64,000 bases of DNA from Plantibacter sp. VKM Ac-2880 (lineage in GTDB: Bacteria; Actinomycetota; Actinomycetes; Actinomycetales; Microbacteriaceae). The notes below the pieces were generated by a model. That model ran no database searches. It worked only from the letters and a program-made list of their open reading frames with translations, and had not been told where the DNA came from. The translations under genes were made by a program, and so were the position numbers. Numbering within the stretch: the first letter of the stretch is position 1; the number at the start of each line of letters is the position of its first letter. The stretch is taken from positions 1,116,001-1,180,000 of the forward strand of contig NZ_JADKSJ010000002.1 of the NCBI RefSeq assembly GCF_015351235.1, read 5' to 3'. Below, piece by piece: positions 1-64,000 of the stretch.

Positions 1-396
1 CCCACCCTCATCGACAACGTCCCCACGACGTCGAAGGTCTACACGGAGGAGATCTTCGGACCCGTCCTCGCCGTCGTGCGCGTGCAGTCCTACGAGGAGG
101 GCGTCGCGCTCATCAACGGCGGCGCGTTCGGCAACGGGACCGCGATCTTCACCAACGACGGCGGCGCTGCACGTCGGTTCCAGAACGAGATCCAGGTCGG
201 CATGATCGGCATCAACGTGCCCATCCCCGTCCCGGTCGCCACGTTCTCCTTCGGCGGCTGGAAGGACTCCCTGTTCGGCGACACCAAGGCTCACGGCGCC
301 GAGGGTGTGCGGTTCTTCACGCAGCAGAAGGCCATCACCGCCCGCTGGCTCGACCCCTCCCACGGCGGCATCAACCTCGGCTTCCCCCAGAACTGA
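1..396 (+). CDS. mmsA: CoA-acylating methylmalonate-semialdehyde dehydrogenase, C-terminal part
   Basis: The frame is open from the first base, so only the last 131 residues are present. The visible part has the aldehyde dehydrogenase [10 protein letters not shown] motif near residue 17, the N-G-T/A-I-F-T stretch, and an MmsA-type C-terminus containing [11 protein letters not shown] and [11 protein letters not shown]. Members of this family oxidize methylmalonate or malonate semialdehyde to propionyl-CoA or acetyl-CoA with NAD+ and CoA, in valine or myo-inositol breakdown. The catalytic cysteine lies upstream of the window. A strong hairpin follows the stop codon. No valine or inositol partner gene is visible on this side, so the pathway cannot be chosen. 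Confidence 0.85.
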
Positions 397-405
397 GGCA
401 CCCGG

Positions 406-441
406 CCCCTCGGCAGCGCTCACCACGAGCCTGCCGAGGGG
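406..441 (+). terminator. Hairpin terminator of mmsA
   Basis: Perfect 11-bp arms CCCCTCGGCAG (406-416) and CTGCCGAGGGG (431-441) start 10 bases after the mmsA stop codon. There is no clear U-tract, as is common in high-GC actinobacteria. Confidence 0.6.
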
Positions 442-545
442 TCGAGCGTTTTCCGGAGGCACGTCGACAAGCGGTTCCCGTGCTTGCCTGGAGTGCGCGA
501 GAGCCGCGACAATGGCCGGGTCACCAGGAGCGGGGAGCACCACCG

Positions 546-836
546 ATGGCCATCGAACCGACCGAGCTCGACCACACCTTCACCGCGCCGATCGGCGTCC
601 ACGTGAAGGGTGACGTCTGGTCGTGCGTCGAGATGCCGGGCTCGGCCGAGTTCTTCGGCACCGGCAAGACCGTGCGTGTGGACGCGACCGTCGATGGCAT
701 CGAGGTCCCGAACGTCGGCCTCATGCCCACCGGCACCGGCGGGCACATGCTCTCCGTCAGCGCCAAGCTGCGCAAGCGGCTCGGCAAGGAGATCGGCGAC
801 ACGGTCGAGGTACGCCTCACCCGCCGCCTGAGCTGA
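546..836 (+). CDS. DUF1905 family small protein
   Basis: This 96-residue protein has the DUF1905 pattern: a FTAPIGVH strand near the N-terminus, a central RVDATVDG strand, and a C-terminal block with SAKLRKRLGKEIGDTVEV. Members are small beta-barrel-like proteins, often found alone or fused to other small domains, and have no established biochemical role. ATG 546 is chosen because GGGGAG at 532-537 sits at normal spacing; an in-frame start at 480 adds 22 residues unlike the family. The gene stands alone and converges on the minus-strand alkaline-shock operon, sharing a long terminator hairpin with it. Confidence 0.7.
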   Translation: MAIEPTELDHTFTAPIGVHVKGDVWSCVEMPGSAEFFGTGKTVRVDATVDGIEVPNVGLMPTGTGGHMLSVSAKLRKRLGKEIGDTVEVRLTRRLS

Positions 837-838
837 CC

Positions 839-905
839 GCAGGAGATCCGCGGGACAGCAGGAGATTCCGAGGGAGAACCTCCTGCTGCCGCGCGGATCT
901 CCTGC
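839..905. terminator. Bidirectional terminator between convergent genes
   Basis: Two 26-base arms (839-864 and 880-905) are complementary at all but two positions, with a 15-base loop. The hairpin fills the gap between a plus-strand stop at 836 and a minus-strand stop at 908, so it probably ends both transcripts. Confidence 0.7.
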
Positions 906-907
906 GA

Positions 908-1324
908 TCAGTTGCCGGTCACCCGCCCGATGAGGTCCTGGATGAAGGGCCCGATGTCGGACGCCTGATCCACGCCGGCGATGGCGACCGCGAGCAGCGG
1001 CCAGAGCGACACGACCAGCGCCGAGATCACCGCGGCCACGGCCAGCACCCACGACAGGGCGCCGTTGCGGCTGCGGACACAGCCGAGGAGCAGCAGCAGC
1101 GCCAGGATGTAGCCGACGAGGAGTGCGGCGATGATGCTCCCGACGGGGACGTTGAGCGCGCCGACCGTCGCACCGTCGGCGGCGCCGATGAGGCCGAGGA
1201 TCGGGAGGAGCACCCCGACGACCACGAGCACCACGAGGACGACACCCGTGATGGCGGCGGCCCAGACGGCGCGCGGACGCGGGCGGCTGACGCCGTCAGA
1301 GCGGGTGCGACTGAAGAGGGGCAT
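908..1324 (-). CDS. Small integral membrane protein at the end of the alkaline-shock operon
   Basis: A 138-residue protein with a basic N-terminus and about four hydrophobic segments (roughly residues 20-48, 62-82, 85-98 and 100-118). I recognise no domain with a known function. The start ATG at 1324 follows a GGAG element. It is the last gene of the minus-strand Asp23 operon, 18 bases after the Asp23 gene at 1343-2095, so it probably works at the membrane with the Asp23/AmaP-like proteins. This role is inferred from position only. Confidence 0.6.
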   Translation of the reverse strand: MPLFSRTRSDGVSRPRPRAVWAAAITGVVLVVLVVVGVLLPILGLIGAADGATVGALNVPVGSIIAALLVGYILALLLLLGCVRSRNGALSWVLAVAAVISALVVSLWPLLAVAIAGVDQASDIGPFIQDLIGRVTGN

Positions 1325-1342
1325 GACGGTTCTCCGTTCCGG

Positions 1343-2095
1343 TCAGTGCTGGGCGGAGCCGGAGGAGTGCTCCGGGTCGGTCGTCGATTCAATGTCGTGG
1401 GCGGCGGTGACGGTGCCGTCGGCGTCGGCGTCGGCAGCCGGGTCGAACGGGCCGTGCACGTCGGTGACGGTGATGTCGATGTCGACCGGCCCTGCGTGAC
1501 GCGCTTCCAGCACCGAGGCGATGTCGGCACGGACCGTGTCCGCGACCTCCTCGACACTCGCCGGGTACTCGGCGACCAGTGAGACCTCGACGTTCAGCAC
1601 GTCATCGTCGGCCAGCACGCTGACGCCCGGGACGGAGGTGCGGCCGAGCAGCCGGGTCCTGGCGCTGTCGACGGCACGAGCCGTCGGGGACCCGAGCGCG
1701 TGGACGCCGGGGACCGTCTCCGCGGTGGCGGCGATGACCTGCGCGAGCTCATCCTGCTCCTGCTCGCGCCGGCGACCGGAGTCGATCTCGACGACCGGTG
1801 CAGCCGACTCGACCGGCTCCGAAGACTCGACCGGCTCCACGGGCGGTGCCGTCTCGACGGGCTCGGTCACCTCGACCTCGGGCACCGCCACAGGCACGAC
1901 CGCCGGCTCGGACACCGACGTGGAAGCTGCAGCGCGCTTCGCCGCCACCGCCACGGGAGGCTCACCGTCGTGCGACTCGATGCGGCGCACCTCGTCGTCA
2001 CCGTGGGCGGGCACGAGCACCGTCGGGTGCTCGGCACGGACCTCGGCCGGTGTGGGGATGTGCTGCTGATCCGGGTGCTTCGTGTCGTCGCTCAT
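1343..2095 (-). CDS. Asp23/Gls24 family envelope stress protein, long form
   Basis: In this 250-residue protein the first 115 residues are low-complexity and rich in Pro, Glu, Val and Ser. The C-terminal half (about 120-225) is an Asp23/Gls24 domain with TVPGVHALG, VLNVEVSLVAEYP and VDIDITVTDVHG, the same motif order as the short Asp23 protein at 3898-4320. Asp23 proteins of Firmicutes are membrane-anchored by AmaP and help maintain the envelope under stress. ATG 2095 is preceded by GAGGAG. It lies downstream of the AmaP-like gene by about 90 bases. The disordered N-terminal extension is unusual for the family and could be a spacer or linker. Confidence 0.75.
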   Translation of the reverse strand: MSDDTKHPDQQHIPTPAEVRAEHPTVLVPAHGDDEVRRIESHDGEPPVAVAAKRAAASTSVSEPAVVPVAVPEVEVTEPVETAPPVEPVESSEPVESAAPVVEIDSGRRREQEQDELAQVIAATAETVPGVHALGSPTARAVDSARTRLLGRTSVPGVSVLADDDVLNVEVSLVAEYPASVEEVADTVRADIASVLEARHAGPVDIDITVTDVHGPFDPAADADADGTVTAAHDIESTTDPEHSSGSAQH

Positions 2096-2188
2096 GCGAT
2101 CCTCCTCGCGCCGCGTCGGCGGCGCATCGGTCCTGCGGTCATGCTGCTGTCGGTTCGGGCTGCCACGGCGGTGCCGCGGAGCGGTGGG

Positions 2189-2791
2189 TCAGACGACCCT
2201 GTTGGTGCTCGCGAGGCGGGTGCGGAGTCCGCTGACGATCTGGACGACCACCGGAGTGGACGTCCCGAGGGCGGCGTCCCACTCGTGGATCGCGGCCTCG
2301 ATGTCGCGGCGCAGCTCCATCGGCGAGGCACCACGGCGGGCGTGGACGGTGAGCCGCAGGGCGGTCTGCTTGCGGATCCGGAAGCCGGTCACGTCCACCG
2401 CGACGACGTCGGGGTTCCGCCCGATGGCCTCCTCGAGGACCTGCTCGGCGAGCTTCACGTCGAGGATGACGCGACCGCCCGTCGGGGTGCCCTTGGTGGG
2501 CTGCTCATCGACCTGCAGGAGCGTGCCGGTGTGGCCACGGCCCTGGCGGAGCACGAACCACAGCAGGATGACGATGAGCACCACCGCGGCCACCGCGGCG
2601 ACCAAGAGGATCCACGGCTGGGCGTCCATCGTGTCGGTGGTCGGGCCGACGGCACGTTCGGCGTTCTCGCTGATCGTGCGCTGCACGTCCGGCAGGAGTG
2701 CACCGACGGAGAGTGCCGCGCCTGCCGCGAGGACGACGAGTCCGACGACGAGGATGAAGAATCGGTTGAGGAAGCGGTTCGTCGAGTTCAT
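2189..2791 (-). CDS. AmaP-like alkaline shock membrane anchor protein
   Basis: The 200-residue protein has two membrane helices near the N-terminus (about 12-32 and 60-82) and then a cytoplasmic alpha/beta domain of about 110 residues. This matches AmaP, which anchors Asp23 at the membrane. The soluble part (GGRVILDVKLAEQVLEEA and later DVVAVDVTGFRI) resembles an Asp23-like fold. Its ATG overlaps the upstream stop codon by one base (TGATG), indicating translational coupling. Naming it amaP outright would need a profile search, so I leave the symbol empty. Confidence 0.65.
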   Translation of the reverse strand: MNSTNRFLNRFFILVVGLVVLAAGAALSVGALLPDVQRTISENAERAVGPTTDTMDAQPWILLVAAVAAVVLIVILLWFVLRQGRGHTGTLLQVDEQPTKGTPTGGRVILDVKLAEQVLEEAIGRNPDVVAVDVTGFRIRKQTALRLTVHARRGASPMELRRDIEAAIHEWDAALGTSTPVVVQIVSGLRTRLASTNRVV

Positions 2792-3366
2792 CAGGCCACC
2801 GTTCCCTGTTCATTGAGCTTGACCTTCGCCCGGAGGGCGGGCCGGAAGTCGTAGGACGCGACCTCCGCGTCCACCGCCTGCTGGATCTCCCGCTGGTCGA
2901 CGCGTCGACCGCTCGTCGGCGTCACGTCGACGCGGGCGCTGCTGGCACCGACGCTGACGTTCACCTGCGCGGGGTCGATGTCGCCGGCGTAGGAGGCGGC
3001 GCGGGCGAGCGACTGGGCGATCACGCGGTCGTCCACGACGGTCGCGGTGCGCTCGGCGATCGATCCACGACGGCCCTGGCGGGCGGGTGCCAGCGACAGG
3101 ACGATGAGGATGAACCCGACGATCGCCGCGACGACACCGATGGCGACGAGCAGTGGGGCCGGAGCCGTCGCCGCCGTCAGCACCGCGGTGACGGTGTCCT
3201 TCGGCGCGACGAGGAGCGGTGGCTGCCCGATCGCGGCCAGCACCGACTCGGTGCCGAGCCAGGCGAGGACGAGCGCGAGCACGATGGCGATCGTGATCGC
3301 GAGGGCGGACCTCGGCGAGTGCGTCTCGCGACGCACCGCGCGGCGGTACAGGGCTTGGGTGCTCAC
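2791..3366 (-). CDS. DUF6286-like membrane protein of the Asp23 operon
   Basis: A 191-residue protein with two membrane helices (about 20-40 and 73-95) followed by a conserved soluble tail with RTATVVDDRVIAQSLARAAS. The two-helix plus small alpha/beta domain plan fits the DUF6286 proteins found in actinobacterial Asp23 operons; their biochemical role is unknown. GTG 3366 is chosen because AAGGAGGG lies just upstream and the start overlaps the stop of the preceding gene by four bases (GTGA). A longer frame upstream would run deep into that gene. Confidence 0.6.
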   Translation of the reverse strand: MSTQALYRRAVRRETHSPRSALAITIAIVLALVLAWLGTESVLAAIGQPPLLVAPKDTVTAVLTAATAPAPLLVAIGVVAAIVGFILIVLSLAPARQGRRGSIAERTATVVDDRVIAQSLARAASYAGDIDPAQVNVSVGASSARVDVTPTSGRRVDQREIQQAVDAEVASYDFRPALRAKVKLNEQGTVA

Positions 3367-3716
3367 AACACCCTCCTTCGTTCTTCGAGCTTCGCGCCCG
3401 TGATGTGGAGATCGACGCGCCCGATGGTCGATCCGGTCAGGCTCAGGCACCGCTCACGGATGCTGGTCTGTGCGCGTGCCAGGCGTTCGAGCACCGTTCC
3501 CGAGGTGCGGGCGTCGGTGCCGAGCGGCGACACGTGGATAGGCGTGCTCGCGGTGACCGTGAGGGCACCGTGGGCGTCGGAGAGCTCGACCGAGACCTCC
3601 GACGCCCGCACACCGAGTTCCTCCGCGGTGACGGCAGACACGACGCGACGCACGGCGCGGGAGCTGATCGTGTTGCGACCATGCACGGCCTGTTCGGCCG
3701 CCACCGCCGCGGTCAC
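3363..3716 (-). CDS. Small Asp23-like protein
   Basis: The 117-residue soluble protein begins with a segment typical of Asp23 paralogs (NTISSRAVRRVVSAVTAEEL) and contains beta strands SVELSDAHGALTVTAST and GRVDLHITGAKL. It has no membrane segment. GTG 3716 overlaps the upstream stop as GTGA, and its own stop overlaps the next start in the same way. It is probably a divergent Asp23-fold member of the same complex. The family call is moderate; no catalytic motif is present. Confidence 0.6.
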   Translation of the reverse strand: MTAAVAAEQAVHGRNTISSRAVRRVVSAVTAEELGVRASEVSVELSDAHGALTVTASTPIHVSPLGTDARTSGTVLERLARAQTSIRERCLSLTGSTIGRVDLHITGAKLEERRRVL

Positions 3717-3901
3717 GACGACCGCCGCCCGCGGAGCGCGTCGGCGACGCCGCGCAGGTCCAGCTTGCCCTCGAGCACGCGTCCGATGCCGAAACCGATC
3801 AGCATGAACAGGGCGACGAGGATCATCGCCCAGAAGCCGAAGGCGACGGCTGCGAGCGCGAGGACGGCACCGACGAGGATGCCACGGTCGGTCGTGCTCA
3901 C
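3713..3901 (-). CDS. DUF2273 small membrane protein
   Basis: This 62-residue protein is almost entirely hydrophobic from residue 7 to 43, with two short helices, followed by a basic tail. Size and pattern fit DUF2273, a family found beside asp23 and amaP genes in Firmicutes and actinobacteria. GTG 3901 overlaps the Asp23 stop codon by four bases. Its role is unknown, but the conserved pairing suggests a structural part of the Asp23 membrane assembly. Confidence 0.65.
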   Translation of the reverse strand: MSTTDRGILVGAVLALAAVAFGFWAMILVALFMLIGFGIGRVLEGKLDLRGVADALRGRRSS

Positions 3902-4320
3902 TGGACGCGGCTCTCGTCGGCGTCGTTGTCGTCGTCGGACGGGATGTGGACGTCGGAGACGGTCACGTTGACCTCGGTGACGTCCATGCCCACGACGTTC
4001 GAGATCGCGTCGGTGACGCTGCGACGGACGTCGTCGGCGACACGCTGGAGGTCGACGGGGTACTCGGCGACGATCACGATGTCGGCAGCGACCTGCTTCT
4101 CGCCGACCTCGACGTTGACGCCCTGGCCGCGGTCCTGCGCGTTGATCGCGTTGCGGATCGCGCCGATGGCACGGGCGGCTCCGCCACCGAGGTCGTGCAC
4201 GCCGGGGACCTCACGGGCGGCGATGCCGGCGACCTTCTGGACGACGCCGTCGGCGATGACGTTCTTGCCGGTGGAGGTGGTGGTGGCGGCGTGGGTGGCG
4301 GTGTCGGTGGTGTTCGACAT
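3898..4320 (-). CDS. Asp23/Gls24 family envelope stress protein, first gene of operon
   Basis: A 140-residue classical Asp23 protein with KNVIADGVVQKVAGIAAREV, VPGVHDLGGG, NVEVGEKQVAADIVIVAEYP and VTEVNVTVSDVHIP, ending in an acidic tail. ATG 4320 follows AAGGAG at proper spacing; a frame extending to 4401 adds Pro- and Arg-rich residues unlike the family. It opens a seven-gene minus-strand operon (908-4320) whose first four internal junctions overlap. Asp23 proteins are abundant envelope-stress proteins of unknown chemistry. The promoter should lie in 4321-4493, where an AT-richer stretch occurs around 4440-4482, but I cannot assign a sigma factor. Confidence 0.8.
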   Translation of the reverse strand: MSNTTDTATHAATTTSTGKNVIADGVVQKVAGIAAREVPGVHDLGGGAARAIGAIRNAINAQDRGQGVNVEVGEKQVAADIVIVAEYPVDLQRVADDVRRSVTDAISNVVGMDVTEVNVTVSDVHIPSDDDNDADESRVQ

Positions 4321-4493
4321 GGTGTTGCTCCTTCGAGGCTGGTGGTGCGGTTTCGTGGTCCGGGGGTCCGGCCGCGGTGCCCGTGTGCCGGGCGACATCA
4401 ATGAGACAGTCCGTCACGCCCGAACCTCACGGTCGCGGGCGATTTCCGAGCGAAGCACTCATTTTCTGGATATTGAGGCGGGGAGCGACGGGG

Positions 4494-5531
4494 TCAGCCG
4501 CGGAGGGTCTGGCTCGGGCTCTCGCCGAAGCGCGTCCGGTAGGCCGAGGAGAAGCGCCCGAGGTGGGAGAAGCCCCACTTCCGGGCCACCTCACCGACGG
4601 TCGTCTCCTGCGGGGCGCTCGCAGCCAGCTCACTCCTCGTCCGGCCGAGCCGGATGTCCCGCAGGTAGGCGGTCGGCGACACGCCGAGTTCCCGGCGGCA
4701 GTGCAGCTGCAGGGTGCGGGTGTGGAGGCCCGCGGCCCTCGCGGCGTCGGCGGGCGTGATCGGCTCCGCCGCGTGGTGGTGCAGGTATTCGACGGCGAGT
4801 CGGGTGCGCGCCATGGAGGGCTCGCGGAGCGTCTCGGGCAGGTCGAACACCACCCACGGGGCGAGTTGCAGGAGGGCGAGCGCGAGGGGTCGCTGCGCGT
4901 TCATCCGCAACAGCGGCGGTGCCGCCTCATCCGTGAGCACGGGCGTGGAGGCGTTCAGCGCCGTCCGCCAGCGTTCGATCGCCGCGGACGTCGGCGTCGC
5001 CTCGAGGTCGAAGGCGAGCTGCTGACTCTGGCCCGCGTGGATCTCGGTCGCGAGGTCCTCCAGGTAGTCGGGGGCGAAGAGCACGGAGTTCTGCCGGTGC
5101 GGGGTGAGATGCACCGTGTACGGCCGATGGAACGGGAGGACGAACGGGGATCGCGGGATCTCCATCCGCTGCCCGTCACGACGCACGATCCAGCCGCCGC
5201 CCGTCTGGACCCAGGAGACCACGTAGTTGGTCAGCCCAGGGGTCTCACCCGTGACGTGACCCGTCATCGTCGCGGTGCGGAGCGAGACGCGGTCGTCGCC
5301 GATCGACACCCACTGGAACGAGAACGGCTCCGTGCCGCGGGTGACGGTGAAGCGGCTGCCGTCGTAGGCGCGCTCGTAGTTCTGACGTGCGGTCGCGGGG
5401 TCGTCGCCGCTGACGGTCACCTTGCGGATCGGAACCGTCGACACCGAGCTGCTCGTGCTGCCGAGCATGGTGCCGGTGATGTCGGATTCGCGCTCCGGGT
5501 CTGCTTCTGGTGCGAGGAAGGAGTGCTGCAT
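4494..5531 (-). CDS. AraC family transcriptional regulator
   Basis: The 345-residue protein has an N-terminal beta-rich ligand or oligomerization region and a C-terminal AraC double helix-turn-helix (about 235-345) containing EPITPADAARAAGLHTRTLQ and VGEVARKWGFSHLGRFSSAYR. The overall plan resembles AraC_binding_2-type regulators. ATG 5531 follows AAGGA. It lies downstream of the formaldehyde dehydrogenase gene on the same strand with a strong terminator between them, so it probably has its own promoter in 5532-5736. A role in regulating fdhA is possible but rests only on position. Confidence 0.8.
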   Translation of the reverse strand: MQHSFLAPEADPERESDITGTMLGSTSSSVSTVPIRKVTVSGDDPATARQNYERAYDGSRFTVTRGTEPFSFQWVSIGDDRVSLRTATMTGHVTGETPGLTNYVVSWVQTGGGWIVRRDGQRMEIPRSPFVLPFHRPYTVHLTPHRQNSVLFAPDYLEDLATEIHAGQSQQLAFDLEATPTSAAIERWRTALNASTPVLTDEAAPPLLRMNAQRPLALALLQLAPWVVFDLPETLREPSMARTRLAVEYLHHHAAEPITPADAARAAGLHTRTLQLHCRRELGVSPTAYLRDIRLGRTRSELAASAPQETTVGEVARKWGFSHLGRFSSAYRTRFGESPSQTLRG

Positions 5532-5736
5532 GGTCGTCCTTGTGCGTGTTGGGGGTCTCTTCGCCGCGGGACGGGCCCCAAGGCCCCGCCGGTGTTCCGC
5601 GTCAGTGGAGAGACGGACCGTGAGAAGGGAATCTCACGGTTCACACAGCTGTTCGTCAGACAACGCTGTTCCGGATGCCCTGCAGAACGTGTTCCGGTGA
5701 AAAACCAGTAGCCGAGACCTCCCGGTGACAACGCGA

Positions 5737-5770
5737 ATCCGCCCTCCGGCGTGGTGGCCGGAGGGCGGAT
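5737..5770 (-). terminator. Terminator downstream of fdhA
   Basis: Perfect 14-bp arms ATCCGCCCTCCGGC (5737-5750) and GCCGGAGGGCGGAT (5757-5770) enclose a 6-base loop, 56 bases past the fdhA stop codon. The remaining sequence up to the AraC gene start at 5531 shows no coding potential. Confidence 0.65.
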
Positions 5771-5825
5771 CGGGTGGTGCAGGCGACTGACCGCTCTCGC
5801 TCAGGAGCGGCCGCGGCCAGGGCGA

Positions 5826-7046
5826 CTACGCGGCGTCGAGGTAGCCGTTCGGGTTGAGCACGTACTTCTGCGCGGCTCCCGCGTCGAACTCCGCGTACCC
5901 GCGCGGGGCGTCCTCGAGGGTGATCGCGGTGGCGTTCACGTTCTTCGCGATGTGCACCTTGTCGTGGAGGATCGCCATCATCAGGCCGCGGTTGTACTTC
6001 ATGACCGGGCACTGGCCGGTGGTGAACGACAGCGACTTCGCCCAGCCCGTGCCGAGGCTCAGGGAGAGCGCACCCTTCTTCGCGGCCTCGTCGATGCCGC
6101 CCGGGTCGCCGGTCACGTAGAGTCCGGGGATGCCGAGCGCTCCACCGGCCGCCGTGATGTCCATGAGCGAGTTGAGCACGGTGGCCGGGGCTTCATGGCC
6201 TGCGTCACCACCGTGCCCGCGAGCCTCGAAGCCGACGGCATCGACCGCACAGTCGACCTCGGGGACGCCCAGGATCTGTTCGATCTGCTCCGCCGGTTCG
6301 CCCTTGGTGAGGTCGACGGTCTCGCAGCCGAAGCTGCGTGCCTGGGCCAAGCGGTCGGCGTTCATGTCGCCGACGATGACGGCTGCGGCACCGAGCAGCA
6401 TCGCACCGGTCGCCGCTGCGAGACCGACGGGGCCGGCCCCAGCCACGTAGACGGTCGATCCGACGCCGACGCCCGCGGTCACCGCGCCGTGGAAGCCGGT
6501 CGGGAAGATGTCGGACAGCATGGTGAGGTCCATGATCTTCTCGAGCGCCTGGTCGCGGTCGGGGAACTTCAGGAGGTTCCAGTCCGCGTAGGGCACGAGC
6601 ACGAACTCGGCCTGGCCGCCGACCCAGCCGCCCATGTCGACGTAGCCGTAGGCACTGCCGGGGCGGTCGGGGTTCACGTTGAGGCAGATGCCGGTCTTGC
6701 GTTCCTTGCAGTTGCGACAGCGGCCGCAGGCGATGTTGAACGGCACGGAGACGATGTCGCCGACCTTGATGAACTCCACGTCGGGCCCGACCTCGACCAC
6801 CTCACCGGTGATCTCGTGGCCGAGGACGAGGTCCGGCGGTGCGGTGGTGCGACCGCGGACCATGTGCTGGTCCGATCCGCAGATGTTCGTCGCGACCGTT
6901 CGCAGGATCGCACCGTGCGGGACCTTCCGACCGACGTTGGCCGGGTTCACCCCCGGTCCGTCCTTCAATTCGAAAGTGGGGTAGTCGATGTCGATGACCT
7001 CGACGACTCCGGCAGCTTTGTAGGCGACGGCTCTGTTACCTGACAC
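5826..7046 (-). CDS. fdhA: Glutathione-independent formaldehyde dehydrogenase
   Basis: This 406-residue zinc-dependent medium-chain dehydrogenase has the catalytic zinc ligands Cys56 (NICGSDQHM) and His77-Glu78 (GHEITGEV), the structural zinc cluster Cys107, 110, 113 and 121, and a Rossmann GAGPVGLAAA motif near 203. The long form with the VTAGVGVGSTVY and TGDPGGIDEAAKKG insertions matches the Pseudomonas-type FdhA, which oxidizes formaldehyde to formate and keeps NAD+ tightly bound. It may detoxify formaldehyde from demethylation reactions or act as a formaldehyde dismutase. It is monocistronic. A run of repeat elements lies directly upstream (7134-7306), so its promoter is confined to about 7047-7133. 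Confidence 0.88.
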   Translation of the reverse strand: MSGNRAVAYKAAGVVEVIDIDYPTFELKDGPGVNPANVGRKVPHGAILRTVATNICGSDQHMVRGRTTAPPDLVLGHEITGEVVEVGPDVEFIKVGDIVSVPFNIACGRCRNCKERKTGICLNVNPDRPGSAYGYVDMGGWVGGQAEFVLVPYADWNLLKFPDRDQALEKIMDLTMLSDIFPTGFHGAVTAGVGVGSTVYVAGAGPVGLAAATGAMLLGAAAVIVGDMNADRLAQARSFGCETVDLTKGEPAEQIEQILGVPEVDCAVDAVGFEARGHGGDAGHEAPATVLNSLMDITAAGGALGIPGLYVTGDPGGIDEAAKKGALSLSLGTGWAKSLSFTTGQCPVMKYNRGLMMAILHDKVHIAKNVNATAITLEDAPRGYAEFDAGAAQKYVLNPNGYLDAA

Positions 7047-7133
7047 GTGATCCTCCTTGATCGTGGGCGCCCGGTGTGGGCTCCCAGTGTCTGTCCGACC
7101 CTATCCCGCTCTCGCCCGCAGCGGCAGGCCCCC

Positions 7134-7306
7134 CGGTCCCTGAGCTTGTCGAAGGGCGCCACCCCGGTCCCTGAGCTTGTCGAAGGGCGCGACACCGGTC
7201 CCTGAGCCTGTCGAAGGGCGCCCGGTCCCCCGGTCCCTGAGCCTGTCGAAGGGCGCCCACCCCTGGATCCCGGCCCCGGTCCCGGTCCCTGAGCTTGTCG
7301 AAGGGC
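7134..7306. repeat. Five copies of the REP-like element
   Basis: Five copies of a 24-base unit, whose reverse complement contains CTTCGACAGGCTCAGGGACC or the A variant (CAAGCTC), start at 7134, 7164, 7196, 7231 and 7283, all in the same orientation. Spacers are short and GC-rich. The cluster fills the gap between the divergent fdhA and HNH nuclease genes; the rest of 7047-7373 has no gene. Confidence 0.9.
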
Positions 7307-7373
7307 GCTCACCTCTCGGTGTCAGCACCCACCTCTACGCTGAGAAGGCGCAACCCCGAGGAGAACACCCAGC

Positions 7374-8150
7374 ATGAAGAAGACTCCTGTGGCGTTGCTC
7401 GTCGCCCTGCTAACGGCCGTCGTGGTCCTCGTGGCCACGCAGCTCGGCGGCGGGACGGTGTTCGGCGGTGTCGCGTCCCCGTCGCCCTCTTCCGTGACGC
7501 CCACCCCTGCGCCTGTCAGCCCGAGCGCCCGCGCCTCCCTCGAGGCGGCGGGCTTCGCGGTCGTCGACGCGTCCGGGCAGCTGGTGGTCTCGGGTTCGGC
7601 GGTCGAGGATGCGCTGGCCGACGTCGAGACCGCTTCCCGGGTGGCGACCGGTTACGACCGGGACCTGTTCGGTCAGCGCTGGGCCGACGTCGACCGCAAC
7701 GGCTGCGACACCCGCAACGACGTGCTCGCGCGGGACCTCGTCGGGGTCACGTTCAAGCCGGGCACGCGCGACTGCGTCGTCCTCACGGGTGTCCTGCACG
7801 ACCTGTACACGGGGACGACGATCGACTTCCAGCGTGGTGAGCGGTCGAGCCAGCTGGTCCAGATCGATCACGTCGTGCCGTTGGCGTGGGGCTGGCGGCA
7901 TGGCGGGAACGCGTGGACGCCGGAGCAGCGGGAGCAGTTCGCGAACGACCCGATCAACCTGCAGGCCGTGGACGGTGCCACGAACTCGTCGAAGTCGGAC
8001 TCCGGCCCTGGCGACTGGATGCCGCCGGCGGCCGCCTCGCACTGCGAGTACGCGGCCAGGTTCGTGCTCGTGCTGATGGCGTACGACCTCACGCTCGACG
8101 ACGCCGACCGCCGGGAGCTCACCAGCACGTTGGGCACCTGCGACGCGTAG
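7374..8150 (+). CDS. Secreted HNH (DUF1524/GmrSD-type) nuclease
   Basis: The 258-residue protein begins with a signal peptide or membrane anchor (MKKTPV plus hydrophobic 7-23), then a Pro/Ser linker and a C-terminal HNH-like domain. Key motifs are IDHVVPLAWGW at 164-174, NLQAVDGATNSSKSD near 195-209 and a W-M-P-P element, the order seen in DUF1524/GmrSD C-terminal-type extracellular nucleases. Cysteines at 111, 134 and 224 could form disulfides, which agrees with export. It probably degrades environmental DNA; a toxin role is possible, but no immunity gene is adjacent. ATG 7374 follows GAGGAG. It sits alone between repeat clusters. Confidence 0.8.
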   Translation: MKKTPVALLVALLTAVVVLVATQLGGGTVFGGVASPSPSSVTPTPAPVSPSARASLEAAGFAVVDASGQLVVSGSAVEDALADVETASRVATGYDRDLFGQRWADVDRNGCDTRNDVLARDLVGVTFKPGTRDCVVLTGVLHDLYTGTTIDFQRGERSSQLVQIDHVVPLAWGWRHGGNAWTPEQREQFANDPINLQAVDGATNSSKSDSGPGDWMPPAAASHCEYAARFVLVLMAYDLTLDDADRRELTSTLGTCDA

Positions 8151-8183
8151 CCGCACCCGCCCGCGGTGCGAGAGCAGGACAAA

Positions 8184-8230
8184 TGCACGAGAGCCGGACG
8201 CTTCTCGCGATTCCGTCCGGTTCTCGTGCA
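8184..8230 (+). terminator. Hairpin terminator of the HNH nuclease gene
   Basis: Arms at 8184-8200 and 8214-8230 (17 bases, one G-T pair) form a strong stem with a 13-base loop 34 bases past the stop codon. Confidence 0.6.
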
Positions 8231-8256
8231 GACATCCTGCTGTCACGCGGCACGAA

Positions 8257-8286
8257 AAAAGCGGCCCACAGAAGTGGACCGCTTTT
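8257..8286 (-). terminator. Rho-independent terminator of tRNA-Arg
   Basis: On the minus strand the stem GCGGTCCAC / GTGGGCCGC with a four-base loop is followed by six T residues. This is a classical intrinsic terminator 8 bases past the tRNA 3' end, and one of the few in the window with a U-tract. Confidence 0.85.
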
Positions 8287-8293
8287 CACAACG

Positions 8294-8366
8294 TGCGCCC
8301 GAAGGGATTCGAACCCCCAACCTTCTGATCCGTAGTCAGATGCTCTATCCGTTGAGCTACGGGCGC
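8294..8366 (-). tRNA. tRNA-Arg (anticodon ACG)
   Basis: The 73-base gene reads GCGCCCG at the acceptor 5' side, paired with CGGGCGC plus discriminator A. The anticodon stem TCTGA/TCAGA holds loop CTACGGA with anticodon ACG, and the T-arm has GGTTCGAATCCC. CCA is not encoded. ACG is expected to be deaminated to ICG and to read CGU, CGC and CGA. A U-tract terminator follows immediately. Confidence 0.95.
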
Positions 8367-8478
8367 ATTGCTTGCTGAGAGAAGAGAACTTCGGCTCGGC
8401 AGGCCGAAGTAGAGCCTACAACACGGAGGCCTCAGACGCCAATCGAGCCTGGGCGGGGGCAGGGAGCTGGGGCGGGTG

Positions 8479-8630
8479 GCCCTTCGACAGGCTCAGGGAC
8501 CGGAGTGGATGGGTTCGCGGAACGGATTGCGGACCGGAGCGGCGTGGCCCTTCGACAGGCTCAGGGACCGGGGACAAGCTCAGGGACCGGTCACCGACTC
8601 AGGGACCGGTCACCGACTCAGGGACCGGCC
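8479..8630. repeat. REP-like element cluster with decayed tandem copies
   Basis: Full copies at 8479-8502 and 8547-8570 are followed by shortened copies ending in CTCAGGGACCGG around 8573-8590 and by two identical 19-base units between 8590 and 8630. The cluster fills the non-coding stretch between tRNA-Arg and the gene at 8693. The shortened units suggest slippage from an ancestral copy. Confidence 0.85.
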
Positions 8631-8692
8631 ATGCTCGACACGAACGACACCGACATGGAACAGTCGATGCGACCACCCGTTGGAGGAGACAC

Positions 8693-10399
8693 GTGCACGC
8701 AGCATCAGGACCGACCGTCGACGGCTACACGATCATCGGCCGTCCTCCGGTCCGGTCGAACCTCGTCCTCATCCTGGTTCTGTCCGGCATCCTCGCCGCC
8801 GTCCTCGGGTGGATCACCGGGAGCGTCGTCGACAGCATCTTCGACATTGCACCCACGGCACTCGTCACCATTCCGGTCTTCTTCGTCATCACCGCCGGCA
8901 TCTGCCTGCTCTACCTCGCGAGCGCCTTCCGCCCGGTCGGCGTCGACGCCGTCCGCGGCACCGCCCTGCTCGGCGGCCAGGCGGTACCACTCCGGTCGAT
9001 CGTGAGCGGCGAACTCCTCACCCGCAATCCCGCCGCGACCACCCCGGTCCTCAGCCTCCGCATCACGACCGACACTGGCGCGCGGGCACGCATCATCATG
9101 AACGGCGGATGGCTCCGCAGCCTCCCCACCTCCGACCTCGTCCCACTCGTCGCTCTCATCGCCGGCAGCGGCATCCCCGACGACACCGGCCAGGATCCGC
9201 TCGACGTCGGCCGAGAACGCATCTCCCGCTCGCTCGCAGGGAAGGGCTCGAACGTCACGATCGGTCGACGCGGGTTCATCGCCGACTGCATCACGGCGGC
9301 GGAGGCTTCGGGCGACGTGAAGCTGCTGGAAGCCGTAGTGCAGGCCGCCGGGCCGCTCGGCCGGAGCACCCGAGAGGAAGCGACGCGGATCGCGCAGGGC
9401 CAGACGATCGACGTGGCCCACGACGATGCGGATGCCTCGCCGATGACGCCTAAGGCCCCGAATTCAGACCCGGCCCCGTTCGTCCCGCCCGCTCCGCAAT
9501 ACGGCTCGGTCGTCGAAGACGAGTCCGACCCGATGGAGGCCGAGGACGACACCAGCGACGACGACCGGTTCCGACGACCGGACGACCCCGCCCGACTGGC
9601 CACGGAACAGGTCGTCGGCCAGGTGCGCCTCGACAAGCTCGGTGACCGGGGTGGGGCGCTCGGCGACCGGAACGGATCATTCGGCAATCGGGATGCGGAG
9701 CGCTTCGATCAGGACGACGAGCGCGAGCTCCCGTCCTGGGTCCCTCCGAAGGACCGGGGCCGGATGCGGTCGTGGCTCGCCGACGATGACGACGTCGTCC
9801 ACCTGCAGCCCATCCCGGCGACGCTCGGCGCGCGCACCCTCCGGAAGGTCTGCGACCGGATCCTCTTCGGCCTCGCCGGTGTCGCCCTACTCGCGATCTT
9901 CGGGGCGGCCATCGCGGAGGGCTTCCTCGACCGTCTGCCGAGCGACGCGAACGCCTTCGTCGCGGTCGCGGAGGTCGGGTCGGCGCTCCTCGCGTTCGTC
10001 GCGTGGATCGTCGGCGGCATCGCTCGCGCCCGCGAGATCAGCGTCGCCCAGCGGTTCTCGCTCGAGTGGCTCGACAGCCGCGGACCGGAACAACGCCGTC
10101 GAGGCCTGCCACCTGTGCTGCTGCAGCACTTCCTCGGGCCGATCCCCGCGGCGCGCCTGTTCGCGGCGGGAGCCTACGCCGGCACCTGCCTCGGCGGGGT
10201 CGGGATCCTCGCCGGCGCGCTGCTGTCCGTCGACCCGGAGGAGCTCGGGGCCACCGGACCGATCATGCTCGGCGTCAGCCTCGGGCTCGCGGCCATCGGG
10301 ACGGCGCTGTTCATCGTGCGGTGGCGGCGTGTGACGCGGCAGCGGGCGCTCGCGGTCGAGCTCGGCGGCGAGCGCCTGGCGTACCTCGGGAACCTGTAG
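8693..10399 (+). CDS. Multi-spanning membrane protein of unknown function
   Basis: This 568-residue protein has two N-terminal membrane helices (about 22-45 and 55-76), a cytoplasmic middle region of over 300 residues that turns acidic and disordered around 240-350, and four C-terminal helices (about 390-412, 425-446, 495-517 and 525-547). I recognise no catalytic motif. GTG 8693 is preceded by GGAGGAG at 8682-8688; the frame is open further upstream, but that part reads through the repeat cluster and is unlikely to be translated. It stands alone between repeat elements. A sensor or scaffold role is possible but unsupported. Confidence 0.65.
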   Translation: MHAASGPTVDGYTIIGRPPVRSNLVLILVLSGILAAVLGWITGSVVDSIFDIAPTALVTIPVFFVITAGICLLYLASAFRPVGVDAVRGTALLGGQAVPLRSIVSGELLTRNPAATTPVLSLRITTDTGARARIIMNGGWLRSLPTSDLVPLVALIAGSGIPDDTGQDPLDVGRERISRSLAGKGSNVTIGRRGFIADCITAAEASGDVKLLEAVVQAAGPLGRSTREEATRIAQGQTIDVAHDDADASPMTPKAPNSDPAPFVPPAPQYGSVVEDESDPMEAEDDTSDDDRFRRPDDPARLATEQVVGQVRLDKLGDRGGALGDRNGSFGNRDAERFDQDDERELPSWVPPKDRGRMRSWLADDDDVVHLQPIPATLGARTLRKVCDRILFGLAGVALLAIFGAAIAEGFLDRLPSDANAFVAVAEVGSALLAFVAWIVGGIARAREISVAQRFSLEWLDSRGPEQRRRGLPPVLLQHFLGPIPAARLFAAGAYAGTCLGGVGILAGALLSVDPEELGATGPIMLGVSLGLAAIGTALFIVRWRRVTRQRALAVELGGERLAYLGNL

Positions 10400-10412
10400 C
10401 GAGCCGGAACGA

Positions 10413-10436
10413 GCCCTTCGACAAGCTCAGGGACCG
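10413..10436 (+). repeat. Single REP-like element
   Basis: One 24-base copy (CAAGCTC variant) lies between convergent genes ending at 10399 and 10454, the same kind of position as the arrays at 15938 and 32184. Confidence 0.85.
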
Positions 10437-10453
10437 GACTGAGGCCGTTGGCC

Positions 10454-10966
10454 CTACGCGACGACCTTGGTGAGCACCCAGTGGCCGTGGTCGAGGCTGT
10501 TGGCGGGCGCGGGCTGGTACTGGAAGGTGCGGGCACCACGCTGGACGGAGACGCCCTGCGCCGTCGCGGCCGCCTCCAGCTGAGCGGCGAACTTCTGCCA
10601 CCCGTCGAGGCCCTGCGGGAACCCGAAGTGCTCCTCGAGCGAGGTGACGAGCACCTCGGATCCGGATCCCACCGGCCACACCTCGATGACGGCGTCCTCC
10701 TTCGAGATCTGGTTCAGCCCCCAGACCCCAGGACGCAGCGACTTCAAGCGGCTCTTCGGCAGACCCTCGACGAGCGCGACGGCACTCGCGGCGTCGGTAC
10801 CGAGGACGACGGACCGGCCGAACTCCTGCAGCGTCGCGGGGATCCTGGCCTGCTTGTTCTCGCCGGCCTCCCGGATCTTCCGACGCCCGAGCCCCTTCAA
10901 CACCCCCAACCCGACGATCGCGAGCAGGACGAGAATGGCGATGATCGCGAGTGTGTTGCTGTCCAC
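10454..10966 (-). CDS. Membrane-anchored hypothetical protein
   Basis: The 170-residue protein has one N-terminal membrane helix (about 4-24, NTLAIIAILVLLAIVGLG) and a soluble domain of about 140 residues with no recognised motif. GTG 10966 gives the typical short N-terminus before a membrane helix; an alternative GTG at 11005 adds 13 residues. Neither has a strong ribosome binding site. There is no clear operon partner. The function is unknown. Confidence 0.55.
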   Translation of the reverse strand: MDSNTLAIIAILVLLAIVGLGVLKGLGRRKIREAGENKQARIPATLQEFGRSVVLGTDAASAVALVEGLPKSRLKSLRPGVWGLNQISKEDAVIEVWPVGSGSEVLVTSLEEHFGFPQGLDGWQKFAAQLEAAATAQGVSVQRGARTFQYQPAPANSLDHGHWVLTKVVA

Positions 10967-11089
10967 AGGAGCCCCCCAAAGGCTGTCGGTTGCGGGCTGT
11001 TCCACCCACGACGAGGATGGCGCAGACCGGCCAGCGACTCAATGGGTAGGGGTCCCCACCCGTGCACGACCGCGCTCGGGCCGAACCGC

Positions 11090-11701
11090 TCAGGCCGGCC
11101 GCACGACGTCCCGCCACATCGCGGCCGGCGCCACGCCCGGGATGCCCGTGATCGACCCGATGCTCCGGAATCCGCTCCGCCGATACAAGGCGCGGTTGCG
11201 CTCGTTCGACGACTCCAGATACGTGGGGAGCGCGGCGGCGTCGATGGCACGCAGCCGCGATTCGAGCAGCGCACCCCCGACACCGGCTCCGCGAGCGCCG
11301 TCGCCCACGCCGATCTGTGCGAGGTACCAGTGCGGTTCGGCCGGGCGGTGCTGTGCGAGCGTCCGCTGCAGGCGCAGGGCTCGGGGCAGTCCGCCCAGCC
11401 CCAGCGCACGGACGAACATCGGCAACTGCCGCGCCTGGTCGAGGACGGAGTGACGGGAGTCCGGCGTCTCCCAGACGGCGACACCGAGCACGACGCCGTC
11501 GGTGTCACGGCGGGCCAGATCGACGCGGCTACTCGACGCCGCACTCGAGCGCAGCATCGCCTGGAACAGGAGGGCGAGCCGTCGCCCGCGGTCGGAACCG
11601 GAGACGAGCGTGGACGTGACCGTGTCCTGTCGGAAGGCGGTCGCGAGGACGGCCGCGGCCTCCTCCAGGTCGGCGGGTGAGGCGGGGGCGATGGTGAACA
11701 T
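11090..11701 (-). CDS. GNAT family N-acetyltransferase
   Basis: The 203-residue protein has a GNAT fold. An N-terminal PASPADLEEAAAVLATAF segment is followed by the acetyl-CoA pyrophosphate loop RGAGVGGALL near 136-145 and a C-terminal YLESSNERNRALYRRSGF element (about 162-179), which typically packs against CoA. It transfers acetyl from acetyl-CoA to an amine whose identity cannot be read. ATG 11701 follows GGAG. The SMR pair ends 47 bases upstream on the same strand, so it may be the last gene of the TetR-SMR-SMR operon; detoxification by acetylation would fit. Confidence 0.8.
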   Translation of the reverse strand: MFTIAPASPADLEEAAAVLATAFRQDTVTSTLVSGSDRGRRLALLFQAMLRSSAASSSRVDLARRDTDGVVLGVAVWETPDSRHSVLDQARQLPMFVRALGLGGLPRALRLQRTLAQHRPAEPHWYLAQIGVGDGARGAGVGGALLESRLRAIDAAALPTYLESSNERNRALYRRSGFRSIGSITGIPGVAPAAMWRDVVRPA

Positions 11702-11748
11702 GGGACTCCGTTCGGGTGGGAGGGCTGTGGAGCGACGAGCGGTGCGGG

Positions 11749-12075
11749 TCAGTGGGCCTGCGATCCGAGTTCGATGACGAGCACGCCGACGGCGATGAGG
11801 CCGATGCCGACGATCATGCGCGGGGTGAGCTTCTCCTTGAACAGCACGCGCGCACCGATCGCGGTGAGCGCGACACCGCAGGCGGCCCAGATGCCGTACG
11901 CGATGCCGACGGGCATCCCGTTCGCGAGGGCGATCGTCAGGAGCCCGAAGGCCGTGAGGTAGGACAGGACGACTGGCGCGATCCAGCGCTTCTTCCGCAA
12001 GCCCTCGGAGGCGCGGAGGGAGAGCGTCGCGGTGACCTCGGTGACGATGGCACCGGCCAGGAGCAACCAGATCAT
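11749..12075 (-). CDS. SMR family efflux subunit
   Basis: The 108-residue protein has four membrane helices and the conserved membrane-embedded glutamate (Glu13 in AGAIVTEVTATLSLRASEG), the coupling residue of EmrE-like small multidrug resistance proteins. ATG 12075 overlaps the stop of the partner SMR gene by four bases, so the two are translationally coupled. Paired SMR genes usually make a heterodimeric proton antiporter, with the two subunits inserted in opposite orientations. The substrate may be a quaternary ammonium or guanidinium compound; the sequence alone cannot tell. Confidence 0.85.
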   Translation of the reverse strand: MIWLLLAGAIVTEVTATLSLRASEGLRKKRWIAPVVLSYLTAFGLLTIALANGMPVGIAYGIWAACGVALTAIGARVLFKEKLTPRMIVGIGLIAVGVLVIELGSQAH

Positions 12076-12434
12076 GCGCCGACCTCCTCGGTCGATGCGG
12101 CGGGTTTCGCGGCTTCAGGCCCGTGGCCCGTCTCCACGAGCACCACCCCGGCGATCACGATCGCGATGCCGATCCCGATCGGGAGGGTGAACTGCTCACC
12201 GAACACGACGGAGGCGAGCACCGCGGTGAGCGCGACGCCGGCGGCCGCCCAGATGCCGTAGACGACCCCGATCGGCACCCCCATGCGGAGCAGTAGGGAC
12301 AGCGCGATGAAGGAACCGGAGTAGCCGATCACCGCGAGGATCACCCACCGCGGGTCGTCGATCGCGCCACGCAGCGAGAGCGTCGCCATGACCTCCAGCA
12401 GGATGGCGCCGGAGAGGATGAGCCATTTTTTCAT
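12072..12434 (-). CDS. SMR family efflux subunit, partner
   Basis: A 120-residue SMR protein with the conserved glutamate at position 14 (ILLEVMATLSLRGA) and four membrane helices, plus a short C-terminal tail of about 18 residues. It starts inside the TetR stop codon (ATGA overlap) and ends inside the start of the second SMR gene. The extended tail compared with its partner suggests a defined topology in a heterodimer. It is expected to be co-expressed with, and repressed by, the upstream TetR protein. Confidence 0.85.
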   Translation of the reverse strand: MKKWLILSGAILLEVMATLSLRGAIDDPRWVILAVIGYSGSFIALSLLLRMGVPIGVVYGIWAAAGVALTAVLASVVFGEQFTLPIGIGIAIVIAGVVLVETGHGPEAAKPAASTEEVGA

Positions 12435-12967
12435 CGGGAACCACCTCCCGCGAGCGCGAGCAGCCGGGAGACGAGGTCGGCACGCTGTTCACGTCCGATC
12501 TCGAGGATGCCGGTCGCTTCGGCGAGCCACAGTCCGTTGGCCGAGAGCCAGACGAGCAGGAGCGTGGTGGCGTCGGTGTCCTCGCCGAAGCCGAACCAGG
12601 TGCGGAGGTATTCGAGCCAGGGTGCCGCGAGTTCCGGCCGACGGACGGCTTCGGCGAACACGACGAACTCCCCCTGCGTCGCGCCGCCCTCTCCGGCGAA
12701 GGTGACGAACGCCCGCACCCGCTCCTCGAGGGTGGACTCCTCGAGCGGCGTTCCGAGCTCCTCGACGAGTTCCCGCTGCCAGCGGCCGACGACGTGCTCG
12801 ATGACCGCGATCATCATCGCGTCGCGTGAGGGGAAGTGGTACCGCAGGCCGGCCTTCGTCAGGCCGACCTCCTGGGCGACCGCCTCGTAGGTGATGTTCG
12901 CCTCGCCTGAGGCGTCGACGACGCGGACGGCCGCGTCGAGGATCTCGTTCCGTGCACTGGGTCTCAT
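12431..12967 (-). CDS. TetR family repressor of the SMR pair
   Basis: This 178-residue protein has an N-terminal helix-turn-helix (ITYEAVAQEVGLTKAGLRYH, about 25-44) typical of TetR regulators and a helical ligand domain. ATG 12967 is chosen because a TAAAGT -10 box lies 7 bases upstream (leaderless start) and translation further upstream would cross a palindrome. It is the first gene of the TetR-SMR-SMR set, linked by ATGA overlaps. The palindrome at 12973-13000, which contains the -10 box, is the likely autoregulatory operator. Confidence 0.85.
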   Translation of the reverse strand: MRPSARNEILDAAVRVVDASGEANITYEAVAQEVGLTKAGLRYHFPSRDAMMIAVIEHVVGRWQRELVEELGTPLEESTLEERVRAFVTFAGEGGATQGEFVVFAEAVRRPELAAPWLEYLRTWFGFGEDTDATTLLLVWLSANGLWLAEATGILEIGREQRADLVSRLLALAGGGSR

Positions 12968-12972
12968 GCAAG

Positions 12973-13000
12973 TTACTTTAGCGCACGTAAGGTAAAGTAA
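12973..13000. promoter_or_regulatory. TetR operator overlapping a leaderless promoter
   Basis: Inverted 8-bp arms TTACTTTA (12973-12980) and TAAAGTAA (12993-13000) are separated by 12 bases. On the minus strand the first arm contains the -10 hexamer TAAAGT (12975-12980), 7 bases from the tetR start. Binding here would block tetR-SMR transcription. Confidence 0.65.
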
Positions 13001-13160
13001 TGCTGAGAAGCAGCCGAGTGCCGCGACGGCTCGGGCGCACCATGTGACGCTCTGTTTCGGGGCCCTCGCGAGCTTCGGAGCCCGCGAGTACCGTCGTGCT
13101 GGACGGCGCCGTGACCGGCCGCCGGACCCAGCCTCGACGAGACGACCCGGTGGTATCCCT

Positions 13161-14636
13161 GTGAGCAAGCGCATCATCCTCAACGCGTTCGACATGAGCT
13201 GCGTGACCCATCAGGCCCCGGGCCTGTGGAAGCACCCGGCCAACGACGCCCACCGCTACAACGACATCGACTACTGGATCGACCTCGCCAAACTGCTCGA
13301 GCGCGGCACCTTCGACGCCCTGTTCATCGCCGACGTCGTCGGGATCTACGACGTCTACCGGCACTCCTCCGCGCCCGCACTCATCGACTCCGCGCAGCTC
13401 CCCGTCGGCGACCCGGTCATCCAGGTGTCCGCCATGGCCAAGGCGACCGAGCACCTCGGTTTCGGCGTCACGGTCGCGTCCACCTACGAACTGCCCTATG
13501 CGCTCGCCCGCCGGTTCTCGACGCTCGACCACTTCACGAAGGGGCGCATCGGCTGGAACGTCGTCACCTCCTACCTCGACTCGGCGGCCCGCAACCTCGG
13601 GCTGACCCAGCAGATCGGGCACGACGACCGCTACGGCATCGGCGAGGAGTTCCTCGACGTCACCTACAAGCTGTGGGAGGGGTCGTGGGAGGACGGCGCC
13701 GTCGTCATCGACCGCGAGAACGGTGTCTACACCGACCCGACGAAGGTCCACCCGATCGACCACCGGGGCGAGCACTTCCAGGTGCCCGGCATCCACCTCT
13801 CCGAGCCGTCGCCGCAGCGCACGCCCGTCATCTTCCAGGCCGGCGCCTCCGCCCGCGGCCGCCAGTTCGCCGCGACCCACGGCGAAGCCGTCTTCATCAA
13901 CGGGCTCGTCCCCGAGCTGACGCGCAAGACGACCGACGACATCCGCGACCGCGCCGAAGCCCTCGGTCGGCCCCGCGACAGCGTCAAGATCCTCACCCTC
14001 GCCACCGCGATCGTCGCCGAGACCGACGAGGAGGCGCAGGCGAAATACGAGGAGTACCAGCAGTACGTCTCCCTCGACGGCGCACTTACGCTCTACGGCG
14101 GCTGGTCCGGCCTCGACCTCTCCTCCTTCGACCCGGACAAGCCGCTCAAGTACGTCGACACCGACGCCGCCCGGTCCGCGCTCGCGATCTTCACACTCGC
14201 CGACCCGGACCGCGAGTGGACCCCGCGTGACATCGCCCACTACATCGGCATCGGCGGCATCGGCCCGGTGTTCGTCGGCAGCGCGGCGACGGTCGCCGAC
14301 GAGATCGAGCGCTGGATCGACGTGGCCGGAACCGACGGGTTCAACCTCGCCTACGTCATCACGCCGGGCACGTTCGAGGCCGTCGTCGATCTCCTCGTGC
14401 CCGAACTCCGTCGCCGCGGCCGGGTGTGGGACGAGTACCCGGAGGGCACCCTCCGTGGGCGCCTCAACGGCACCGGCTCACCGGTCGTGCCCGAGTGGCA
14501 CCCGGCCCACCGGTACCGCGGTGCGTACGTCGGGCAGCCGTCCGCCGCTGACGACACCGCACCTTCCCTCTTCGACACCGACAACGCCGACGCCGCAGAC
14601 GACAACGCCTACGCCACCGAAGGAGCCTCAGCATGA
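13161..14636 (+). CDS. LLM class NtaA/SnaA/DszA family FMN-dependent monooxygenase
   Basis: The 491-residue protein belongs to the bacterial luciferase-like NtaA/SnaA/DszA group. It has HPANDAHRYNDIDYWIDLAK near the N-terminus, the FITADVV-like FIADVVGIYDVY segment, GRIGWNVVTSYLDSAARNLG in the middle and PVIFQAGASARGRQFA. These enzymes use reduced FMN and O2 to cleave C-S or C-N bonds, for example in dibenzothiophene sulfone or NTA breakdown. No flavin reductase is adjacent. GTG 13161 gives the family-typical start. Its stop overlaps the start of the DszC-like gene, so they are coupled. The substrate is unknown. Confidence 0.85.
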   Translation: MSKRIILNAFDMSCVTHQAPGLWKHPANDAHRYNDIDYWIDLAKLLERGTFDALFIADVVGIYDVYRHSSAPALIDSAQLPVGDPVIQVSAMAKATEHLGFGVTVASTYELPYALARRFSTLDHFTKGRIGWNVVTSYLDSAARNLGLTQQIGHDDRYGIGEEFLDVTYKLWEGSWEDGAVVIDRENGVYTDPTKVHPIDHRGEHFQVPGIHLSEPSPQRTPVIFQAGASARGRQFAATHGEAVFINGLVPELTRKTTDDIRDRAEALGRPRDSVKILTLATAIVAETDEEAQAKYEEYQQYVSLDGALTLYGGWSGLDLSSFDPDKPLKYVDTDAARSALAIFTLADPDREWTPRDIAHYIGIGGIGPVFVGSAATVADEIERWIDVAGTDGFNLAYVITPGTFEAVVDLLVPELRRRGRVWDEYPEGTLRGRLNGTGSPVVPEWHPAHRYRGAYVGQPSAADDTAPSLFDTDNADAADDNAYATEGASA

Positions 14637-15919
14637 GCATCGACACGATCAGCACTTCGACAGGCTCAGTGACCGGGGATCACGGCACCGAGCCGCCCAC
14701 CGGCTCGGCCCCTGAGGGGCGCACGTACTGGTCGGGCAACGCCGACGAGGCCGAGCTCGCGCACTGGGACGCCGTCGCCACCGAGGTCGCCACCCGGCTC
14801 GCCGTCGACGTCCTCGAGCGCGACCGCGCCAACCTCGACCCCACGAACGAACTCGACCTCCTCCGCGACGCCGGGCTCGTCAACCTCCTCGATCCGGCCG
14901 AGTTCGGTGGCGGCGGCGGGCACTGGGAGAGCGCCTTCCGGGTCATCCGCATCCTCTCCCGGGTGGACGCCTCGATCGGCCAGCTGCTCGCGTACCACTA
15001 CATCAACGCGGGCAACATCGGCTTCACCGCGGACCCGGCCACGCAGGCCGAGTGGCACCGGAAGACCGTCGCGGGTCGCTGGATCTGGGGCGACTCGGTC
15101 AACCCGACCGATCCCGACCTCTCGCTCACGCAGGACGGCGACGCCTTCCGCCTCAACGGCCTCAAGCGCTTCTCCACGGGCGCCTCGGCGGGCGACGTCA
15201 TCCTCGTCAACGCCGTGGTCCGCGGCGGCGACCACGACGGCACGATCTTCCAGTTCGTCCTCGACCACGACCGCGACGGCATCGCCTACCTCGGCGACTG
15301 GGACGCGCTCGGCCAGCGTCTGTCGGCGTCCGGCTCGGTGCGCTTCGAGGACGTCCTCGTCGAGCAGGCCGACATCCTCGGCACCGTCGGCGACGAACCG
15401 TTCTCCTCGCTCGTGACGCCCGGCATCCAGCTCGCCTTCGGCAACCTCTACCTCGGCATCGCGGAGGGGGCGCTGGCGCAGGGCACCGAGCTCGTCCGCG
15501 CCCGCAAGAACGCCTGGTTCCTCAGCCACGCCGAGACCTACCGCGACGACCCGTTCGTGCAGCGCGTCGTCGGCGAGTTCGTCTCCTCGATCGCGGCCGT
15601 CGAAGCACTCGCAGACCGCACCAACGCCCGGTTCGACCGCATCATCGCTCGCGGTGCCGAGGTGACGGCGGCCGACCGTGGCGCGATCGCCATCGAGATC
15701 GCGAAGCTGAAGGTCGTGTCGACCGAGCTCGGCATCGAGGTCTCGAACCGCATTTTCGAGGTGACCGGCTCCAGCTCGGCGAAGGCGTCCGTCGGCCTCG
15801 ACCTGTTCTGGCGCAACGTGCGCACGCACTCCCTCCACGACCCGGTCGACTACAAGAAGCTCGAGGTCGGGGCCAACCACCTGAACGGCGAGCTGCAGCC
15901 CATCTCGCTGTACACCTAG
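14633..15919 (+). CDS. DszC/SfnB-like flavin-dependent monooxygenase (acyl-CoA dehydrogenase fold)
   Basis: The 428-residue protein has the acyl-CoA dehydrogenase fold without fatty-acid pathway context. It contains LDPAEFGGGGGHWESAFRVI, IWGDSVNPTDPDL, LKRFSTGASAGDVI and the family C-terminus FWRNVRTHSLHDPVDYKK. DszC-type members are FMNH2-dependent and oxygenate sulfur compounds. It overlaps the LLM gene by four bases. Residues 8-15 (STSTGSVT) are encoded by a diverged copy of the chromosomal repeat (14655-14675), so the N-terminal tail of about 25 residues looks repeat-derived. Confidence 0.8.
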   Translation: MSIDTISTSTGSVTGDHGTEPPTGSAPEGRTYWSGNADEAELAHWDAVATEVATRLAVDVLERDRANLDPTNELDLLRDAGLVNLLDPAEFGGGGGHWESAFRVIRILSRVDASIGQLLAYHYINAGNIGFTADPATQAEWHRKTVAGRWIWGDSVNPTDPDLSLTQDGDAFRLNGLKRFSTGASAGDVILVNAVVRGGDHDGTIFQFVLDHDRDGIAYLGDWDALGQRLSASGSVRFEDVLVEQADILGTVGDEPFSSLVTPGIQLAFGNLYLGIAEGALAQGTELVRARKNAWFLSHAETYRDDPFVQRVVGEFVSSIAAVEALADRTNARFDRIIARGAEVTAADRGAIAIEIAKLKVVSTELGIEVSNRIFEVTGSSSAKASVGLDLFWRNVRTHSLHDPVDYKKLEVGANHLNGELQPISLYT

Positions 15920-15937
15920 GTCGCCCACCCCTGCCCT

Positions 15938-16077
15938 GCCCTTCGACAGGCTCAGGGACCGGGTCGGTGGTCCACCCGTCGACAGGCTCAGGGACCGCGT
16001 CCATCGTCCGCCCTTCGACAGGCTCAGGGACCGCGGTCCCTGAGCACCACACCCGGTCCCTGAGCTTGTCGAAGGGC
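15938..16077. repeat. REP-like element cluster in both orientations
   Basis: Copies at 15938-15961, about 15975-15997 and 16010-16033 point one way. A partial copy at 16034-16046 and a full copy at 16054-16077 point the other way, so transcripts could fold into hairpins. The cluster separates two genes of the same presumed operon. Confidence 0.9.
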
Positions 16078-16104
16078 CACCAGCCACCAACGGAACGGAA
16101 CCAG

Positions 16105-17361
16105 ATGTCCTCCGCACCCACCACTTCCACCGCCCGCCCGGTCGGCTTCGCGGCCGCCCGCGAGCGCCTCCTGCCGTTGTTCGCGGAGATCCAGGCGGGT
16201 GCCGTCGAGCGCGAGCTCGAGCACCGGCTCCCGCGAGAGGAGGTGCGGCAGCTCGCCGCCGCCGGCTTCGGCGCACTTCGCGTCCCCACCGAGTTCGGCG
16301 GCTCGGGCCTCACCTTCCCCGAGTTCACCGAGCTGCTCATCGAACTCGCCGCCGCCGACTCGAACCTGCCGCAGATCTTCCGCGGTCACATCGCCCTCGT
16401 CGAGGACCAGCTGGTCGCCGCGCCGAGCGACCGGCGCAGGGCCTGGCTCGAACGTTTCGTCGCCGGTGAGATCGTCGGGAACGCTTGGAGCGAGGTCGGT
16501 TCCGGCGCGCTGGGCGTGTCCGGCACGGTCGTCACCGAGCGCGACGGCGGCTACGTCGTGAACGGCCGCAAGTTCTACACGACGGGCAGCATCTACGCCG
16601 ACTGGACGGACGCGACCGCGCGTCTCGTCGTCGAGGGGCAGGCAGACACCGAGGTCACCGTGCTCGTGCGCACCGACCAGCCGGGCGTCTCGATCGCCGA
16701 CGACTGGGACGGCTTCGGCCAGCAGCTCACCGGAACCGGCACGATCGTGTTCGAGGACGCCGTCGTCGACGCCGACCAGGTGCACGCGTTCAGCGACCGC
16801 TTCCGGTACCAGACGGCGCTGTACCAGCACGTGCTCATCGCGGTGCACGCGGGTATCGCGGCCGCAGTGGAGCGGGAGGCGGGCGAGCAGATCCGGGCCC
16901 GCACTCGCGTCTACAGCCACGGGCTCGCGCCGCTCGTGAAGGACGACGGCCAGATCCAGGCCGTCGTCGGCGAGATCTCGTCGATCGCGTTCGTCGCGAA
17001 GCAGACGGTCCTCGGGGTCGCCGCGGCCATCGAGCGCGCATCGATCACCGCCGCCGAGCGCGACTCCGCGGACGACCTGCACGCGAACATCGAGGCCGAG
17101 ATCCGTTCGGCGCAGGCGCAGGTGGTGCTGTCGGAGCTCGTCCCCCGCTCGGCGACGCTGCTCTTCAACACGCTGGGTGCCTCCGCGGTCAGCCGCACGA
17201 ACGCCCTCGACCGGCACTGGCGGAACGCGCGCACGGTCGCCTCCCACAACCCCGTGATCTACAAGACGCGGATCGTCGGCGACTGGTCGATCAACGGCAC
17301 CCCGCCGCCCTTCGTCTGGGCGGTCGGCACCGCGAAGGCGGACGCGCCCGCCGCACCCTGA
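16105..17361 (+). CDS. DszC/SfnB-like flavin-dependent monooxygenase
   Basis: A 418-residue acyl-CoA dehydrogenase-fold protein with VPTEFGGSGLTFPEFTELLI, GNAWSEVGSG, GRKFYTTGSIYADWTDATA and DRHWRNARTVASHNPVIYKT. It is a close paralog in motif pattern of the proteins at 29795 and 30979. The group includes SfnB/DszC-type enzymes of organosulfur metabolism. ATG 16105 is chosen by alignment with these paralogs; the ribosome binding site is weak (GGAACGGAACC). It follows the DszC-like gene after a 185-base gap filled with repeats, so it may be co-transcribed. Confidence 0.8.
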   Translation: MSSAPTTSTARPVGFAAARERLLPLFAEIQAGAVERELEHRLPREEVRQLAAAGFGALRVPTEFGGSGLTFPEFTELLIELAAADSNLPQIFRGHIALVEDQLVAAPSDRRRAWLERFVAGEIVGNAWSEVGSGALGVSGTVVTERDGGYVVNGRKFYTTGSIYADWTDATARLVVEGQADTEVTVLVRTDQPGVSIADDWDGFGQQLTGTGTIVFEDAVVDADQVHAFSDRFRYQTALYQHVLIAVHAGIAAAVEREAGEQIRARTRVYSHGLAPLVKDDGQIQAVVGEISSIAFVAKQTVLGVAAAIERASITAAERDSADDLHANIEAEIRSAQAQVVLSELVPRSATLLFNTLGASAVSRTNALDRHWRNARTVASHNPVIYKTRIVGDWSINGTPPPFVWAVGTAKADAPAAP

Positions 17362-17395
17362 CCCGCGGTCACCCGGCCTCCGGAGCCCAAGCCAC

Positions 17396-17530
17396 CCGGT
17401 CCCTGAGCCCAGACCACCCGGTCCCTGAACCCAACCCTCCCGGTCCCTGAGCCTGTCGAAGGGCCCACCTGGCGGACCGCCGCCCTGCCTCCAAACCCAA
17501 GCCACCCGGTCCCTGAGCCTGTCGAAGGAC
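17396..17530. repeat. REP-like elements between convergent monooxygenase genes
   Basis: Full copies at 17441-17464 and 17507-17530 and truncated copies (CCGGTCCCTGA cores) near 17397 and 17419 lie between a plus-strand gene ending at 17361 and a minus-strand gene ending at 17541. Confidence 0.9.
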
Positions 17531-17540
17531 CCCTCCGGCC

Positions 17541-18923
17541 TCAGCGCCCGGCGAACGCCCCGCGATACGCGCGCAGCGGGTGGGTCTCGGGCAGCGTCGG
17601 CTCGGCGCCGAACAGCTTCTCCCGGAGCGTCCCCGGGGCGTACTCGCGCTGCGCGAGCCCACGCTCCTGCAGCACCGGCATGACCTCGTCGACGAAGACC
17701 TCGTAGCTCGACGGGATCATCCAGTTGGCGACGTTGATGCCGTCGATCCCCGCGGCCCGCCATTCCGCGAGGTGGTCGGCGATCTGCTCGGGCGTCCCCA
17801 CGACGCGTCCGCGGAGCTTCGCCGTGAGCTTCGCGAGGTCGCGCACCGTCGGTTCGCGATCGGGTGACAGGGCCTTGAGCGCTTCGAGCATGCTGTGGCC
17901 GCCCTGCGTCTCGACGTCCTTCAGCGGCGTCTCGGGGTCGATCGGCTTCCCCGTCGCCTGGTCCGTTCCGAGGTTGGAGTGGGCGAGGAACGCGTCGGCC
18001 GAGAGGTACTCTTCGTACTCGGCTTCGATGCGCTTCGCCTCCTCCTCGGTGCTCCCGACGATGAACGACATCGCCTGCCAGAACTTCACGTCGCGCGGGT
18101 CGCGGCCGGTCGACGCGACGAGGGCGCGCGTGGACTCCGCCGACGCCCGGGCGGCCTCGATGCTCGGCGCCATCATGAACTGCACCTCGGCCACCTTCGC
18201 GGCGAACGCCTTGCCGGCACCCGACGAGCCCGCCTGGAACAGCAACGGCGAGCGCTGCGGCGACGGCGACGACAGGTGCGGACCTTCGACGCGGTACCGT
18301 TCGCCGACGTGGTCGATGCGGTGCACCTTCGTCGGGTCCGCGAAGACGCCGCTGGCCTTGTCGGCGAGGAGCGCGCCGTCGTCCCAGGACCCCTCCCACA
18401 GCTTGCCGACGACCTCGACGTACTCCTCCGCCCACGCGTACCGCTCGTCGTGGTCGACGAGGCGGTCGAGGCCGTAGTTGCGTGCCGCGTTCTCGAGGAA
18501 ACTCGTGACGATGTTCCAGCCGACGCGACCGCCGGACGCGTGGTCGATCGTCGAGATCTTCCGCGCGAAGGTGAACGGGTGCTCCTGCAGGATCGACGAG
18601 GTGAAGGCGAGTCCGAGGTGCTCGGTGCTGATCGCGAGCGCCGACAGCAGCATCGACGGATCGTTGCTCGGCAGCTGCATGCCCTCGCGGGCGTTCACGT
18701 CGAACGACGCACCGGCCCCGCCGTAGACGCCGACGACGTCGGCGAAGAAGATCGTGTCGAAACGTCCGCGCTCGAGCGTCTTCGCGAGGTCGACCCAGAG
18801 CTGCACGTCATCGAAGGTGTGCTGCCGGGCGTCCGGATGCCGCCACAGACCGTGCTGCATGTGCGACCCCGTGTCCATCACGAAGGCGCCGAACTGGAGA
18901 CGGGTGGGCTGCTCGGAGGTCAT
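17541..18923 (-). CDS. LLM class NtaA/SnaA/DszA family FMN-dependent monooxygenase
   Basis: This 460-residue luciferase-like monooxygenase has HTFDDVQLWVDLAKTLERGR, FDTIFFADVVGVYGG, GGRVGWNIVTSFLENAARNY and PLLFQAGSSGAGKAFA. It is a distinct paralog of the 13161 protein, encoded on the opposite strand and facing it. The C-terminal VVGTPEQIADHLAEWRAAGI is a standard LLM element. On the minus strand TAGCGT (18930-18935) lies 6 bases before ATG 18923, so the gene is probably leaderless. It is presumably part of the same sulfur- or C-S-bond-cleaving functional cluster, with its own promoter. Confidence 0.85.
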   Translation of the reverse strand: MTSEQPTRLQFGAFVMDTGSHMQHGLWRHPDARQHTFDDVQLWVDLAKTLERGRFDTIFFADVVGVYGGAGASFDVNAREGMQLPSNDPSMLLSALAISTEHLGLAFTSSILQEHPFTFARKISTIDHASGGRVGWNIVTSFLENAARNYGLDRLVDHDERYAWAEEYVEVVGKLWEGSWDDGALLADKASGVFADPTKVHRIDHVGERYRVEGPHLSSPSPQRSPLLFQAGSSGAGKAFAAKVAEVQFMMAPSIEAARASAESTRALVASTGRDPRDVKFWQAMSFIVGSTEEEAKRIEAEYEEYLSADAFLAHSNLGTDQATGKPIDPETPLKDVETQGGHSMLEALKALSPDREPTVRDLAKLTAKLRGRVVGTPEQIADHLAEWRAAGIDGINVANWMIPSSYEVFVDEVMPVLQERGLAQREYAPGTLREKLFGAEPTLPETHPLRAYRGAFAGR

Positions 18924-18946
18924 CCCCTCACGCTACCGGCAGGCCG

Positions 18947-20455
18947 TCAGCCGAAGGTGCCCTCGAGGTACACGTCGCCGTCAGGGCCGATCGTGTGGAT
19001 CTGGTACTCGGCGGGATACCCGGAGGGGCTCGTCCCGGCGAGGGCCGGGTCCCGGAGGATCGCGTCGATCGCGGCTGCGGCCTCGGGGGTCACGTGGTTC
19101 ACGTAGAGCTTCGGCTGTGCGGTGAGTTCGAACTCCGCGTTCGGGTTCGCGACGACGACCCCGACGATCGCGTCGACCATCGCCGGGCTCAGGTCGAGCG
19201 GGTCGTAGACCATCGAGAACCGCTCCGGGACCGAGACGTAGGCTCCGTCGGGGGCGATCTCGGCCAAGGTGGCGACGACGCCCGGCAACGCGGCGATCGA
19301 GGGGACGGTGATCGCCGGCCGATCGCCCGTGATGACCATCTGGATCCCGAGCGCCTCCGCCCGCAGCACCCGATCCACCTGGGTGGGCAGGGTGTCTGCC
19401 GGGAACTCGGAGGGGACGAGCTGCAACCGCCAGGGCGCCGCTTGCGGGTCGTCGACGGCCTGATCGGTGCCGCTCGACTCGCGGGCCAGGACGACCATGA
19501 CGATGGCGGGCTGGACCTCGGCGGCCTGTGCTGCGGCGGCCTGCTCCTCCGAGACCTGACGCGCGGCCAGGGCGGCGGCGAGCACCTCGTCGGCACCGGC
19601 GCCGGCGGCCATGAGGACCGTGGCCCCCGCGCCGACGACGTCGACGGACGCCACGCCGTCGAGGGGTTCGAGGGCCTGCGTGAACGCCGCAGCCTCCCCG
19701 CCGACGGGTGGCCCTGTCACCGGCTGGAGCGGGGGCGGGCGGAGGAACCCGAGTGATCCGGCGATGACCGCGATCGCGAGGACAGCACCGAGGACGAGCA
19801 GGAACCGACGCCGCCTCCCGCGGTCGGCGAGCTTCGCGAGGCCGACGATCGCCGCGACGACGAGCAGGATCGGCAGCCCGTAGACCACCGCCAACCACAC
19901 GACGGTCCCGAAGGAGGTCCAACCCACGAGCCAACCGGGCGAATTGCTCCCGTCGATCCTGACCGCTGCGATGACGCAGATCGCGAGGCCGACGACGGCC
20001 ACCGGGACGAGTCCGAAGAACGCACCGAATCCGCGGGACCTGGCCCAGCGTCCGCCGAGCTCGGTCGCCGGTTGCACGAGCAGGAGCACGACCGCGAGGG
20101 CGAACCACAGGGAGGTGCCGATGGTGCCGAGGACGCTGTACCACTCGCCCGCCGGTGAGAAGGAGACGGCGTCGGACCACGTCGCAGGGTTGCCACCTCC
20201 CGTGATCCGGTACCCGTCGCGGTAGTCCATCTGCCGGTCGAGGATCCCCCACGCGGCGATGACACCGACGACCACGGAGACCACGACGGTCGTCGCTGCG
20301 GCGAGCACGGCGCTGCGTCGCAGGTAAGCGCTCATGCGCGAGAGCCCCACGGTGAGGCTTCCGGCCCCTGCTCGACCGGCCGGCGTCGGACTGCCGGACG
20401 ACGCCGCGTCAGGCTCGGGATCGGCGATCCGCGTCCCGGATCCGTCGTCGCTCAC
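18947..20455 (-). CDS. Large membrane protein with soluble C-terminal domain, unknown function
   Basis: The 502-residue protein has about five membrane helices between residues 45 and 242 and a C-terminal soluble region of about 260 residues. That region contains Ala-rich stretches (around 270-320) and pieces such as YDPLDLSPAMVDAIVGVVVA. I recognise no enzymatic motif. GTG 20455 follows GGGGAGCT. It ends 23 bases from the start of the LLM gene, on the same strand, without evidence of co-function. An extracytoplasmic binding or sensing role is possible but not supported. Confidence 0.6.
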   Translation of the reverse strand: MSDDGSGTRIADPEPDAASSGSPTPAGRAGAGSLTVGLSRMSAYLRRSAVLAAATTVVVSVVVGVIAAWGILDRQMDYRDGYRITGGGNPATWSDAVSFSPAGEWYSVLGTIGTSLWFALAVVLLLVQPATELGGRWARSRGFGAFFGLVPVAVVGLAICVIAAVRIDGSNSPGWLVGWTSFGTVVWLAVVYGLPILLVVAAIVGLAKLADRGRRRRFLLVLGAVLAIAVIAGSLGFLRPPPLQPVTGPPVGGEAAAFTQALEPLDGVASVDVVGAGATVLMAAGAGADEVLAAALAARQVSEEQAAAAQAAEVQPAIVMVVLARESSGTDQAVDDPQAAPWRLQLVPSEFPADTLPTQVDRVLRAEALGIQMVITGDRPAITVPSIAALPGVVATLAEIAPDGAYVSVPERFSMVYDPLDLSPAMVDAIVGVVVANPNAEFELTAQPKLYVNHVTPEAAAAIDAILRDPALAGTSPSGYPAEYQIHTIGPDGDVYLEGTFG

Positions 20456-20637
20456 AGCTCCCCGTCCTCGAACCGCAGCGCACGGCTCCCCCGGTCGTCA
20501 GTCTGGCACGCCGTCACCCGGCGGAGCGAGGTCGTCTTCGCCGTCGGCGGGCGTCGAGCGGGCGTCGGGCACGCTTGAGGGCGACCTGCCGGTACGAGGT
20601 GTCGATGAGTTCGGCGACGGGCGTCGCGCGACAGCGG

Positions 20638-21051
20638 TCATCGGATGCGGTGACCGGGGTGCGCCGCGTCGTACGCCGCGCGTGACGCCGTGATCGCCGG
20701 CCGCTGCTCGAGCGACCAGTCGGCGAGCGTCTTGACGAGGTGGGAGAGGGCTGCGCCAGAAGAGGTGAGCGCGTAGGACACCTGCGCCGGCACCGTCGGG
20801 AACACGGTCCGCTCGACGAGGCCGTCCCGTTCGAGTCGACGAAGGGTCAGCGTCAGCATCCGCTGGGAGATCCCGTCGATCGCGCGCTGCAGCTCACGGA
20901 ACCGCCGCTCGCCCGACGCGAGTTCCACGACGACGAGCACCGACCAGGTGTCGCCGATGCGGTCGAGGACGTCGCGGATGCCGCAGTCCGGGTGCCCCTC
21001 CTTGCCGCAGGGTTCGAGGTCGGCGGTTACCGCGGTGTGCGTGAGTGACAT
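20638..21051 (-). CDS. HxlR family transcriptional regulator
   Basis: A 137-residue winged-helix regulator with the HxlR hallmark C[14 protein letters not shown] (residues 23-37), followed by [20 protein letters not shown] and [14 protein letters not shown]. An additional Cys15 in [11 protein letters not shown] may sense redox state, as in YtfH/QorR-type regulators. ATG 21051 follows AAGAAGG. It is divergent from the NAD(P)-binding gene at 21131, the arrangement of ytfH and qorB (ytfG) in E. coli, so it probably controls that gene from the 79-base gap between them. Confidence 0.85.
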
Positions 21052-21130
21052 GCAAGTGCCTTCTTGTGGGTGTCGGGCCGGGATCGCAGACTCGTCCCAG
21101 TCATCATCCTGAACACCGAAACGCCCTGAA

Positions 21131-21934
21131 ATGATCCTCGTCACCGGAACCACCGGCCAACTCGGCAGCGCCATCCTCGACGCACTCACCGCTCGGGGCG
21201 CCGCACCCCTGGCGAGCAACCGCAGCGGGCGAGCCGATGCCCGACGGATCGACTTCGACGACCCCGGCAGCGTCTCCTTCCTGGGTATCGACACGCTCGT
21301 GCTCGTCTCGGCCGGCGAGGCCGAAGACGACGTCGTGATCGCCCGCCACGAGACGGCGATCGCCGCGGCCGAACGCGACGGGGTCCGGCACCTCGTCTAC
21401 ACGAGCCTCACCACGGCCGGCGACCACCTCGCGTTCGCGCTCGCGCACCGGTGGACGGAGCGGCGGTTGGAACGCAGCCGGCTCTCCTGGACGGTCCTCC
21501 GGAACGGCCTGTATGCGGAGCTCTTCGGTTCGTTGCTGGAGTGGTCCGGCGGATCACTCCGCTCGGCGTTCGGTGACGGGGCGCTCGCCGCCGTCACCCG
21601 AGCCGACCTCGCCGAGGCCGCTGCCGTCGTCGCAATGACGCCCGGCGACCACGTCGGACGCCGGTACGACCTCGTCGGCGACCCCATCACCGCCGGTCAG
21701 GTGGCCGATCACCTGGGCGTCGGATTCCACTCGACCTCGCTCGCCGAACGCCGGGAGGCGCTCAAGCACGTTCCGCTCAAACCGTTCCAACCGCCGATGC
21801 TGCTGTCGATCTTCAGTGCGGTCCGCCATGGGTTCCTCGCGGGAACGGGCGACGATCTCCGTGACCTCCTCGGTCGCGAACCGGCCGACACCGTGCCGGT
21901 GGCAGCGGCCTCCGTCGCGGTGCCCACGCCGTGA
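21131..21934 (+). CDS. NmrA-like NAD(P)-binding protein, QorB-type oxidoreductase
   Basis: The 267-residue protein starts with [19 protein letters not shown], a GxxGxxG dinucleotide-binding loop. It also has [14 protein letters not shown] and [11 protein letters not shown], typical of NmrA/SDR-a5 proteins such as quinone oxidoreductase QorB. It lacks the Tyr-x-x-x-Lys triad of classical short-chain dehydrogenases, which fits this group. The divergent HxlR gene supports a QorB/YtfG-type role in reducing quinones or other electrophiles with NADPH. Confidence 0.8.
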
Positions 21935-21940
21935 CCACCG

Positions 21941-21965
21941 ATCCCCGGGAGGCCAACGCGGGGAT
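21941..21965. terminator. Short hairpin between convergent genes
   Basis: Arms ATCCCCG (21941-21947) and CGGGGAT (21959-21965) lie between the stops at 21934 (plus) and 21971 (minus). The stem is short, so confidence is modest. Confidence 0.4.
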
Positions 21966-21970
21966 GCGCC

Positions 21971-23011
21971 TCAGACGAGCGCGGGCTTCCGAAACGGGAC
22001 CACGCGACGCCAGGTCGCCATCCGCCAGAGCCATTCGATCGGACCGTACTGGAACCGGCGCAGCCAGAGGCGGCTGATCACGGACTGGATCGCGATGAGG
22101 ACGAGCGCGCCGAGGCTGACGAGCGCGAGGTCGTCGAACTCGCGGAAGGGCACGATCAGTGCGACGAGGGCGAGGACGACGGAGGCACCGAGGTAGTTGC
22201 TGAGCGCCATCCGCCCGAGCGGTTCGAAGACGAGGGCGAGTGCGCGACGGACCGGCGTCTGCCAGAGCAGGGCGAACCCGGTCACGTACACGACCGCGAG
22301 GACACCGCCCGCGATGCCGCCGGCGTTCGTGAAGCGGGGGTCGCCCGGCTGGGTCGTCTGCCACCACAGCGCGGGGACGGCGAGCGCCACTGCGGCGGCG
22401 AACGCGATCCACACCGGGCGCCCGCCCGCGTCGAGCAGTTTGGGCAGCCCGTAGGCGGCCGCGCCGGCACCGGCGAGGAGGAGACCGGGAAGCGAGGCGA
22501 GCCCGCCACCGGTGAGGGCGTAGGCGGCGACCGTGAGGGTGATACCGGCACCGAGGGTCACCCAGCGGGGCGCCCACAGGACGATCGGGAGCATGAGCAG
22601 ACCGCAGATCGCGTACTCGCGGAGGATCTCGCCCGGGTAGACGTAGGCGTGCGCGAACCCGATCGCGAACAGCGCGAGGTAGCGGAGCAGCATCGGGAGG
22701 AGGGGGTGCACACCGCGTCTGCGCGCACCCTGGATCACGAACATGGCGCTCATGCCGAAGAGGAATGCGAAGATCGGGACGAACCGGGTCTGCACGGCGA
22801 ACTCGAGGACGAGGTCCATGGTGGTCGTGTGCCGCTGGTCGAAGGGGATGTCCTGACCGAGTCGGGTGATGTCGGGGACGTTGACGAACAGGATGCCCGC
22901 GAGCGCGAAGCCGCGGAGTGCGTCGACGAGCTGCCACCGACGAGCAGGCGAGACCGTCGCAGTCGCGGATGGACTGGGCATGGTGGGGCTACCAGGAGCA
23001 GTATGAGGCAT
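21971..23011 (-). CDS. DUF418 family membrane protein
   Basis: The 346-residue protein has about ten hydrophobic segments and the DUF418/YeiB signature: an N-terminal LVDALRGFALAGILFVN, and a C-terminal region with PLGRMALSNYLGASVV and QYGPIEWLWRMATW. DUF418 proteins are uncharacterized transporters or acyltransferase-like membrane proteins. It converges on the QorB-like gene and stands alone. The start at 23011 was not confirmed by a strong ribosome binding site; a methionine at residue 11 is an alternative. Confidence 0.8.
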   Translation of the reverse strand: MPHTAPGSPTMPSPSATATVSPARRWQLVDALRGFALAGILFVNVPDITRLGQDIPFDQRHTTTMDLVLEFAVQTRFVPIFAFLFGMSAMFVIQGARRRGVHPLLPMLLRYLALFAIGFAHAYVYPGEILREYAICGLLMLPIVLWAPRWVTLGAGITLTVAAYALTGGGLASLPGLLLAGAGAAAYGLPKLLDAGGRPVWIAFAAAVALAVPALWWQTTQPGDPRFTNAGGIAGGVLAVVYVTGFALLWQTPVRRALALVFEPLGRMALSNYLGASVVLALVALIVPFREFDDLALVSLGALVLIAIQSVISRLWLRRFQYGPIEWLWRMATWRRVVPFRKPALV

Positions 23012-23087
23012 ATCAGTAGTACAGCAGGTCGCCCGGGAAGGCGCATGCGACCGGAGGATGATTTCAGTCCATCCGGAGGGACGGACG

Positions 23088-23330
23088 TCAGGCAGCTGGC
23101 GACTTGGGGCAGTGCAGCTGCGTGCGCGGGCCGGTGGTGCGGTCGACGATGTGCTCGGACATGGCGTGCCCGCAGATCGGGCACCCGGATTGCGCCGACG
23201 GCGGCAGGGGCTCCTCGTTGTACGGGCCGAGCGGCGGTGGCCCGAGAACCTTCCACATCCGCCCGTTCACCCAGCCGTACAGGCCGCCCGCCTCTCGGAC
23301 GGACTCCCGGAAGGATCGCTTCTCACTCAT
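23088..23330 (-). CDS. Small Cys/His protein with a CPICGH motif
   Basis: An 80-residue protein with an aromatic N-terminal half (GLYGWVNGRMWKVLGPPPLG) and a C-terminal CPICGHAMSEH plus a final Cys (HCPKS). The C-x-x-C-x-H and C pattern could bind zinc. I do not recognise the family. ATG 23330 is preceded by TACACT (23338-23343) at 7 bases, so it is probably leaderless. It is divergent from the OhrR-like regulator and shares a 38-base gap with it, so it is a likely regulatory target. Confidence 0.6.
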   Translation of the reverse strand: MSEKRSFRESVREAGGLYGWVNGRMWKVLGPPPLGPYNEEPLPPSAQSGCPICGHAMSEHIVDRTTGPRTQLHCPKSPAA

Positions 23331-23333
23331 ATT

Positions 23334-23349
23334 GGTAAGTGTACTAATC
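23334..23349. promoter_or_regulatory. Operator between divergent leaderless genes
   Basis: The imperfect palindrome GGTAAGT-GT-ACTAATC (5 of 7 positions match) lies between two divergent -10 boxes: TACACT on the minus strand (23338-23343) and TACGAT on the plus strand (23357-23362). A regulator bound here would cover both promoters. Confidence 0.5.
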
Positions 23350-23368
23350 ATTTGGGTACGATGGGACC

Positions 23369-23863
23369 GTGACCGCCATCGAATCCACCGCCACGACGAC
23401 CGACGACCTCCTCCAACTCGAGAACCAGGTCTGCTTCGCCCTCGCCGTCGCGTCACGAAGCGTCATCTCGCTCTACCGTCCGATCCTCGAGCCCCTCGGG
23501 CTCACCCACCCGCAATACCTGGTGATGCTCGCGCTGTGGCAGCACAGCCCGCGGTCGGTCAAAGACCTCGGCGGCGCACTGCAGCTCGAGCCGGCCACGC
23601 TGTCGCCGCTCCTCAAGCGACTCGAGGCGGCCGGGCTCGTCCGTCGCGACCGCAGTCGACTGGACGAGCGCGTCCTCGACGTCTCCCTCACGACCGCCGG
23701 CCGCGAGCTCCGCGTACAGGCGGAGGCCATCCCGCACCGGGTGATGCAGGAACTGCGGATGGACGCCGACCATCTGACCCAGCTCCGCGAGATGCTCCAC
23801 GCGGTCATCGGTGCGGCGACCACGGCCCCGGCCGTCACGGGGACCACCGTCGAACCGAATTGA
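23369..23863 (+). CDS. MarR family regulator, OhrR-like
   Basis: The 164-residue winged-helix protein has the OhrR hallmark QLENQVCFALAVASRSVIS with Cys22, the position of the peroxide-sensing cysteine in OhrR. It continues with LTHPQYLVMLALWQHSPRSV, LSPLLKRLEAAGLVRRDRS and DERVLDVSLT. OhrR represses an organic hydroperoxide resistance gene until the Cys is oxidized. No ohr gene is visible in the window; the divergent small Cys protein is the closest target. GTG 23369 lies 6 bases after TACGAT, so the gene is probably leaderless. The MFS gene converges 11 bases downstream. Confidence 0.82.
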   Translation: MTAIESTATTTDDLLQLENQVCFALAVASRSVISLYRPILEPLGLTHPQYLVMLALWQHSPRSVKDLGGALQLEPATLSPLLKRLEAAGLVRRDRSRLDERVLDVSLTTAGRELRVQAEAIPHRVMQELRMDADHLTQLREMLHAVIGAATTAPAVTGTTVEPN

Positions 23864-23873
23864 TCGGCCGGTG

Positions 23874-25250
23874 TCAGGCCGAGGGGGTCGACGCAGCTTC
23901 CGCAGCGGCCTTGGGGTTCCGGATGCCGACGAACGAGACCAGGCCGCCCACGAACATGAAGACGGCCGTGGCCAGCACCACCCGCGAGAATCCACCGACG
24001 CCGAGCGCACCACCGGCGATGATGCCGACGAGCGCGATCGTCACCAGTCCGGCCACCCGCGACACCGCGTTGTTCACGGCCGAGCCGATGCCGGCATGGG
24101 CCGGGTCGATCGACCCGAGGATGCCCGAGGTGAGCGGCGCGACCGTGATCGCGAGCCCCAGGCCGACGAGGAGGATGCCGGGGAACAGCTGCAGCCAGTA
24201 GTCGAGCTCCTGCTGGGCCCCCATCATGAGGAGGAACCCGACGCCCGCGACGATCGGCCCGAGGGTCATGAACAGGCGCGGTCCATGCGTGCCGGCAAGC
24301 TTGCCGAACCACGAGGACAGCGCGAGCATGACGAGCGTCGGCGGCAGCGTCGCGATCCCCGCGAGGGTCGCACTGAAGCCGGCCGTCTGCTGGATGAACA
24401 CGGCGATCGCGAAGAACCCGAGCGACAACGCACCGTAGATGAAGACCGTCGCGATGTTGCCGAAACCGAAGTTGCGCACGCGGAACAACGACAGCGGCAG
24501 CATCGGATCGGGGTGCCGGCGCTCCCACCACAGGAAGGCGATGAACGAGAGGACACCGACGATGAGCGGCACGAGGAGCATGGGGCTGTCCCAGCTGTAG
24601 CGCTCCTGCTCGATGAGGGCGAACACCGGACCACCGAGCCCGACCGCCCCGAGCACGGCGCCGACGACGTCGATGCGCGGACGCCGCTCGGGCTCCGGCA
24701 CCCGGTCGGCGCGCATCATGAGGAACAGCGTGACGAGGATCGGGATGATGTTGATCGCGAAGATGAGCCGCCACGACAGGGTGTCGACGAGCACCCCGCC
24801 GAGCAGCGGACCGGTGATGCCGGCGGCCCCCGTCCACGCCGTCCAGGTGCCGATCGCCTTGCCCTGCGCGACGCCGCTGAAGGTGGAGATGATGATGGCG
24901 AGCGAGCTCGGCACGAGCAGGGCCGCCGCACCACCCTGGAGGAGGCGGGCGATGATGAGCACCTCGGCGGACGGCGCGAGCGCGCAGAGGATCGACGTCA
25001 CGCCGAAGCCGATGAGCCCGATGCGGAGGATGCGGATGCGCCCGAACGCGTCCGAGAGGGACCCCGCGAGGAGGATCAGCGAGCCGAGGGTGATGAGGTA
25101 TGCGTCGACGACCCACTGCTGCACGATGAGTCCGCCGCCGAGCTCCTTCGTCATCGCGGGCAGCGCGACGTTCACGACCGAGCCGTCGAGGAACGCGACG
25201 AACGAGGAGAGGATCGCGATCGTGAGCACGAGGCGCTGCTGGCGGGTCAT
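23874..25250 (-). CDS. MFS transporter, DHA2 (EmrB/QacA) type
   Basis: The 458-residue protein has about 14 membrane helices. An N-terminal VAFLDGSVVNVALPAMTKEL is the DHA2 motif D1-like segment, GSLSDAFGRIRILRIG is motif A, and TGAAGITGPLLGGVLVD is motif C of drug exporters. DHA2 proteins export drugs using the proton gradient. On the minus strand TACGCT (25257-25262) lies 6 bases before ATG 25250, which indicates a leaderless start. The substrate is unknown. It converges on the OhrR-like gene. Confidence 0.85.
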   Translation of the reverse strand: MTRQQRLVLTIAILSSFVAFLDGSVVNVALPAMTKELGGGLIVQQWVVDAYLITLGSLILLAGSLSDAFGRIRILRIGLIGFGVTSILCALAPSAEVLIIARLLQGGAAALLVPSSLAIIISTFSGVAQGKAIGTWTAWTGAAGITGPLLGGVLVDTLSWRLIFAINIIPILVTLFLMMRADRVPEPERRPRIDVVGAVLGAVGLGGPVFALIEQERYSWDSPMLLVPLIVGVLSFIAFLWWERRHPDPMLPLSLFRVRNFGFGNIATVFIYGALSLGFFAIAVFIQQTAGFSATLAGIATLPPTLVMLALSSWFGKLAGTHGPRLFMTLGPIVAGVGFLLMMGAQQELDYWLQLFPGILLVGLGLAITVAPLTSGILGSIDPAHAGIGSAVNNAVSRVAGLVTIALVGIIAGGALGVGGFSRVVLATAVFMFVGGLVSFVGIRNPKAAAEAASTPSA

Positions 25251-25392
25251 GGCCTCAGCGTAGACCCGGGTTCCGACGCTCCAGGCGCCGGGGCGAGGAA
25301 GCTCGACAGGCGTCGGAACGACCCGCACGGCCCGCCGTTCGCAGCGCCCCCTCCCAGCCCATCCTCCGCCCCGCGTTCGTAGACTGGAGACC

Positions 25393-26664
25393 ATGGACGA
25401 CCTGTGGTGGCTCCCCTCGCTGATCGTCTTCGGCGGCGTCGGCATCATCGTCTGGCTCCTCCTCGCCTTCCTGCGCCGACGGAACCCGAAGACCCCGATC
25501 GCGTCGATCGACGACCTCCACCGACGGGCCGGGATCGCGCTCGTCCGCACCGACGACGCGGTCCGCGAGGCCGAGGACGAGGTCGGGTTCGCCGAGGCCG
25601 AGTTCGGACGCGAGGCCGCACGCGGATACGCCGCCGACGTCGCCTCGGCGCGGGCTGCACTCGGCGAGGCATTCCGACTGCGCCAGCTGCTCGAGGACGA
25701 GATCGCCGACACCGAGAGGCAGCGGCGCGAGTGGAACGAACGCATCGTCCACCTCTGCGAGGACGTCGAACGCACCCTCACCGCCCGCCTGCGCGGCTTC
25801 GCCGAGCGACGTGGTGCCGAGCGCTCCGCCCCCGAGCTCCTCGGAGACCTCGAGCGACGCATCGACCGAGCGCGCGAACGGCTGACCACGACCGGGCTCG
25901 CGATCGCTTCGGCCGCCGAACGGTACGCGGCGAGCGCCGTCGAGGACGCCCGGGTGCTCCGTCGCACCGCACAGACGACGGTCGACCAGGCGGCGGAGGA
26001 CGCGCGGCACGCGGCCGAGCGGATCACGGACGGGCGCCCGACCGCTGCGGCACTCCACGGCCTCGGTCGGGAGCTGCAGCAGGCGGAGGACCGGCTCGAC
26101 GCCGTCGAACGTGCACTCGCGGGCATCGGTGCCGCGGAGGCCGAGCTCGCTGCGGCGGCCCGAGAGCTCCGGACGGTCGTCGCCGAGGCGACGGAGCTCC
26201 GCGAGTCGGCGGAGCGACCGGAGACCGCCGACGTCATGGCCGGAGCGATCGACCGCGCGAACCGTGCCCTCCTCGAGGCCGAGTCGGCGACGTCGCCGGA
26301 CGGCGAGCGCATCCTGCCGGATCCCGCTCGACGCCTCGAGACGGTGCGCGCCGCCGACATCGAGCTGGACGCCGCCCTCGCGACGGCTCGGAGTGAACGA
26401 CGGCGCCTCGACAACGCCCGTGAGGCGATGCGTGGGGCGATGTTCACCGCCGAGAGCAACCTCCGTATCGCGGCCGACGTCATCTCGGCGCACCGCGACC
26501 GGGTGGGTGCCGACGCCAGGACCCGGCTCGCCGAGGCGAAGCGCCAACTCGCGCTGGCCGAAGCGGCCGCGGCCGACGATCCGGTCGAGGCGCTCGACGC
26601 CGCCCGCCGGGCGTCGCGGATCGCCCAGGACGCGGACGCCCTCGCACGGTACGACCTCGGCTGA
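25393..26664 (+). CDS. Single-span membrane protein with long coiled-coil domain
   Basis: The 423-residue protein has one N-terminal membrane helix (about 5-28, LPSLIVFGGVGIIVWLLLAF), then about 390 residues rich in Ala, Glu and Arg that read as helical heptads. Similar regions occur in actinobacterial TPM-domain proteins, but the TPM domain itself is absent here. TAGACT (25380-25385) lies 7 bases before ATG 25393, so the gene is probably leaderless. The function is unknown; a structural or scaffolding role at the membrane is the simplest reading. Confidence 0.65.
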   Translation: MDDLWWLPSLIVFGGVGIIVWLLLAFLRRRNPKTPIASIDDLHRRAGIALVRTDDAVREAEDEVGFAEAEFGREAARGYAADVASARAALGEAFRLRQLLEDEIADTERQRREWNERIVHLCEDVERTLTARLRGFAERRGAERSAPELLGDLERRIDRARERLTTTGLAIASAAERYAASAVEDARVLRRTAQTTVDQAAEDARHAAERITDGRPTAAALHGLGRELQQAEDRLDAVERALAGIGAAEAELAAAARELRTVVAEATELRESAERPETADVMAGAIDRANRALLEAESATSPDGERILPDPARRLETVRAADIELDAALATARSERRRLDNAREAMRGAMFTAESNLRIAADVISAHRDRVGADARTRLAEAKRQLALAEAAAADDPVEALDAARRASRIAQDADALARYDLG

Positions 26665-26825
26665 GTACGCCCGCAGCCGACGGAGCCGGGTCGCCGGAAG
26701 CCGCCGCCGTCGGGCTCGTCGACGCGCCGCAGTGTAGGTCGTTCCGTCGTCGAGCGCCCGGCGTTTACGTTTCATCTCGAACTGTGACCCACCCTCGGTA
26801 ACGTGACGAGCGTCGTCTCGAACAC

Positions 26826-26866
26826 CTGTGGAGACTGTCCCCGTGCACGCACCAGTGCACCCACAG
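26826..26866 (+). promoter_or_regulatory. Possible structured leader of metQ
   Basis: Outer arms CTGTGG (26826-26831) and CCACAG (26861-26866) enclose an inner stem GTGCAC (26843-26848 and 26855-26860) with loop GCACCA. The element ends 19 bases before the metQ start. It resembles no S-adenosylmethionine riboswitch that I can recognise; it may be an attenuator or coincidental pairing. Confidence 0.3.
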
Positions 26867-26885
26867 ACAGATTCGAGGACCACTC

Positions 26886-27866
26886 ATGACCGAGCACACC
26901 GGACCAGGACCGAGCGAGTTGCGGGAGTCGATCGCCGCCGGCAAACGGAAGCGTCGCACCATCCTGATCGGCGGGATCGCGGCCGTCGCCGTCGCCGCCA
27001 TCGCGATCGCCGTCTCGGTCGTCATCGGTGGCCAGAACGGCGCCGCCGACGCTGCGACCGGATCCGGCGCATCCGCCGAACGACTCAGCGTGAAGATCGC
27101 CGTCTCCGAGGACACCCAGTTCCAGGACGCCGTGAAGGAGGTCGCCGCCGAGAAGGGGCTCGACGTCGAGTGGGTCAATGTGAAGGACTGGGTGCTCCCG
27201 AACACCGAGCTCGTCGCCGGCACCGTCGACGCGAACGCGTTCCAGCACATCCTCTACCTCTCAGCGTTCAACGCGGAGAACGACGCCGACCTCACGCCGG
27301 TGTTCTCGACGGTCATCACGCAGTGGGGCATCTTCTCGAAGACGCTCGGCGACGTGCAGGACCTCGCCGACGGTGCCCGGGTCGCGATCCCGGACGACCC
27401 GTCGAACGGTGGGCGCGCACTGAACATCCTCGCTGCGGCCGGCCTCATCGAGATCGCCGCTGACGCCGGCAACTTCCCGACCGTCGAGGACGTCACCGTC
27501 AACGACAAGAACCTCCAGTTCGTGCCGCTGCCGGCGACGAGCATCCCGCAGCAGTTCGACGACCCGTCGCTCGCCGCCGTCGTCGTCGGTACCTCGTACT
27601 TCGACCCCAGCCAGAACATCACGAAGGACGACGCGCTCTTCCTCGACGACTCGCTCTCCGAGAAGAACCTGCCCTACGTCAACGTCGTCGCCACCCGTGA
27701 GGACGACAAGGACAACCCGGCCTGGAAGATCCTCGAGGAGACCTACGCCGACCCGCGCGTCGCCGAGGCCCTCGACGACGAGTTCGCCGGGAACTCGATC
27801 CTCGTCCAGGTACCGGTGAAGGAGCTCCGCGACAAGCTCGCCGAGCTCCAGACCGAAGCCGGATAG
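26886..27866 (+). CDS. metQ: MetQ/NlpA family substrate-binding protein
   Basis: This 326-residue protein has the NlpA/MetQ pattern: LSVKIAVSEDTQFQDAVKEV, VDANAFQHILYLSAFNAEN, RVAIPDDPSNGGRALNILAA and PQQFDDPSLAAVVVGTSYFD. It binds methionine or a related ligand outside the membrane for the MetNI transporter. Unusually it has no lipobox cysteine (the protein contains no Cys); instead a hydrophobic helix at about 25-48 should anchor it or be cleaved as a signal peptide. It begins a metQ-metN-metI operon that also includes two flavin monooxygenases, so the natural ligand may be an organosulfur compound rather than methionine. Confidence 0.85.
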   Translation: MTEHTGPGPSELRESIAAGKRKRRTILIGGIAAVAVAAIAIAVSVVIGGQNGAADAATGSGASAERLSVKIAVSEDTQFQDAVKEVAAEKGLDVEWVNVKDWVLPNTELVAGTVDANAFQHILYLSAFNAENDADLTPVFSTVITQWGIFSKTLGDVQDLADGARVAIPDDPSNGGRALNILAAAGLIEIAADAGNFPTVEDVTVNDKNLQFVPLPATSIPQQFDDPSLAAVVVGTSYFDPSQNITKDDALFLDDSLSEKNLPYVNVVATREDDKDNPAWKILEETYADPRVAEALDDEFAGNSILVQVPVKELRDKLAELQTEAG

Positions 27867-27880
27867 GACGACCAGGCAGC

Positions 27881-27905
27881 GGCCGCCCGGGTCTCCCGGG
27901 CGGCC
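27881..27905 (+). terminator. Intercistronic hairpin between metQ and metN
   Basis: Perfect 11-bp arms GGCCGCCCGGG (27881-27891) and CCCGGGCGGCC (27895-27905) with loop TCT follow the metQ stop codon by 14 bases. It could cause partial termination or protect the metQ 3' end, giving more binding protein than transporter. Confidence 0.6.
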
Positions 27906-27925
27906 CTCCCGTGAGAGGAGCAACT

Positions 27926-29140
27926 ATGAGTACCGCGATCACCTTCGAGGACGTCAGCAAGACGTTCGAGGTACAGGGCCGCGCCTTCGAGGCGCTTCGG
28001 AACGTCGACCTGACGGTCGAGCGAGGTGAGATCTTCGGCATCGTCGGCTACTCCGGTGCCGGCAAGTCGACGCTCCTGCGCACCGTCAACGCCCTCGAGC
28101 GCCCGACGACCGGACGGGTGGTCGTCGAAGGACTCGAGATCTCGGCGCTCACGGGATCGGCGCTCTACACGGCACGTCAACGGATCGGCATGATCTTCCA
28201 GCAGTTCAACCTCCTGGAGTCACGCACCGTCTACAAGAACATCGCCTACCCGCTGAAGCTCGCGAAGGTGCCGGAGGCCGAGATCCTCGACCGCGTGGAA
28301 GAACTCCTGGCGTTCGTCGGATTGAGCGACAAGGCGCTCGCCTACCCCTCGCAGCTCTCGGGTGGGCAGAAGCAGCGCGTCGGCATCGCGCGTGCCCTCG
28401 CCACGCGCCCGGAGATCCTCATCTCCGACGAGGCGACCAGCGCCCTCGACCCGCAGACGACCGGTGAAGTCCTCGAGCTGCTCCGACGGGTGAACGCCGA
28501 GTACGGGGTGACGATCCTGCTGGTGACCCACGAGATCGACGTCATCCGCGAACTCGCCGACCGGGTGGCCGTCATGGAGGACGGCCAGGTGGTCGAGCAG
28601 GGCAGCGTCTACGAGGTGTTCTCAGCACCTCGCACGGCGACCGCACGCCGGTTCGTCTCCTCCGTCCTGCACCACATCCCCTCCGAGGAGGTGCTTACGA
28701 AGATCCGGGCCGTGCACCACGGTCGGCTCGTGCAGCTGCACGTCGAGGACCGCGACACCAACCACCCGTTCCTCTCGCGGGTGGCGCGCGACAACGACAT
28801 CGACTTCAACGTCGTGTTCGGCGGGGTCGACGAGCTCCAGGGCCGACTGTTCGGCAGCCTCACGGTCGAACTCCTCGGCCCGGACGACCGCGTCGACGCC
28901 GCCATCGACGGGCTCCGTGCCACGGCGACCGTCACCGCCATCGACCCGGGGCCGACGCCGCACTCCTCGGTCCCTGCCGCCCGCACCCCGGTCCCTGACG
29001 CCCGCCCCTCGGTCCCTGACGCCCACACCCCGGTCCCTGACGCCCACACCCCGGTCCCTGACGCCCAGAGCCCGGTCCCTGAGCCTGTCGAAGGGCACGC
29101 CGAGCACCCCACCATCCTGAAGGAGCACACCCATGCGTGA
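27926..29140 (+). CDS. metN: Methionine-type ABC transporter ATP-binding protein
   Basis: A 404-residue MetN with Walker A GYSGAGKSTLL (41-51), signature LSGGQKQRVGIARAL, Walker B ILISDEATSALD and a C-terminal NIL domain (about 265-340), which in MetN senses intracellular methionine. After the NIL domain comes a tail of about 64 residues (from 341) containing repeated VPDAHTP-like heptads encoded by the chromosomal repeat. This tail is absent from the usual MetN of about 340 residues and looks like expansion of the repeat. ATG 27926 follows GAGAGGAG. It overlaps metI by 8 bases. Confidence 0.9.
   Translation: MSTAITFEDVSKTFEVQGRAFEALRNVDLTVERGEIFGIVGYSGAGKSTLLRTVNALERPTTGRVVVEGLEISALTGSALYTARQRIGMIFQQFNLLESRTVYKNIAYPLKLAKVPEAEILDRVEELLAFVGLSDKALAYPSQLSGGQKQRVGIARALATRPEILISDEATSALDPQTTGEVLELLRRVNAEYGVTILLVTHEIDVIRELADRVAVMEDGQVVEQGSVYEVFSAPRTATARRFVSSVLHHIPSEEVLTKIRAVHHGRLVQLHVEDRDTNHPFLSRVARDNDIDFNVVFGGVDELQGRLFGSLTVELLGPDDRVDAAIDGLRATATVTAIDPGPTPHSSVPAARTPVPDARPSVPDAHTPVPDAHTPVPDAQSPVPEPVEGHAEHPTILKEHTHA
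28968..29095 (+). repeat. In-frame repeat array inside metN
   Basis: Six copies of a 21-base unit with core CGGTCCCTGACGCCC, the last being a normal REP-like copy ending in TGAGCCTGTCGAAGGGC. The 21-base period is seven codons (V-P-D-A-H-T-P), so the frame is kept. Confidence 0.85.
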
Positions 29141-29798
29141 CTTCGACCCGGAGGCGTTCTTCCCCCGTCTCCTCAAGGCCATCGGCGAGACGGGGCTGAT
29201 GGTCTCCGTGGCCTTCGCCGTCGCGACCGTCATCGGAATCCTGCTGGGCCTGCTCCTCTACGCGAGCCGTCCCGGCAACCTGCTGCAGAACCGCCTCGTG
29301 TTCGGTGTCCTCAACTTCATCATCAACGTGATCCGACCGGTGCCGTTCCTCATCGTCGCGATCGCGCTCATCCCGCTGACGCGGCTCGTGTTCGGCACCG
29401 GGCTCGGGCCGCTGCCGGCGACGATCCCGCTCATCCTCGTCGCGAGCGTCGCGATCGGGCGCGTCTCCGAGTCGAACCTCGTCGCCGTCTCGCCGGGCGC
29501 CATCGAGGCCGGCGCCGCCATGGGGGCGAGCCCCGCGCGGGTGCTCTTCACGATCGTCGTCCCCGAGGCGCTCGGGCCGCTCATCCTCGGCCTCACGTAC
29601 ATCCTGGTCGCCCTCGTCGACGCCACCGCCGTGGCCGGTGTGCTCGGTGGCGGTGGGCTCGGCGACCTCGCCATGACCTACGGCTACCAGCGGTTCGACT
29701 GGATCGTCGTCGGCCTCGTCGTCATCACCCTCGTCGTCCTCGTGCAGCTCGCGCAACTGCTCGGCAACGTCCTCGCGAAGCGGGTGCTGCACCGATGA
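29133..29798 (+). CDS. metI: Methionine-type ABC transporter permease
   Basis: The 221-residue permease has about five to six membrane helices and the EAA loop EAGAAMGASPARVLFTIVVP, which docks on MetN, followed by ALVDATAVAGVLGGGGLGDL as in MetI. Its ATG at 29133 lies 8 bases before the metN stop. Its stop overlaps the start of the following monooxygenase gene (ATGA), which ties the importer directly to the flavin enzymes. Confidence 0.9.
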   Translation: MRDFDPEAFFPRLLKAIGETGLMVSVAFAVATVIGILLGLLLYASRPGNLLQNRLVFGVLNFIINVIRPVPFLIVAIALIPLTRLVFGTGLGPLPATIPLILVASVAIGRVSESNLVAVSPGAIEAGAAMGASPARVLFTIVVPEALGPLILGLTYILVALVDATAVAGVLGGGGLGDLAMTYGYQRFDWIVVGLVVITLVVLVQLAQLLGNVLAKRVLHR

Positions 29799-30982
29799 AC
29801 GACACCGACTTCGACGCGTTCCTTGCCCGACTCTGCGGCGGCGCCGTGGCGCGCGAGACCGACCGACGCCTCCTGTTCGACGAAGTCGCCGAGCTCCGGC
29901 GGCTCGGCTTCGCCGCCGTCCGGGTCCCGCGGGAGTCCGGTGGTGCGGGGCTCACCGTCGAGCAGTTGTTCATCCGGCTCATCGCCCTGTCCGCCGCGGA
30001 TTCGAGCCTCGGGCACGTCTGGCGCGGGCACATCCTGTTCGTCGAGTCGTTGCTCGCCTCGCCCGACACCGCCTACCGCGAACTCTGGTTCGCCCGACTG
30101 CGCGACGGCGACCTCGTCGGGAACGCGCAGTCCGAGCGCCATGCGACGGCCCACCTCGAGACCGTCCTCGACCGCGACGGCGACACCCTGACGATCACGG
30201 GCACCAAGTACTACACGACCGGCAGCATCTACGCCGACTGGATCCACCTGTCCGCCCTCGACGGCCCAGACCGGGTCGCAGCGACCGTCTCGGCGCACGA
30301 CCCTGGAACCCGCTCGGTGGATGACTGGGACGGCTTCGGCCAACCGTTGACCGGGAGCGGCACGACCACGTTCGACCGGGTGCCGGTGGACCCTCGCGAC
30401 CTCGTCGTCCACCGCGGCGACGCGGCGGCATGGCACCGCACCGGCGCGCTGCAGCAGCTCATCCTGCTCGGCGTGGTCGCCGGGATCGCGCAGCGCGCGC
30501 TCGAGGACACCGTCGACTATGTGCGGGCCCGGCGTCGCACGGTCGGGCACGCTGGCGAGCACCTTCCCAGCCAGGATCCGCTCGTGCAGGCGATCGTCGG
30601 TCAGCTGACCAGCGTCGTCCACACCGCCCGCGCACTCGTCCTCGCCGCCGCCAGGACCCTCGGCGAGCCGGACGGCGGTCCGGACGCCGCCCGCGAGACG
30701 CTGCTCGAGGTCTTCCGTGTCCAGCAGATCGTCCTCCCGCTCGTCCTCGACGCGCTCAGCCGACTCTTCGAGGTCGGCGGGGCCTCCGCCGTCGGTCGGG
30801 CGTCGGCGCTCGACCGGCACTGGCGGAACGTCCGCACGATCGCCTCGCACAACCCGGCCGTCCAACGGGCGGCTGCCCTCGGGCAGTTCGAACTGCTCGG
30901 CACCCTGCCCGAGTGGGAGGCCCCTGGCGCCCGGTCGGACGTGGAACCGGCGTCGGTCGCCGTGGACGGAGAGGCGTCGTGA
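29795..30982 (+). CDS. DszC/SfnB-like flavin-dependent monooxygenase
   Basis: A 395-residue acyl-CoA dehydrogenase-fold protein with VPRESGGAGLTVEQLFIRLI, GNAQSERHATAH, GTKYYTTGSIYADWIHLSA, DWDGFGQPLTGSGTTTF and DRHWRNVRTIASHNPAV. It belongs to the same group as the proteins at 16105 and 30979. It is translationally coupled to metI by an ATGA overlap and to the next gene by GTGA, so it belongs to the metQNI operon. It probably oxygenates the imported sulfur compound with reduced flavin; the reductase is not in the window. Confidence 0.82.
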   Translation: MNDTDFDAFLARLCGGAVARETDRRLLFDEVAELRRLGFAAVRVPRESGGAGLTVEQLFIRLIALSAADSSLGHVWRGHILFVESLLASPDTAYRELWFARLRDGDLVGNAQSERHATAHLETVLDRDGDTLTITGTKYYTTGSIYADWIHLSALDGPDRVAATVSAHDPGTRSVDDWDGFGQPLTGSGTTTFDRVPVDPRDLVVHRGDAAAWHRTGALQQLILLGVVAGIAQRALEDTVDYVRARRRTVGHAGEHLPSQDPLVQAIVGQLTSVVHTARALVLAAARTLGEPDGGPDAARETLLEVFRVQQIVLPLVLDALSRLFEVGGASAVGRASALDRHWRNVRTIASHNPAVQRAAALGQFELLGTLPEWEAPGARSDVEPASVAVDGEAS

Positions 30983-32175
30983 GCGCGACGGCGATCGACC
31001 GGGATCTGGTCGCCCGCTTCGCTCCGCTCTTCGACGAACTCGGGCGTGACGCGGTCGAGCGGGAGCGCGAGCGCCGCCTGCCGTATGCCGAGGTCGAAGC
31101 GCTTCGTGCGGCCGGCTTCACCCGGGTGACCCTGCCGCATGAACACGGCGGTGAGGGTGCCACGCACGGCGAATTCTTCGAGCTGCTCGCGGAACTGGCC
31201 AGACGCGACCCGAACCTCGCGCAGCTGTTCCGCTCCCACTTCTCCTACATCGACCGCACGCTCCATGCGCCGGCCTCCGACGACCGGGAGGCACGCCTCG
31301 CCCGCCTCGCCGACGGAGCCATCGTCGGCAACGCGAGCCATGAGCGTTCGACCGCCAAGGTCGGGTCGCTCGCAACGCGACTCACCCGGACGCCGCAGGG
31401 ACTGCGGCTGAACGGGACGAAGTTCTACAGCACCGGCACGCTGTTCGCCGACCTCGTCGGCGTCGCGGCCGAGGAGGACGGCGAGTTCGTCTCGGTGCTC
31501 GTGGACACGGGTGCCCCCGGCGTCGATCGGATCGACGACTGGACCGGATTCGGACAACGCCTGACGGGCAGCGGCACGACGGTGTTCACGGATGTCGCTG
31601 TCGATCCCTCGACCGTGATGAGACGCGAACCGGACCGGCCGTCACATGGTGGCGCGTTCGTGCAGCTGGTCCTGCTCGCCGCGGTCACCGGCATCGGGCG
31701 AGCGATCGTCGACGACGCCGCCGCGTTCGTCCGCGCACGGACGAGGACGTACAGCCACGGAGCTGCCGCCACCGCTCAGGGTGACCCGATCGTGCAGGAG
31801 GTCGTCGGCGAGCTGTCGGCGAAGTCCTTCGCGGCCGACGCGGCGCTGGCCGCGGCGACGACCGCGCTCGACCGTTCGAGCCGGGCGATCCTCGTTGGAG
31901 ACCCGGAACGGGCCCGGGTGCAGCTCGCCGCCGTCGAGCTCGCCACGGCCCGAGCACAACTCGTGATCCTGCCCGCGGTGCTCGACGCGGCGACCGCCCT
32001 GTTCGACGTGGGTGGCGCCAGCGCCGTCGAGACGCACCTCGCGCTCGATCGGCACTGGCGGAACGCGCGCACGATCGCCTCGCACAACCCGGCCCGGTTC
32101 AAGGCGAGGGCGATCGGCGACCACCTCGTCAACGGCACGCCGATCGCCTCCTGGTGGAGCACCGGCGAGGCCTGA
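30979..32175 (+). CDS. DszC/SfnB-like flavin-dependent monooxygenase, last gene of met operon
   Basis: The 398-residue protein is a second DszC/SfnB-like member of the operon, with LPHEHGGEGATHGEFFELLA, GNASHERSTAKVGS, GTKFYSTGTLFADLVGVAA and DRHWRNARTIASHNPARFKA. GTG 30979 overlaps the preceding stop by four bases; a much longer upstream frame would run through that gene. Two tandem paralogs may act on different substrates or form a two-component pair. A tandem repeat array follows immediately after its stop codon. Confidence 0.82.
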   Translation: MSATAIDRDLVARFAPLFDELGRDAVERERERRLPYAEVEALRAAGFTRVTLPHEHGGEGATHGEFFELLAELARRDPNLAQLFRSHFSYIDRTLHAPASDDREARLARLADGAIVGNASHERSTAKVGSLATRLTRTPQGLRLNGTKFYSTGTLFADLVGVAAEEDGEFVSVLVDTGAPGVDRIDDWTGFGQRLTGSGTTVFTDVAVDPSTVMRREPDRPSHGGAFVQLVLLAAVTGIGRAIVDDAAAFVRARTRTYSHGAAATAQGDPIVQEVVGELSAKSFAADAALAAATTALDRSSRAILVGDPERARVQLAAVELATARAQLVILPAVLDAATALFDVGGASAVETHLALDRHWRNARTIASHNPARFKARAIGDHLVNGTPIASWWSTGEA

Positions 32176-32183
32176 CGCCAGTT

Positions 32184-32328
32184 GGTCCCTGAGCCTGTCG
32201 AAGGGCGGTCCCTGAGCCTGTCGAAGGGTGGTCCCTGAGCCTATCGAAGGGCGGTCCCTGAGCCTGTCGAAGGGCGGTCCCTGAGCCTGTCGAAGGGCGG
32301 CTCTCGCCTCCGACGAGCTCAGGGACCG
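32184..32328. repeat. Five-copy tandem array of the REP-like element
   Basis: Five head-to-tail 23-base units start at 32184, 32207, 32230, 32253 and 32276 without spacers. Only single-base differences separate them (a T at 32229, an A in the unit at 32230). A reversed partial copy ending CTCAGGGACCG lies at about 32312-32328, so the region can form hairpins between convergent genes. Confidence 0.95.
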
Positions 32329-32336
32329 GGGGCGGA

Positions 32337-33266
32337 CTACTTCAGTCCGGAGAACGCGAGCCCGTCGATGACCCGGCGCTGCAGCACGATGAACAGGATC
32401 AGTACCGGCGCCATGGCGAGGATCGACGCCGCCATCATCACCGGGTAGTCCGTCGTCTTGTCGCTCGAGAGCGTCGCGAGGCCGGCGGCGAGCGGCATCG
32501 AGTTGGCGTACGTGGAGACCACGAGCGGCCAGAGGAGCTCGTTCCACGACCACAGCACCGTCGTGATCGCGAGCACACTGATGCTCGGCTTCGCGAGCGG
32601 GAGCATGATCTTCCAGAAGATCTGGAACGGTCCGGCCCCGTCGATCCGGGCGGCCTCCTCGAGTTCCGTCGGCAGGTTCAGGAACGCCGTCCGCATGAGG
32701 AAGGTGCCGAACGCGCTGAAGAGCCCGGGTGCGACGATGCCGAGCGTGGTGTTCAACCAGCCGAAGCCCTGCACGATCTGGTACTGCGAGATGAGGTACG
32801 CCTGCGACGGCACCATGAGGATCGACAGCGTCACGGCGAGCAGGATCGTGCGCCCCCGGAACCGCATGCGGGCGAACGCGTACCCGGCCATGGTGCAGAG
32901 GACGATCTGCGCAATGGTCCGGATGACCGTGATGAGGATCGACGTGCGCAGCTGATCGAGGAACGGGAGCCGTTCGAACACGGCGGCGTAGTTCTGCCAC
33001 TGCAGTTCCGCCGGCCAGAACGTGGGGACCACGCTCTGCACCTCCGCGTTCGTCGAGAGCGACATGATGATCTGCCAGATGAACGGGAACGCCATGATGA
33101 GGCCGCCGACGCCGAGCACGATGTGGGCCACGACGTGGGACCCGCGCCGTTGGCCGGGACGACCGGCGTCGCGGCGGCGGGCGGAGGCAGCGGTCGGTCG
33201 GCCGGATCCCGGGACGGTGACGGCGCGAGTGGTGAGCGGCGCCGTCGCGGTGAGTTGCTCAGTCAT
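32337..33266 (-). CDS. Carbohydrate ABC transporter permease, MalG type
   Basis: A 309-residue inner-membrane permease with about six helices. The EAA loop ELEEAARIDGAGPFQIFWKI and the end DGLAFSGLK fit MalG-type sugar permeases. It has a basic N-terminal extension of about 45 residues. It overlaps the MalF-type gene upstream by 8 bases. It is the last gene of the importer set 32337-35534, and no ATP-binding protein is present, so it probably uses a shared MsmK-type ATPase encoded elsewhere, as many actinobacterial sugar importers do. Confidence 0.88.
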   Translation of the reverse strand: MTEQLTATAPLTTRAVTVPGSGRPTAASARRRDAGRPGQRRGSHVVAHIVLGVGGLIMAFPFIWQIIMSLSTNAEVQSVVPTFWPAELQWQNYAAVFERLPFLDQLRTSILITVIRTIAQIVLCTMAGYAFARMRFRGRTILLAVTLSILMVPSQAYLISQYQIVQGFGWLNTTLGIVAPGLFSAFGTFLMRTAFLNLPTELEEAARIDGAGPFQIFWKIMLPLAKPSISVLAITTVLWSWNELLWPLVVSTYANSMPLAAGLATLSSDKTTDYPVMMAASILAMAPVLILFIVLQRRVIDGLAFSGLK

Positions 33267-34185
33267 GGTTCACCCATCGTTTCTGGAGCCGGAACTGCAG
33301 GAGCGTGACCAGTCCGATGATCAGGAAGATCACGATCGCGATGGCTGAGGCGTACCCCTTGTCGTTCTGGACGAAGCCCTGGTCGTAGAAGAAGTAGACG
33401 AGCGACATGCTCTTCGGGAGCACCGGGTTCGTGCTGCCGAGGATCGCGTACAGCAGGTCGAAGAGCTGGAAGCTCGAGATGACCGTGATGATCGTGACGA
33501 AGAAGATGCTCGGGGTGAGCAACGGCACGGTGATGGAGCGGAACTGACGCCACCGGGTCGCCCCGTCGAGCTCGGCCGCCTCGTACAGTTCGGGCGCGAT
33601 GTTCTTGAGGCCGGAGGCCAGGATGATCATCGAGAAACCGAGCGAGGACCAGAGGCCGACGATGGCGACGGCGAACATCGCGGTGCCCGGGGTGCTGATC
33701 CAGTACGGACCATCGACGCCGACGAGCGACAGCGTGTAGTTGAGGATGCCGAAGTCGCCGTTGAAGATGATGCGCCACACGATCGCGACGGCGGTCGGCA
33801 TCGCCACGTACGGCAGGAAGAAGAGCACCCGGTAGAAGCTCGCGAAGCGGAGGCCCGGAAGGTTCAGCAGGCTGGCGAGGTACACGGCGATCGGGATGCC
33901 GAGGAGGACGACGGCCGTGTAGATGAGGGTGTTGCCGAGCGAGGCGTAGAGCCGTGGGTCGGCGAACAGTCGCACGTAGTTCTCGACGCCGGTGAACGTG
34001 GTCCCGCCGAAGACGCCCCACTCGGTGAACGAGTAGTAGGCGGTCTGGATCATCGGCCAGATGAAGAAGACGCCGATGCCGGTGAGGAGCGGGAGGACGA
34101 ACGCCCACGGCCAGGCACCGTCGCCGCGGGCGGCACCCCGCCGGGCCGCTCTCGATGAGGAGAGCGGCGCCGACGGGGTGCGCAT
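33259..34185 (-). CDS. Carbohydrate ABC transporter permease, MalF type
   Basis: The 308-residue permease has six helices and the EAA loop ELYEAAELDGATRWRQFRSI. N-terminal PLLTGIGVFFIWPMIQTAYY is typical of CUT1 sugar permeases. ATG 34185 lies 14 bases after the binding-protein stop; the frame extends upstream into that gene, but a start there would be unusual. It forms the translocation channel together with the MalG-type partner at 32337. Confidence 0.85.
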   Translation of the reverse strand: MRTPSAPLSSSRAARRGAARGDGAWPWAFVLPLLTGIGVFFIWPMIQTAYYSFTEWGVFGGTTFTGVENYVRLFADPRLYASLGNTLIYTAVVLLGIPIAVYLASLLNLPGLRFASFYRVLFFLPYVAMPTAVAIVWRIIFNGDFGILNYTLSLVGVDGPYWISTPGTAMFAVAIVGLWSSLGFSMIILASGLKNIAPELYEAAELDGATRWRQFRSITVPLLTPSIFFVTIITVISSFQLFDLLYAILGSTNPVLPKSMSLVYFFYDQGFVQNDKGYASAIAIVIFLIIGLVTLLQFRLQKRWVNHD

Positions 34186-34199
34186 CACGGTCTGACCGG

Positions 34200-35534
34200 T
34201 CACTTCTTGGCCAGGGCGGCGTTCATCTGCTCGGCGATGTCCTTCGCCACGTCGGAGACGGGCCTGTCGCCGCTGAACGCCTCGGGCAGGAGTTCGACCT
34301 CGAGCGCGTTCCAGGCTGCGGTGTTCTCCGAGACCGGCAGCGGCTTGGCGTAGTCGAGGGCGTCGAGGAAGACCTGCAGGTTCATCGTGGGGTAGGAGTC
34401 GACGAAGGACTGCTGGGTGCCGGTGAACGCGGGGATGACGGCACCGAGGTCGCCCTGCTGCTGCTGGGCCTCCTCGCTCGCGAGGAAGACCTGCAACGCC
34501 TGGGCTGCCTGCTTGTTCTTGCTGGCGGAGGCCACGACGTTGGAGACGCCGTGGATGACCGTCGCCTGCTCCTTGCCGATCGGCAACGGGAAGGCCTGCG
34601 TGGTGGCGGCGACGTCGGACTCGCCGATGAGTGGCCGCAGCCAGCTGCCGCCCCAGTACATGGCGACCTTGCCGGAGGTGAACCACTGGTCGGCCGGGGT
34701 GTCCGTCAGCTGCTGCATGTTGGGCGAGGAGCCGTTCGCGATGAGGTCCGTCCAGAACTGGAGCCCGGCCTGTGCCTCAGGGCTGTCGTACTCGGACTCG
34801 GTCTGGTCGGCGTTGATGACCTCGCCACCCGCCTGCAGGATCGTGTTGTAGTACGTGGTCTGGCCGTCCATACCGCCGGCGGCCCCGTAGACGCCCTGGT
34901 CCTTCAGGTTCGTCGAGATCGTCTGTGCTGCGGTGTCGAAGTCGTCCCAGGTCCAGTCGTCGGCGGGCAGGGCCACGCCGGCCTGCTCGAACAGGGCCGT
35001 GTTGACCCAGACGCCCACGGTGTCGAAGTCCTTCGGCACGCCGTACTGCGTGTCGTCGAGCGAGTACAGCTCGTTCAGGGCCTCGGGGTAGTTCTTCGGG
35101 TCGATGTCCCCCGCCTTCACGGCGCCGGTGATCGGCTCGATCTTGCCGTTGGCCGCGTAGACCTGGAAGTTCGGGCCGTTCAACCAGAAGAGGTCGGGGA
35201 GCGTGTCGCTCGAGGCCTGCGTCTGGAGCTTCGACCAGTAGGACGCCCACGGCGTGACGTTCACATTGACGGTGATGTCGGGGTAGACCTCGTTGAACGC
35301 CTCGATGTTGGCGTCGATCGCCGCGACCTGGGCCTGATCCCACACGCCGTAGGTGATCTCGGCCTTGAGGTCTTTCGGGGCTGCGGCGTACTCGCCGCCG
35401 GTCGCGCCGCCGCCCCCGGTGCTGCATCCGGCGGTGAGGGCTGCGGCGGCCAGCAGGCCGATGCCGCTGACGACGGCTCGGCGACGGGCGCGGCCACCGG
35501 GTGATGAGGTGCGGTTCGTGAAGAACGAAGGCAT
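34200..35534 (-). CDS. Sugar ABC transporter substrate-binding lipoprotein
   Basis: A 444-residue CUT1 binding protein with a lipoprotein signal peptide: a basic N-terminus, a hydrophobic stretch and the lipobox LTAGC with Cys37. The mature part has ITYGVWDQAQVAAIDANIEA, PDLFWLNGPNFQVYAANGKI and SGKVAMYWGGSWLRPLI, as in family 1 solute-binding proteins. It captures a mono- or oligosaccharide. It lies directly downstream of the Gfo/Idh gene, so the two are probably co-transcribed. Confidence 0.9.
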   Translation of the reverse strand: MPSFFTNRTSSPGGRARRRAVVSGIGLLAAAALTAGCSTGGGGATGGEYAAAPKDLKAEITYGVWDQAQVAAIDANIEAFNEVYPDITVNVNVTPWASYWSKLQTQASSDTLPDLFWLNGPNFQVYAANGKIEPITGAVKAGDIDPKNYPEALNELYSLDDTQYGVPKDFDTVGVWVNTALFEQAGVALPADDWTWDDFDTAAQTISTNLKDQGVYGAAGGMDGQTTYYNTILQAGGEVINADQTESEYDSPEAQAGLQFWTDLIANGSSPNMQQLTDTPADQWFTSGKVAMYWGGSWLRPLIGESDVAATTQAFPLPIGKEQATVIHGVSNVVASASKNKQAAQALQVFLASEEAQQQQGDLGAVIPAFTGTQQSFVDSYPTMNLQVFLDALDYAKPLPVSENTAAWNALEVELLPEAFSGDRPVSDVAKDIAEQMNAALAKK

Positions 35535-35557
35535 GACGGGAGTCCTTTCGAGGTGCG

Positions 35558-36808
35558 CTACCGGGTGGCGGCGTCGAGGGAGTGCGGTGCAGTGCGGGAA
35601 GGCGTCGCGGTGCTGGTGGTGAGGGAGGAGAAGTACTCGACGAGCGTCGGGTCGAGGGGAGGCACGTCGAGCGGGATCGAACCGTTCCGGAGCGAGTGCG
35701 CGGCGAGCGCACCGGCGGCGACCGCCTGCCGTGCGGCGACCGGGGACAGCGTCGTCGGGGTCCCGTCGGCCACGAAGGCGAGGAACTCGTTCATGGTGTC
35801 GACGTCGGCGTCGGCGTGCCCTTCCTCGACGCCCGCGATCGGGTACTCGGCGTCACCCTCGGTGCTCCAGGTGCGTCGACGGTTCCAGACCTTGACCGTC
35901 CCTCCGGCGGTGTCACCGATGTTCTCGAGCCGGCCGTGCGTGCCGATGACGGTGTAGTTCCGCCAGTAGTCGGGGGTGAAATGGCACTGCTCGTAGCTGG
36001 CGGTGATCCCACCCTCGAGCGTCATGAGCATCATCGAGACGTCCTCGACGTCGACCACCGGGTTGAGTCCGCGCTGTGCCTCGGGCGGCCAGTTGTCGTA
36101 GGAGAACCAGTCGGCCATGGTCTGGCCGCTGCGGTCTTCGCGGTCCTCGACGTCGCCGTACACGGCGAGGTCGCCCATCGCGACGACGCGTCGGGTGTAG
36201 GCCCCCGCGAGGAAGTGCACCACGTCGATGTCGTGGCTCGCCTTCTGCAGGAGGAGGGTGTTCACGCGCGAGCGGTCGGCGTGCCAGTCCTTGAAGTAGT
36301 AGTCGCCGCCGTTGCCCACGAAGTGGCGTACCCACACGGACTTGACCGCCCCGATGTCGCCCCGCTCGATGATCTCGTGCATGAGCCGGACGACCGCCGC
36401 GTGCCGGAAGTTGTGTCCGACGTAGAGCGGTGTCCGCGACTCGTAGGCGGCCTGGAGCACGGCATCGGCGTCGTCCAGCGTGATCGCGAGCGGCTTCTCG
36501 AGGTACACGGCGATACCGGCGCGCAGCAGGTCGACCGCGATCTCCTTGTGGGTCCAGTCGGGGGTCGTGACGATCGCGGCGTCGACGCCGCCCTGCGCGA
36601 TGAGCGCCTGGTGGGAGTCGAAGACGTCGAGGTCGTCGCCGAACATCTGCCGCGCGCGGCTGCGGCCGATCTCGGTGGTGTCGACCGCTGCGACGATCGC
36701 CGCCGGCGTCGGGCTCGCGGCCACGTGTTCCGCGATGTACGCGCGCTGACCGGTGCCGATGACGGCGACCCGGAGCCCGGTGGGGGTGGTGGCTGGTGCG
36801 TTGCTCAC
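35558..36808 (-). CDS. Gfo/Idh/MocA family oxidoreductase
   Basis: This 416-residue NAD(P)-dependent sugar oxidoreductase has an N-terminal Rossmann motif (VIGTGQRAYIAEHV), the EKPLA dinucleotide-site motif near residue 99, and GGDYYFKDWHADRSRVNTLL plus ASHDIDVVHFLAG in the C-terminal domain. Members oxidize or epimerize sugars. It is first in the minus-strand sugar operon, ahead of the binding protein and permeases. GTG 36808 has AAGGAAG 12 bases upstream. A promoter and a long operator-like palindrome lie immediately upstream (36826-36899). Confidence 0.85.
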   Translation of the reverse strand: MSNAPATTPTGLRVAVIGTGQRAYIAEHVAASPTPAAIVAAVDTTEIGRSRARQMFGDDLDVFDSHQALIAQGGVDAAIVTTPDWTHKEIAVDLLRAGIAVYLEKPLAITLDDADAVLQAAYESRTPLYVGHNFRHAAVVRLMHEIIERGDIGAVKSVWVRHFVGNGGDYYFKDWHADRSRVNTLLLQKASHDIDVVHFLAGAYTRRVVAMGDLAVYGDVEDREDRSGQTMADWFSYDNWPPEAQRGLNPVVDVEDVSMMLMTLEGGITASYEQCHFTPDYWRNYTVIGTHGRLENIGDTAGGTVKVWNRRRTWSTEGDAEYPIAGVEEGHADADVDTMNEFLAFVADGTPTTLSPVAARQAVAAGALAAHSLRNGSIPLDVPPLDPTLVEYFSSLTTSTATPSRTAPHSLDAATR

Positions 36809-36825
36809 TCGATCACATCCGCTTC

Positions 36826-36899
36826 CTTGCGTGAAGTTGATTCATATGATGCCAAAACGATCATGAAATGACAATAGGCGATCACAGCGATCACGCAAG
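36826..36899 (-). promoter_or_regulatory. Promoter and operator of the sugar importer operon
   Basis: On the minus strand TTGTCA (36869-36874) and CATCAT (36846-36851) are separated by 17 bases. Nine-base arms CTTGCGTGA (36826-36834) and TCACGCAAG (36891-36899) flank the promoter, and GCGATCAC occurs twice 9 bases apart (36878 and 36887). A regulator binding both arms could loop out the promoter. Confidence 0.6.
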
Positions 36900-36959
36900 G
36901 GGCTCGGCGGATGCGGTGCAGAGGTTTTACCGCGCCGAAACATGTGGAGCGGGGTCGCA

Positions 36960-36979
36960 CTTCGACAGGCTCAGTGACC
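36960..36979 (+). repeat. Diverged REP-like element
   Basis: The 20 bases CTTCGACAGGCTCAGTGACC carry the CAGTGACC variant also found inside the coding sequence at 14655. It lies between the sugar-operon promoter and the DeoR gene; the rest of 36900-37070 shows no gene. Confidence 0.75.
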
Positions 36980-37070
36980 AGGAGGGGATCGCTCGGTGGT
37001 CGGAAGGAGGCTCGGCGACCGGAGGGGCCCGGGAAGCCGCGGGATCCGGGAACGGGCAGACCGCCCGCGG

Positions 37071-37859
37071 TCAGTCGGCGATGATGAGTTCGACGCCGGC
37101 CGTGGCGAGTGCCTCGGCCAGGGCCGGATCCACCGCCGCATCGGTGACGAGCACGTCGATGCGGTCGAGCGGGCAGATGCGGGCGAAGGTCGCCTTCGTC
37201 ATCTTGGTGCTGTCGGCCACGACGATGACCCGCTTCGCCACCTTCACGAACTCCTGGCTGACCGCGGCCTCGCCCTCGTGCAGGGTGGTGGCGCCGAACT
37301 GCGCGCTCAGTCCGTCGACGCCGAGGATCGCCACGTCCAGGGCGATCTCCGCGAGCGCACCGGCGACGAGCGAGCCCACGAGTTCATACGATTGCCGACG
37401 GGCGACACCACCCGTGACGACGATCTTCACGTGCGACCGGACGGAGAGCTCGTAGGCGATGTTCAGCGCGTTCGTGACGATCGTGACGGACGCGTCGCCG
37501 TCGGAACGGACGAGGTGCTCGCTCCGACCGATCACCCGCGCGACCTCGCTCGTCGTGGTGCCACCGTTCAGTCCCACGGCGTCGCCCACGTTGATGAGGG
37601 TGGCCGCCGCCTTCGCGATGGCCCGCTTCGCGTCGGCCTGCCGCGCGATCTTGTACTGCAGCGGCAGCTCGTAGCCGGTGCCGAGCGCCGCGGCGCCGCC
37701 GTGGGTCCTGGTGACGAGGCGCTGCTCGGCGAGTGCCGTGAGGTCGCGTCTCGCGGTCGCGGCGGAGATGCCGAGCGCTTCACCGATCTCGGCGATCGTC
37801 ACGTTGCCGCGTTCGCTCACGAGCTCGAGCAGGGCGTTGAGTCGCTGTTGCTGCGTCAT
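37071..37859 (-). CDS. DeoR/GlpR family transcriptional regulator
   Basis: A 262-residue DeoR-type regulator with an N-terminal helix-turn-helix (VTIAEIGEALGISAATARRD, about 20-39) and a sugar-phosphate-sensing domain containing VGLNGGTTTSEVARVI, DVAILGVDGLSAQFGATT and VVADSTKMTK. These proteins usually bind a phosphorylated sugar of the pathway they control. It lies between the importer operon and the divergent SIS-ROK-PfkB-aldolase operon and probably controls both. ATG 37859 matches family length. Confidence 0.88.
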   Translation of the reverse strand: MTQQQRLNALLELVSERGNVTIAEIGEALGISAATARRDLTALAEQRLVTRTHGGAAALGTGYELPLQYKIARQADAKRAIAKAAATLINVGDAVGLNGGTTTSEVARVIGRSEHLVRSDGDASVTIVTNALNIAYELSVRSHVKIVVTGGVARRQSYELVGSLVAGALAEIALDVAILGVDGLSAQFGATTLHEGEAAVSQEFVKVAKRVIVVADSTKMTKATFARICPLDRIDVLVTDAAVDPALAEALATAGVELIIAD

Positions 37860-37929
37860 CTGTCCTGCATTCCGGATCGAGTCGGGCGTACTGTGACCAT
37901 CATATGGGCGCTCGGCGAGCACCTGTGTG

Positions 37930-37970
37930 ATCGATTCTGATGATTTGCTCTGGTATCGATCAGATTCGAT
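37930..37970. promoter_or_regulatory. Operator candidate for the DeoR regulator
   Basis: ATCGATTCTGATGAT (37930-37944) and ATCGATCAGATTCGAT (37955-37970) form an imperfect inverted repeat: the reverse complement of the second, ATCGAATCTGATCGAT, matches the first with one substitution and one insertion. It lies in the gap shared by deoR and the SIS gene. Confidence 0.55.
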
Positions 37971-38035
37971 CCGGTATGGTTACTTCCAACGCATCGCCCC
38001 GTCGCGATCGCGTCCCTCCACGCGAAAGGCACTTC

Positions 38036-38920
38036 ATGCCCGACACCTTCGTCGCCGCCGAATTGGCGTCGCAGCCCGCATCCTGGCGCACCGCAGCCGC
38101 CCTCATCCCGGAGACCTCCCCCGTGCTGCCGCAGCCGGGCGAGCGCGTCGCGGTCGTCGGGTGTGGCACCAGCTGGTTCATCGCGATGAGCTACGCCGTG
38201 CTCCGCGAGCAGGCCGGGTTCGGCATCACCGACGCGTTCGCCGGTTCCGAGTTCCCCGGCGTACGCGACTACGACCGCATCGTCGCCATCTCGCGCTCCG
38301 GCACGACGACGGAGATCGTGCAGCTGCTCGAGGCGGTGGGCGAGTCGGTGACCACGGTCCTCATCACGGCCGTCGACGACTCCCCGGCGACCGTCCCGGC
38401 GGCCCACGTGGTCGCGCTCCCCTTCGCCGACGAACGCTCGGTCGTGCAGACCCGCTTCGCGACGACGACGCTCGCGCTCCTCCGCGGCTCGCTCGGTCAC
38501 GACGTCGAGGCCCTCGCCATCGAGGCCGAACAGGCCCTGACGATCCCGATCGACGACTACCTCTCGGCAGACCAGGTGTCGTTCATCGGGCTCGGGCACG
38601 CGGTCGGCCTCACCTACGAGGCCGCCCTCAAGACACGCGAGGCGGCCCAGTTCTGGGCGGAGTCCTACCCGGCGATGGACTACCGCCACGGCCCCATCGC
38701 CATCGCGCAGCCCGGCCGGCTCGTCTGGTCGCTCGGCCCCACCCCCGCCGGCCTGCCCGACGACGTCGCGGCCACCGGCGCGACGTTCGTCCAGCACGAC
38801 CTCGACCCCATCGCAGGACTCGTGGTCGCCCAGCGGTTCGCGATCGCCCTGGCGGAGGCCCGAGGCCTCGACGCCGACCGCCCCCGTTCGCTCACACGCT
38901 CCGTCATCCTGACACCGTGA
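38036..38920 (+). CDS. SIS domain sugar-phosphate isomerase/deaminase
   Basis: The 294-residue protein has two SIS halves: VVGCGTSWFIAMSYAVLREQ and ISRSGTTTEIVQLLEA in the first, and FIGLGHAVGLTYEAALKTRE in the second, with a conserved SYPAMDYRHGP stretch. The layout resembles AgaS/GlmS-type isomerases acting on sugar phosphates such as galactosamine-6-phosphate or an aldose/ketose pair. ATG 38036 follows GAAAGG. It is the first gene of a four-gene operon, and its stop overlaps the ROK kinase start. The exact substrate is unknown. Confidence 0.8.
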   Translation: MPDTFVAAELASQPASWRTAAALIPETSPVLPQPGERVAVVGCGTSWFIAMSYAVLREQAGFGITDAFAGSEFPGVRDYDRIVAISRSGTTTEIVQLLEAVGESVTTVLITAVDDSPATVPAAHVVALPFADERSVVQTRFATTTLALLRGSLGHDVEALAIEAEQALTIPIDDYLSADQVSFIGLGHAVGLTYEAALKTREAAQFWAESYPAMDYRHGPIAIAQPGRLVWSLGPTPAGLPDDVAATGATFVQHDLDPIAGLVVAQRFAIALAEARGLDADRPRSLTRSVILTP

Positions 38921-39795
38921 CCGCCGGAGCGGTCCTCGGAGTCGACGTCGGTGGGACGGGCGTCAAGGCCGCACTGACGGCGGCCGACGGCACCATCCTC
39001 GGACGCTGGCGCGAGGCGACCCCGGTCGACGACCCGTCCGGCAGCCGGACGAGGGACGTCGTCCTCCGCTTGGTGGACGCGGCGCGCGCCGTCTCGCCGC
39101 CGGTCGCGCTCGGCGTGGTCGTCCCCGGCGTGGTCGACGAGGAACAGGGCGTCTGCATCCACGCCGTCAACCTGGGCTGGCGCGACCTCGCCTTCCCGGA
39201 GCTGCTCCGCCCGTCGCTCGACGTCCCGCTCGCATTCGGTCAGGACGTCCGCGCCGGCGCCCTCGCCGAAGCGGTGTCCGGGGCCGCGGCCGGGATCGAC
39301 GGCACCATCGCGTTCGTCCCCGTCGGCACCGGCCTGGCCTCGGCACTCGTCATCGGCGGCGCCCCCTTCGCCGGCGGCGGCTGGGCGGGCGAGATCGGGC
39401 AGCGCGTGATCCAGGACGGACCGCACCGCGGACTCCGCGTCGAGGAGCTCGCATCGGCCGGCGGTATCGCGCGACGCGCGGGTGCCCGTGACGCCAAGAC
39501 CGTCGCGGATGCGGCCGCTCGTGGCGAGGCTCCGGCCGTCGCGATCTGGAACGACGCCGTCGAGGCGCTCGCGGAGGCGCTGGCGGGCATCACCGTCGTC
39601 GCAGCACCCGCCGCCATCGTGGTCGGCGGCGGACTCGCCCTCGCCGGCGCAGCCCTCTTCGACCCGCTCGAACACGCCCTGCGGGAACGCCTCGCGATCG
39701 TCCGCGTGCCTGCCGTCCTTCCCGCCCGTCATGGCGACGAGGCGGCGACGGTCGGCGCGGGGATCCTCGCCCGACGCCTGGTGTCGGCACGATGA
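38917..39795 (+). CDS. ROK family sugar kinase
   Basis: A 292-residue kinase with the N-terminal ATP-binding motif LGVDVGGTGVKAAL, the VPGVVDEEQGVCIHAVNLGW segment, AFVPVGTGLASALVIGG and a C-terminal VVGGGLALAG motif. The usual ROK zinc cluster (C-x-C-G-x-x-G-C) after the catalytic region is missing here (GEIGQRVIQDGPHRGLRVEE), so it belongs to the zinc-free branch. It probably phosphorylates an incoming monosaccharide. It is coupled to the SIS gene by a GTGA overlap and to the PfkB gene by ATGA. Confidence 0.82.
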   Translation: MTAGAVLGVDVGGTGVKAALTAADGTILGRWREATPVDDPSGSRTRDVVLRLVDAARAVSPPVALGVVVPGVVDEEQGVCIHAVNLGWRDLAFPELLRPSLDVPLAFGQDVRAGALAEAVSGAAAGIDGTIAFVPVGTGLASALVIGGAPFAGGGWAGEIGQRVIQDGPHRGLRVEELASAGGIARRAGARDAKTVADAAARGEAPAVAIWNDAVEALAEALAGITVVAAPAAIVVGGGLALAGAALFDPLEHALRERLAIVRVPAVLPARHGDEAATVGAGILARRLVSAR

Positions 39796-40805
39796 CGGCG
39801 CTGAGCCGCGAAGGCGGTCAGGTCGTCGTCGTGACGCCGAACCCCGCCGTGGACATCACGTACGAGGTCACTCAGCAGGAGATCGGCGTCACGCAGCGCG
39901 TGCTCTCCGTCGTCCGACGCGCCGGCGGGAAGGGCGTCAACGTCGCTCGGGTGCTCGGCGCGCTGGGCGTCCCCACCGTGCAGGTGCTCCCCCTCGGTGG
40001 CCCGTCCGGCTCGTGGCTCCGGACCGCCCTCGAGACGGACGGCCTCCCCACCCGCGTCGTCGAACTCGCCGGTGAGACGCGTTCGACGGTCGCAGTGGTC
40101 GACGGCCAGCATCACCCCACGCTGTTCGCGGAAGCCGGGCCGGCGGTGACGCTCGAGGAGTGGGCCGCGGTGACGACCGAACTCGCGCACGCGGTCCAGG
40201 GTGCGAGCATGCTCGTCCTGTCCGGCTCCCTACCGCCGAACACCCCCGACACCGTCGTCGAGTCGATCGTGCGGGTGGGTGTGGATGCGGGAGTCCCCGT
40301 CGTCGTCGACGTCAGCGGGCCGGCACTGCTCGCCGCGGCGAGAGCGGGCGCGACGATCCTCAAGCCCAACCTCGAGGAGTCAGTCGAAGCGACCGGTACC
40401 TCCAGTCTCTCCGATGCGCGCGCGGCGCTCCTGGCGCTCGGCGCCGGCACCGTGGTCATCTCGCGCGGCGCCGACGGCCTCACCGCCGGCGACGCGACGG
40501 CCGAGCATGAGGTGCCGGCCGTCCCCGGCGTGAGCGGCAATCCGACCGGAGCCGGTGATGCCGCGACCGCCGGACTCGTCGCAGCACTCCGCGCCGGGGA
40601 CACCCTCCCCGAGGCACTCCGGACCGCCGCCGCCGCCGGAGCAGCGGCCGTGCTGGAGCCCGTCGCCGGTTCGATCGACCTCGACGCGTTCCGCAGCTTC
40701 CTCGCCCCACCCACCCGTTCCACCACCGGACCGTCCGCGGTGCCGACACCGTCGTCCACCACACCGTCCGAATCCGCCTCAGACCATCCGGGAGTGACCC
40801 CATGA
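39792..40805 (+). CDS. PfkB family hexose-phosphate kinase (1-phosphofructokinase/tagatose-6-phosphate kinase type)
   Basis: A 337-residue PfkB kinase with VTPNPAVDITYEV and GGKGVNVARVLGALG near the N-terminus and the catalytic GNPTGAGDAATAGL near 253. The type groups 1-phosphofructokinase and tagatose-6-phosphate kinase, which produce a ketose bisphosphate. The next gene is a class II aldolase, which would split that product. Its start and stop both overlap neighbours by four bases. A Pro/Ser/Thr-rich tail of about 30 residues follows the kinase fold. Confidence 0.88.
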   Translation: MTALSREGGQVVVVTPNPAVDITYEVTQQEIGVTQRVLSVVRRAGGKGVNVARVLGALGVPTVQVLPLGGPSGSWLRTALETDGLPTRVVELAGETRSTVAVVDGQHHPTLFAEAGPAVTLEEWAAVTTELAHAVQGASMLVLSGSLPPNTPDTVVESIVRVGVDAGVPVVVDVSGPALLAAARAGATILKPNLEESVEATGTSSLSDARAALLALGAGTVVISRGADGLTAGDATAEHEVPAVPGVSGNPTGAGDAATAGLVAALRAGDTLPEALRTAAAAGAAAVLEPVAGSIDLDAFRSFLAPPTRSTTGPSAVPTPSSTTPSESASDHPGVTP

Positions 40806-41641
40806 CCACCGCCATCGACTTCACCACCCTCCTCGGCCACGCATCGACGTCGAACGCGGGGATCGCGGCGTGCAACGTCGTGCTGCTCGAGCACGCCGAG
40901 GCCATCGTCGCCGGAGCCGAGGAAGCGGGGCTGCCGGTCATCCTGCAGATCAGCGAGAACTGCGTGCGGTACCACGGCTCCCTCGCCCCCATCACCCTCG
41001 CCTCGCTGGCGATCGCGCGGGCGGCGACCGTGCCGGTCCTCGTCCACCTCGACCACGTCGAGTCGGCGCAGCTCATTCGCGAAGGAGTCGAGCTCGGCGT
41101 CGACAGCGTCATGTTCGACGCCTCGACCCTCCCCTACGAGGACAACGTGCGGGCCACCAAGGAGATGGTCGACTTCTGCCACGAGCGTGGCGTCGCCGTC
41201 GAGGCCGAGCTCGGAGAGGTCGGCGGGAAGGACGGCGTACACGCGCCCGGTGCCCGCACGGTCCCGGCCGAGGCGACCGCGTTCGTGGCCGCGACCGGCG
41301 TCGACGCCCTCGCGGTGGCCGTCGGGACGTCGCACGCCATGACGAGCCGAGAGGCGGCCGTCGACCACGACCTCATCCGTCGACTCCGCGAGTCGGTCTC
41401 CGTGCCGCTCGTCCTGCACGGCTCGTCCGGCCTCCCCGACGACGAGCTTCGTGCCGCCGTGCGGTCCGGGATGACGAAGATCAACCTGTCCACACATCTG
41501 AACGGTCTCTTCACGCGGGCCGTCCGAGGCGTCCTCGACGAGCGGCCGGATCTCGTCGACCCGCGCACCTATGTCCGAGCCGGACGCTCCGCAGTGGCCG
41601 CCGAGACTGCTCGGATCCTGCGTCTCCTCGCGTCCGACTGA
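40802..41641 (+). CDS. Class II ketose-bisphosphate aldolase (GatY/KbaY type)
   Basis: A 279-residue zinc-dependent aldolase with the catalytic and metal-binding segments LVHLDHVESAQL, EAELGEVGGKDG, VGTSHAMTS and LVLHGSSGLPDDEL. It cleaves tagatose- or fructose-1,6-bisphosphate to glyceraldehyde-3-phosphate and dihydroxyacetone phosphate. As the last gene of the SIS-ROK-PfkB-aldolase operon it ends the pathway in glycolysis. A small hairpin (GTTGGA/TCCAAC, 41696-41712) lies 55 bases past the stop. Confidence 0.88.
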   Translation: MTTAIDFTTLLGHASTSNAGIAACNVVLLEHAEAIVAGAEEAGLPVILQISENCVRYHGSLAPITLASLAIARAATVPVLVHLDHVESAQLIREGVELGVDSVMFDASTLPYEDNVRATKEMVDFCHERGVAVEAELGEVGGKDGVHAPGARTVPAEATAFVAATGVDALAVAVGTSHAMTSREAAVDHDLIRRLRESVSVPLVLHGSSGLPDDELRAAVRSGMTKINLSTHLNGLFTRAVRGVLDERPDLVDPRTYVRAGRSAVAAETARILRLLASD

Positions 41642-42220
41642 GGCTCCCAGCGAACGCACAGCACAGTGCGCTGCTGAGCTGTTAATATATCTGCTGTTGG
41701 AGTTCTTCCAACGGCCCGCCGGTAACTGGTCGACCCCCCGCGATCACCCTCCGGCCTCCCGAGCTCGATACCCTTTCGAGCGCGCGGGAGATAGGGTCAC
41801 CCCTTCCCCTAGGTTCGGTGACCCGAAGCTCTGCGACACCGTCGGTCGCCTGTCGATGCCCGAGTCCGGGCTCGGGCATCGACACCGGCACCCTCCCGGA
41901 ATCCACGCTCGCAGCTCTTTCACAGCTTCAAGCCGTATTGTCCTTCCTTGAGTGCCGATGTCACAACCGGCTTCCGTGTGCAGAGTCCACACCTCCACGG
42001 ATCCGCCGATGCTCCCGACATCTACACCAACTGCCGCTTCCCAGAACGGCGAACAACGATCCACCGGACGGCCCCAGCCGACCAGCACGGCCGCATGACG
42101 GCCCAGCTGCACTCCGGACGGTCTCGTCGCTTCATCCATGCGACCAGCCGCGATCGTCGTCGCATTCCCCTTCTGGATCCGGCTCATCCATCATCCGCAA
42201 CATCAGAATCGAGATCCACC
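41642..42220. other. Long non-coding stretch with lower GC
   Basis: About 580 bases lie between the aldolase gene and a small Ser-rich gene. Two 60-base lines I counted here are 60% GC, and the first 60 bases are 53%, against about 70% in neighbouring genes. It holds a TTAATATAT tract at 41682 and a perfect 14-bp hairpin at 41851-41884. I see no convincing gene; frames of about 120-170 codons on both strands lack family motifs and normal third-position GC bias. Confidence 0.55.
41851..41884. repeat. Perfect inverted repeat in the non-coding stretch
   Basis: Fourteen-base arms TGTCGATGCCCGAG (41851-41864) and CTCGGGCATCGACA (41871-41884) with loop TCCGGG. It may be a terminator or part of a non-coding RNA. 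Confidence 0.65.
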
Positions 42221-42391
42221 ATGTCCATCACCCAGACTCGGACCCCCGCGTCCTCCAACCGTTCCTCGAGCACCGGCGTCCACGGCCGCGGTCACTCGAC
42301 CGACAAGCTCACCTACCGCTTCGGCCTCCGCACGCCTGAGACCGGCTCCAAGTCGCGCACCTCGAGCAGCGCCTCGAACCGTCGCGGCTGA
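42221..42391 (+). CDS. Small basic Ser-rich protein
   Basis: A 56-residue protein rich in Ser, Thr and Arg with a central STDKLTYRFGLRTPETGSKS. ATG 42221 lies after a weak GAGATCCACC site. The third-position GC and the strong terminator 22 bases downstream support a real gene, but I cannot name a family and no partner is obvious. Confidence 0.5.
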   Translation: MSITQTRTPASSNRSSSTGVHGRGHSTDKLTYRFGLRTPETGSKSRTSSSASNRRG

Positions 42392-42412
42392 GCCGCCGCG
42401 CCGCTTCACCCG

Positions 42413-42445
42413 ACGCCCCCGCCCGGCTTGACCGTGCGGGGGCGT
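42413..42445 (+). terminator. Terminator after the small Ser-rich gene
   Basis: Perfect 10-bp arms ACGCCCCCGC (42413-42422) and GCGGGGGCGT (42436-42445) with a 13-base loop. Confidence 0.65.
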
Positions 42446-42534
42446 CGTCGTGTCCCCGGCAGTGCTGCCGACACCGGCACGAGTCCGGACGATCGGACGG
42501 GTCCTGACGGGCCACCAGGTGGGAGAATCCCCAC

Positions 42535-44115
42535 ATGGATCCGGTCGCCCTCATCTCGTGGATCGTCGTGTTCGTCGTCGTCACCGTCACGGTGTCGGGT
42601 CTGTCCGGCCGAGCCGGCGTCTCCGCCCCGATCGCCCTGGTGCTCGTCGGCGGCGTCGCGTCGTTCATCCCCGCCGTCCCGACCGTCGAGATCGAACCGG
42701 ACCTCATCCTCTACGGCCTGCTGCCGCCGCTCCTGTTCGCCTCCGCGATCCGCATCTCGTTCATCGACATCCGAGCCCGCAACGACGGCATCATCCTGCT
42801 CTCCGTCGGCGCCGTCGCCTTCACCGTCGTCTCGGTCGGGTTCGCGAGCTGGCTGCTGATCCCCTCGATCACCCTGGCCGCCGCCTTCGCGTTCGCGGCG
42901 GTCATCGCCCCGACCGACGCCGTCGCCGTGAGCGCGATCGCCGGCCGTCTCGGACTCCCCCGACGGGTGCTCACCATCCTCGAGGGCGAGAGCCTGCTGA
43001 ACGACGCCACCGCGCTCGTCGCGCTCAACGCCTCGATCCTGGCGATCACGAGCGTCGTCAACCCGGTGATGATCGCCGGTGAGTTCGTCATCGAGGTCGT
43101 CGCCGGTGTCGGCGTGGGGCTCGCCGTCGGCTGGGTCCTCTCGCAGGTCCGCCGACGCCTGCGTGCCCCAGTGCTCGACACCTGTCTGTCGCTGATCACC
43201 CCGTTCCTCGCGTTCCTCCTGGCCCAGGCGATCCACGGTTCCGGCGTGCTCGCCGTCGTCTCGGCAGGTCTGCTCCTCGGCTACCGGGCGCCCATCGTGC
43301 AGTCGGCCGAAGCACGCATCGCCGAGTCGCTCAACTGGCGCACCATCCAGTTCCTGCTCGAGAACGCCGTCTTCCTCTTCATCGGCCTCAACCTGGCGGG
43401 GATCCTCGAGGGCGCGATCCAGACCGGGCCGGGCCTCTGGCCGACCGTGTTCATCAGTGTCGGGGTGCTCGCGGCGCTCATCGTCTCCCGCTTCGTGTGG
43501 GAGATGACGGTCACGGCGATCTACCGCCTCGGGCCGAGACGACTGCGTGAGCGGAGCTGGTCGTGGGGCAACGGGATCGCCGTCTCCGCTGCCGGGGTGC
43601 GCGGCGTCGTCACCCTCGCCGCCGTGTTCCTGCTGCCGGAGGACACCCCGTCCCGCGAGTTCCTGCAGTTCCTGGCGTTCGTCGTGGTCGTCGGCACCCT
43701 CCTCTCGGGACTCGCGCTACCGGCGATCATCCGGGCGCTCCACCTCCCGCCGCCCAACCACAGCCAGGAGCGCGTCGAGCAGCTGATGCTCATGGCGGAA
43801 GTCCAGACGGCCGGTCTGTCGCGCCTCGACGAGCTGACCACGGAGGACGACGAGGAACAGGTCCTCACCCGCCTGCGGACCAACGCGAGCTTCGTGGCCA
43901 ACGCGCTCGAGCAGTACACCGGAGACGGCTCGGAACTCCGCACCATCGCGTTCGCCCGCCTCCGACGACAGATGATCGCCGCCGAACGGGAGGCGCTGCT
44001 CGCCGCGCGCGCGGAGGGCCGCTACCAGGAACCGGCCGTCGCCGCAGTCCTGGCGGCCATCGACGCCGAGGAGGCGACCCTCAAGGCGATGACGCCGAAA
44101 CCACCGCGATCGTAG
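42535..44115 (+). CDS. CPA1 family Na+/H+ antiporter
   Basis: The 526-residue protein has about 12 membrane helices (residues 1-400) and the NhaP/CPA1 motifs FAAVIAPTDAVAVSAI and GESLLNDATALVAL, where the Asn-Asp pair binds the ion. A cytoplasmic tail of about 120 residues rich in Glu and Arg follows. It exchanges sodium or potassium for protons and supports pH and salt tolerance. GAGAAT lies 6 bases before ATG 42535, so the gene is probably leaderless. Confidence 0.87.
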   Translation: MDPVALISWIVVFVVVTVTVSGLSGRAGVSAPIALVLVGGVASFIPAVPTVEIEPDLILYGLLPPLLFASAIRISFIDIRARNDGIILLSVGAVAFTVVSVGFASWLLIPSITLAAAFAFAAVIAPTDAVAVSAIAGRLGLPRRVLTILEGESLLNDATALVALNASILAITSVVNPVMIAGEFVIEVVAGVGVGLAVGWVLSQVRRRLRAPVLDTCLSLITPFLAFLLAQAIHGSGVLAVVSAGLLLGYRAPIVQSAEARIAESLNWRTIQFLLENAVFLFIGLNLAGILEGAIQTGPGLWPTVFISVGVLAALIVSRFVWEMTVTAIYRLGPRRLRERSWSWGNGIAVSAAGVRGVVTLAAVFLLPEDTPSREFLQFLAFVVVVGTLLSGLALPAIIRALHLPPPNHSQERVEQLMLMAEVQTAGLSRLDELTTEDDEEQVLTRLRTNASFVANALEQYTGDGSELRTIAFARLRRQMIAAEREALLAARAEGRYQEPAVAAVLAAIDAEEATLKAMTPKPPRS

Positions 44116-44176
44116 CGGTCGACGCGATCGGACACCGGGGGTCGGGTCCCGACCGGCGCTCGGGCAGGATGAGGAC

Positions 44177-45205
44177 ATGATCCTGTTGCTCCCGGCCGTC
44201 GTCTTCGCCGTGCTCTACCTCGCGAGTCGACGGCGCGACGCACGCCGATTGCGCAACGGGGTCTTCCTCGTCGCGGCCATCGCCTGCGCACTGGGCGCCC
44301 TCCTCACGGAGGCCGCCCGCACGATTCCGTTCACCGTCCTGCTGGCCACGTTCGGGGCGGTCGTGCTGGTGGGCGTCCTCGCCGTGCTCCTCGTCGGGAA
44401 CGGCATCACCATGATCCGACTCGAGGGACGGAGTCTCGGCAACCTGCTCTCCCTCTTCGCCGGCGTCGCGATCCTCGTCCTCCCGGTGCTCGCCGTCCTG
44501 CTCGTCCTCGGACTCGATCTGAGTCCCCTGCCGTCCTGGGCAGCGATCCTCCTCGTCGCGGTGGGGGTCCTCCTCGGCTTCGCCTGTCTGTACGCGGCGG
44601 CGACCTTCGCGGCGTTCGGCGTGTACTCGCTGGTCTACAGCCGTTTCCGACACACCGTCGTGCCCGACGTGGTCGTCATCCTCGGCTCGGGCCTGATCGA
44701 CGGACAGGTCCCGCCGCTGCTGCGCAGCCGTCTGGACCTCGCGCTCCGCATCCACCGCTCAGCGCGTCCGGGCACGCGCCGACCACTGCTGATCCCCTCC
44801 GGGGGTCAGGGGGACGACGAGCCGAGGCCCGAGGGTGTCGCCATGGCGGAGTACCTCATCGCGAACGGCGCCGAGCCGACGGACGTGCTCCCCGAGACCG
44901 AGTCGACGAGCACCCGTGAGAACCTGCTCCGCTCGCGCGAACTGCAGGAGTCGAGCGGCCGGACCGGTGACACCCTGGTCGTCACGAACAACTACCACGT
45001 GCTCCGGGCCGCCCTCCTGGCGCGCTCCACCGGCAGCGACGCGCAGGTGATCGGGTCGCCGACGGCCGCGTACTACGTACCGAGTGCATTCCTGCGCGAG
45101 TACATCGCGATCATGGTGGAGCACCGCATGCTCAACGCGCTGGCGATCGCCGGGGTCGCCGGCCTCGTCGCACTCGCCGTCGTCTGGTCGCTGCTCCCGA
45201 TCTGA
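44177..45205 (+). CDS. YdcF/ElyC family (DUF218) membrane protein
   Basis: The 342-residue protein has five N-terminal membrane helices (to about 160) and then a DUF218 domain with VVILGSGLIDGQVPPLLRSR, STSTRENLLRSREL, LVVTNNYHVLRAALLAR and a final membrane helix. In E. coli, SanA and ElyC of this fold affect envelope integrity and cell-wall precursor metabolism. CAGGAT lies 6 bases before the start, although GAGGA could also serve as a ribosome binding site. It follows the antiporter gene after 61 bases. Confidence 0.8.
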   Translation: MILLLPAVVFAVLYLASRRRDARRLRNGVFLVAAIACALGALLTEAARTIPFTVLLATFGAVVLVGVLAVLLVGNGITMIRLEGRSLGNLLSLFAGVAILVLPVLAVLLVLGLDLSPLPSWAAILLVAVGVLLGFACLYAAATFAAFGVYSLVYSRFRHTVVPDVVVILGSGLIDGQVPPLLRSRLDLALRIHRSARPGTRRPLLIPSGGQGDDEPRPEGVAMAEYLIANGAEPTDVLPETESTSTRENLLRSRELQESSGRTGDTLVVTNNYHVLRAALLARSTGSDAQVIGSPTAAYYVPSAFLREYIAIMVEHRMLNALAIAGVAGLVALAVVWSLLPI

Positions 45206-45245
45206 GCGGAGACCCCTGCGGGGAGCGCCCGCTCACGCAGTACCG

Positions 45246-45330
45246 GACGCCCGCGACGAGCTCCCGACACGACACGACGGGCCTCCGTCGTGCAGTCGCA
45301 CGAGGACGGCCCGTCGGGCGTCGTTCCGGT
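45246..45330. terminator. Complex terminator between convergent genes
   Basis: Nested arms CGACGGGCC (45275-45283) / GGCCCGTCG (45308-45316) and GACGCCCG (45246-45253) / CGGGCGTC (45315-45322), with an outer ACCGGA/TCCGGT pair, lie between stops at 45205 (plus) and 45337 (minus). Confidence 0.55.
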
Positions 45331-45336
45331 GATCGC

Positions 45337-45702
45337 TCAGTCGGGAGCGGTGTCGTAGACCTCACGCGCGTCATCGGTGACCTCGGAGGCCGGCCCCGAG
45401 TCGGGCTGGTGATCGGTCGAACCGTCGGCGTCGGCGTCGCCCAGCGGCTCGTCGAGTTCGGTCGACGGTTCCGGGGTCTCGACGGCCTCTTCGGTCGCCT
45501 GCTCCTCGGCGGGAGCGGCATCCTCGGAGCCCGTGCCGTCGACGGTCTGGCTCGAGCCGTCCGAGCCCGAGCCGGCGGTCGTCTGGTCTGAGCTCACGAG
45601 CTCCGCCGTGTCGATGTCGGCGCCCTCCCAAGCCTCCTGGTCGGCTCCGGCCTCACCGGTCGCGAGGTCGTCGTCTGAACGCTGGTCCTGCTGATCCGTC
45701 AT
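45337..45702 (-). CDS. Small acidic disordered protein
   Basis: A 121-residue protein dominated by Asp, Glu, Ser, Thr and Ala, with low-complexity runs such as EEQATEEAVETPEPSTELDE and no hydrophobic core. ATG 45702 follows AGAGGAG at good spacing, and the coding bias is normal, so it is probably translated. Length and composition suggest a disordered protein; I recognise no family and no function can be assigned. Confidence 0.6.
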   Translation of the reverse strand: MTDQQDQRSDDDLATGEAGADQEAWEGADIDTAELVSSDQTTAGSGSDGSSQTVDGTGSEDAAPAEEQATEEAVETPEPSTELDEPLGDADADGSTDHQPDSGPASEVTDDAREVYDTAPD

Positions 45703-45828
45703 GATGCACTCCTCTCCGCGGAGCGCGTCGCGCCCCGTGTCCCGTGACTCTACGTGGGGACCCTCAACGGTTTCCCGGGGTTGACAGTGGACCCCGGGCA
45801 TCGGAGATGCTCGCGCTAGCGTGGAGGC

Positions 45829-46719
45829 ATGACCCTTCCCACCTCGGACACGCGCGTCACCTACCCGGCAGGAGCCCTCGTCTCGACCGGCACGGTGCTG
45901 CACGTCGAACCCGTGGGCGACCGCCTCGCCGTCGTGCTCGACGAGACGGCCTGCCACCCCGTGGACGCCGCGTGGCCCGACCAGCCCGCCGACCAGGCGA
46001 CCATCCGGTTCGGCGACGGCGACGACGTCAGGGAGGTCGCGGTGCTCGACTGCGTGGTGGGCGCGACGGACGGCACCGAGCTGTACCTCGGCGACGCCGT
46101 CCCCGTGAAGAAGGGCACGGAGGGCTGGGCCTTCCTCGTCGTGCACCTGGTGGCCGGCGATGCTGCAGCCGCGGCGGTGGAGGGCGCGACGGCACGCGTC
46201 GAGGTCGATGCCGCCACCCGTCACGCCTTGTCGGCCGGACACACCGGCTGCCACCTCGCCTCCCTCGCCTTGAACACTGCGCTCGCCGACGCCTGGCGGA
46301 AGGAGGTCCCCCTCGACACCCTGGGCGCACCGGACTTCGACGCGCTCGCCTGCGAGTCCTCCAGGATCGCGCCGCACGCGTCGACAGACCGCTACCGCAT
46401 CGGCAAGTCCCTCCGGCGGAAGGGCTTCGACCCGGCCGCCCTGGACGATCTCGAGGCGCTCGGCTCACGCATCCGCGAGACCCTCGACGGCTGGCTGGAC
46501 AGCGGTGCGACGGTCCGGATCGACCGCGACGGCGACGGGCTCACGGATCGCCGACGGTGGCACTGCGAGCTGCCGGGCGGGCCTGCGGTCCTCGCGTGCG
46601 GCGGGACGCACGCCGCCTCGCTCACCGAGTTCTCGAGCATCGCGGTCTGGCTCGAACGCGAAGAGGTCGACGGCGCCGTGGTGCTCTCGATGGTCAGCAC
46701 GGTCGTCCCCGCCGGCTGA
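45829..46719 (+). CDS. AlaX-like tRNA editing protein
   Basis: The 296-residue protein resembles the editing domain of alanyl-tRNA synthetase and AlaX. Metal-binding H-x-x-x-H is in SAGHTGCHLASLALN (about 142-156), and a C-G-G-T-H element is in ACGGTHAASLTEFSSI (about 263-278), the C-x-x-x-H half of the zinc site. These proteins remove serine or glycine wrongly attached to tRNA-Ala. TAGCGT lies 6 bases before ATG 45829 and GGAGG overlaps the gap, so initiation may be leaderless. Unusual: the domain is embedded in a longer N-terminal beta-rich part of about 120 residues. Confidence 0.75.
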   Translation: MTLPTSDTRVTYPAGALVSTGTVLHVEPVGDRLAVVLDETACHPVDAAWPDQPADQATIRFGDGDDVREVAVLDCVVGATDGTELYLGDAVPVKKGTEGWAFLVVHLVAGDAAAAAVEGATARVEVDAATRHALSAGHTGCHLASLALNTALADAWRKEVPLDTLGAPDFDALACESSRIAPHASTDRYRIGKSLRRKGFDPAALDDLEALGSRIRETLDGWLDSGATVRIDRDGDGLTDRRRWHCELPGGPAVLACGGTHAASLTEFSSIAVWLEREEVDGAVVLSMVSTVVPAG

Positions 46720-46745
46720 CCGCGCCGCCGACCGGAGCGGTCCCG

Positions 46746-47240
46746 CTACGCGCTGATGCCGGTCGAGGCAGCGCCGCCGACACCGGCGAGCAGGCCACCG
46801 ATGACGAACACCCAGAGCACGACGAGCGCCGCCCACCCGAGGAGGAACAGTCCGTTGAGGACGACACCCGTGATCGCCATGGCCCGACCGGTCGGCTCCC
46901 GCTTGAGCGCCATGAGTCCGAGCACGAACCCGACGACGGGGAGCACGAAGGTGAACCCGAAGAACAGCGAGACCAGGCCGATCACCATGCTGGAGATGCT
47001 CAGGCCACGCGGCGGTGACTGCGGGTAGGGGTAGGGAGCCGGATACATCGGCTGCGCATACGGCTGCTGCGCGTACGGCTGCACCGGGTACTGCTGCACC
47101 GGGTACTGCTGGGCGTACGGCTGCACCGGGTACGGCTGGACGTACGGCTGCACGGCGCCGGATTGTGGCGGAGCGGGCTGCTGCGGGTACGCCTCGTGCG
47201 GTGCAGGGGGTTGCGGCTTCCATCCGTCCGGTGCGCTCAT
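46746..47240 (-). CDS. DUF4190 membrane protein with a Pro/Gln/Tyr repeat head
   Basis: A 164-residue protein whose first half is a run of short P-Y-x-Q-Q/P repeats (PVQPYAQQYPVQ and similar) and whose second half has two membrane helices with VIGLVSLFFGFTFVLPVVGF and ALKREPTGRAMAITGVVLNG, the DUF4190 signature. The role of DUF4190 is unknown; many are small actinobacterial envelope proteins. TAGGCT (47248-47253) lies 7 bases before ATG 47240 on the minus strand, so the gene is probably leaderless. Confidence 0.8.
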   Translation of the reverse strand: MSAPDGWKPQPPAPHEAYPQQPAPPQSGAVQPYVQPYPVQPYAQQYPVQQYPVQPYAQQPYAQPMYPAPYPYPQSPPRGLSISSMVIGLVSLFFGFTFVLPVVGFVLGLMALKREPTGRAMAITGVVLNGLFLLGWAALVVLWVFVIGGLLAGVGGAASTGISA

Positions 47241-47418
47241 GCCCGCCAGCCTACCGATCAGCCGCGCGCGCGGTCCGATCCCGCGTCAGGGTGCACCCGT
47301 CAGCTCTCTGGGAGCTTCGCCTCCAGGGACGGCGAGGCGCTGGAAAGCGACTACCGTATTCGTGCGGTCCTCGCAGGGAACCCGGAACACGGACCGCGCC
47401 ACACCCAGAAGGAGCACC

Positions 47419-49653
47419 GTGCAGAACGACGCGATCGCCGAGGAACAGGACCACCTCGATCGGCTGCACGACGTGATCCGGACGCAGTCCGACCTCGAGG
47501 AACGGCGCTCCGAGCTCGCCCTCCGGGCCTTCGACGGCGACGACGACTCCAGCTTCTCGGAACGCGACGCCCTGGTCGCCCATCACCGTCAGCGGATGGT
47601 CGAGCTGCGGTCGTCCAGCTACGGTCTGCTGTTCGGCCTGCTCGAACGCGAGACCGAGGAACGTCACCACATCGGACGCATCGGCCTGCGCGACCCGGAG
47701 AGCGGTGACCAGCTGCTGCTCGACTGGCGCGCCCCGGCCTCGCGACCGTTCTACACCGCGACGCCCCTGCGTCCCGAGGGGCTGCGCCTCCGCCGGCGCA
47801 TCGGGACGGCCGGTCGCCGCGTCACCGAGGTGCACGACGAAGTCCTCGACACCACGCTGCTCAGCGAGGACGAGCCGAGCGGCATCGGCGAGTCCGGCGC
47901 GTTGCTCGCCGCCCTCGGTCGCGCACGGACCAAGCACATGGCCGACATCGTCGACACCATCCAGGCGGAGCAGGACGCGATCATCCGCGCACCCCTGCCC
48001 GGGACCCTCCTCGTGCAGGGCGGGCCGGGTACGGGCAAGACCGCTGTCGCCCTCCACCGCGCCGCCTACCTCCTCTACGAGCACCGCGAGCGCCTCATGC
48101 GGAGCGTCGTGCTCATCGTCGGGCCGAACTCGACCTTCCTCGACTACATCAGCCGGGTGCTGCCCTCGCTCGGTGAGACGGCCGTCGTGCTCGTCACGCC
48201 GGCCACGCTCGTCCCCGGCCTCGACGCACACGCCGAGGACTCGCTCGACGTCGCGGAGCTCAAGGGCCAGCTGCGCATGGCCGATGTGGTCGCCCGCGCC
48301 GTCCGCGAACGACAGGTGCCGCTCGACGAAGCGGTGACCATCCGCATCGCCGGCGACGGACCGCTGCGGGTGACTCCGGGGGTCCTCCGCCGGATCAAGG
48401 CCGGGATCGAACGCTCCGGCACGCCGCACAACGAGGCGAAGCTGCGATTCGACCGGGCCGTCCTGACGCACCTCATCGGCCTCGAGGCGAAGCGCGACGG
48501 CTTCGAGCCCCGCACGGGCGAGGACGCCGACGAACGCCGACAGGAGCTGAGCGAGGAGCCCGAGGTCGAGGAGCTGCTCGACACGATGTGGCCGATCCTC
48601 GACCCGGCCGAGGTCGTCGACCGTCTCCTCACCGATGCCGAGCTGCTGGCTCGCGTGACGCCGGACCACACGGACGAGGAGCGTCGGCTCCTGCTCCGTG
48701 CGCCCGCCGACCCCGACACCACAGGCGAGACCGCCTGGGCCGACCGCCTCACCCCCGGCGACATCGCCCTCGTCGACGAGGCGGCCGAACTCATCGGGGA
48801 AGACCAGCGGCCCGAGCTGGAACGCCAGCGTCGAGCCGCCTACGAGCGCCGCCACGACGTGGAGTACGCGCGCAGCGTGCTCGAGATGATCGGCGACATC
48901 AGCATCGACGACGAGGCCCAAGACGACGACTACCTGCGTTCCGCGCAGGACCTCGCCGACCGGCAGACCATCGAGGACGACCGGAGCCCGGCGGAGCGCG
49001 CGGCCTCCGACCGCACCTGGGTCTACGGCCACGTCATCATCGACGAGGCGCAGGAACTGACCCCGATGCTCCTGCGCGCGATCCTGCGTCGCGGACCGAA
49101 CCGGTCCATGACGCTCGTCGGCGACATCAACCAGCAGAGCACCTCGGCCACGCGTTCCAGCTGGCAGGAGCTGCTCGGTCCGCAGCTCCCCCGGTGGACG
49201 CAGGAGCTCCTCACGGTCAACTACCGGACGCCCGAGCAGATCATGGAGCTCGCCGACCCGGTCCGCCTCGAACTCGACCCGGAGTCCCCCGCCCCCGTGT
49301 CGATCCGTCGCGGCGAGGAGGAGCCCGTGCAGCTCACCGTCAGCCCCGACGAGCTCGCAGCGACGGCCGTGCAGGCAGCGGTCGACGCGATCACCGCGCA
49401 CGTCGGGATCGCGGGCGTCATCGCCCCCCGCCCGCTGGTGGCGGACATCGACGCACTGCTCGCCGACGCGGGAGCCGACCGCAGCCGGGTGTGGAGCGGG
49501 ACCGCTCGCGAGAGCAAGGGGCTCGAGTTCGACAGCGTCGTCCTCGTCCAGCCGGAGCAGTTGGGCGGCTCGGGTCGGTCGGCGTTGTCGCTGCGCTACG
49601 TCGCGCTCACCCGCGCCACCCAACGACTCACGGTCGTCGACACCCCCTCCTGA
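47419..49653 (+). CDS. helD: HelD-type RNA polymerase-associated helicase
   Basis: A 744-residue superfamily 1 helicase-like protein. Walker A GGPGTGKTAVALHRAAYLLY (about 197-216) follows the N-terminal coiled-coil arm (IAEEQDHLDRLHDVIRTQSD). Walker B VIIDEAQELTPMLLRAILR is near 540, followed by the motif III-like LVGDINQQS and the UvrD-type ALTRATQRLTVV. The motif order and length match actinobacterial HelD, which removes stalled RNA polymerase from DNA. GTG 47419 follows AAGGAG. It is monocistronic. Some actinobacterial homologs (HelR) protect RNA polymerase from rifamycins; I see no rifamycin-associated element upstream. Confidence 0.85.
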   Translation: MQNDAIAEEQDHLDRLHDVIRTQSDLEERRSELALRAFDGDDDSSFSERDALVAHHRQRMVELRSSSYGLLFGLLERETEERHHIGRIGLRDPESGDQLLLDWRAPASRPFYTATPLRPEGLRLRRRIGTAGRRVTEVHDEVLDTTLLSEDEPSGIGESGALLAALGRARTKHMADIVDTIQAEQDAIIRAPLPGTLLVQGGPGTGKTAVALHRAAYLLYEHRERLMRSVVLIVGPNSTFLDYISRVLPSLGETAVVLVTPATLVPGLDAHAEDSLDVAELKGQLRMADVVARAVRERQVPLDEAVTIRIAGDGPLRVTPGVLRRIKAGIERSGTPHNEAKLRFDRAVLTHLIGLEAKRDGFEPRTGEDADERRQELSEEPEVEELLDTMWPILDPAEVVDRLLTDAELLARVTPDHTDEERRLLLRAPADPDTTGETAWADRLTPGDIALVDEAAELIGEDQRPELERQRRAAYERRHDVEYARSVLEMIGDISIDDEAQDDDYLRSAQDLADRQTIEDDRSPAERAASDRTWVYGHVIIDEAQELTPMLLRAILRRGPNRSMTLVGDINQQSTSATRSSWQELLGPQLPRWTQELLTVNYRTPEQIMELADPVRLELDPESPAPVSIRRGEEEPVQLTVSPDELAATAVQAAVDAITAHVGIAGVIAPRPLVADIDALLADAGADRSRVWSGTARESKGLEFDSVVLVQPEQLGGSGRSALSLRYVALTRATQRLTVVDTPS

Positions 49654-49755
49654 CCGCCCTCGTCCGGCGACGCACCGTCGTCCGGGCCCGTCCAGAGCGT
49701 CCGACGGCGGTGAGGACCGTAGTCTTGAGCTCTGCCAACAGAATGTGAGGCTGGG

Positions 49756-50466
49756 ATGAAGGTCATCAGCTACAACCTCCGCAAGAACAAGGCCAGCGGC
49801 GAACTCGTCGCACTCACCGAAGAGTTCAGGCCGGACGTCCTCGCGTTGCAGGAGGCGGACACCCTGCAGCTCCCGGCCGAGCTCGGTAGCCTGCACCTCG
49901 CGGACAGCACCCACCGCAACCGGCTGGGCCTCGCGATCTACTACCGCCGCGACCGGTTCACCGCCGAGTCGACGCAGACCTTCGCGTTGAAGAAGTCGCT
50001 CCACGACATGGTGCTGGCGCCCGCGCACGAGCGGCTCATCGGCACGCGCCTCACCGATGTCGAGGCCGGCCGCGAACTCATCGTCGCCTCCTTCCACGCC
50101 GCGCCCCTCACCGCGCTCAACTCGCTGCGGCGCCACCAGATCAAGGCGGCGCACGAGCAGCTGCACGCCATGGGCGACGTCCCGACGCTCATGGTCGGCG
50201 ACTACAACTACCCCCTCTTCCAGAAGGGGCTCGGCACGAAGATGCAGGAGAGCGGCTACGACCTCAGCCTGAGCGACCGCAGCACCTACACGCGCTACAA
50301 GATGTTCCGCGGGCACTTCGACTTCGCGACGTCCGTCGGCCTGAAGATCGACCGGGTGCAGACGCTGCGTCGCGGGATCTCCGACCACCTGCCGATCCTC
50401 GTCGACGCGAGCTACGGCTTCGCCGTGCCCGAGGACGACGGCGCGCCGGAGTCCGCCGCCCGCTGA
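49756..50466 (+). CDS. Endonuclease/exonuclease/phosphatase family protein
   Basis: A 236-residue EEP-fold protein beginning with MKVISYNLRKN and containing RPDVLALQEAD, RLGLAIYYRR, TLMVGDYNYP (near 147-156) and the C-terminal GISDHLPILVDA, the last with the catalytic D-H pair. EEP enzymes cut nucleic acids or phosphoesters using magnesium. The short N-terminus without a signal peptide suggests a cytoplasmic enzyme. Its 3' end is marked by an exceptional palindromic terminator. Confidence 0.82.
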   Translation: MKVISYNLRKNKASGELVALTEEFRPDVLALQEADTLQLPAELGSLHLADSTHRNRLGLAIYYRRDRFTAESTQTFALKKSLHDMVLAPAHERLIGTRLTDVEAGRELIVASFHAAPLTALNSLRRHQIKAAHEQLHAMGDVPTLMVGDYNYPLFQKGLGTKMQESGYDLSLSDRSTYTRYKMFRGHFDFATSVGLKIDRVQTLRRGISDHLPILVDASYGFAVPEDDGAPESAAR

Positions 50467-50471
50467 CCTGA

Positions 50472-50529
50472 TTCGTTCGCCCATTCTTGGGCGAACGGGT
50501 GTCCCCTCGCCCAAGAATGGGCGAACGAA
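50472..50529. terminator. Nested palindromic terminator
   Basis: Perfect 23-base arms at 50472-50494 and 50507-50529 with a 12-base loop. Each arm is itself a hairpin (TTCGCCCA-TTCT-TGGGCGAA at 50477-50496, and its mirror), so either one large or two small structures can form. It lies between the stops at 50466 (plus) and 50545 (minus). Confidence 0.8.
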
Positions 50530-50544
50530 CGGCGCACCGGGTGA

Positions 50545-51276
50545 TCAGATCAGGCTGCGGAGCAGGTCCTCGACGCTCGTGCCGGCCTCGCGGGCGCGGC
50601 GCACGAGACGCTCGTGCTCGTCGGCGGTGACCTCCAGGGTCAGCGTGTGCCACGTCGGTTCGACGTCGAGCGAGAACAGTGCACCGTCGTCCTCGGCGTC
50701 GAACACCGGTGCCGTCCGCGGCTCGTCGACCTCGACCACGGTCGGCGTCACCGCTGCGGGTTCGGCTCGCTCAGGCTCAGACGCGGTCTCGCTCGGTGCC
50801 TCAGCCGAGCCGCCATGGGTCCACCCTGGCCCTTCTGGGACGGTCGTCTTGCGCTGGTAGGCCTCGGCGGCGGTCCGGGCACGGATGTCGGCGGCCTCGT
50901 TGAGCCGGTGACCGACGTGTCCCTTGACCCACTCGAACCGGTACCGCCGGCCGGCGATGGCGGCGTCGATCTCCTGCATGAGCTCGAGGTTCATGACCGG
51001 CTTGCCGTCACCCTTCTTCCAACCCTTCTTCTTCCAGCCCGGCATCCACTTCGTGATCGAGTCGATGACGTACTTGCTGTCGCAGAGGATGTGGAGGTCG
51101 TCGTCGACGTGCTCCGTCGCCCGGAACAGTTCGAGGACGGCGCGCAGCTCGCCCATGTTGTTCGTGCCGTGCGGCCATCCGCCGGCCGCCCAGCAGTCGT
51201 CGTCGACATACCAGGCCCAGCCTGCGGGTCCGGGGTTGCCGAGGGCGGAGCCGTCTGCGGCAGCGGTGATCGTCAT
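50545..51276 (-). CDS. rnhA: RNase HI with a C-terminal extension
   Basis: The 243-residue protein has a complete RNase HI domain (1-145) with catalytic Asp8, Glu43, Asp66 and Asp130 and His120 in KGHVGHRLNEAAD. It degrades RNA in RNA-DNA hybrids. A Pro/Ala/Glu-rich linker and a conserved-looking C-terminal 35 residues (LTLEVTADEHERLVRRAREA followed by GTSVEDLLRSLI) follow, which could be a ribbon-helix-helix-like or amphipathic helix module. Typical RnhA is 150-160 residues, so the extension is unusual. ATG 51276 follows AAAGG. Confidence 0.88.
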   Translation of the reverse strand: MTITAAADGSALGNPGPAGWAWYVDDDCWAAGGWPHGTNNMGELRAVLELFRATEHVDDDLHILCDSKYVIDSITKWMPGWKKKGWKKGDGKPVMNLELMQEIDAAIAGRRYRFEWVKGHVGHRLNEAADIRARTAAEAYQRKTTVPEGPGWTHGGSAEAPSETASEPERAEPAAVTPTVVEVDEPRTAPVFDAEDDGALFSLDVEPTWHTLTLEVTADEHERLVRRAREAGTSVEDLLRSLI

Positions 51277-51351
51277 GAGCGCCTTTCGATGAGTGCCCTC
51301 CATCGTATCGACGCACCACCGACGGCCCGGCCGCCTGCCTCTGCCGCGACG

Positions 51352-52320
51352 TCAGGCAGGGGCGAAGACGCTCACGGTGACGGCGACGGTGACGCGGGTG
51401 AACCCGGGCAGGTCGGCGATGGCCTGTTCGAAGACGTCGTCGTCGAGGTGGTGGGCGCTCGGGCCCATCTGGACCTCGTCGCGCACTTCTTCGGGCATCA
51501 ACTCGACCGCGTAGTCGAGGGTCTCGCGGGAGCGCAGCTCGAAGCCCTCCAGCTGGGCGTCGAGGCGGGCGTCCTTCCGCTCGGCGATCCCGATCATGCC
51601 GAGGCGGTCGCGCAGTTCGGCCAGGTGGCCAGGCTGCGGTGTCACGACGGTGAGCAGTCCGTCGGGCCGCAACACGCGGCGCATCTCAGCACCGTTGCGT
51701 GGACCGAAGATGCTGAGCAGGTGATCGACCGACGCCGTCTGCAGGGGGAACGGAGCCCACGCGTCAGCCGTCGCGGCGGCGGCCCGTCCGTGAGCGCGCG
51801 CGGCCCGGCGAGCGGCGAGGGGCGAGAGGTCGAATCCGAACCCGCGCCAGGCGGGCCGGGCGTCGAGGATGCGACCGAGGTAGTAGCCGGTCCCTCCCGC
51901 GATGTCCACGACGAGCGGGACGCTGTCGTCATCGACGGAGCCGTCCGGGAGGAAGCGGGCCAGCGGCAGCGTCCTGGCGACGTGGTCGGCGATCGGCTCG
52001 TAGTGCTCCGCCTCGAGGAAGGCGGCGCGGGCGGCGACCATCTCCTGCGTGTCGCCGGTCTTGGGCGTCCGGCCACCGACGACGAGCGACGCATACCCCT
52101 GGCGCGCGATGTCGAAACTGTGCCCGGCCGGGCAGCGCAGCACGCGGTCGCCGAGGGCGAGCGCGGCGGAGCAGATCGTGCACGCGAGATCCGGTGCGAC
52201 GAGGGTCAGGCGATCGTGCTGCTGCACGTCCCCGAGGACCGGCATCCGCTCGGAACGCTCCGCTTCCAACTGCTGTGTCCCTTGCTGCCAGACGGCTTCC
52301 GGTTGTCGCACTTCACCCAC
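51352..52320 (-). CDS. 23S rRNA methyltransferase, RlmA type
   Basis: The 322-residue protein has a zinc finger (Cys47, Cys50, Cys63, His67 in ACTICS and RCPAGHSF) followed by a SAM-binding domain with VVDIAGGTGYYLGRIL. The order matches RlmA-type guanine-N1 methyltransferases such as RlmA(I) and TlrB, which methylate helix 35 of 23S rRNA. TlrB-like forms give macrolide resistance. TAGACT (52327-52332) lies 6 bases before GTG 52320, so the gene is probably leaderless; a methionine at residue 26 (52245) is an alternative. Confidence 0.8.
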   Translation of the reverse strand: MGEVRQPEAVWQQGTQQLEAERSERMPVLGDVQQHDRLTLVAPDLACTICSAALALGDRVLRCPAGHSFDIARQGYASLVVGGRTPKTGDTQEMVAARAAFLEAEHYEPIADHVARTLPLARFLPDGSVDDDSVPLVVDIAGGTGYYLGRILDARPAWRGFGFDLSPLAARRAARAHGRAAAATADAWAPFPLQTASVDHLLSIFGPRNGAEMRRVLRPDGLLTVVTPQPGHLAELRDRLGMIGIAERKDARLDAQLEGFELRSRETLDYAVELMPEEVRDEVQMGPSAHHLDDDVFEQAIADLPGFTRVTVAVTVSVFAPA

Positions 52321-52429
52321 ACGGTGAGTCTAGGCGCGTGCCGGGTGTCCGTGGTCGCCGGGAAGTCGCGGTGCGGGAGACGCTTCCCGGCGGACCACCG
52401 AGGGTCGGCCGGCCGGAGCCCGGCAGGGG

Positions 52430-53323
52430 TCACTCGTCGAGTGCGGCACGGAGGCGGTCTGCCTCCTCGCGGGCGGCATCCAGGGAACGCTGCGCGCGAT
52501 CGGCCTCGCGCTGCCGGCGAGCCAGTTCGCGAGCGGCGTCGGTGAGGTCGGCATCCAGCTCGTCCAGCCGGCGGGCGAGGTCTTCGCGATCCCGGAGCAG
52601 GTCGGCGCGGCGGACCGCGGCGTCGTCGAGGAGCGAGTTCGCCTCCTCGCTCGCGCCCTCCGCGGTGCCCGCCTCGCGCTCGGCCACGTCGAGGCGGGCG
52701 AGGAGCCGTCGGCGGCGGTCATCGGCCTCCGCCGGGTCATCCTGCGTCTGCCGATCGCGCTCCGATGTCGCCTCGGCGTCGTCGTGTCGGACGCCTGGCC
52801 CGCCGACGACGCCACCCCATCCCGACCCGCTCGCGGTCGGAGCGTCGGTCAGCCGTCCGGTCGAGAGCTGCGCGACCAACTCCGCATCGGCGCTCGCGGC
52901 CTGCAGGCTCTGGCGCACCGTCTCGACGACCGTCGACGAGAGCGTCGCCCCCTCCTCGGCGGCCGCGGCGACGGTGATGTCGACGAGTCGCGAGACGAGG
53001 GCACGCCGTTCGACGCCGAGTGAACGGAGTGCCGCTCCGTCGCCGGCGCTCTGGGCGGTGGCGAGCGCCGCACCGAGCTGCTCGAGCTCGTCCAGGGCCG
53101 TCGGCTGGTGGGCGGCCAGTACGTTGAGCGCCCAGGCGGCGACCGACGGTTTCCGGAGCGCGAGGATCGCGGTGGCGAGGTCGGTGTCGCCGTGCTCGCG
53201 CGCTGCGGTGGCGAGGCGCTTCCGTTCGGCGACGAAGGTCGGGAGCGGTCGACGCAGGAGGGCGACCGCGGCGGCTACGAGGTCGGTCGGGGGCGTCGTC
53301 GCATGGTCGCGATCCTCAGGCAT
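52430..53323 (-). CDS. Coiled-coil hypothetical protein
   Basis: A 297-residue protein with an N-terminal helical part (LLRRPLPTFVAERKRLATAA, then KPSVAAWALNVLAAHQP) and a C-terminal coiled coil of about 115 residues rich in Asp, Glu and Arg. The K-P-S-V-A-A-W-A-L-N element recurs in actinobacterial proteins of this type, but I cannot name the family's role. ATG 53323 is chosen because GGGAGGGAG lies upstream; an earlier ATG at 53344 would put this sequence inside the gene. Confidence 0.65.
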   Translation of the reverse strand: MPEDRDHATTPPTDLVAAAVALLRRPLPTFVAERKRLATAAREHGDTDLATAILALRKPSVAAWALNVLAAHQPTALDELEQLGAALATAQSAGDGAALRSLGVERRALVSRLVDITVAAAAEEGATLSSTVVETVRQSLQAASADAELVAQLSTGRLTDAPTASGSGWGGVVGGPGVRHDDAEATSERDRQTQDDPAEADDRRRRLLARLDVAEREAGTAEGASEEANSLLDDAAVRRADLLRDREDLARRLDELDADLTDAARELARRQREADRAQRSLDAAREEADRLRAALDE

Positions 53324-53425
53324 GGCGCGGCTCCCTCCCATCATTTCACGTCAGGCTAGCGCCCTCTCGCGCCAGAACCGAGCCGCGCTGTCGCCTTTTC
53401 GGGGGGCCATGCAGACAATGTGGAC

Positions 53426-53674
53426 ATGGATGCCAGACCTTACCCAGACACGGTGGACACCCCCGAAACAGCGGTGTGCGCCGACTTGAAGACCCTCCTC
53501 AGGAGCGTGGACTTCCCGATCTCACGACGCGAACTCCACTCCCTCGCCGTCCGTTCCGGACTGGATCGCGGGACCATCGCCGCACTCGGTACGCTCACCG
53601 ACGAGCACTACGAATGCTCCTTCAGCATCCTCCGCGAACTCCGCCACCACGGCGAACTCCGTCATACCGCCTGA
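53426..53674 (+). CDS. DUF2795 family small protein
   Basis: An 82-residue protein with the DUF2795 region DFPISRRELHSLAVRSGLDR and LTDEHYECSFSILRELRHHG. DUF2795 proteins are short helical proteins common in actinobacteria, with no established role. GACAAT (53414-53419) lies 6 bases before ATG 53426, so the gene is probably leaderless; an in-frame GTG at 53420 is less likely. Confidence 0.75.
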   Translation: MDARPYPDTVDTPETAVCADLKTLLRSVDFPISRRELHSLAVRSGLDRGTIAALGTLTDEHYECSFSILRELRHHGELRHTA

Positions 53675-53698
53675 CGCCCACCCGGCACATGCCGTGTC

Positions 53699-53808
53699 CG
53701 CCAGCGCGGTGCGCTGACGTGAGCGGGGGTCGCACGCGCGACCGCGGGTCTCCGGAGGGGCGCGCTCACGCGCCAGGGGCGCGGTGACGCCAGCGCACCG
53801 CGCTGGCG
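53699..53808. repeat. Large nested inverted repeat
   Basis: Perfect 18-bp arms (53699-53716 and 53791-53808; CGCCAGCGCGGTGCGCTG and complement) enclose a second pair, CGTGAGCG (53718-53725) and CGCTCACG (53763-53770). The structure fills the gap between the DUF2795 gene and tRNA-Ser and may act as a terminator. Confidence 0.7.
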
Positions 53809-53833
53809 ACTCCGACATGCTCCGTGCAACGCA

Positions 53834-53859
53834 GAAACCCCCGCCGAGGCGAGGGTTTC
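53834..53859 (-). terminator. Terminator downstream of tRNA-Ser(GCT)
   Basis: On the minus strand a GAAACCC / GGGTTTC stem extended by CGC/GCG with one mismatch lies about 18 bases past the tRNA 3' end. Confidence 0.6.
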
Positions 53860-53876
53860 GAGCTGAAGATCTAGCG

Positions 53877-53965
53877 CGGAGACGGCGGGATTTGAACCCG
53901 CGGTCCCCTTACGGGGACTCCACCTTAGCAGGGTGGTGCACTAGGCCGAACTATGCGACGTCTCC
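53877..53965 (-). tRNA. tRNA-Ser (anticodon GCT)
   Basis: The 89-base gene has acceptor GGAGACG/CGTCTCC with discriminator G, anticodon stem CCACC/GGTGG with loop CTGCTAA (anticodon GCT), a long variable arm typical of serine tRNAs, and T-arm GGGTTCAAATCCC. It reads AGC and AGU. CCA is not encoded. Confidence 0.95.
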
Positions 53966-54051
53966 ATGTGCGCTCGCGAACGGACGCACGACGACCAGCA
54001 TAACCGGAGATGGGCGCGGAGACGAATCCCCCGGCTCGATCGGCGCGGGAC

Positions 54052-54133
54052 GCCCTTCGACAAGCTCAGGGACCGGAGTCAGCTCAGGGACCGGAGTCAG
54101 CTCATGGACCGGAGCCAGCTCATGGACCGGGTG
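54052..54133. repeat. REP-like element with an 18-base tandem derivative
   Basis: A full copy at 54052-54075 is followed by head-to-tail 18-base units AGCTCAGGGACCGGAGTC at 54063 and 54081, then AGCTCATGG-type variants at 54099 and 54117. The new period arose within the element. Confidence 0.85.
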
Positions 54134-54143
54134 TCTGCGCGGG

Positions 54144-55481
54144 CTACTGATTCTCGAGGGTGCGACCGCGCGAGCAGGTCCGCTGGTCGGCGGTCTGCCC
54201 CTGCACGGACGAGGGCAGCACGACGGCACCGGCCGAGGTGTCTGCCGCATCCGCGGGCGGAGCCGTCGCCGCCGGATCGGCGCCGGCATCGGCGCCCTCC
54301 GCCGGGCCTGCGGGAGCAGGGTCGGCCGGGTTCGCGACCGCGCCCGCACCCGTGGCGCCCGTGAGCTGGATGGGCTGGTCGTTGGCGAGCGCAGCGAACA
54401 GGGCGGTCGCGGCGTCGTCGATCGGCTCGACACCACCCTCGACGGCCTCGTTCGGATACTGCACGAACGCGATGTTCGACAGGTCGACCTCGCGCAGCGT
54501 CATGGCGATCGCGATCATCGTGTCGAGGCTCGTCAGGCTATCCGACAGCTGCATGTTCTGCGCCGCCGCCTTGGCCAGCGAGTAGAGGATGGCGGGGTTC
54601 GTCAGCGTCTCGGCGCTCTTCACCTGCTGCATCATCGCCGACAGGAACACCTGCTGGTTGCTGATCCGGCTGAGGTCGCTGCCATCGCCGACGCCGTGAC
54701 GGGTCCGGAGGAACTGCAGGGCCTCGTAGCCCTCGAGCGTGTGCTCGCCGGCCGACAGGAAGGTGTTCGTGTACTCGTCCTCGATGGGGTCGGCGACGCA
54801 CACCGTCACCCCGCCGAGCGCGGTCGACATCGCCATCACCCCACTGAACTGCACCTCGGCGGCGAACGGGATCTCGAGGCCGGTGAGCTGCGACACCGTC
54901 AGCGCGGTGCAGGCGAGGCCGCCGTAGCTGAGCGAGGTGTTGATCTTCTGCCGACTCATCGAGTCGAACGAACCGCCGGTCGGGTCGGGGCAGGAGGGGA
55001 TGGACACGAACATGTCGCGCGGGAAACTGACGACGGTCGCGTTGCTGTGGTCCTCGGAGATGTGGACGAGCATGGTGACGTCGTTGAGGTTGCCGGTCTC
55101 CTCCTCGGCGTCGCCGAAGACCGGGTCCTGGCCTGCACGGGAGTCGCTGCCGACGATGAGGAGGTTCACGCCGCCCGGGTACGCGCCGATCGCGGGGAGG
55201 TCGGTGACCGTCTCACCCTGCGCGTCGACGAGCGCGACACCAGGCTTCACCGTCGCGGCGACGTCCCACAGCGCGATGCCAGCGACGATGCCACCACTCA
55301 CGAGGGCGACGGCGAGGGTCGAGGCGAGGATCTTCAGGCCCGTCGCCACCGGGCTCGAGCGCTTCAGACGGCCGTGTCTGGCGATGGTCGCGAGCTTCTT
55401 CGGGCGTGGCCCACGAGCTGCCTTGCGTCGAGCCGCGGGTTCGCCGGCGGGCTCGTCGATGTCGGGCGAATGCGGGGGCAT
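54144..55481 (-). CDS. LytR-CpsA-Psr (LCP) family cell-wall ligase
   Basis: The 445-residue protein has a basic cytoplasmic N-terminus, one membrane helix (about 48-71) and an LCP domain with GSDSRAG (111-117), NDVTMLVHI and SFPRDMFVSIP (152-162), where the arginines and aspartates bind polyprenyl pyrophosphate. A Pro/Ala-rich C-terminal tail (about 380-445) ends in a short Cys-containing stretch. LCP enzymes attach teichoic acid or arabinogalactan-like glycopolymers to peptidoglycan. ATG 55481 lies 6 bases after TTGAAT (weak -10). A second LCP gene lies just beyond a tRNA-Ser gene. Confidence 0.88.
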   Translation of the reverse strand: MPPHSPDIDEPAGEPAARRKAARGPRPKKLATIARHGRLKRSSPVATGLKILASTLAVALVSGGIVAGIALWDVAATVKPGVALVDAQGETVTDLPAIGAYPGGVNLLIVGSDSRAGQDPVFGDAEEETGNLNDVTMLVHISEDHSNATVVSFPRDMFVSIPSCPDPTGGSFDSMSRQKINTSLSYGGLACTALTVSQLTGLEIPFAAEVQFSGVMAMSTALGGVTVCVADPIEDEYTNTFLSAGEHTLEGYEALQFLRTRHGVGDGSDLSRISNQQVFLSAMMQQVKSAETLTNPAILYSLAKAAAQNMQLSDSLTSLDTMIAIAMTLREVDLSNIAFVQYPNEAVEGGVEPIDDAATALFAALANDQPIQLTGATGAGAVANPADPAPAGPAEGADAGADPAATAPPADAADTSAGAVVLPSSVQGQTADQRTCSRGRTLENQ

Positions 55482-55591
55482 TGGTCGATTCAACCACGGG
55501 AGCGTGTGCAGCGCACAGCCGGATGCCCCGGAGCCACGGTGAGGCCACCCGATCCGGGTGTGGAAGACGGTGCGGAACGGTGTGGTGAACA

Positions 55592-55617
55592 GTGCGGAGG
55601 GCGTGGGATTCGCACCC
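55592..55617 (-). pseudogene. tRNA-Ser 3' fragment
   Basis: Twenty-one bases starting GTGCGGAGGGCGTGGGATTC are identical to the 3' end of tRNA-Ser(TGA) (55668 onward), then four of the next five also match. On the minus strand this equals the T-arm and acceptor 3' half. The offset is exactly 76 bases. The remainder of a tRNA is not present, so it is a fragment or the trace of an attachment event. Confidence 0.6.
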
Positions 55618-55670
55618 CGCGACGCGCCAGCGTTGCGCCGCCAGGCCCAGCCGGCCATCTTGAGTACGTG

Positions 55671-55755
55671 CGGAGGGCGTGGGATTCGAACCCACGAGAC
55701 ATTTCTGCCCACCAGTTTTCAAGACTGGCTCCATCGGCCGCTCGGACAGCCCTCC
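55671..55755 (-). tRNA. tRNA-Ser (anticodon TGA)
   Basis: The 85-base gene has acceptor GGAGGGC/GCCCTCC with discriminator G, anticodon stem CCAGT/ACTGG with loop CTTGAAA (anticodon TGA), a variable arm, and T-arm GTGGGTTCGAATCCCAC. It reads UCA and UCG. It lies between two LCP genes on the same strand. Confidence 0.95.
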
Positions 55756-55851
55756 TGATGGTCGATCGCCCGCGATGACGCTGCGGCCGACCAGGATCGA
55801 GTGTATCGGATGGGGCCAGCGGCGAAGCGGCCCCATCCGATCACCCGGTGG

Positions 55852-57099
55852 CTACTGGTCTTCCTCGGGACGACCGGCCGTGCAGGTGTTCTGAGCCGCG
55901 TTCTGGCCGGTGATCGTGTCGGGCAGCGCCACCGCGCCACCGGCGGCAGGGTCTACCGGCGCCGACGGGTCGACCGGCGCAGCGGGATCGGCAGCCGCAT
56001 CGGTCGCCGCGGGATCGGGCGTGACGGGGGCGTTCGGGTCGGTCACGACGTACTTGCCGGTCGCCGACAGCGCGACCGCCTGGTCGCTCTGGAGTGCCGT
56101 CCACAGGACGTCGGCATCGGAGGTCGCCTCGACGCCGCCCTCGACCGTGGCGGTCGGCGTCTGGACGAACGCCACCCGGTCGAGCGGGATGTCCTTCAGC
56201 GCGGCCGCGATCGACACCATCGTGTCGATGTTGTTCAGGCTGTTCGACAGGGTCACGTTCTTCAGCGCGGCCCGGGCGATCGAGTAGAGCTTGATCGGGT
56301 CGGACAGCGTCTCGCTGCTCTTCAGCGTGCGGACGAGCGAGGACAGGAAGACCTGCTGGTTCGAGATGCGCGACAGGTCGCTGCCGTCGCCGACGCCGTG
56401 ACGCGAGCGGAGGAAGGCGAGCGCGGACGCGCCGGAGAGGTCGTGGGTGCCGACGTCGAGGTTGATGCCGCTCCAGGCGTCGTTCAACGGCTCGGTGACG
56501 CACACCGGGACACCGCCGACGGCGTTCGACATCGAGATGACGCCGTCGAAGCCGATCTGTGCGGCGAAGGGGATGGAGAGGCCGGTGATGCCCTCGACGG
56601 TGGACACTGCGCAGGCCAGCCCGCCGTCCGCCCCGCCGTACATGAGGGCCGTGTTCATCTTGTCGCGGCCGTTGCCGCCGTTCGCGCAGTCGCCGATCGG
56701 CACGTACATGTCGCGCGGGAAGCTGACGACCGTCGCGCTCGAGTGGTCGGCGGAGATGTGCATGAGGATCGTGACGTCGTTGAGGTTCTCGTCACGTTCG
56801 CCGTACGCCTCGTTGCCGTCGCCCGAGTCGCTGCCGACGAGGAGGAGGTTGACGCCACCCTCGATCGCGCCGATGTTGGGCGGCGGGGCACCGGGCGTCT
56901 CGTTGTCGAGGTGCGCGACCGGCTTCACGCTGTTCGCGAGGTCGAGCGCGGCCACGCCGGCGACCGCGATGCCGCTCACACCCACGACGGCGGCCGTCGC
57001 GGCGATCACCTTCGCGACGGTGGCGAACGGGTTGGACTTGCGGAGCCTGCCGTGACGGACGGCGGCGCGCGCTTTGGACGCGTCGGCGTGGCGGGTCAT
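55852..57099 (-). CDS. LytR-CpsA-Psr (LCP) family cell-wall ligase
   Basis: A 415-residue LCP protein with one membrane helix (about 28-52), GSDSGDG (89-95) in place of the usual GSDSR, SFPRDMYVPIGDC and ALAFLRSRHGVGDGSDLSR. The Pro/Ala/Asp-rich C-terminal tail resembles that of the neighbouring LCP gene, so the two probably arose by duplication. ATG 57099 is chosen because GAGAGCGAGA lies upstream; an ATG at 57114 is an alternative. The changed Arg in the first LCP motif may alter lipid-phosphate binding. Confidence 0.86.
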   Translation of the reverse strand: MTRHADASKARAAVRHGRLRKSNPFATVAKVIAATAAVVGVSGIAVAGVAALDLANSVKPVAHLDNETPGAPPPNIGAIEGGVNLLLVGSDSGDGNEAYGERDENLNDVTILMHISADHSSATVVSFPRDMYVPIGDCANGGNGRDKMNTALMYGGADGGLACAVSTVEGITGLSIPFAAQIGFDGVISMSNAVGGVPVCVTEPLNDAWSGINLDVGTHDLSGASALAFLRSRHGVGDGSDLSRISNQQVFLSSLVRTLKSSETLSDPIKLYSIARAALKNVTLSNSLNNIDTMVSIAAALKDIPLDRVAFVQTPTATVEGGVEATSDADVLWTALQSDQAVALSATGKYVVTDPNAPVTPDPAATDAAADPAAPVDPSAPVDPAAGGAVALPDTITGQNAAQNTCTAGRPEEDQ

Positions 57100-57246
57100 G
57101 GATCTCGCTCTCATCTCAGGAACAGGGCTGGCTCCAACCCGGGCGGACCGGGCTGCAGCGACGCGGGAGGCGACCGATGGAACCGGCACGACCCGACGCC
57201 CCGTGCGCACCGGAAACGACGTGCAGGCACAGAGCTTTGGACGATG

Positions 57247-58086
57247 TTAACCCGAAATGCTCCTCAGGAGCTGAGAGAGACCGTCGTCGGTCACGGTGCC
57301 GGTGACCTCGGATGCGACGGCGAGCACTTCCTCGGGTGCCTGGCCCATGGCGACACCACGGCCGCCGTCGGCCGCCCAGCCGAGCATGTCGACGTCGTTG
57401 CGGCCGTCTCCGACCGCGACCATCTGCGAACGCTCGAAGCCCAGCCACTGCCGGACCCGCTCGAGTGCGGTCGCCTTGTTGACGCCCTTCGGGGCGATGT
57501 CGAGCCAGGCCGTCCACCCGATCGCGTAGCTCACCTGGCTGAGTCCGATGCGGTCGACGATGCGGAGGAACTCCTCCTCGTCGTGACTCGGCGACACCAC
57601 GACGACGCGGGTGACCGGGCTCGTCACGAGCTCCTCGAACGGCACCTCGACGGCGTTCTCGAGGTTCCAGTCCTCCATGCCGACCGTGTACTTGCGGAAG
57701 CCGTCGGGGTACTCGACCATGTAGCTGCCCTCGGACAGGTGCGGCTGGATGAGGCCGAGCACCTCCGTCGGGTCGAAGGTCTCCATGAAGAACCGCTCGT
57801 AGGCGTCTGGCTTCGACTCGTCGCGCTTCATGATGAGCGCACCGTTCGCGCAGACGACGTACTGCGGCGTCAACTCCAGGTCTTCGAGGACGGGGCGGGT
57901 GCTCTCCCAACTCCGACCGGTGGCGAGGGTGACGACGTGGCCGAGGGCGACCACGCGGCGGACCTCGTCGGCGACGGACAGGCTGAGCGAGCCGTCCTCG
58001 TGCAGGACGGTGCCGTCGATGTCGAGCGCGACGAGGAGCCGGGGCGAGGTCGCGGCCGGCTGCTCCGGCGTCGTCTCGGACGTCAT
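57247..58086 (-). CDS. HAD family (Cof-like) phosphatase
   Basis: A 279-residue HAD-IIB phosphatase with [14 protein letters not shown] (nucleophile Asp22, Asp24), [24 protein letters not shown] and [10 protein letters not shown] near 224. It hydrolyses a sugar or cofactor phosphate whose identity is unknown. ATG 58086 overlaps the serS stop (ATGA), so the two genes are co-translated. Confidence 0.87.
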
Positions 58087-59348
58087 CGGATCGGCCGTGC
58101 CACGTCGAGCCCACCCAGGTAGGGCCGGAGCACCTCGGGGATGACGACGCTGCCGTCCTCCTGCTGGTGCGTCTCGAGGATCGCGACGATCCACCGCGTC
58201 GTCGCGAGCGTGCCGTTGAGCGTCGCGACCGGCGTCGTCTTGCCCGACTCCGTGCGGTACCGGGTGTCGAGGCGACGGGCCTGGTACGTGGTGCAGTTGG
58301 AGGTGCTGGTGAGCTCGCGGAACGCGTCCTGCGTCGGCACCCAGGCCTCGACGTCGAACTTGCGGGCGGCGCTCGAACCGAGGTCGCCGGCGGCCGTGTC
58401 GATGACCCGGTAGCTGAGGCCGAGCGACTGCAGCATGGCCTCCTGGTAGGACAGCAGGCGCTCGTGCTCCGCCGCCGCGTCCTCCGGCTTGGTGTAGACG
58501 AACATCTCCAGCTTGTTGAACTGGTGCACGCGGATGATGCCGCGGGTGTCGCGGCCGTAGGAGCCGGCCTCCTTGCGGTAGCAGGTGGACCAGCCGGCGT
58601 AGCGGAGCGCACCCTGCTCGAGGTCGAGGATCTCGTCGGAGTGGTACCCGGCGAGCGCCACCTCGCTCGTGCCGGTGAGGAAGAGGTCTTCGCCGGCGAT
58701 CTGGTACACCTCGTCGGCGTGCTCGCCGAGGAATCCGGTGCCCTTCATGATCTCGGGGCGCACGAGCGTCGGGGTGATGAGCGGGACGAAGCCGGCCTCG
58801 ATCGCGCGGTCGAGTGCGAGGTTCATGAGGGCGATCTCGAGACGCGCGCCGATGCCGCGGAGGAAGTAGAACCGCGAGCCGCTGACCTTGGTGCCGCGCT
58901 GCATGTCGATGGCGCCGAGGAGCTCGCCGAGTTCGAGGTGGTCGCGCGGGGTGAAGTCGAAGGTGGGGCGTTCGCCGACCTCGCGGAGCGTGATGAAGTC
59001 GGCCTCTCCACCGGCGGGCACGCCGTCGAGGACGGGGTTCTGGATGCGTCCGGCGACATCGGCGAAGTAGGCCTCGGCCTCGGTCGCGACCTGCTGGGCC
59101 TCCTTCACCCGGGCGGAGAGCTGCTGCGCCTGGGCGACGAGTGCCGCCTTCTCCTCCTTGGGCGCCTTGGCGACCTGCTTGCCGAAGGCGTTCTGCTCGG
59201 CGCGGAGCTCCTCGAACCCGGTGATCGCGGACCGGCGTGCGGTGTCGGCGTCGATGGCCTGATCGACGAGGTCGACGGAGGACCCTCGCTTCAGCTGCGA
59301 CGCTCGGAGGACTTCTGGCTGTTCGCGGAGGAGTACGGGATCGATCAC
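58083..59348 (-). CDS. serS: Seryl-tRNA synthetase
   Basis: The 421-residue class II synthetase has an N-terminal coiled-coil arm (about 30-100) that recognises the long variable arm of tRNA-Ser, then motif 2 around [20 protein letters not shown] and motif 3 around [20 protein letters not shown]. It charges serine to tRNA-Ser and can serve selenocysteine synthesis. TAGACT (59355-59360) lies 6 bases before GTG 59348, so it is probably leaderless. It is followed by the HAD gene and lies 2.3 kb from two tRNA-Ser genes. Confidence 0.95.
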
Positions 59349-59405
59349 CCGGCAAGTCTAGCGATCGAGGTCGGCGCCAGGGCCCCGGGACAGTACCGTT
59401 GGGCC

Positions 59406-60374
59406 ATGCCGACTCCCCCGCACGCAGCGCTCGTGTACAACCCGGTGAAGGTCGACGCCACCCGGTTGCGGAGCGCTCTCGAGGCCCGCTCGCAGGAGGC
59501 GGGGTGGGCGGCTCCGCACCTCTACGAGACGAGTGTCGAGGATCCCGGCGTCGGGCAGGCGCGACGCGCGGTCCTCGACGGAGCACGGGTCGTACTCGCG
59601 GCCGGTGGCGACGGGACGGTGCGCGCCGTCGCGGAGGGACTGCGCGGGAGCGGGGTGCCGCTGACCCTCATCCCCTCGGGCACCGGCAACCTGCTGGCAC
59701 GGAACCTCAAGCTGCCGCTCGGCGACCAGGCGGCCGCGATCGGGACCGCCTTCACGGGCGAGACCCGGCCCATCGACATCGGCGTGGCCATGATCACGCG
59801 CCCCGACGGCTCCGAGGAGGAGCACGCGTTCGTCGTGATGGCCGGCATGGGGGTCGACGCGATGATGATCTCCACCGCCAACCCGGACCTGAAGAAGTCG
59901 CTCGGCTGGCTCGCCTACGTCGAGTCCGGCCTCCGCTCCATCATCACCGCGGCGCCGTTCCGCATCCACTACCAGCTGCGCGGGCACCGGCGGCATGCGG
60001 CGACGGTGAGCTCCGTGCTCGTCGGCAACTGCGGCACGCTCCAGGGCGGGGTGCAGCTCATGCCGGACGCCGAACTCGACGACGGCTTCCTCGACGTGGC
60101 GGTGCTGCAGCCGAAGGGCGCGTTCGGCTGGTTGCTCGTGTGGCGGAAGGTGACGTGGGAGAACCGGGTGCTGCGACGGACAGCGGTCGGGCGTCGGATG
60201 ATCCGGTTCACCGAGGGTCGCGGGGCGAACACGGTGACGAACCTGCGGGCGGAGGCGCTGACGCTCCGGGTGGAGGAGGCGCAGGACATCGAACTCGACG
60301 GTGACGCGTTCGGGATGGCGACCATGGTCGCGTTCGACGCGCACCGCGGCGGGCTGCTCGTCACCCTGCCGTAG
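59406..60374 (+). CDS. Diacylglycerol kinase-like lipid kinase
   Basis: The 322-residue protein has the DAGK catalytic motif [16 protein letters not shown] (near 60-75), then [16 protein letters not shown] and the C-terminal [15 protein letters not shown]. It may phosphorylate a lipid such as diacylglycerol or a long-chain base. TACCGT (59394-59399) lies 6 bases before ATG 59406, so it is probably leaderless. It is divergent from serS, with both promoters packed into 57 bases. Confidence 0.85.
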
Positions 60375-60478
60375 CGGCCACCCCTGGCCCGCCCGGCGGC
60401 GGCCCGATGTCTGGTCCCCCAGACACCTCGTCGTCGACGGACCTCGCCGGGCGACCCCCGGCGGAGTGGACTGAGGGC

Positions 60479-62145
<1,667 letters not shown>

Positions 62146-62149
<4 letters not shown>

Positions 62150-63363
62150 CCGAGGGCCTGCTCGCCCACGGCCGACTCGCAGGGCTCGACGAGATCGCCG
62201 GTGTCGGGACCGACCCGGCACGCGGTGGGTACTCCCGGCACGTGTGGACGCCGGCCGAGTTCGAGCTGCGCGAGTGGTTCACGGCCCGAGCCGCCCGGCT
62301 CGGGCTCGACGTCGAGACGGACCGCAACGGCAACCTCTGGGCGTGGTGGGGCACCCCGGGGCCTGACGCGGTCGTCACCGGCAGCCACCTCGACTCCGTG
62401 CCCGGCGGCGGCGCGTTCGACGGTCCGCTCGGCGTCGTCTCCGCCCTAGACGCCGTGGCACGCCTGCAGGCCACCGGCTTCCAGCCGTCCCGTCCCGTCG
62501 CCGTCGTGGTGTTCGCCGAGGAGGAGGGATCGCGGTTCGGGGTCGCCTGCCTCGGATCCCGGCTCCTGTCCGGGGCGATCACTGCGGACGCCGCCCGGGC
62601 GCTGACGGACGCCGACGGGATCACCGTGGCCGAGGCGGCAGCCGCCGCCGGGCTCGCGCCCGAGCACCTCGGACGTGACGACGAGGCCCTCGCCCGCATC
62701 GGACTCTTCATCGAGTTGCACGTGGAACAGGGACGCGGCCTCATCGACCTCGACTCGCCGACCGCGGTCGCTTCGTCGATCCTCGCCCACGGACGGTGGC
62801 GGCTCCGCGTGAGCGGCCAGGGCAACCACGCCGGCGCGACGGGCATGCGTGAGCGCCGTGACCCGGTGATCGCCGCAGCCCGCGCGATCCTCGCGGTCGA
62901 GCAGGCCGCGCTCGGGACGGACGACGCCCGCGCCACCGTGGGCCGGATGCGCATCGTGCCCGGCGGTACCAACGTCATCGCCTCGGAGGTCGACGTCTGG
63001 GTGGACGCCCGCGCGGCCACCGACGCCGAGACACGCGCCCTCGTCGCGGACATCGGCGCCCGCGTGCAGGAGGCCGTCGCCGATTCCGGGTGTGCGGCGG
63101 AGTTGATCGAGGAATCGTGGTCGGGCGTCGTCGAGTTCGACCCCGCGCTCGCCGCCCGGCTCGCCGGCACGCTCGGCGGGGTGCCGCTGCTGCCGACGGG
63201 AGCCGGTCACGACGCCGGCGTCCTGAACGGTGCGGTGCCGACGGCGATGGTCTTCGTCCGGAACCCGACGGGCGTCTCGCACTCGCCGGAGGAGTTCGCC
63301 GAGACAGCCGACTGCGTCGCCGGGGTCGAAGCGCTGGAGACCCTGCTGCGGAGCGTCCTGTGA
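62146..63363 (+). CDS. M20 family amidohydrolase (allantoate amidohydrolase-like)
   Basis: A 405-residue Zn-dependent M20 hydrolase with [20 protein letters not shown] (metal ligands), [20 protein letters not shown] and AGHDAGVLN. The family includes allantoate amidohydrolase and N-carbamoyl-amino-acid hydrolases. Its position between hutU and hutF suggests hydrolysis of N-formylglutamate or a related N-acyl glutamate, replacing HutG; this is inference from position. GTG 62146 overlaps hutU. Confidence 0.8.
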
Positions 63364-64000
63364 GCATCACGGGCGGTACCGCCGTCCCCTCGGACGTCCG
63401 AGCTCCCGTCTGGGCCGCGACCGCGATCGTCGACGGCCGACCGATCGACCGCGTCCGGTTCACCGCCGACGACGCAGGACGCATCGCCACCGTCGAGCGG
63501 GGCGTCGACCCGCAGGCGGACGACCGGCGCCTCGGAACCGTGGTCCCCGGCATGGGCAACGCCCACTCCCACGCGTTCCACCGGCTGCTGCGCGGGCGCA
63601 CCCACGCCGACGGCGGCGACTTCTGGCAGTGGCGTGAGGCGATGTACGCGGCGGCCGCGAGCCTCGACCCGGAGCACTACGGGCGTGTGGCCAGGGCCGT
63701 GTTCGGCGAGATGCTCGTGTGCGGCTGGACGGCAGTCGGCGAGTTCCACTACGTGCACCACCAGGCCGACGGCACCCCGTACCCGACCGCACACGCGATG
63801 GAACTCGCGGTCGCCGAGGCCGCCGCCGAGATCGGCATCCGGCTCACCCTCCTCGACACGGCCTACCTCGCGAGCGGTCTCGGACCCGCCGGTGGTCCGG
63901 CCACGCCGCTGCTCGCGGAACAGCTCGCGTTCGGCGACGGCGACGCCACCGGCTGGCTCGACCGCTGGCACGGACTGCGCGCAGCGCTCTCTGCCTCGCT
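63360..64000 (+). CDS. hutF: Formimidoylglutamate deiminase, N-terminal part
   Basis: The frame is open to the window end; 213 residues are visible. The metal-binding His69 and His71 lie in PGMGNAHSHAFHRLLRGRTH, followed by DFWQWREAMYAAAASLDPEH, the HutF hallmark. HutF deiminates formiminoglutamate to N-formylglutamate in the second histidine-degradation route. GTG 63360 overlaps the M20 stop by four bases, so hutU, the M20 gene and hutF form one operon. Confidence 0.87.
   Translation, partial: MSITGGTAVPSDVRAPVWAATAIVDGRPIDRVRFTADDAGRIATVERGVDPQADDRRLGTVVPGMGNAHSHAFHRLLRGRTHADGGDFWQWREAMYAAAASLDPEHYGRVARAVFGEMLVCGWTAVGEFHYVHHQADGTPYPTAHAMELAVAEAAAEIGIRLTLLDTAYLASGLGPAGGPATPLLAEQLAFGDGDATGWLDRWHGLRAALSAS

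Follow-up and report, generated by a model that had tools for sequence, protein, structure and literature searches.

Why does the gene for a conserved transporter ATPase in Plantibacter sp. VKM Ac-2880 end in a stretch of short repeats related to a sequence that is scattered over the whole chromosome? The gene, which resembles metN, lies within 64,000 nucleotides of contig NZ_JADKSJ010000002.1 (positions 1,116,001 to 1,180,000, forward strand), the whole of which is called the window hereafter and to which all unprefixed coordinates refer (Table 1). Comparison with a genus set of seven Plantibacter genomes, one per species (G000 to G006, G000 being the genome of the window), and with more distant relatives favors the reading that the tail is the tolerated in-frame product of a capped REP-like array, remodelled in each lineage and kept in frame by the overlap of metN with metI; we give this reading a probability of about two in three.

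Table 1. Features of the metN locus and related arrays in the window.
Feature	Position	Strand	Remark
metQ-like substrate-binding lipoprotein gene	26886..27866	+	
metN-like ABC ATPase gene, C-terminal tail repeat-encoded	27926..29140	+	404 aa; ATG 27926, TGA 29138-29140
Extra tail, residues 343-404	28952..29137	+	pLDDT below 50; outgroup genes end near here
Five partial 21-bp units (head CGGTCCCTGA and array-specific spacer), VPDAHTP-like heptads	28970..29074	+	
Cap: single full-length copy of chromosomal repeat GTCCCTGAGCCTGTCGAAGGG, codes VPEPVEG	29075..29095	+	
Likely metI ribosome-binding site AAGGAG, within the metN end	29120..29125	+	sequence reading
ATGCGTGA, metN stop/metI start, 8-nt overlap	29133..29140	+	same geometry in 25/25 loci
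metI-like permease gene	29133..29798	+	
Two SfnB-like sulfur-acquisition oxidoreductase genes, operon continuation	29795-30982 and about 30979-32175	+	
Array of the chromosomal repeat immediately 3' of the operon: five near-full copies, period 23	32184..32300	+	
Capped arrays 5' of tRNA genes	8460-8628 and 54053-54130	minus (as the tRNA genes)	

The protein has the make-up of a broad MetN-type ABC ATPase, with an ABC_tran domain at residues 24-172 and a C-terminal NIL domain at residues 267-332 (Pfam), and its best solved match in Foldseek is chain 3tui_D (343 aa, 45% identity). MetN of MetNI (3tui, 6cvl) likewise joins an ABC ATPase to a C-terminal NIL domain, but its chains, 343-344 aa long, stop where the Plantibacter tail starts, which leaves 62 residues beyond the known MetN fold. 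The initial annotation had counted about 64 extra residues after the NIL domain; the tail exists and comprises 62 (343-404). In an AlphaFold model computed from a 21-sequence alignment the mean pLDDT of MetN is 82.2 and residues 343-404 fall below 50, and the tail is predicted to be disordered. Assignment by the TIGR02314 equivalog model is uninformative: metN scores 353.4 bits and the second MetN-like gene of the genome 312.1 bits, both below the cut-off of 499.7, which has no discriminating power here. The operon (26886-32175) codes for MetQ-, MetN- and MetI-like proteins and two SfnB-like ones, all of which fall below curated cut-offs. Because it runs into these two oxidoreductase genes, methionine is uncertain as the substrate of the transporter, and the context would suit uptake of a sulfur compound that is not necessarily methionine and may be another organosulfur compound.

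The tail has a definite internal order. TRF reports tandem 21-bp repeats over 28954-29082 (6.1 copies, 87% matches, score 186). In order, the tail consists of a few leading residues, five partial units (starting at 28970, 28991, 29012, 29033 and 29054), one full 21-mer and 14 last residues, whose DNA contains the likely metI ribosome-binding site. The tail had been described as a run of VPDAHTP-like heptads encoded by a 21-base version of the chromosomal repeat. The heptads are found in the five partial units and do not extend to the full 21-mer or to the 14 residues after it; the array does have a 21-bp period and one full 21-mer, but each partial unit matches the chromosomal repeat in only about its first 10 bases, the remainder being a spacer specific to this array. 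The tail repeat is not a product of chance, because repeat-bearing tails occur in all six orthologues and the exact 21-mer is present 255 times in G000, where an exact search with the reversed control pattern gave no match.

The genus assignment rests on two loci of the relatives that match named Plantibacter records without a difference over 4056 bases. Six of the seven genus genomes have a metN orthologue, G006 showing the paralogue only. In all six the tail sits at one common site, contains the repeat and ends the protein with LKEHTHA, and all six genes are in frame, yet the make-up differs: VPDAHTP-like heptads in G000 (404 aa), two full repeat copies in G005 (408 aa), PVPEPA/T-like hexads (18 bp) in G002 (406 aa) and in G004 and G001 (388 aa each, equal in length and different in sequence), and a short tail in G003 (379 aa), where a reversed copy reads ALRQAQGPGVGQQGP (ALRQAQGP). 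Beyond the genus, a family search returned a MetN match at E <= 1e-125 in 25 of 398 genomes, 19 of them outside Plantibacter. All 19 proteins end at the NIL domain or no more than about 20 residues past it, and the repeat was not seen by eye in any of these C-termini, nor in those of three more distant loci (L022, L023 and L024, out of 80 named ones), of which L023 has some 20 extra residues. Among the loci examined, the insertion is specific to Plantibacter as far as these sequences indicate. The proposal of the initial annotation that the element entered the gene and grew in frame is borne out by the 19 outgroup loci without it and by lengths of 379-408 aa in 6/6 orthologues, and tail length, which it proposed to compare between related strains, varies across the six species; instead of tails equal in length and free of the repeat, there are tails that differ and carry it.

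The repeat from which the tail is built shares with REPs a length of 20-40 bp, a high copy number and a mostly intergenic location. There are 120-322 exact 21-mers per Plantibacter genome, against none for the reversed control pattern. When copies with up to 2 mismatches were scored against genes predicted by a home-made, codon-usage-based caller, 151/158 lay between genes in the sampled DNA of G000, 65/75 in that of G002 and 122/136 in that of G001, although this DNA is about 88% genic. Those inside predicted genes numbered 6, 7 and 9, respectively, with 1, 3 and 5 partly inside; the inside counts include one weak match per genome at the N-terminus of one gene family (window 14653-14673, L186:9955-9975, L196:5794-5814) and, in G001, two copies in tiny, spurious-looking ORFs. 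Neighbouring stretches overlap by 500 bases and duplicates were kept in the counts. The G000 stretches were chosen for MetN-tail matches, plus one (C1:89336-96725) chosen from repeat places, and part of those of G001 because repeats were listed there, so that copy densities cannot be extrapolated to whole genomes. The family is patchily distributed, because its 19-base core is present in 6/296 phylum genomes (271 copies in G000, 1-17 in the others), and 17/398 family genomes, representing 7/85 genera, contain a full copy preceded by another unit, partial or full. The repeat string had no match in literature texts, a weak test as sequence strings are rarely printed, and no description of this element was among the matches listed (titles and abstract starts) for genus repeats and for actinobacterial or intragenic REPs.

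Three further observations concern repeats in this genome. The exact 21-mers of G000 are skewed between strands (90 forward, 165 reverse) more strongly than in the six sister genomes, to which contig orientation or replication direction may contribute. Both Rfam tRNA genes of the window (8294-8366 and 53877-53965, minus strand) have a capped array 90-115 bases 5' on the same strand. A separate 15-bp tandem repeat lies at 47059-47153, within a predicted minus-strand gene (46746-47153).

Arrays resembling that of metN recur elsewhere. Among 68 runs of units, 58 contain one full copy, 8 several, 1 only full copies and 1 none, and the full copy comes last in all 58 one-copy runs; the run window misses units that lie past a 21-base full copy, and 58/58 was rejected as a polarity figure. 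The figure to use is that of a symmetric test with equal windows on 366 full copies: a partial unit lies upstream of 83, downstream of 11 and on both sides of 7. The partial units retain CCGGTCCCTGA together with a spacer whose identity is 86.7% within an array (174 pairs) against 46.5% between arrays (264 pairs), and 88 of 133 spacings between genes measure 17 to 23 bases. When the unit furthest from the cap is compared with the nearest one, its head is the more decayed in 22 of the 58 arrays and the less decayed in 5, with no difference in 31 (Wilcoxon p = 8e-4), which agrees with growth next to the cap. A count of older units, in a decayed state, one period upstream (25/58) lacks a control and was left unused. 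Some copies form inverted pairs, as at window 16011-16076. No gene for a RAYT (Y1_Tnp, PF01797) was detected in the 7 genus genomes by a search whose control was positive in 5/14 named genomes. It is conceivable, though the odds are somewhat against it, that a family without a recognised RAYT grows in an undescribed manner, by repeated duplication of the 10-base head and its neighbouring spacer to one side of the terminal full copy, and that arrays growing like this within genes or at their ends keep supplying conserved transporters and enzymes with new disordered tails and linkers particular to each species.

The cap itself bears on what is being maintained. Three pairs of orthologues show 0/21 differences in it, against 15, 32 and 35 of 120 sites for the remainder of the tail, the last two counts coming from an ungapped 3'-end alignment and possibly overstated; a process at the level of DNA or RNA may therefore also act, keeping the full copy intact. 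The element could on this basis be kept as DNA or RNA, either for the structure of the metN-metI mRNA or as a protein-binding site, with the peptide as a by-product. That most sampled copies are intergenic would agree with such a role, as would the 75/158 copies of the G000 sample that lie between same-strand genes, 59/75 of them on the strand of the flanking genes. A lone unit, however, is predicted to fold weakly (-3.7 to -4.5 kcal/mol, 4-bp stem), the G003 copy is reversed, no Rfam family matches the repeat in the window, and copying between elements would likewise preserve the cap. Overall, we regard it as unlikely that the element is kept at this level.

MetN is one of several genes with the repeat in frame. 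An MmpL-family transporter (L132:1289-4138, L167-L173) has an array of differing length in an internal loop in 7/7 genomes, and a sugar-type ABC ATPase (L147:2959-4695, L160-L166) has a repeat-coded C-terminal tail in 7/7, extending 78-135 residues past a fixed point and ending on ATGA in every genome; in G000 this ATG is the called start of the following gene. In a loop of the 2-methylcitrate dehydratase PrpD (L210-L216), G000, G001, G002 and G003 have an in-frame insert and G004, G005 and G006 are empty. The insert is a single reversed copy in G001 and a forward copy next to a partial, inverted one in G000, G002 and G003. The MetN genes of G000 and G005 are the most alike, yet PrpD is filled in the former and empty in the latter, which is on sequence comparison the clearest sign of gain or loss of the repeat. 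Finally, a protein with a GH3 N-terminal domain (L176:6501-8126) carries the repeat in frame after this domain, as a four-unit array in G002, and a putative orthologue in G001 (L203:5162-6733), with similar flanking residues, has a single unit. The spacings between units are multiples of three in 13/13 cases inside genes and in 72/212 between genes; 13/13 was set aside as decisive proof, the gene caller extending only through stop-free arrays, which makes the count partly circular, and the in-frame claim is carried by the cross-species comparison.

Amino-acid constraint on the MetN tail is relaxed. The dN/dS of core and tail is 0.07 v 1.0 for G004/G001, 0.03 v 1.4 for G000/G005, 0.04 v 0.6 for G002/G004 and 0.05 v 0.4 for G002/G001, these being 4 of the 15 possible pairs, all among the genomes other than G003, with some tails aligned across gaps. 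In terms of changes, G004/G001 have 28 synonymous and 6 nonsynonymous ones in the core and 4 and 11 in the tail (Fisher p = 3e-4). The corresponding synonymous/nonsynonymous counts are 36/4 and 7.2/27.8 for G000/G005 (p = 7e-10, rounded counts) and 32/4 and 6/10 for G002/G004 (p = 3e-4), and those of G002/G001, outside the Fisher set, point in the same direction (23/4 and 7/8). The amino acids of the tail are close to unconstrained. It had been suggested that the tail could affect transporter assembly or methionine inhibition; such a role found no support, because the tail is near neutral and predicted to be disordered, and its sequence and the orientation of its repeat vary by species.

A broader version of this idea is that the tail is a functional disordered region in which the proline-rich, acidic make-up and the length matter and the exact sequence does not. 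All six orthologues in the genus do possess a tail, and repeats of P, V, E/D and A abound in five of them. Such a function is nevertheless difficult to reconcile with dN/dS values of about 0.4-1.4, with the short tail that G003 derives from a reversed copy, with the absence of such a tail from the in-genome paralogue and the family outgroups, and with the occurrence of the same type of peptide in unrelated proteins, and we consider it rather improbable. An assembly or annotation artefact, with the real MetN ending ahead of the array, is very improbable, as the frame is open in 6/6 separate assemblies and in-frame stops are absent from every tail; nor did evidence emerge of the assembly frameshift that the initial annotation had named as a refutation, two of the open-frame genomes being single-contig assemblies.

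The reading that the tail is a tolerated product of the array has to account for the open frame of all six tails. Frame 0 has no stop in any of them, a second frame has 1 stop per tail, and the third has 5, 4, 8, 5, 5 and 0; after base shuffling (2000), a frame-0 stop arises in 3.3 of 6 tails on average and in none for 0.45%. At this locus, therefore, the reading frame is constrained and the amino acids little so. The most likely reason for the keeping of the frame is that the metN stop overlaps the metI start. The 8-nt overlap is common to 6/6 Plantibacter and 19/19 family outgroup loci, in all 19 of which a metI-length frame of 220-225 codons continues past it, and a spacing of -8 nt is counted among the enriched gene overlaps in the part of a 2025 review used here (PMC12548453). 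It is not universal: of the more distant named loci, L023 has the 8-nt overlap, L022 has TGATG and L024 has none. Because the repeat units contain TGA in one frame, an out-of-frame array would as a rule end metN ahead of the metI start. Five sampled genes have a C-terminal repeat, of which three end on an overlap (MetN, the L147 ABC ATPase and the L181 ATP-grasp gene) and two do not (L133 and L206); against a background of 51/171, 52/170 and 72/265 same-strand gene pairs (about 30%), this enrichment is not significant (p = 0.16). Frame conservation alone fits coupling and a need for some tail of whatever sequence equally, and we infer translational coupling as the frame-keeping force at metN/metI.

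The following course of events would fit the preferred reading of a tolerated, capped array. In an ancestor of these Plantibacter species, a REP-like repeat would have arrived where metN meets metI, past the NIL domain and ahead of the metI ribosome-binding site. Each lineage would then have lengthened, shortened and reshaped it on its own, the arrays taking the form of partial units (a 10-base head plus spacer) that run up to a single full copy on the 3' side. Inside metN, the changes to survive would be those that leave the reading frame open, most probably for the reason that an early metN stop in another frame would loosen the translation of metI. The peptide would be translated and do no harm, a tolerated, disordered segment that itself has little function or none. 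The locus would accordingly offer a replicated case of selfish-looking DNA turned into protein, with empty outgroups, six differing filled states, near-neutral amino acids and a single strict constraint, that of the frame. It suggests that, where stop and start overlap at an operon junction, repeats can be driven into the protein of the upstream gene and unusual bacterial tails can arise in this way, and the polar arrays raise the question of how repeats grow without a recognised REP transposase.

Several known systems resemble this one in part. REPs of the GTAG and CGTC families are, as the portions of the source considered here describe them, short, high-copy and mostly intergenic, with some copies in frame inside genes, some copies at the 3' end of genes, and with clusters coding for 43-82 aa in Thauera and R. 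conorii (PMC3733652). In contrast to these, the Plantibacter consensus CCGGTCCCTGAGCYTGTCGAAGGGC has no GTAG or CGTC tag, no RAYT (Y1_Tnp) gene was found in the genus, and the arrays are polar, their partial units being closed off by a single full copy. Rickettsia palindromic elements (RPEs), as cited in the same portions of PMC3733652, also insert in frame into functional genes, but they belong to another host, and tandem arrays that vary in length between species are not mentioned there. Mycobacterial MIRUs, according to the part of the review used here, insert at start codons, and their internal ORF becomes coupled to the gene (PMC12548453). They share with the Plantibacter repeat a mobile-looking actinobacterial element at a coupled junction whose coupling is kept, the coupling in Plantibacter being presumed; the array sits at the stop/start overlap and preserves it in 6/6 orthologues. 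On the other hand, the MIRU's own small ORF is coupled at -4 nt, whereas the Plantibacter array extends the upstream gene and metI keeps the older overlap of -8 nt. The metN tail would thus be known in kind from REPs, RPEs and MIRUs, and what appears new is a repeat without a GTAG or CGTC tag or a recognised RAYT, its polar arrays and the comparison of its in-frame states across a genus.
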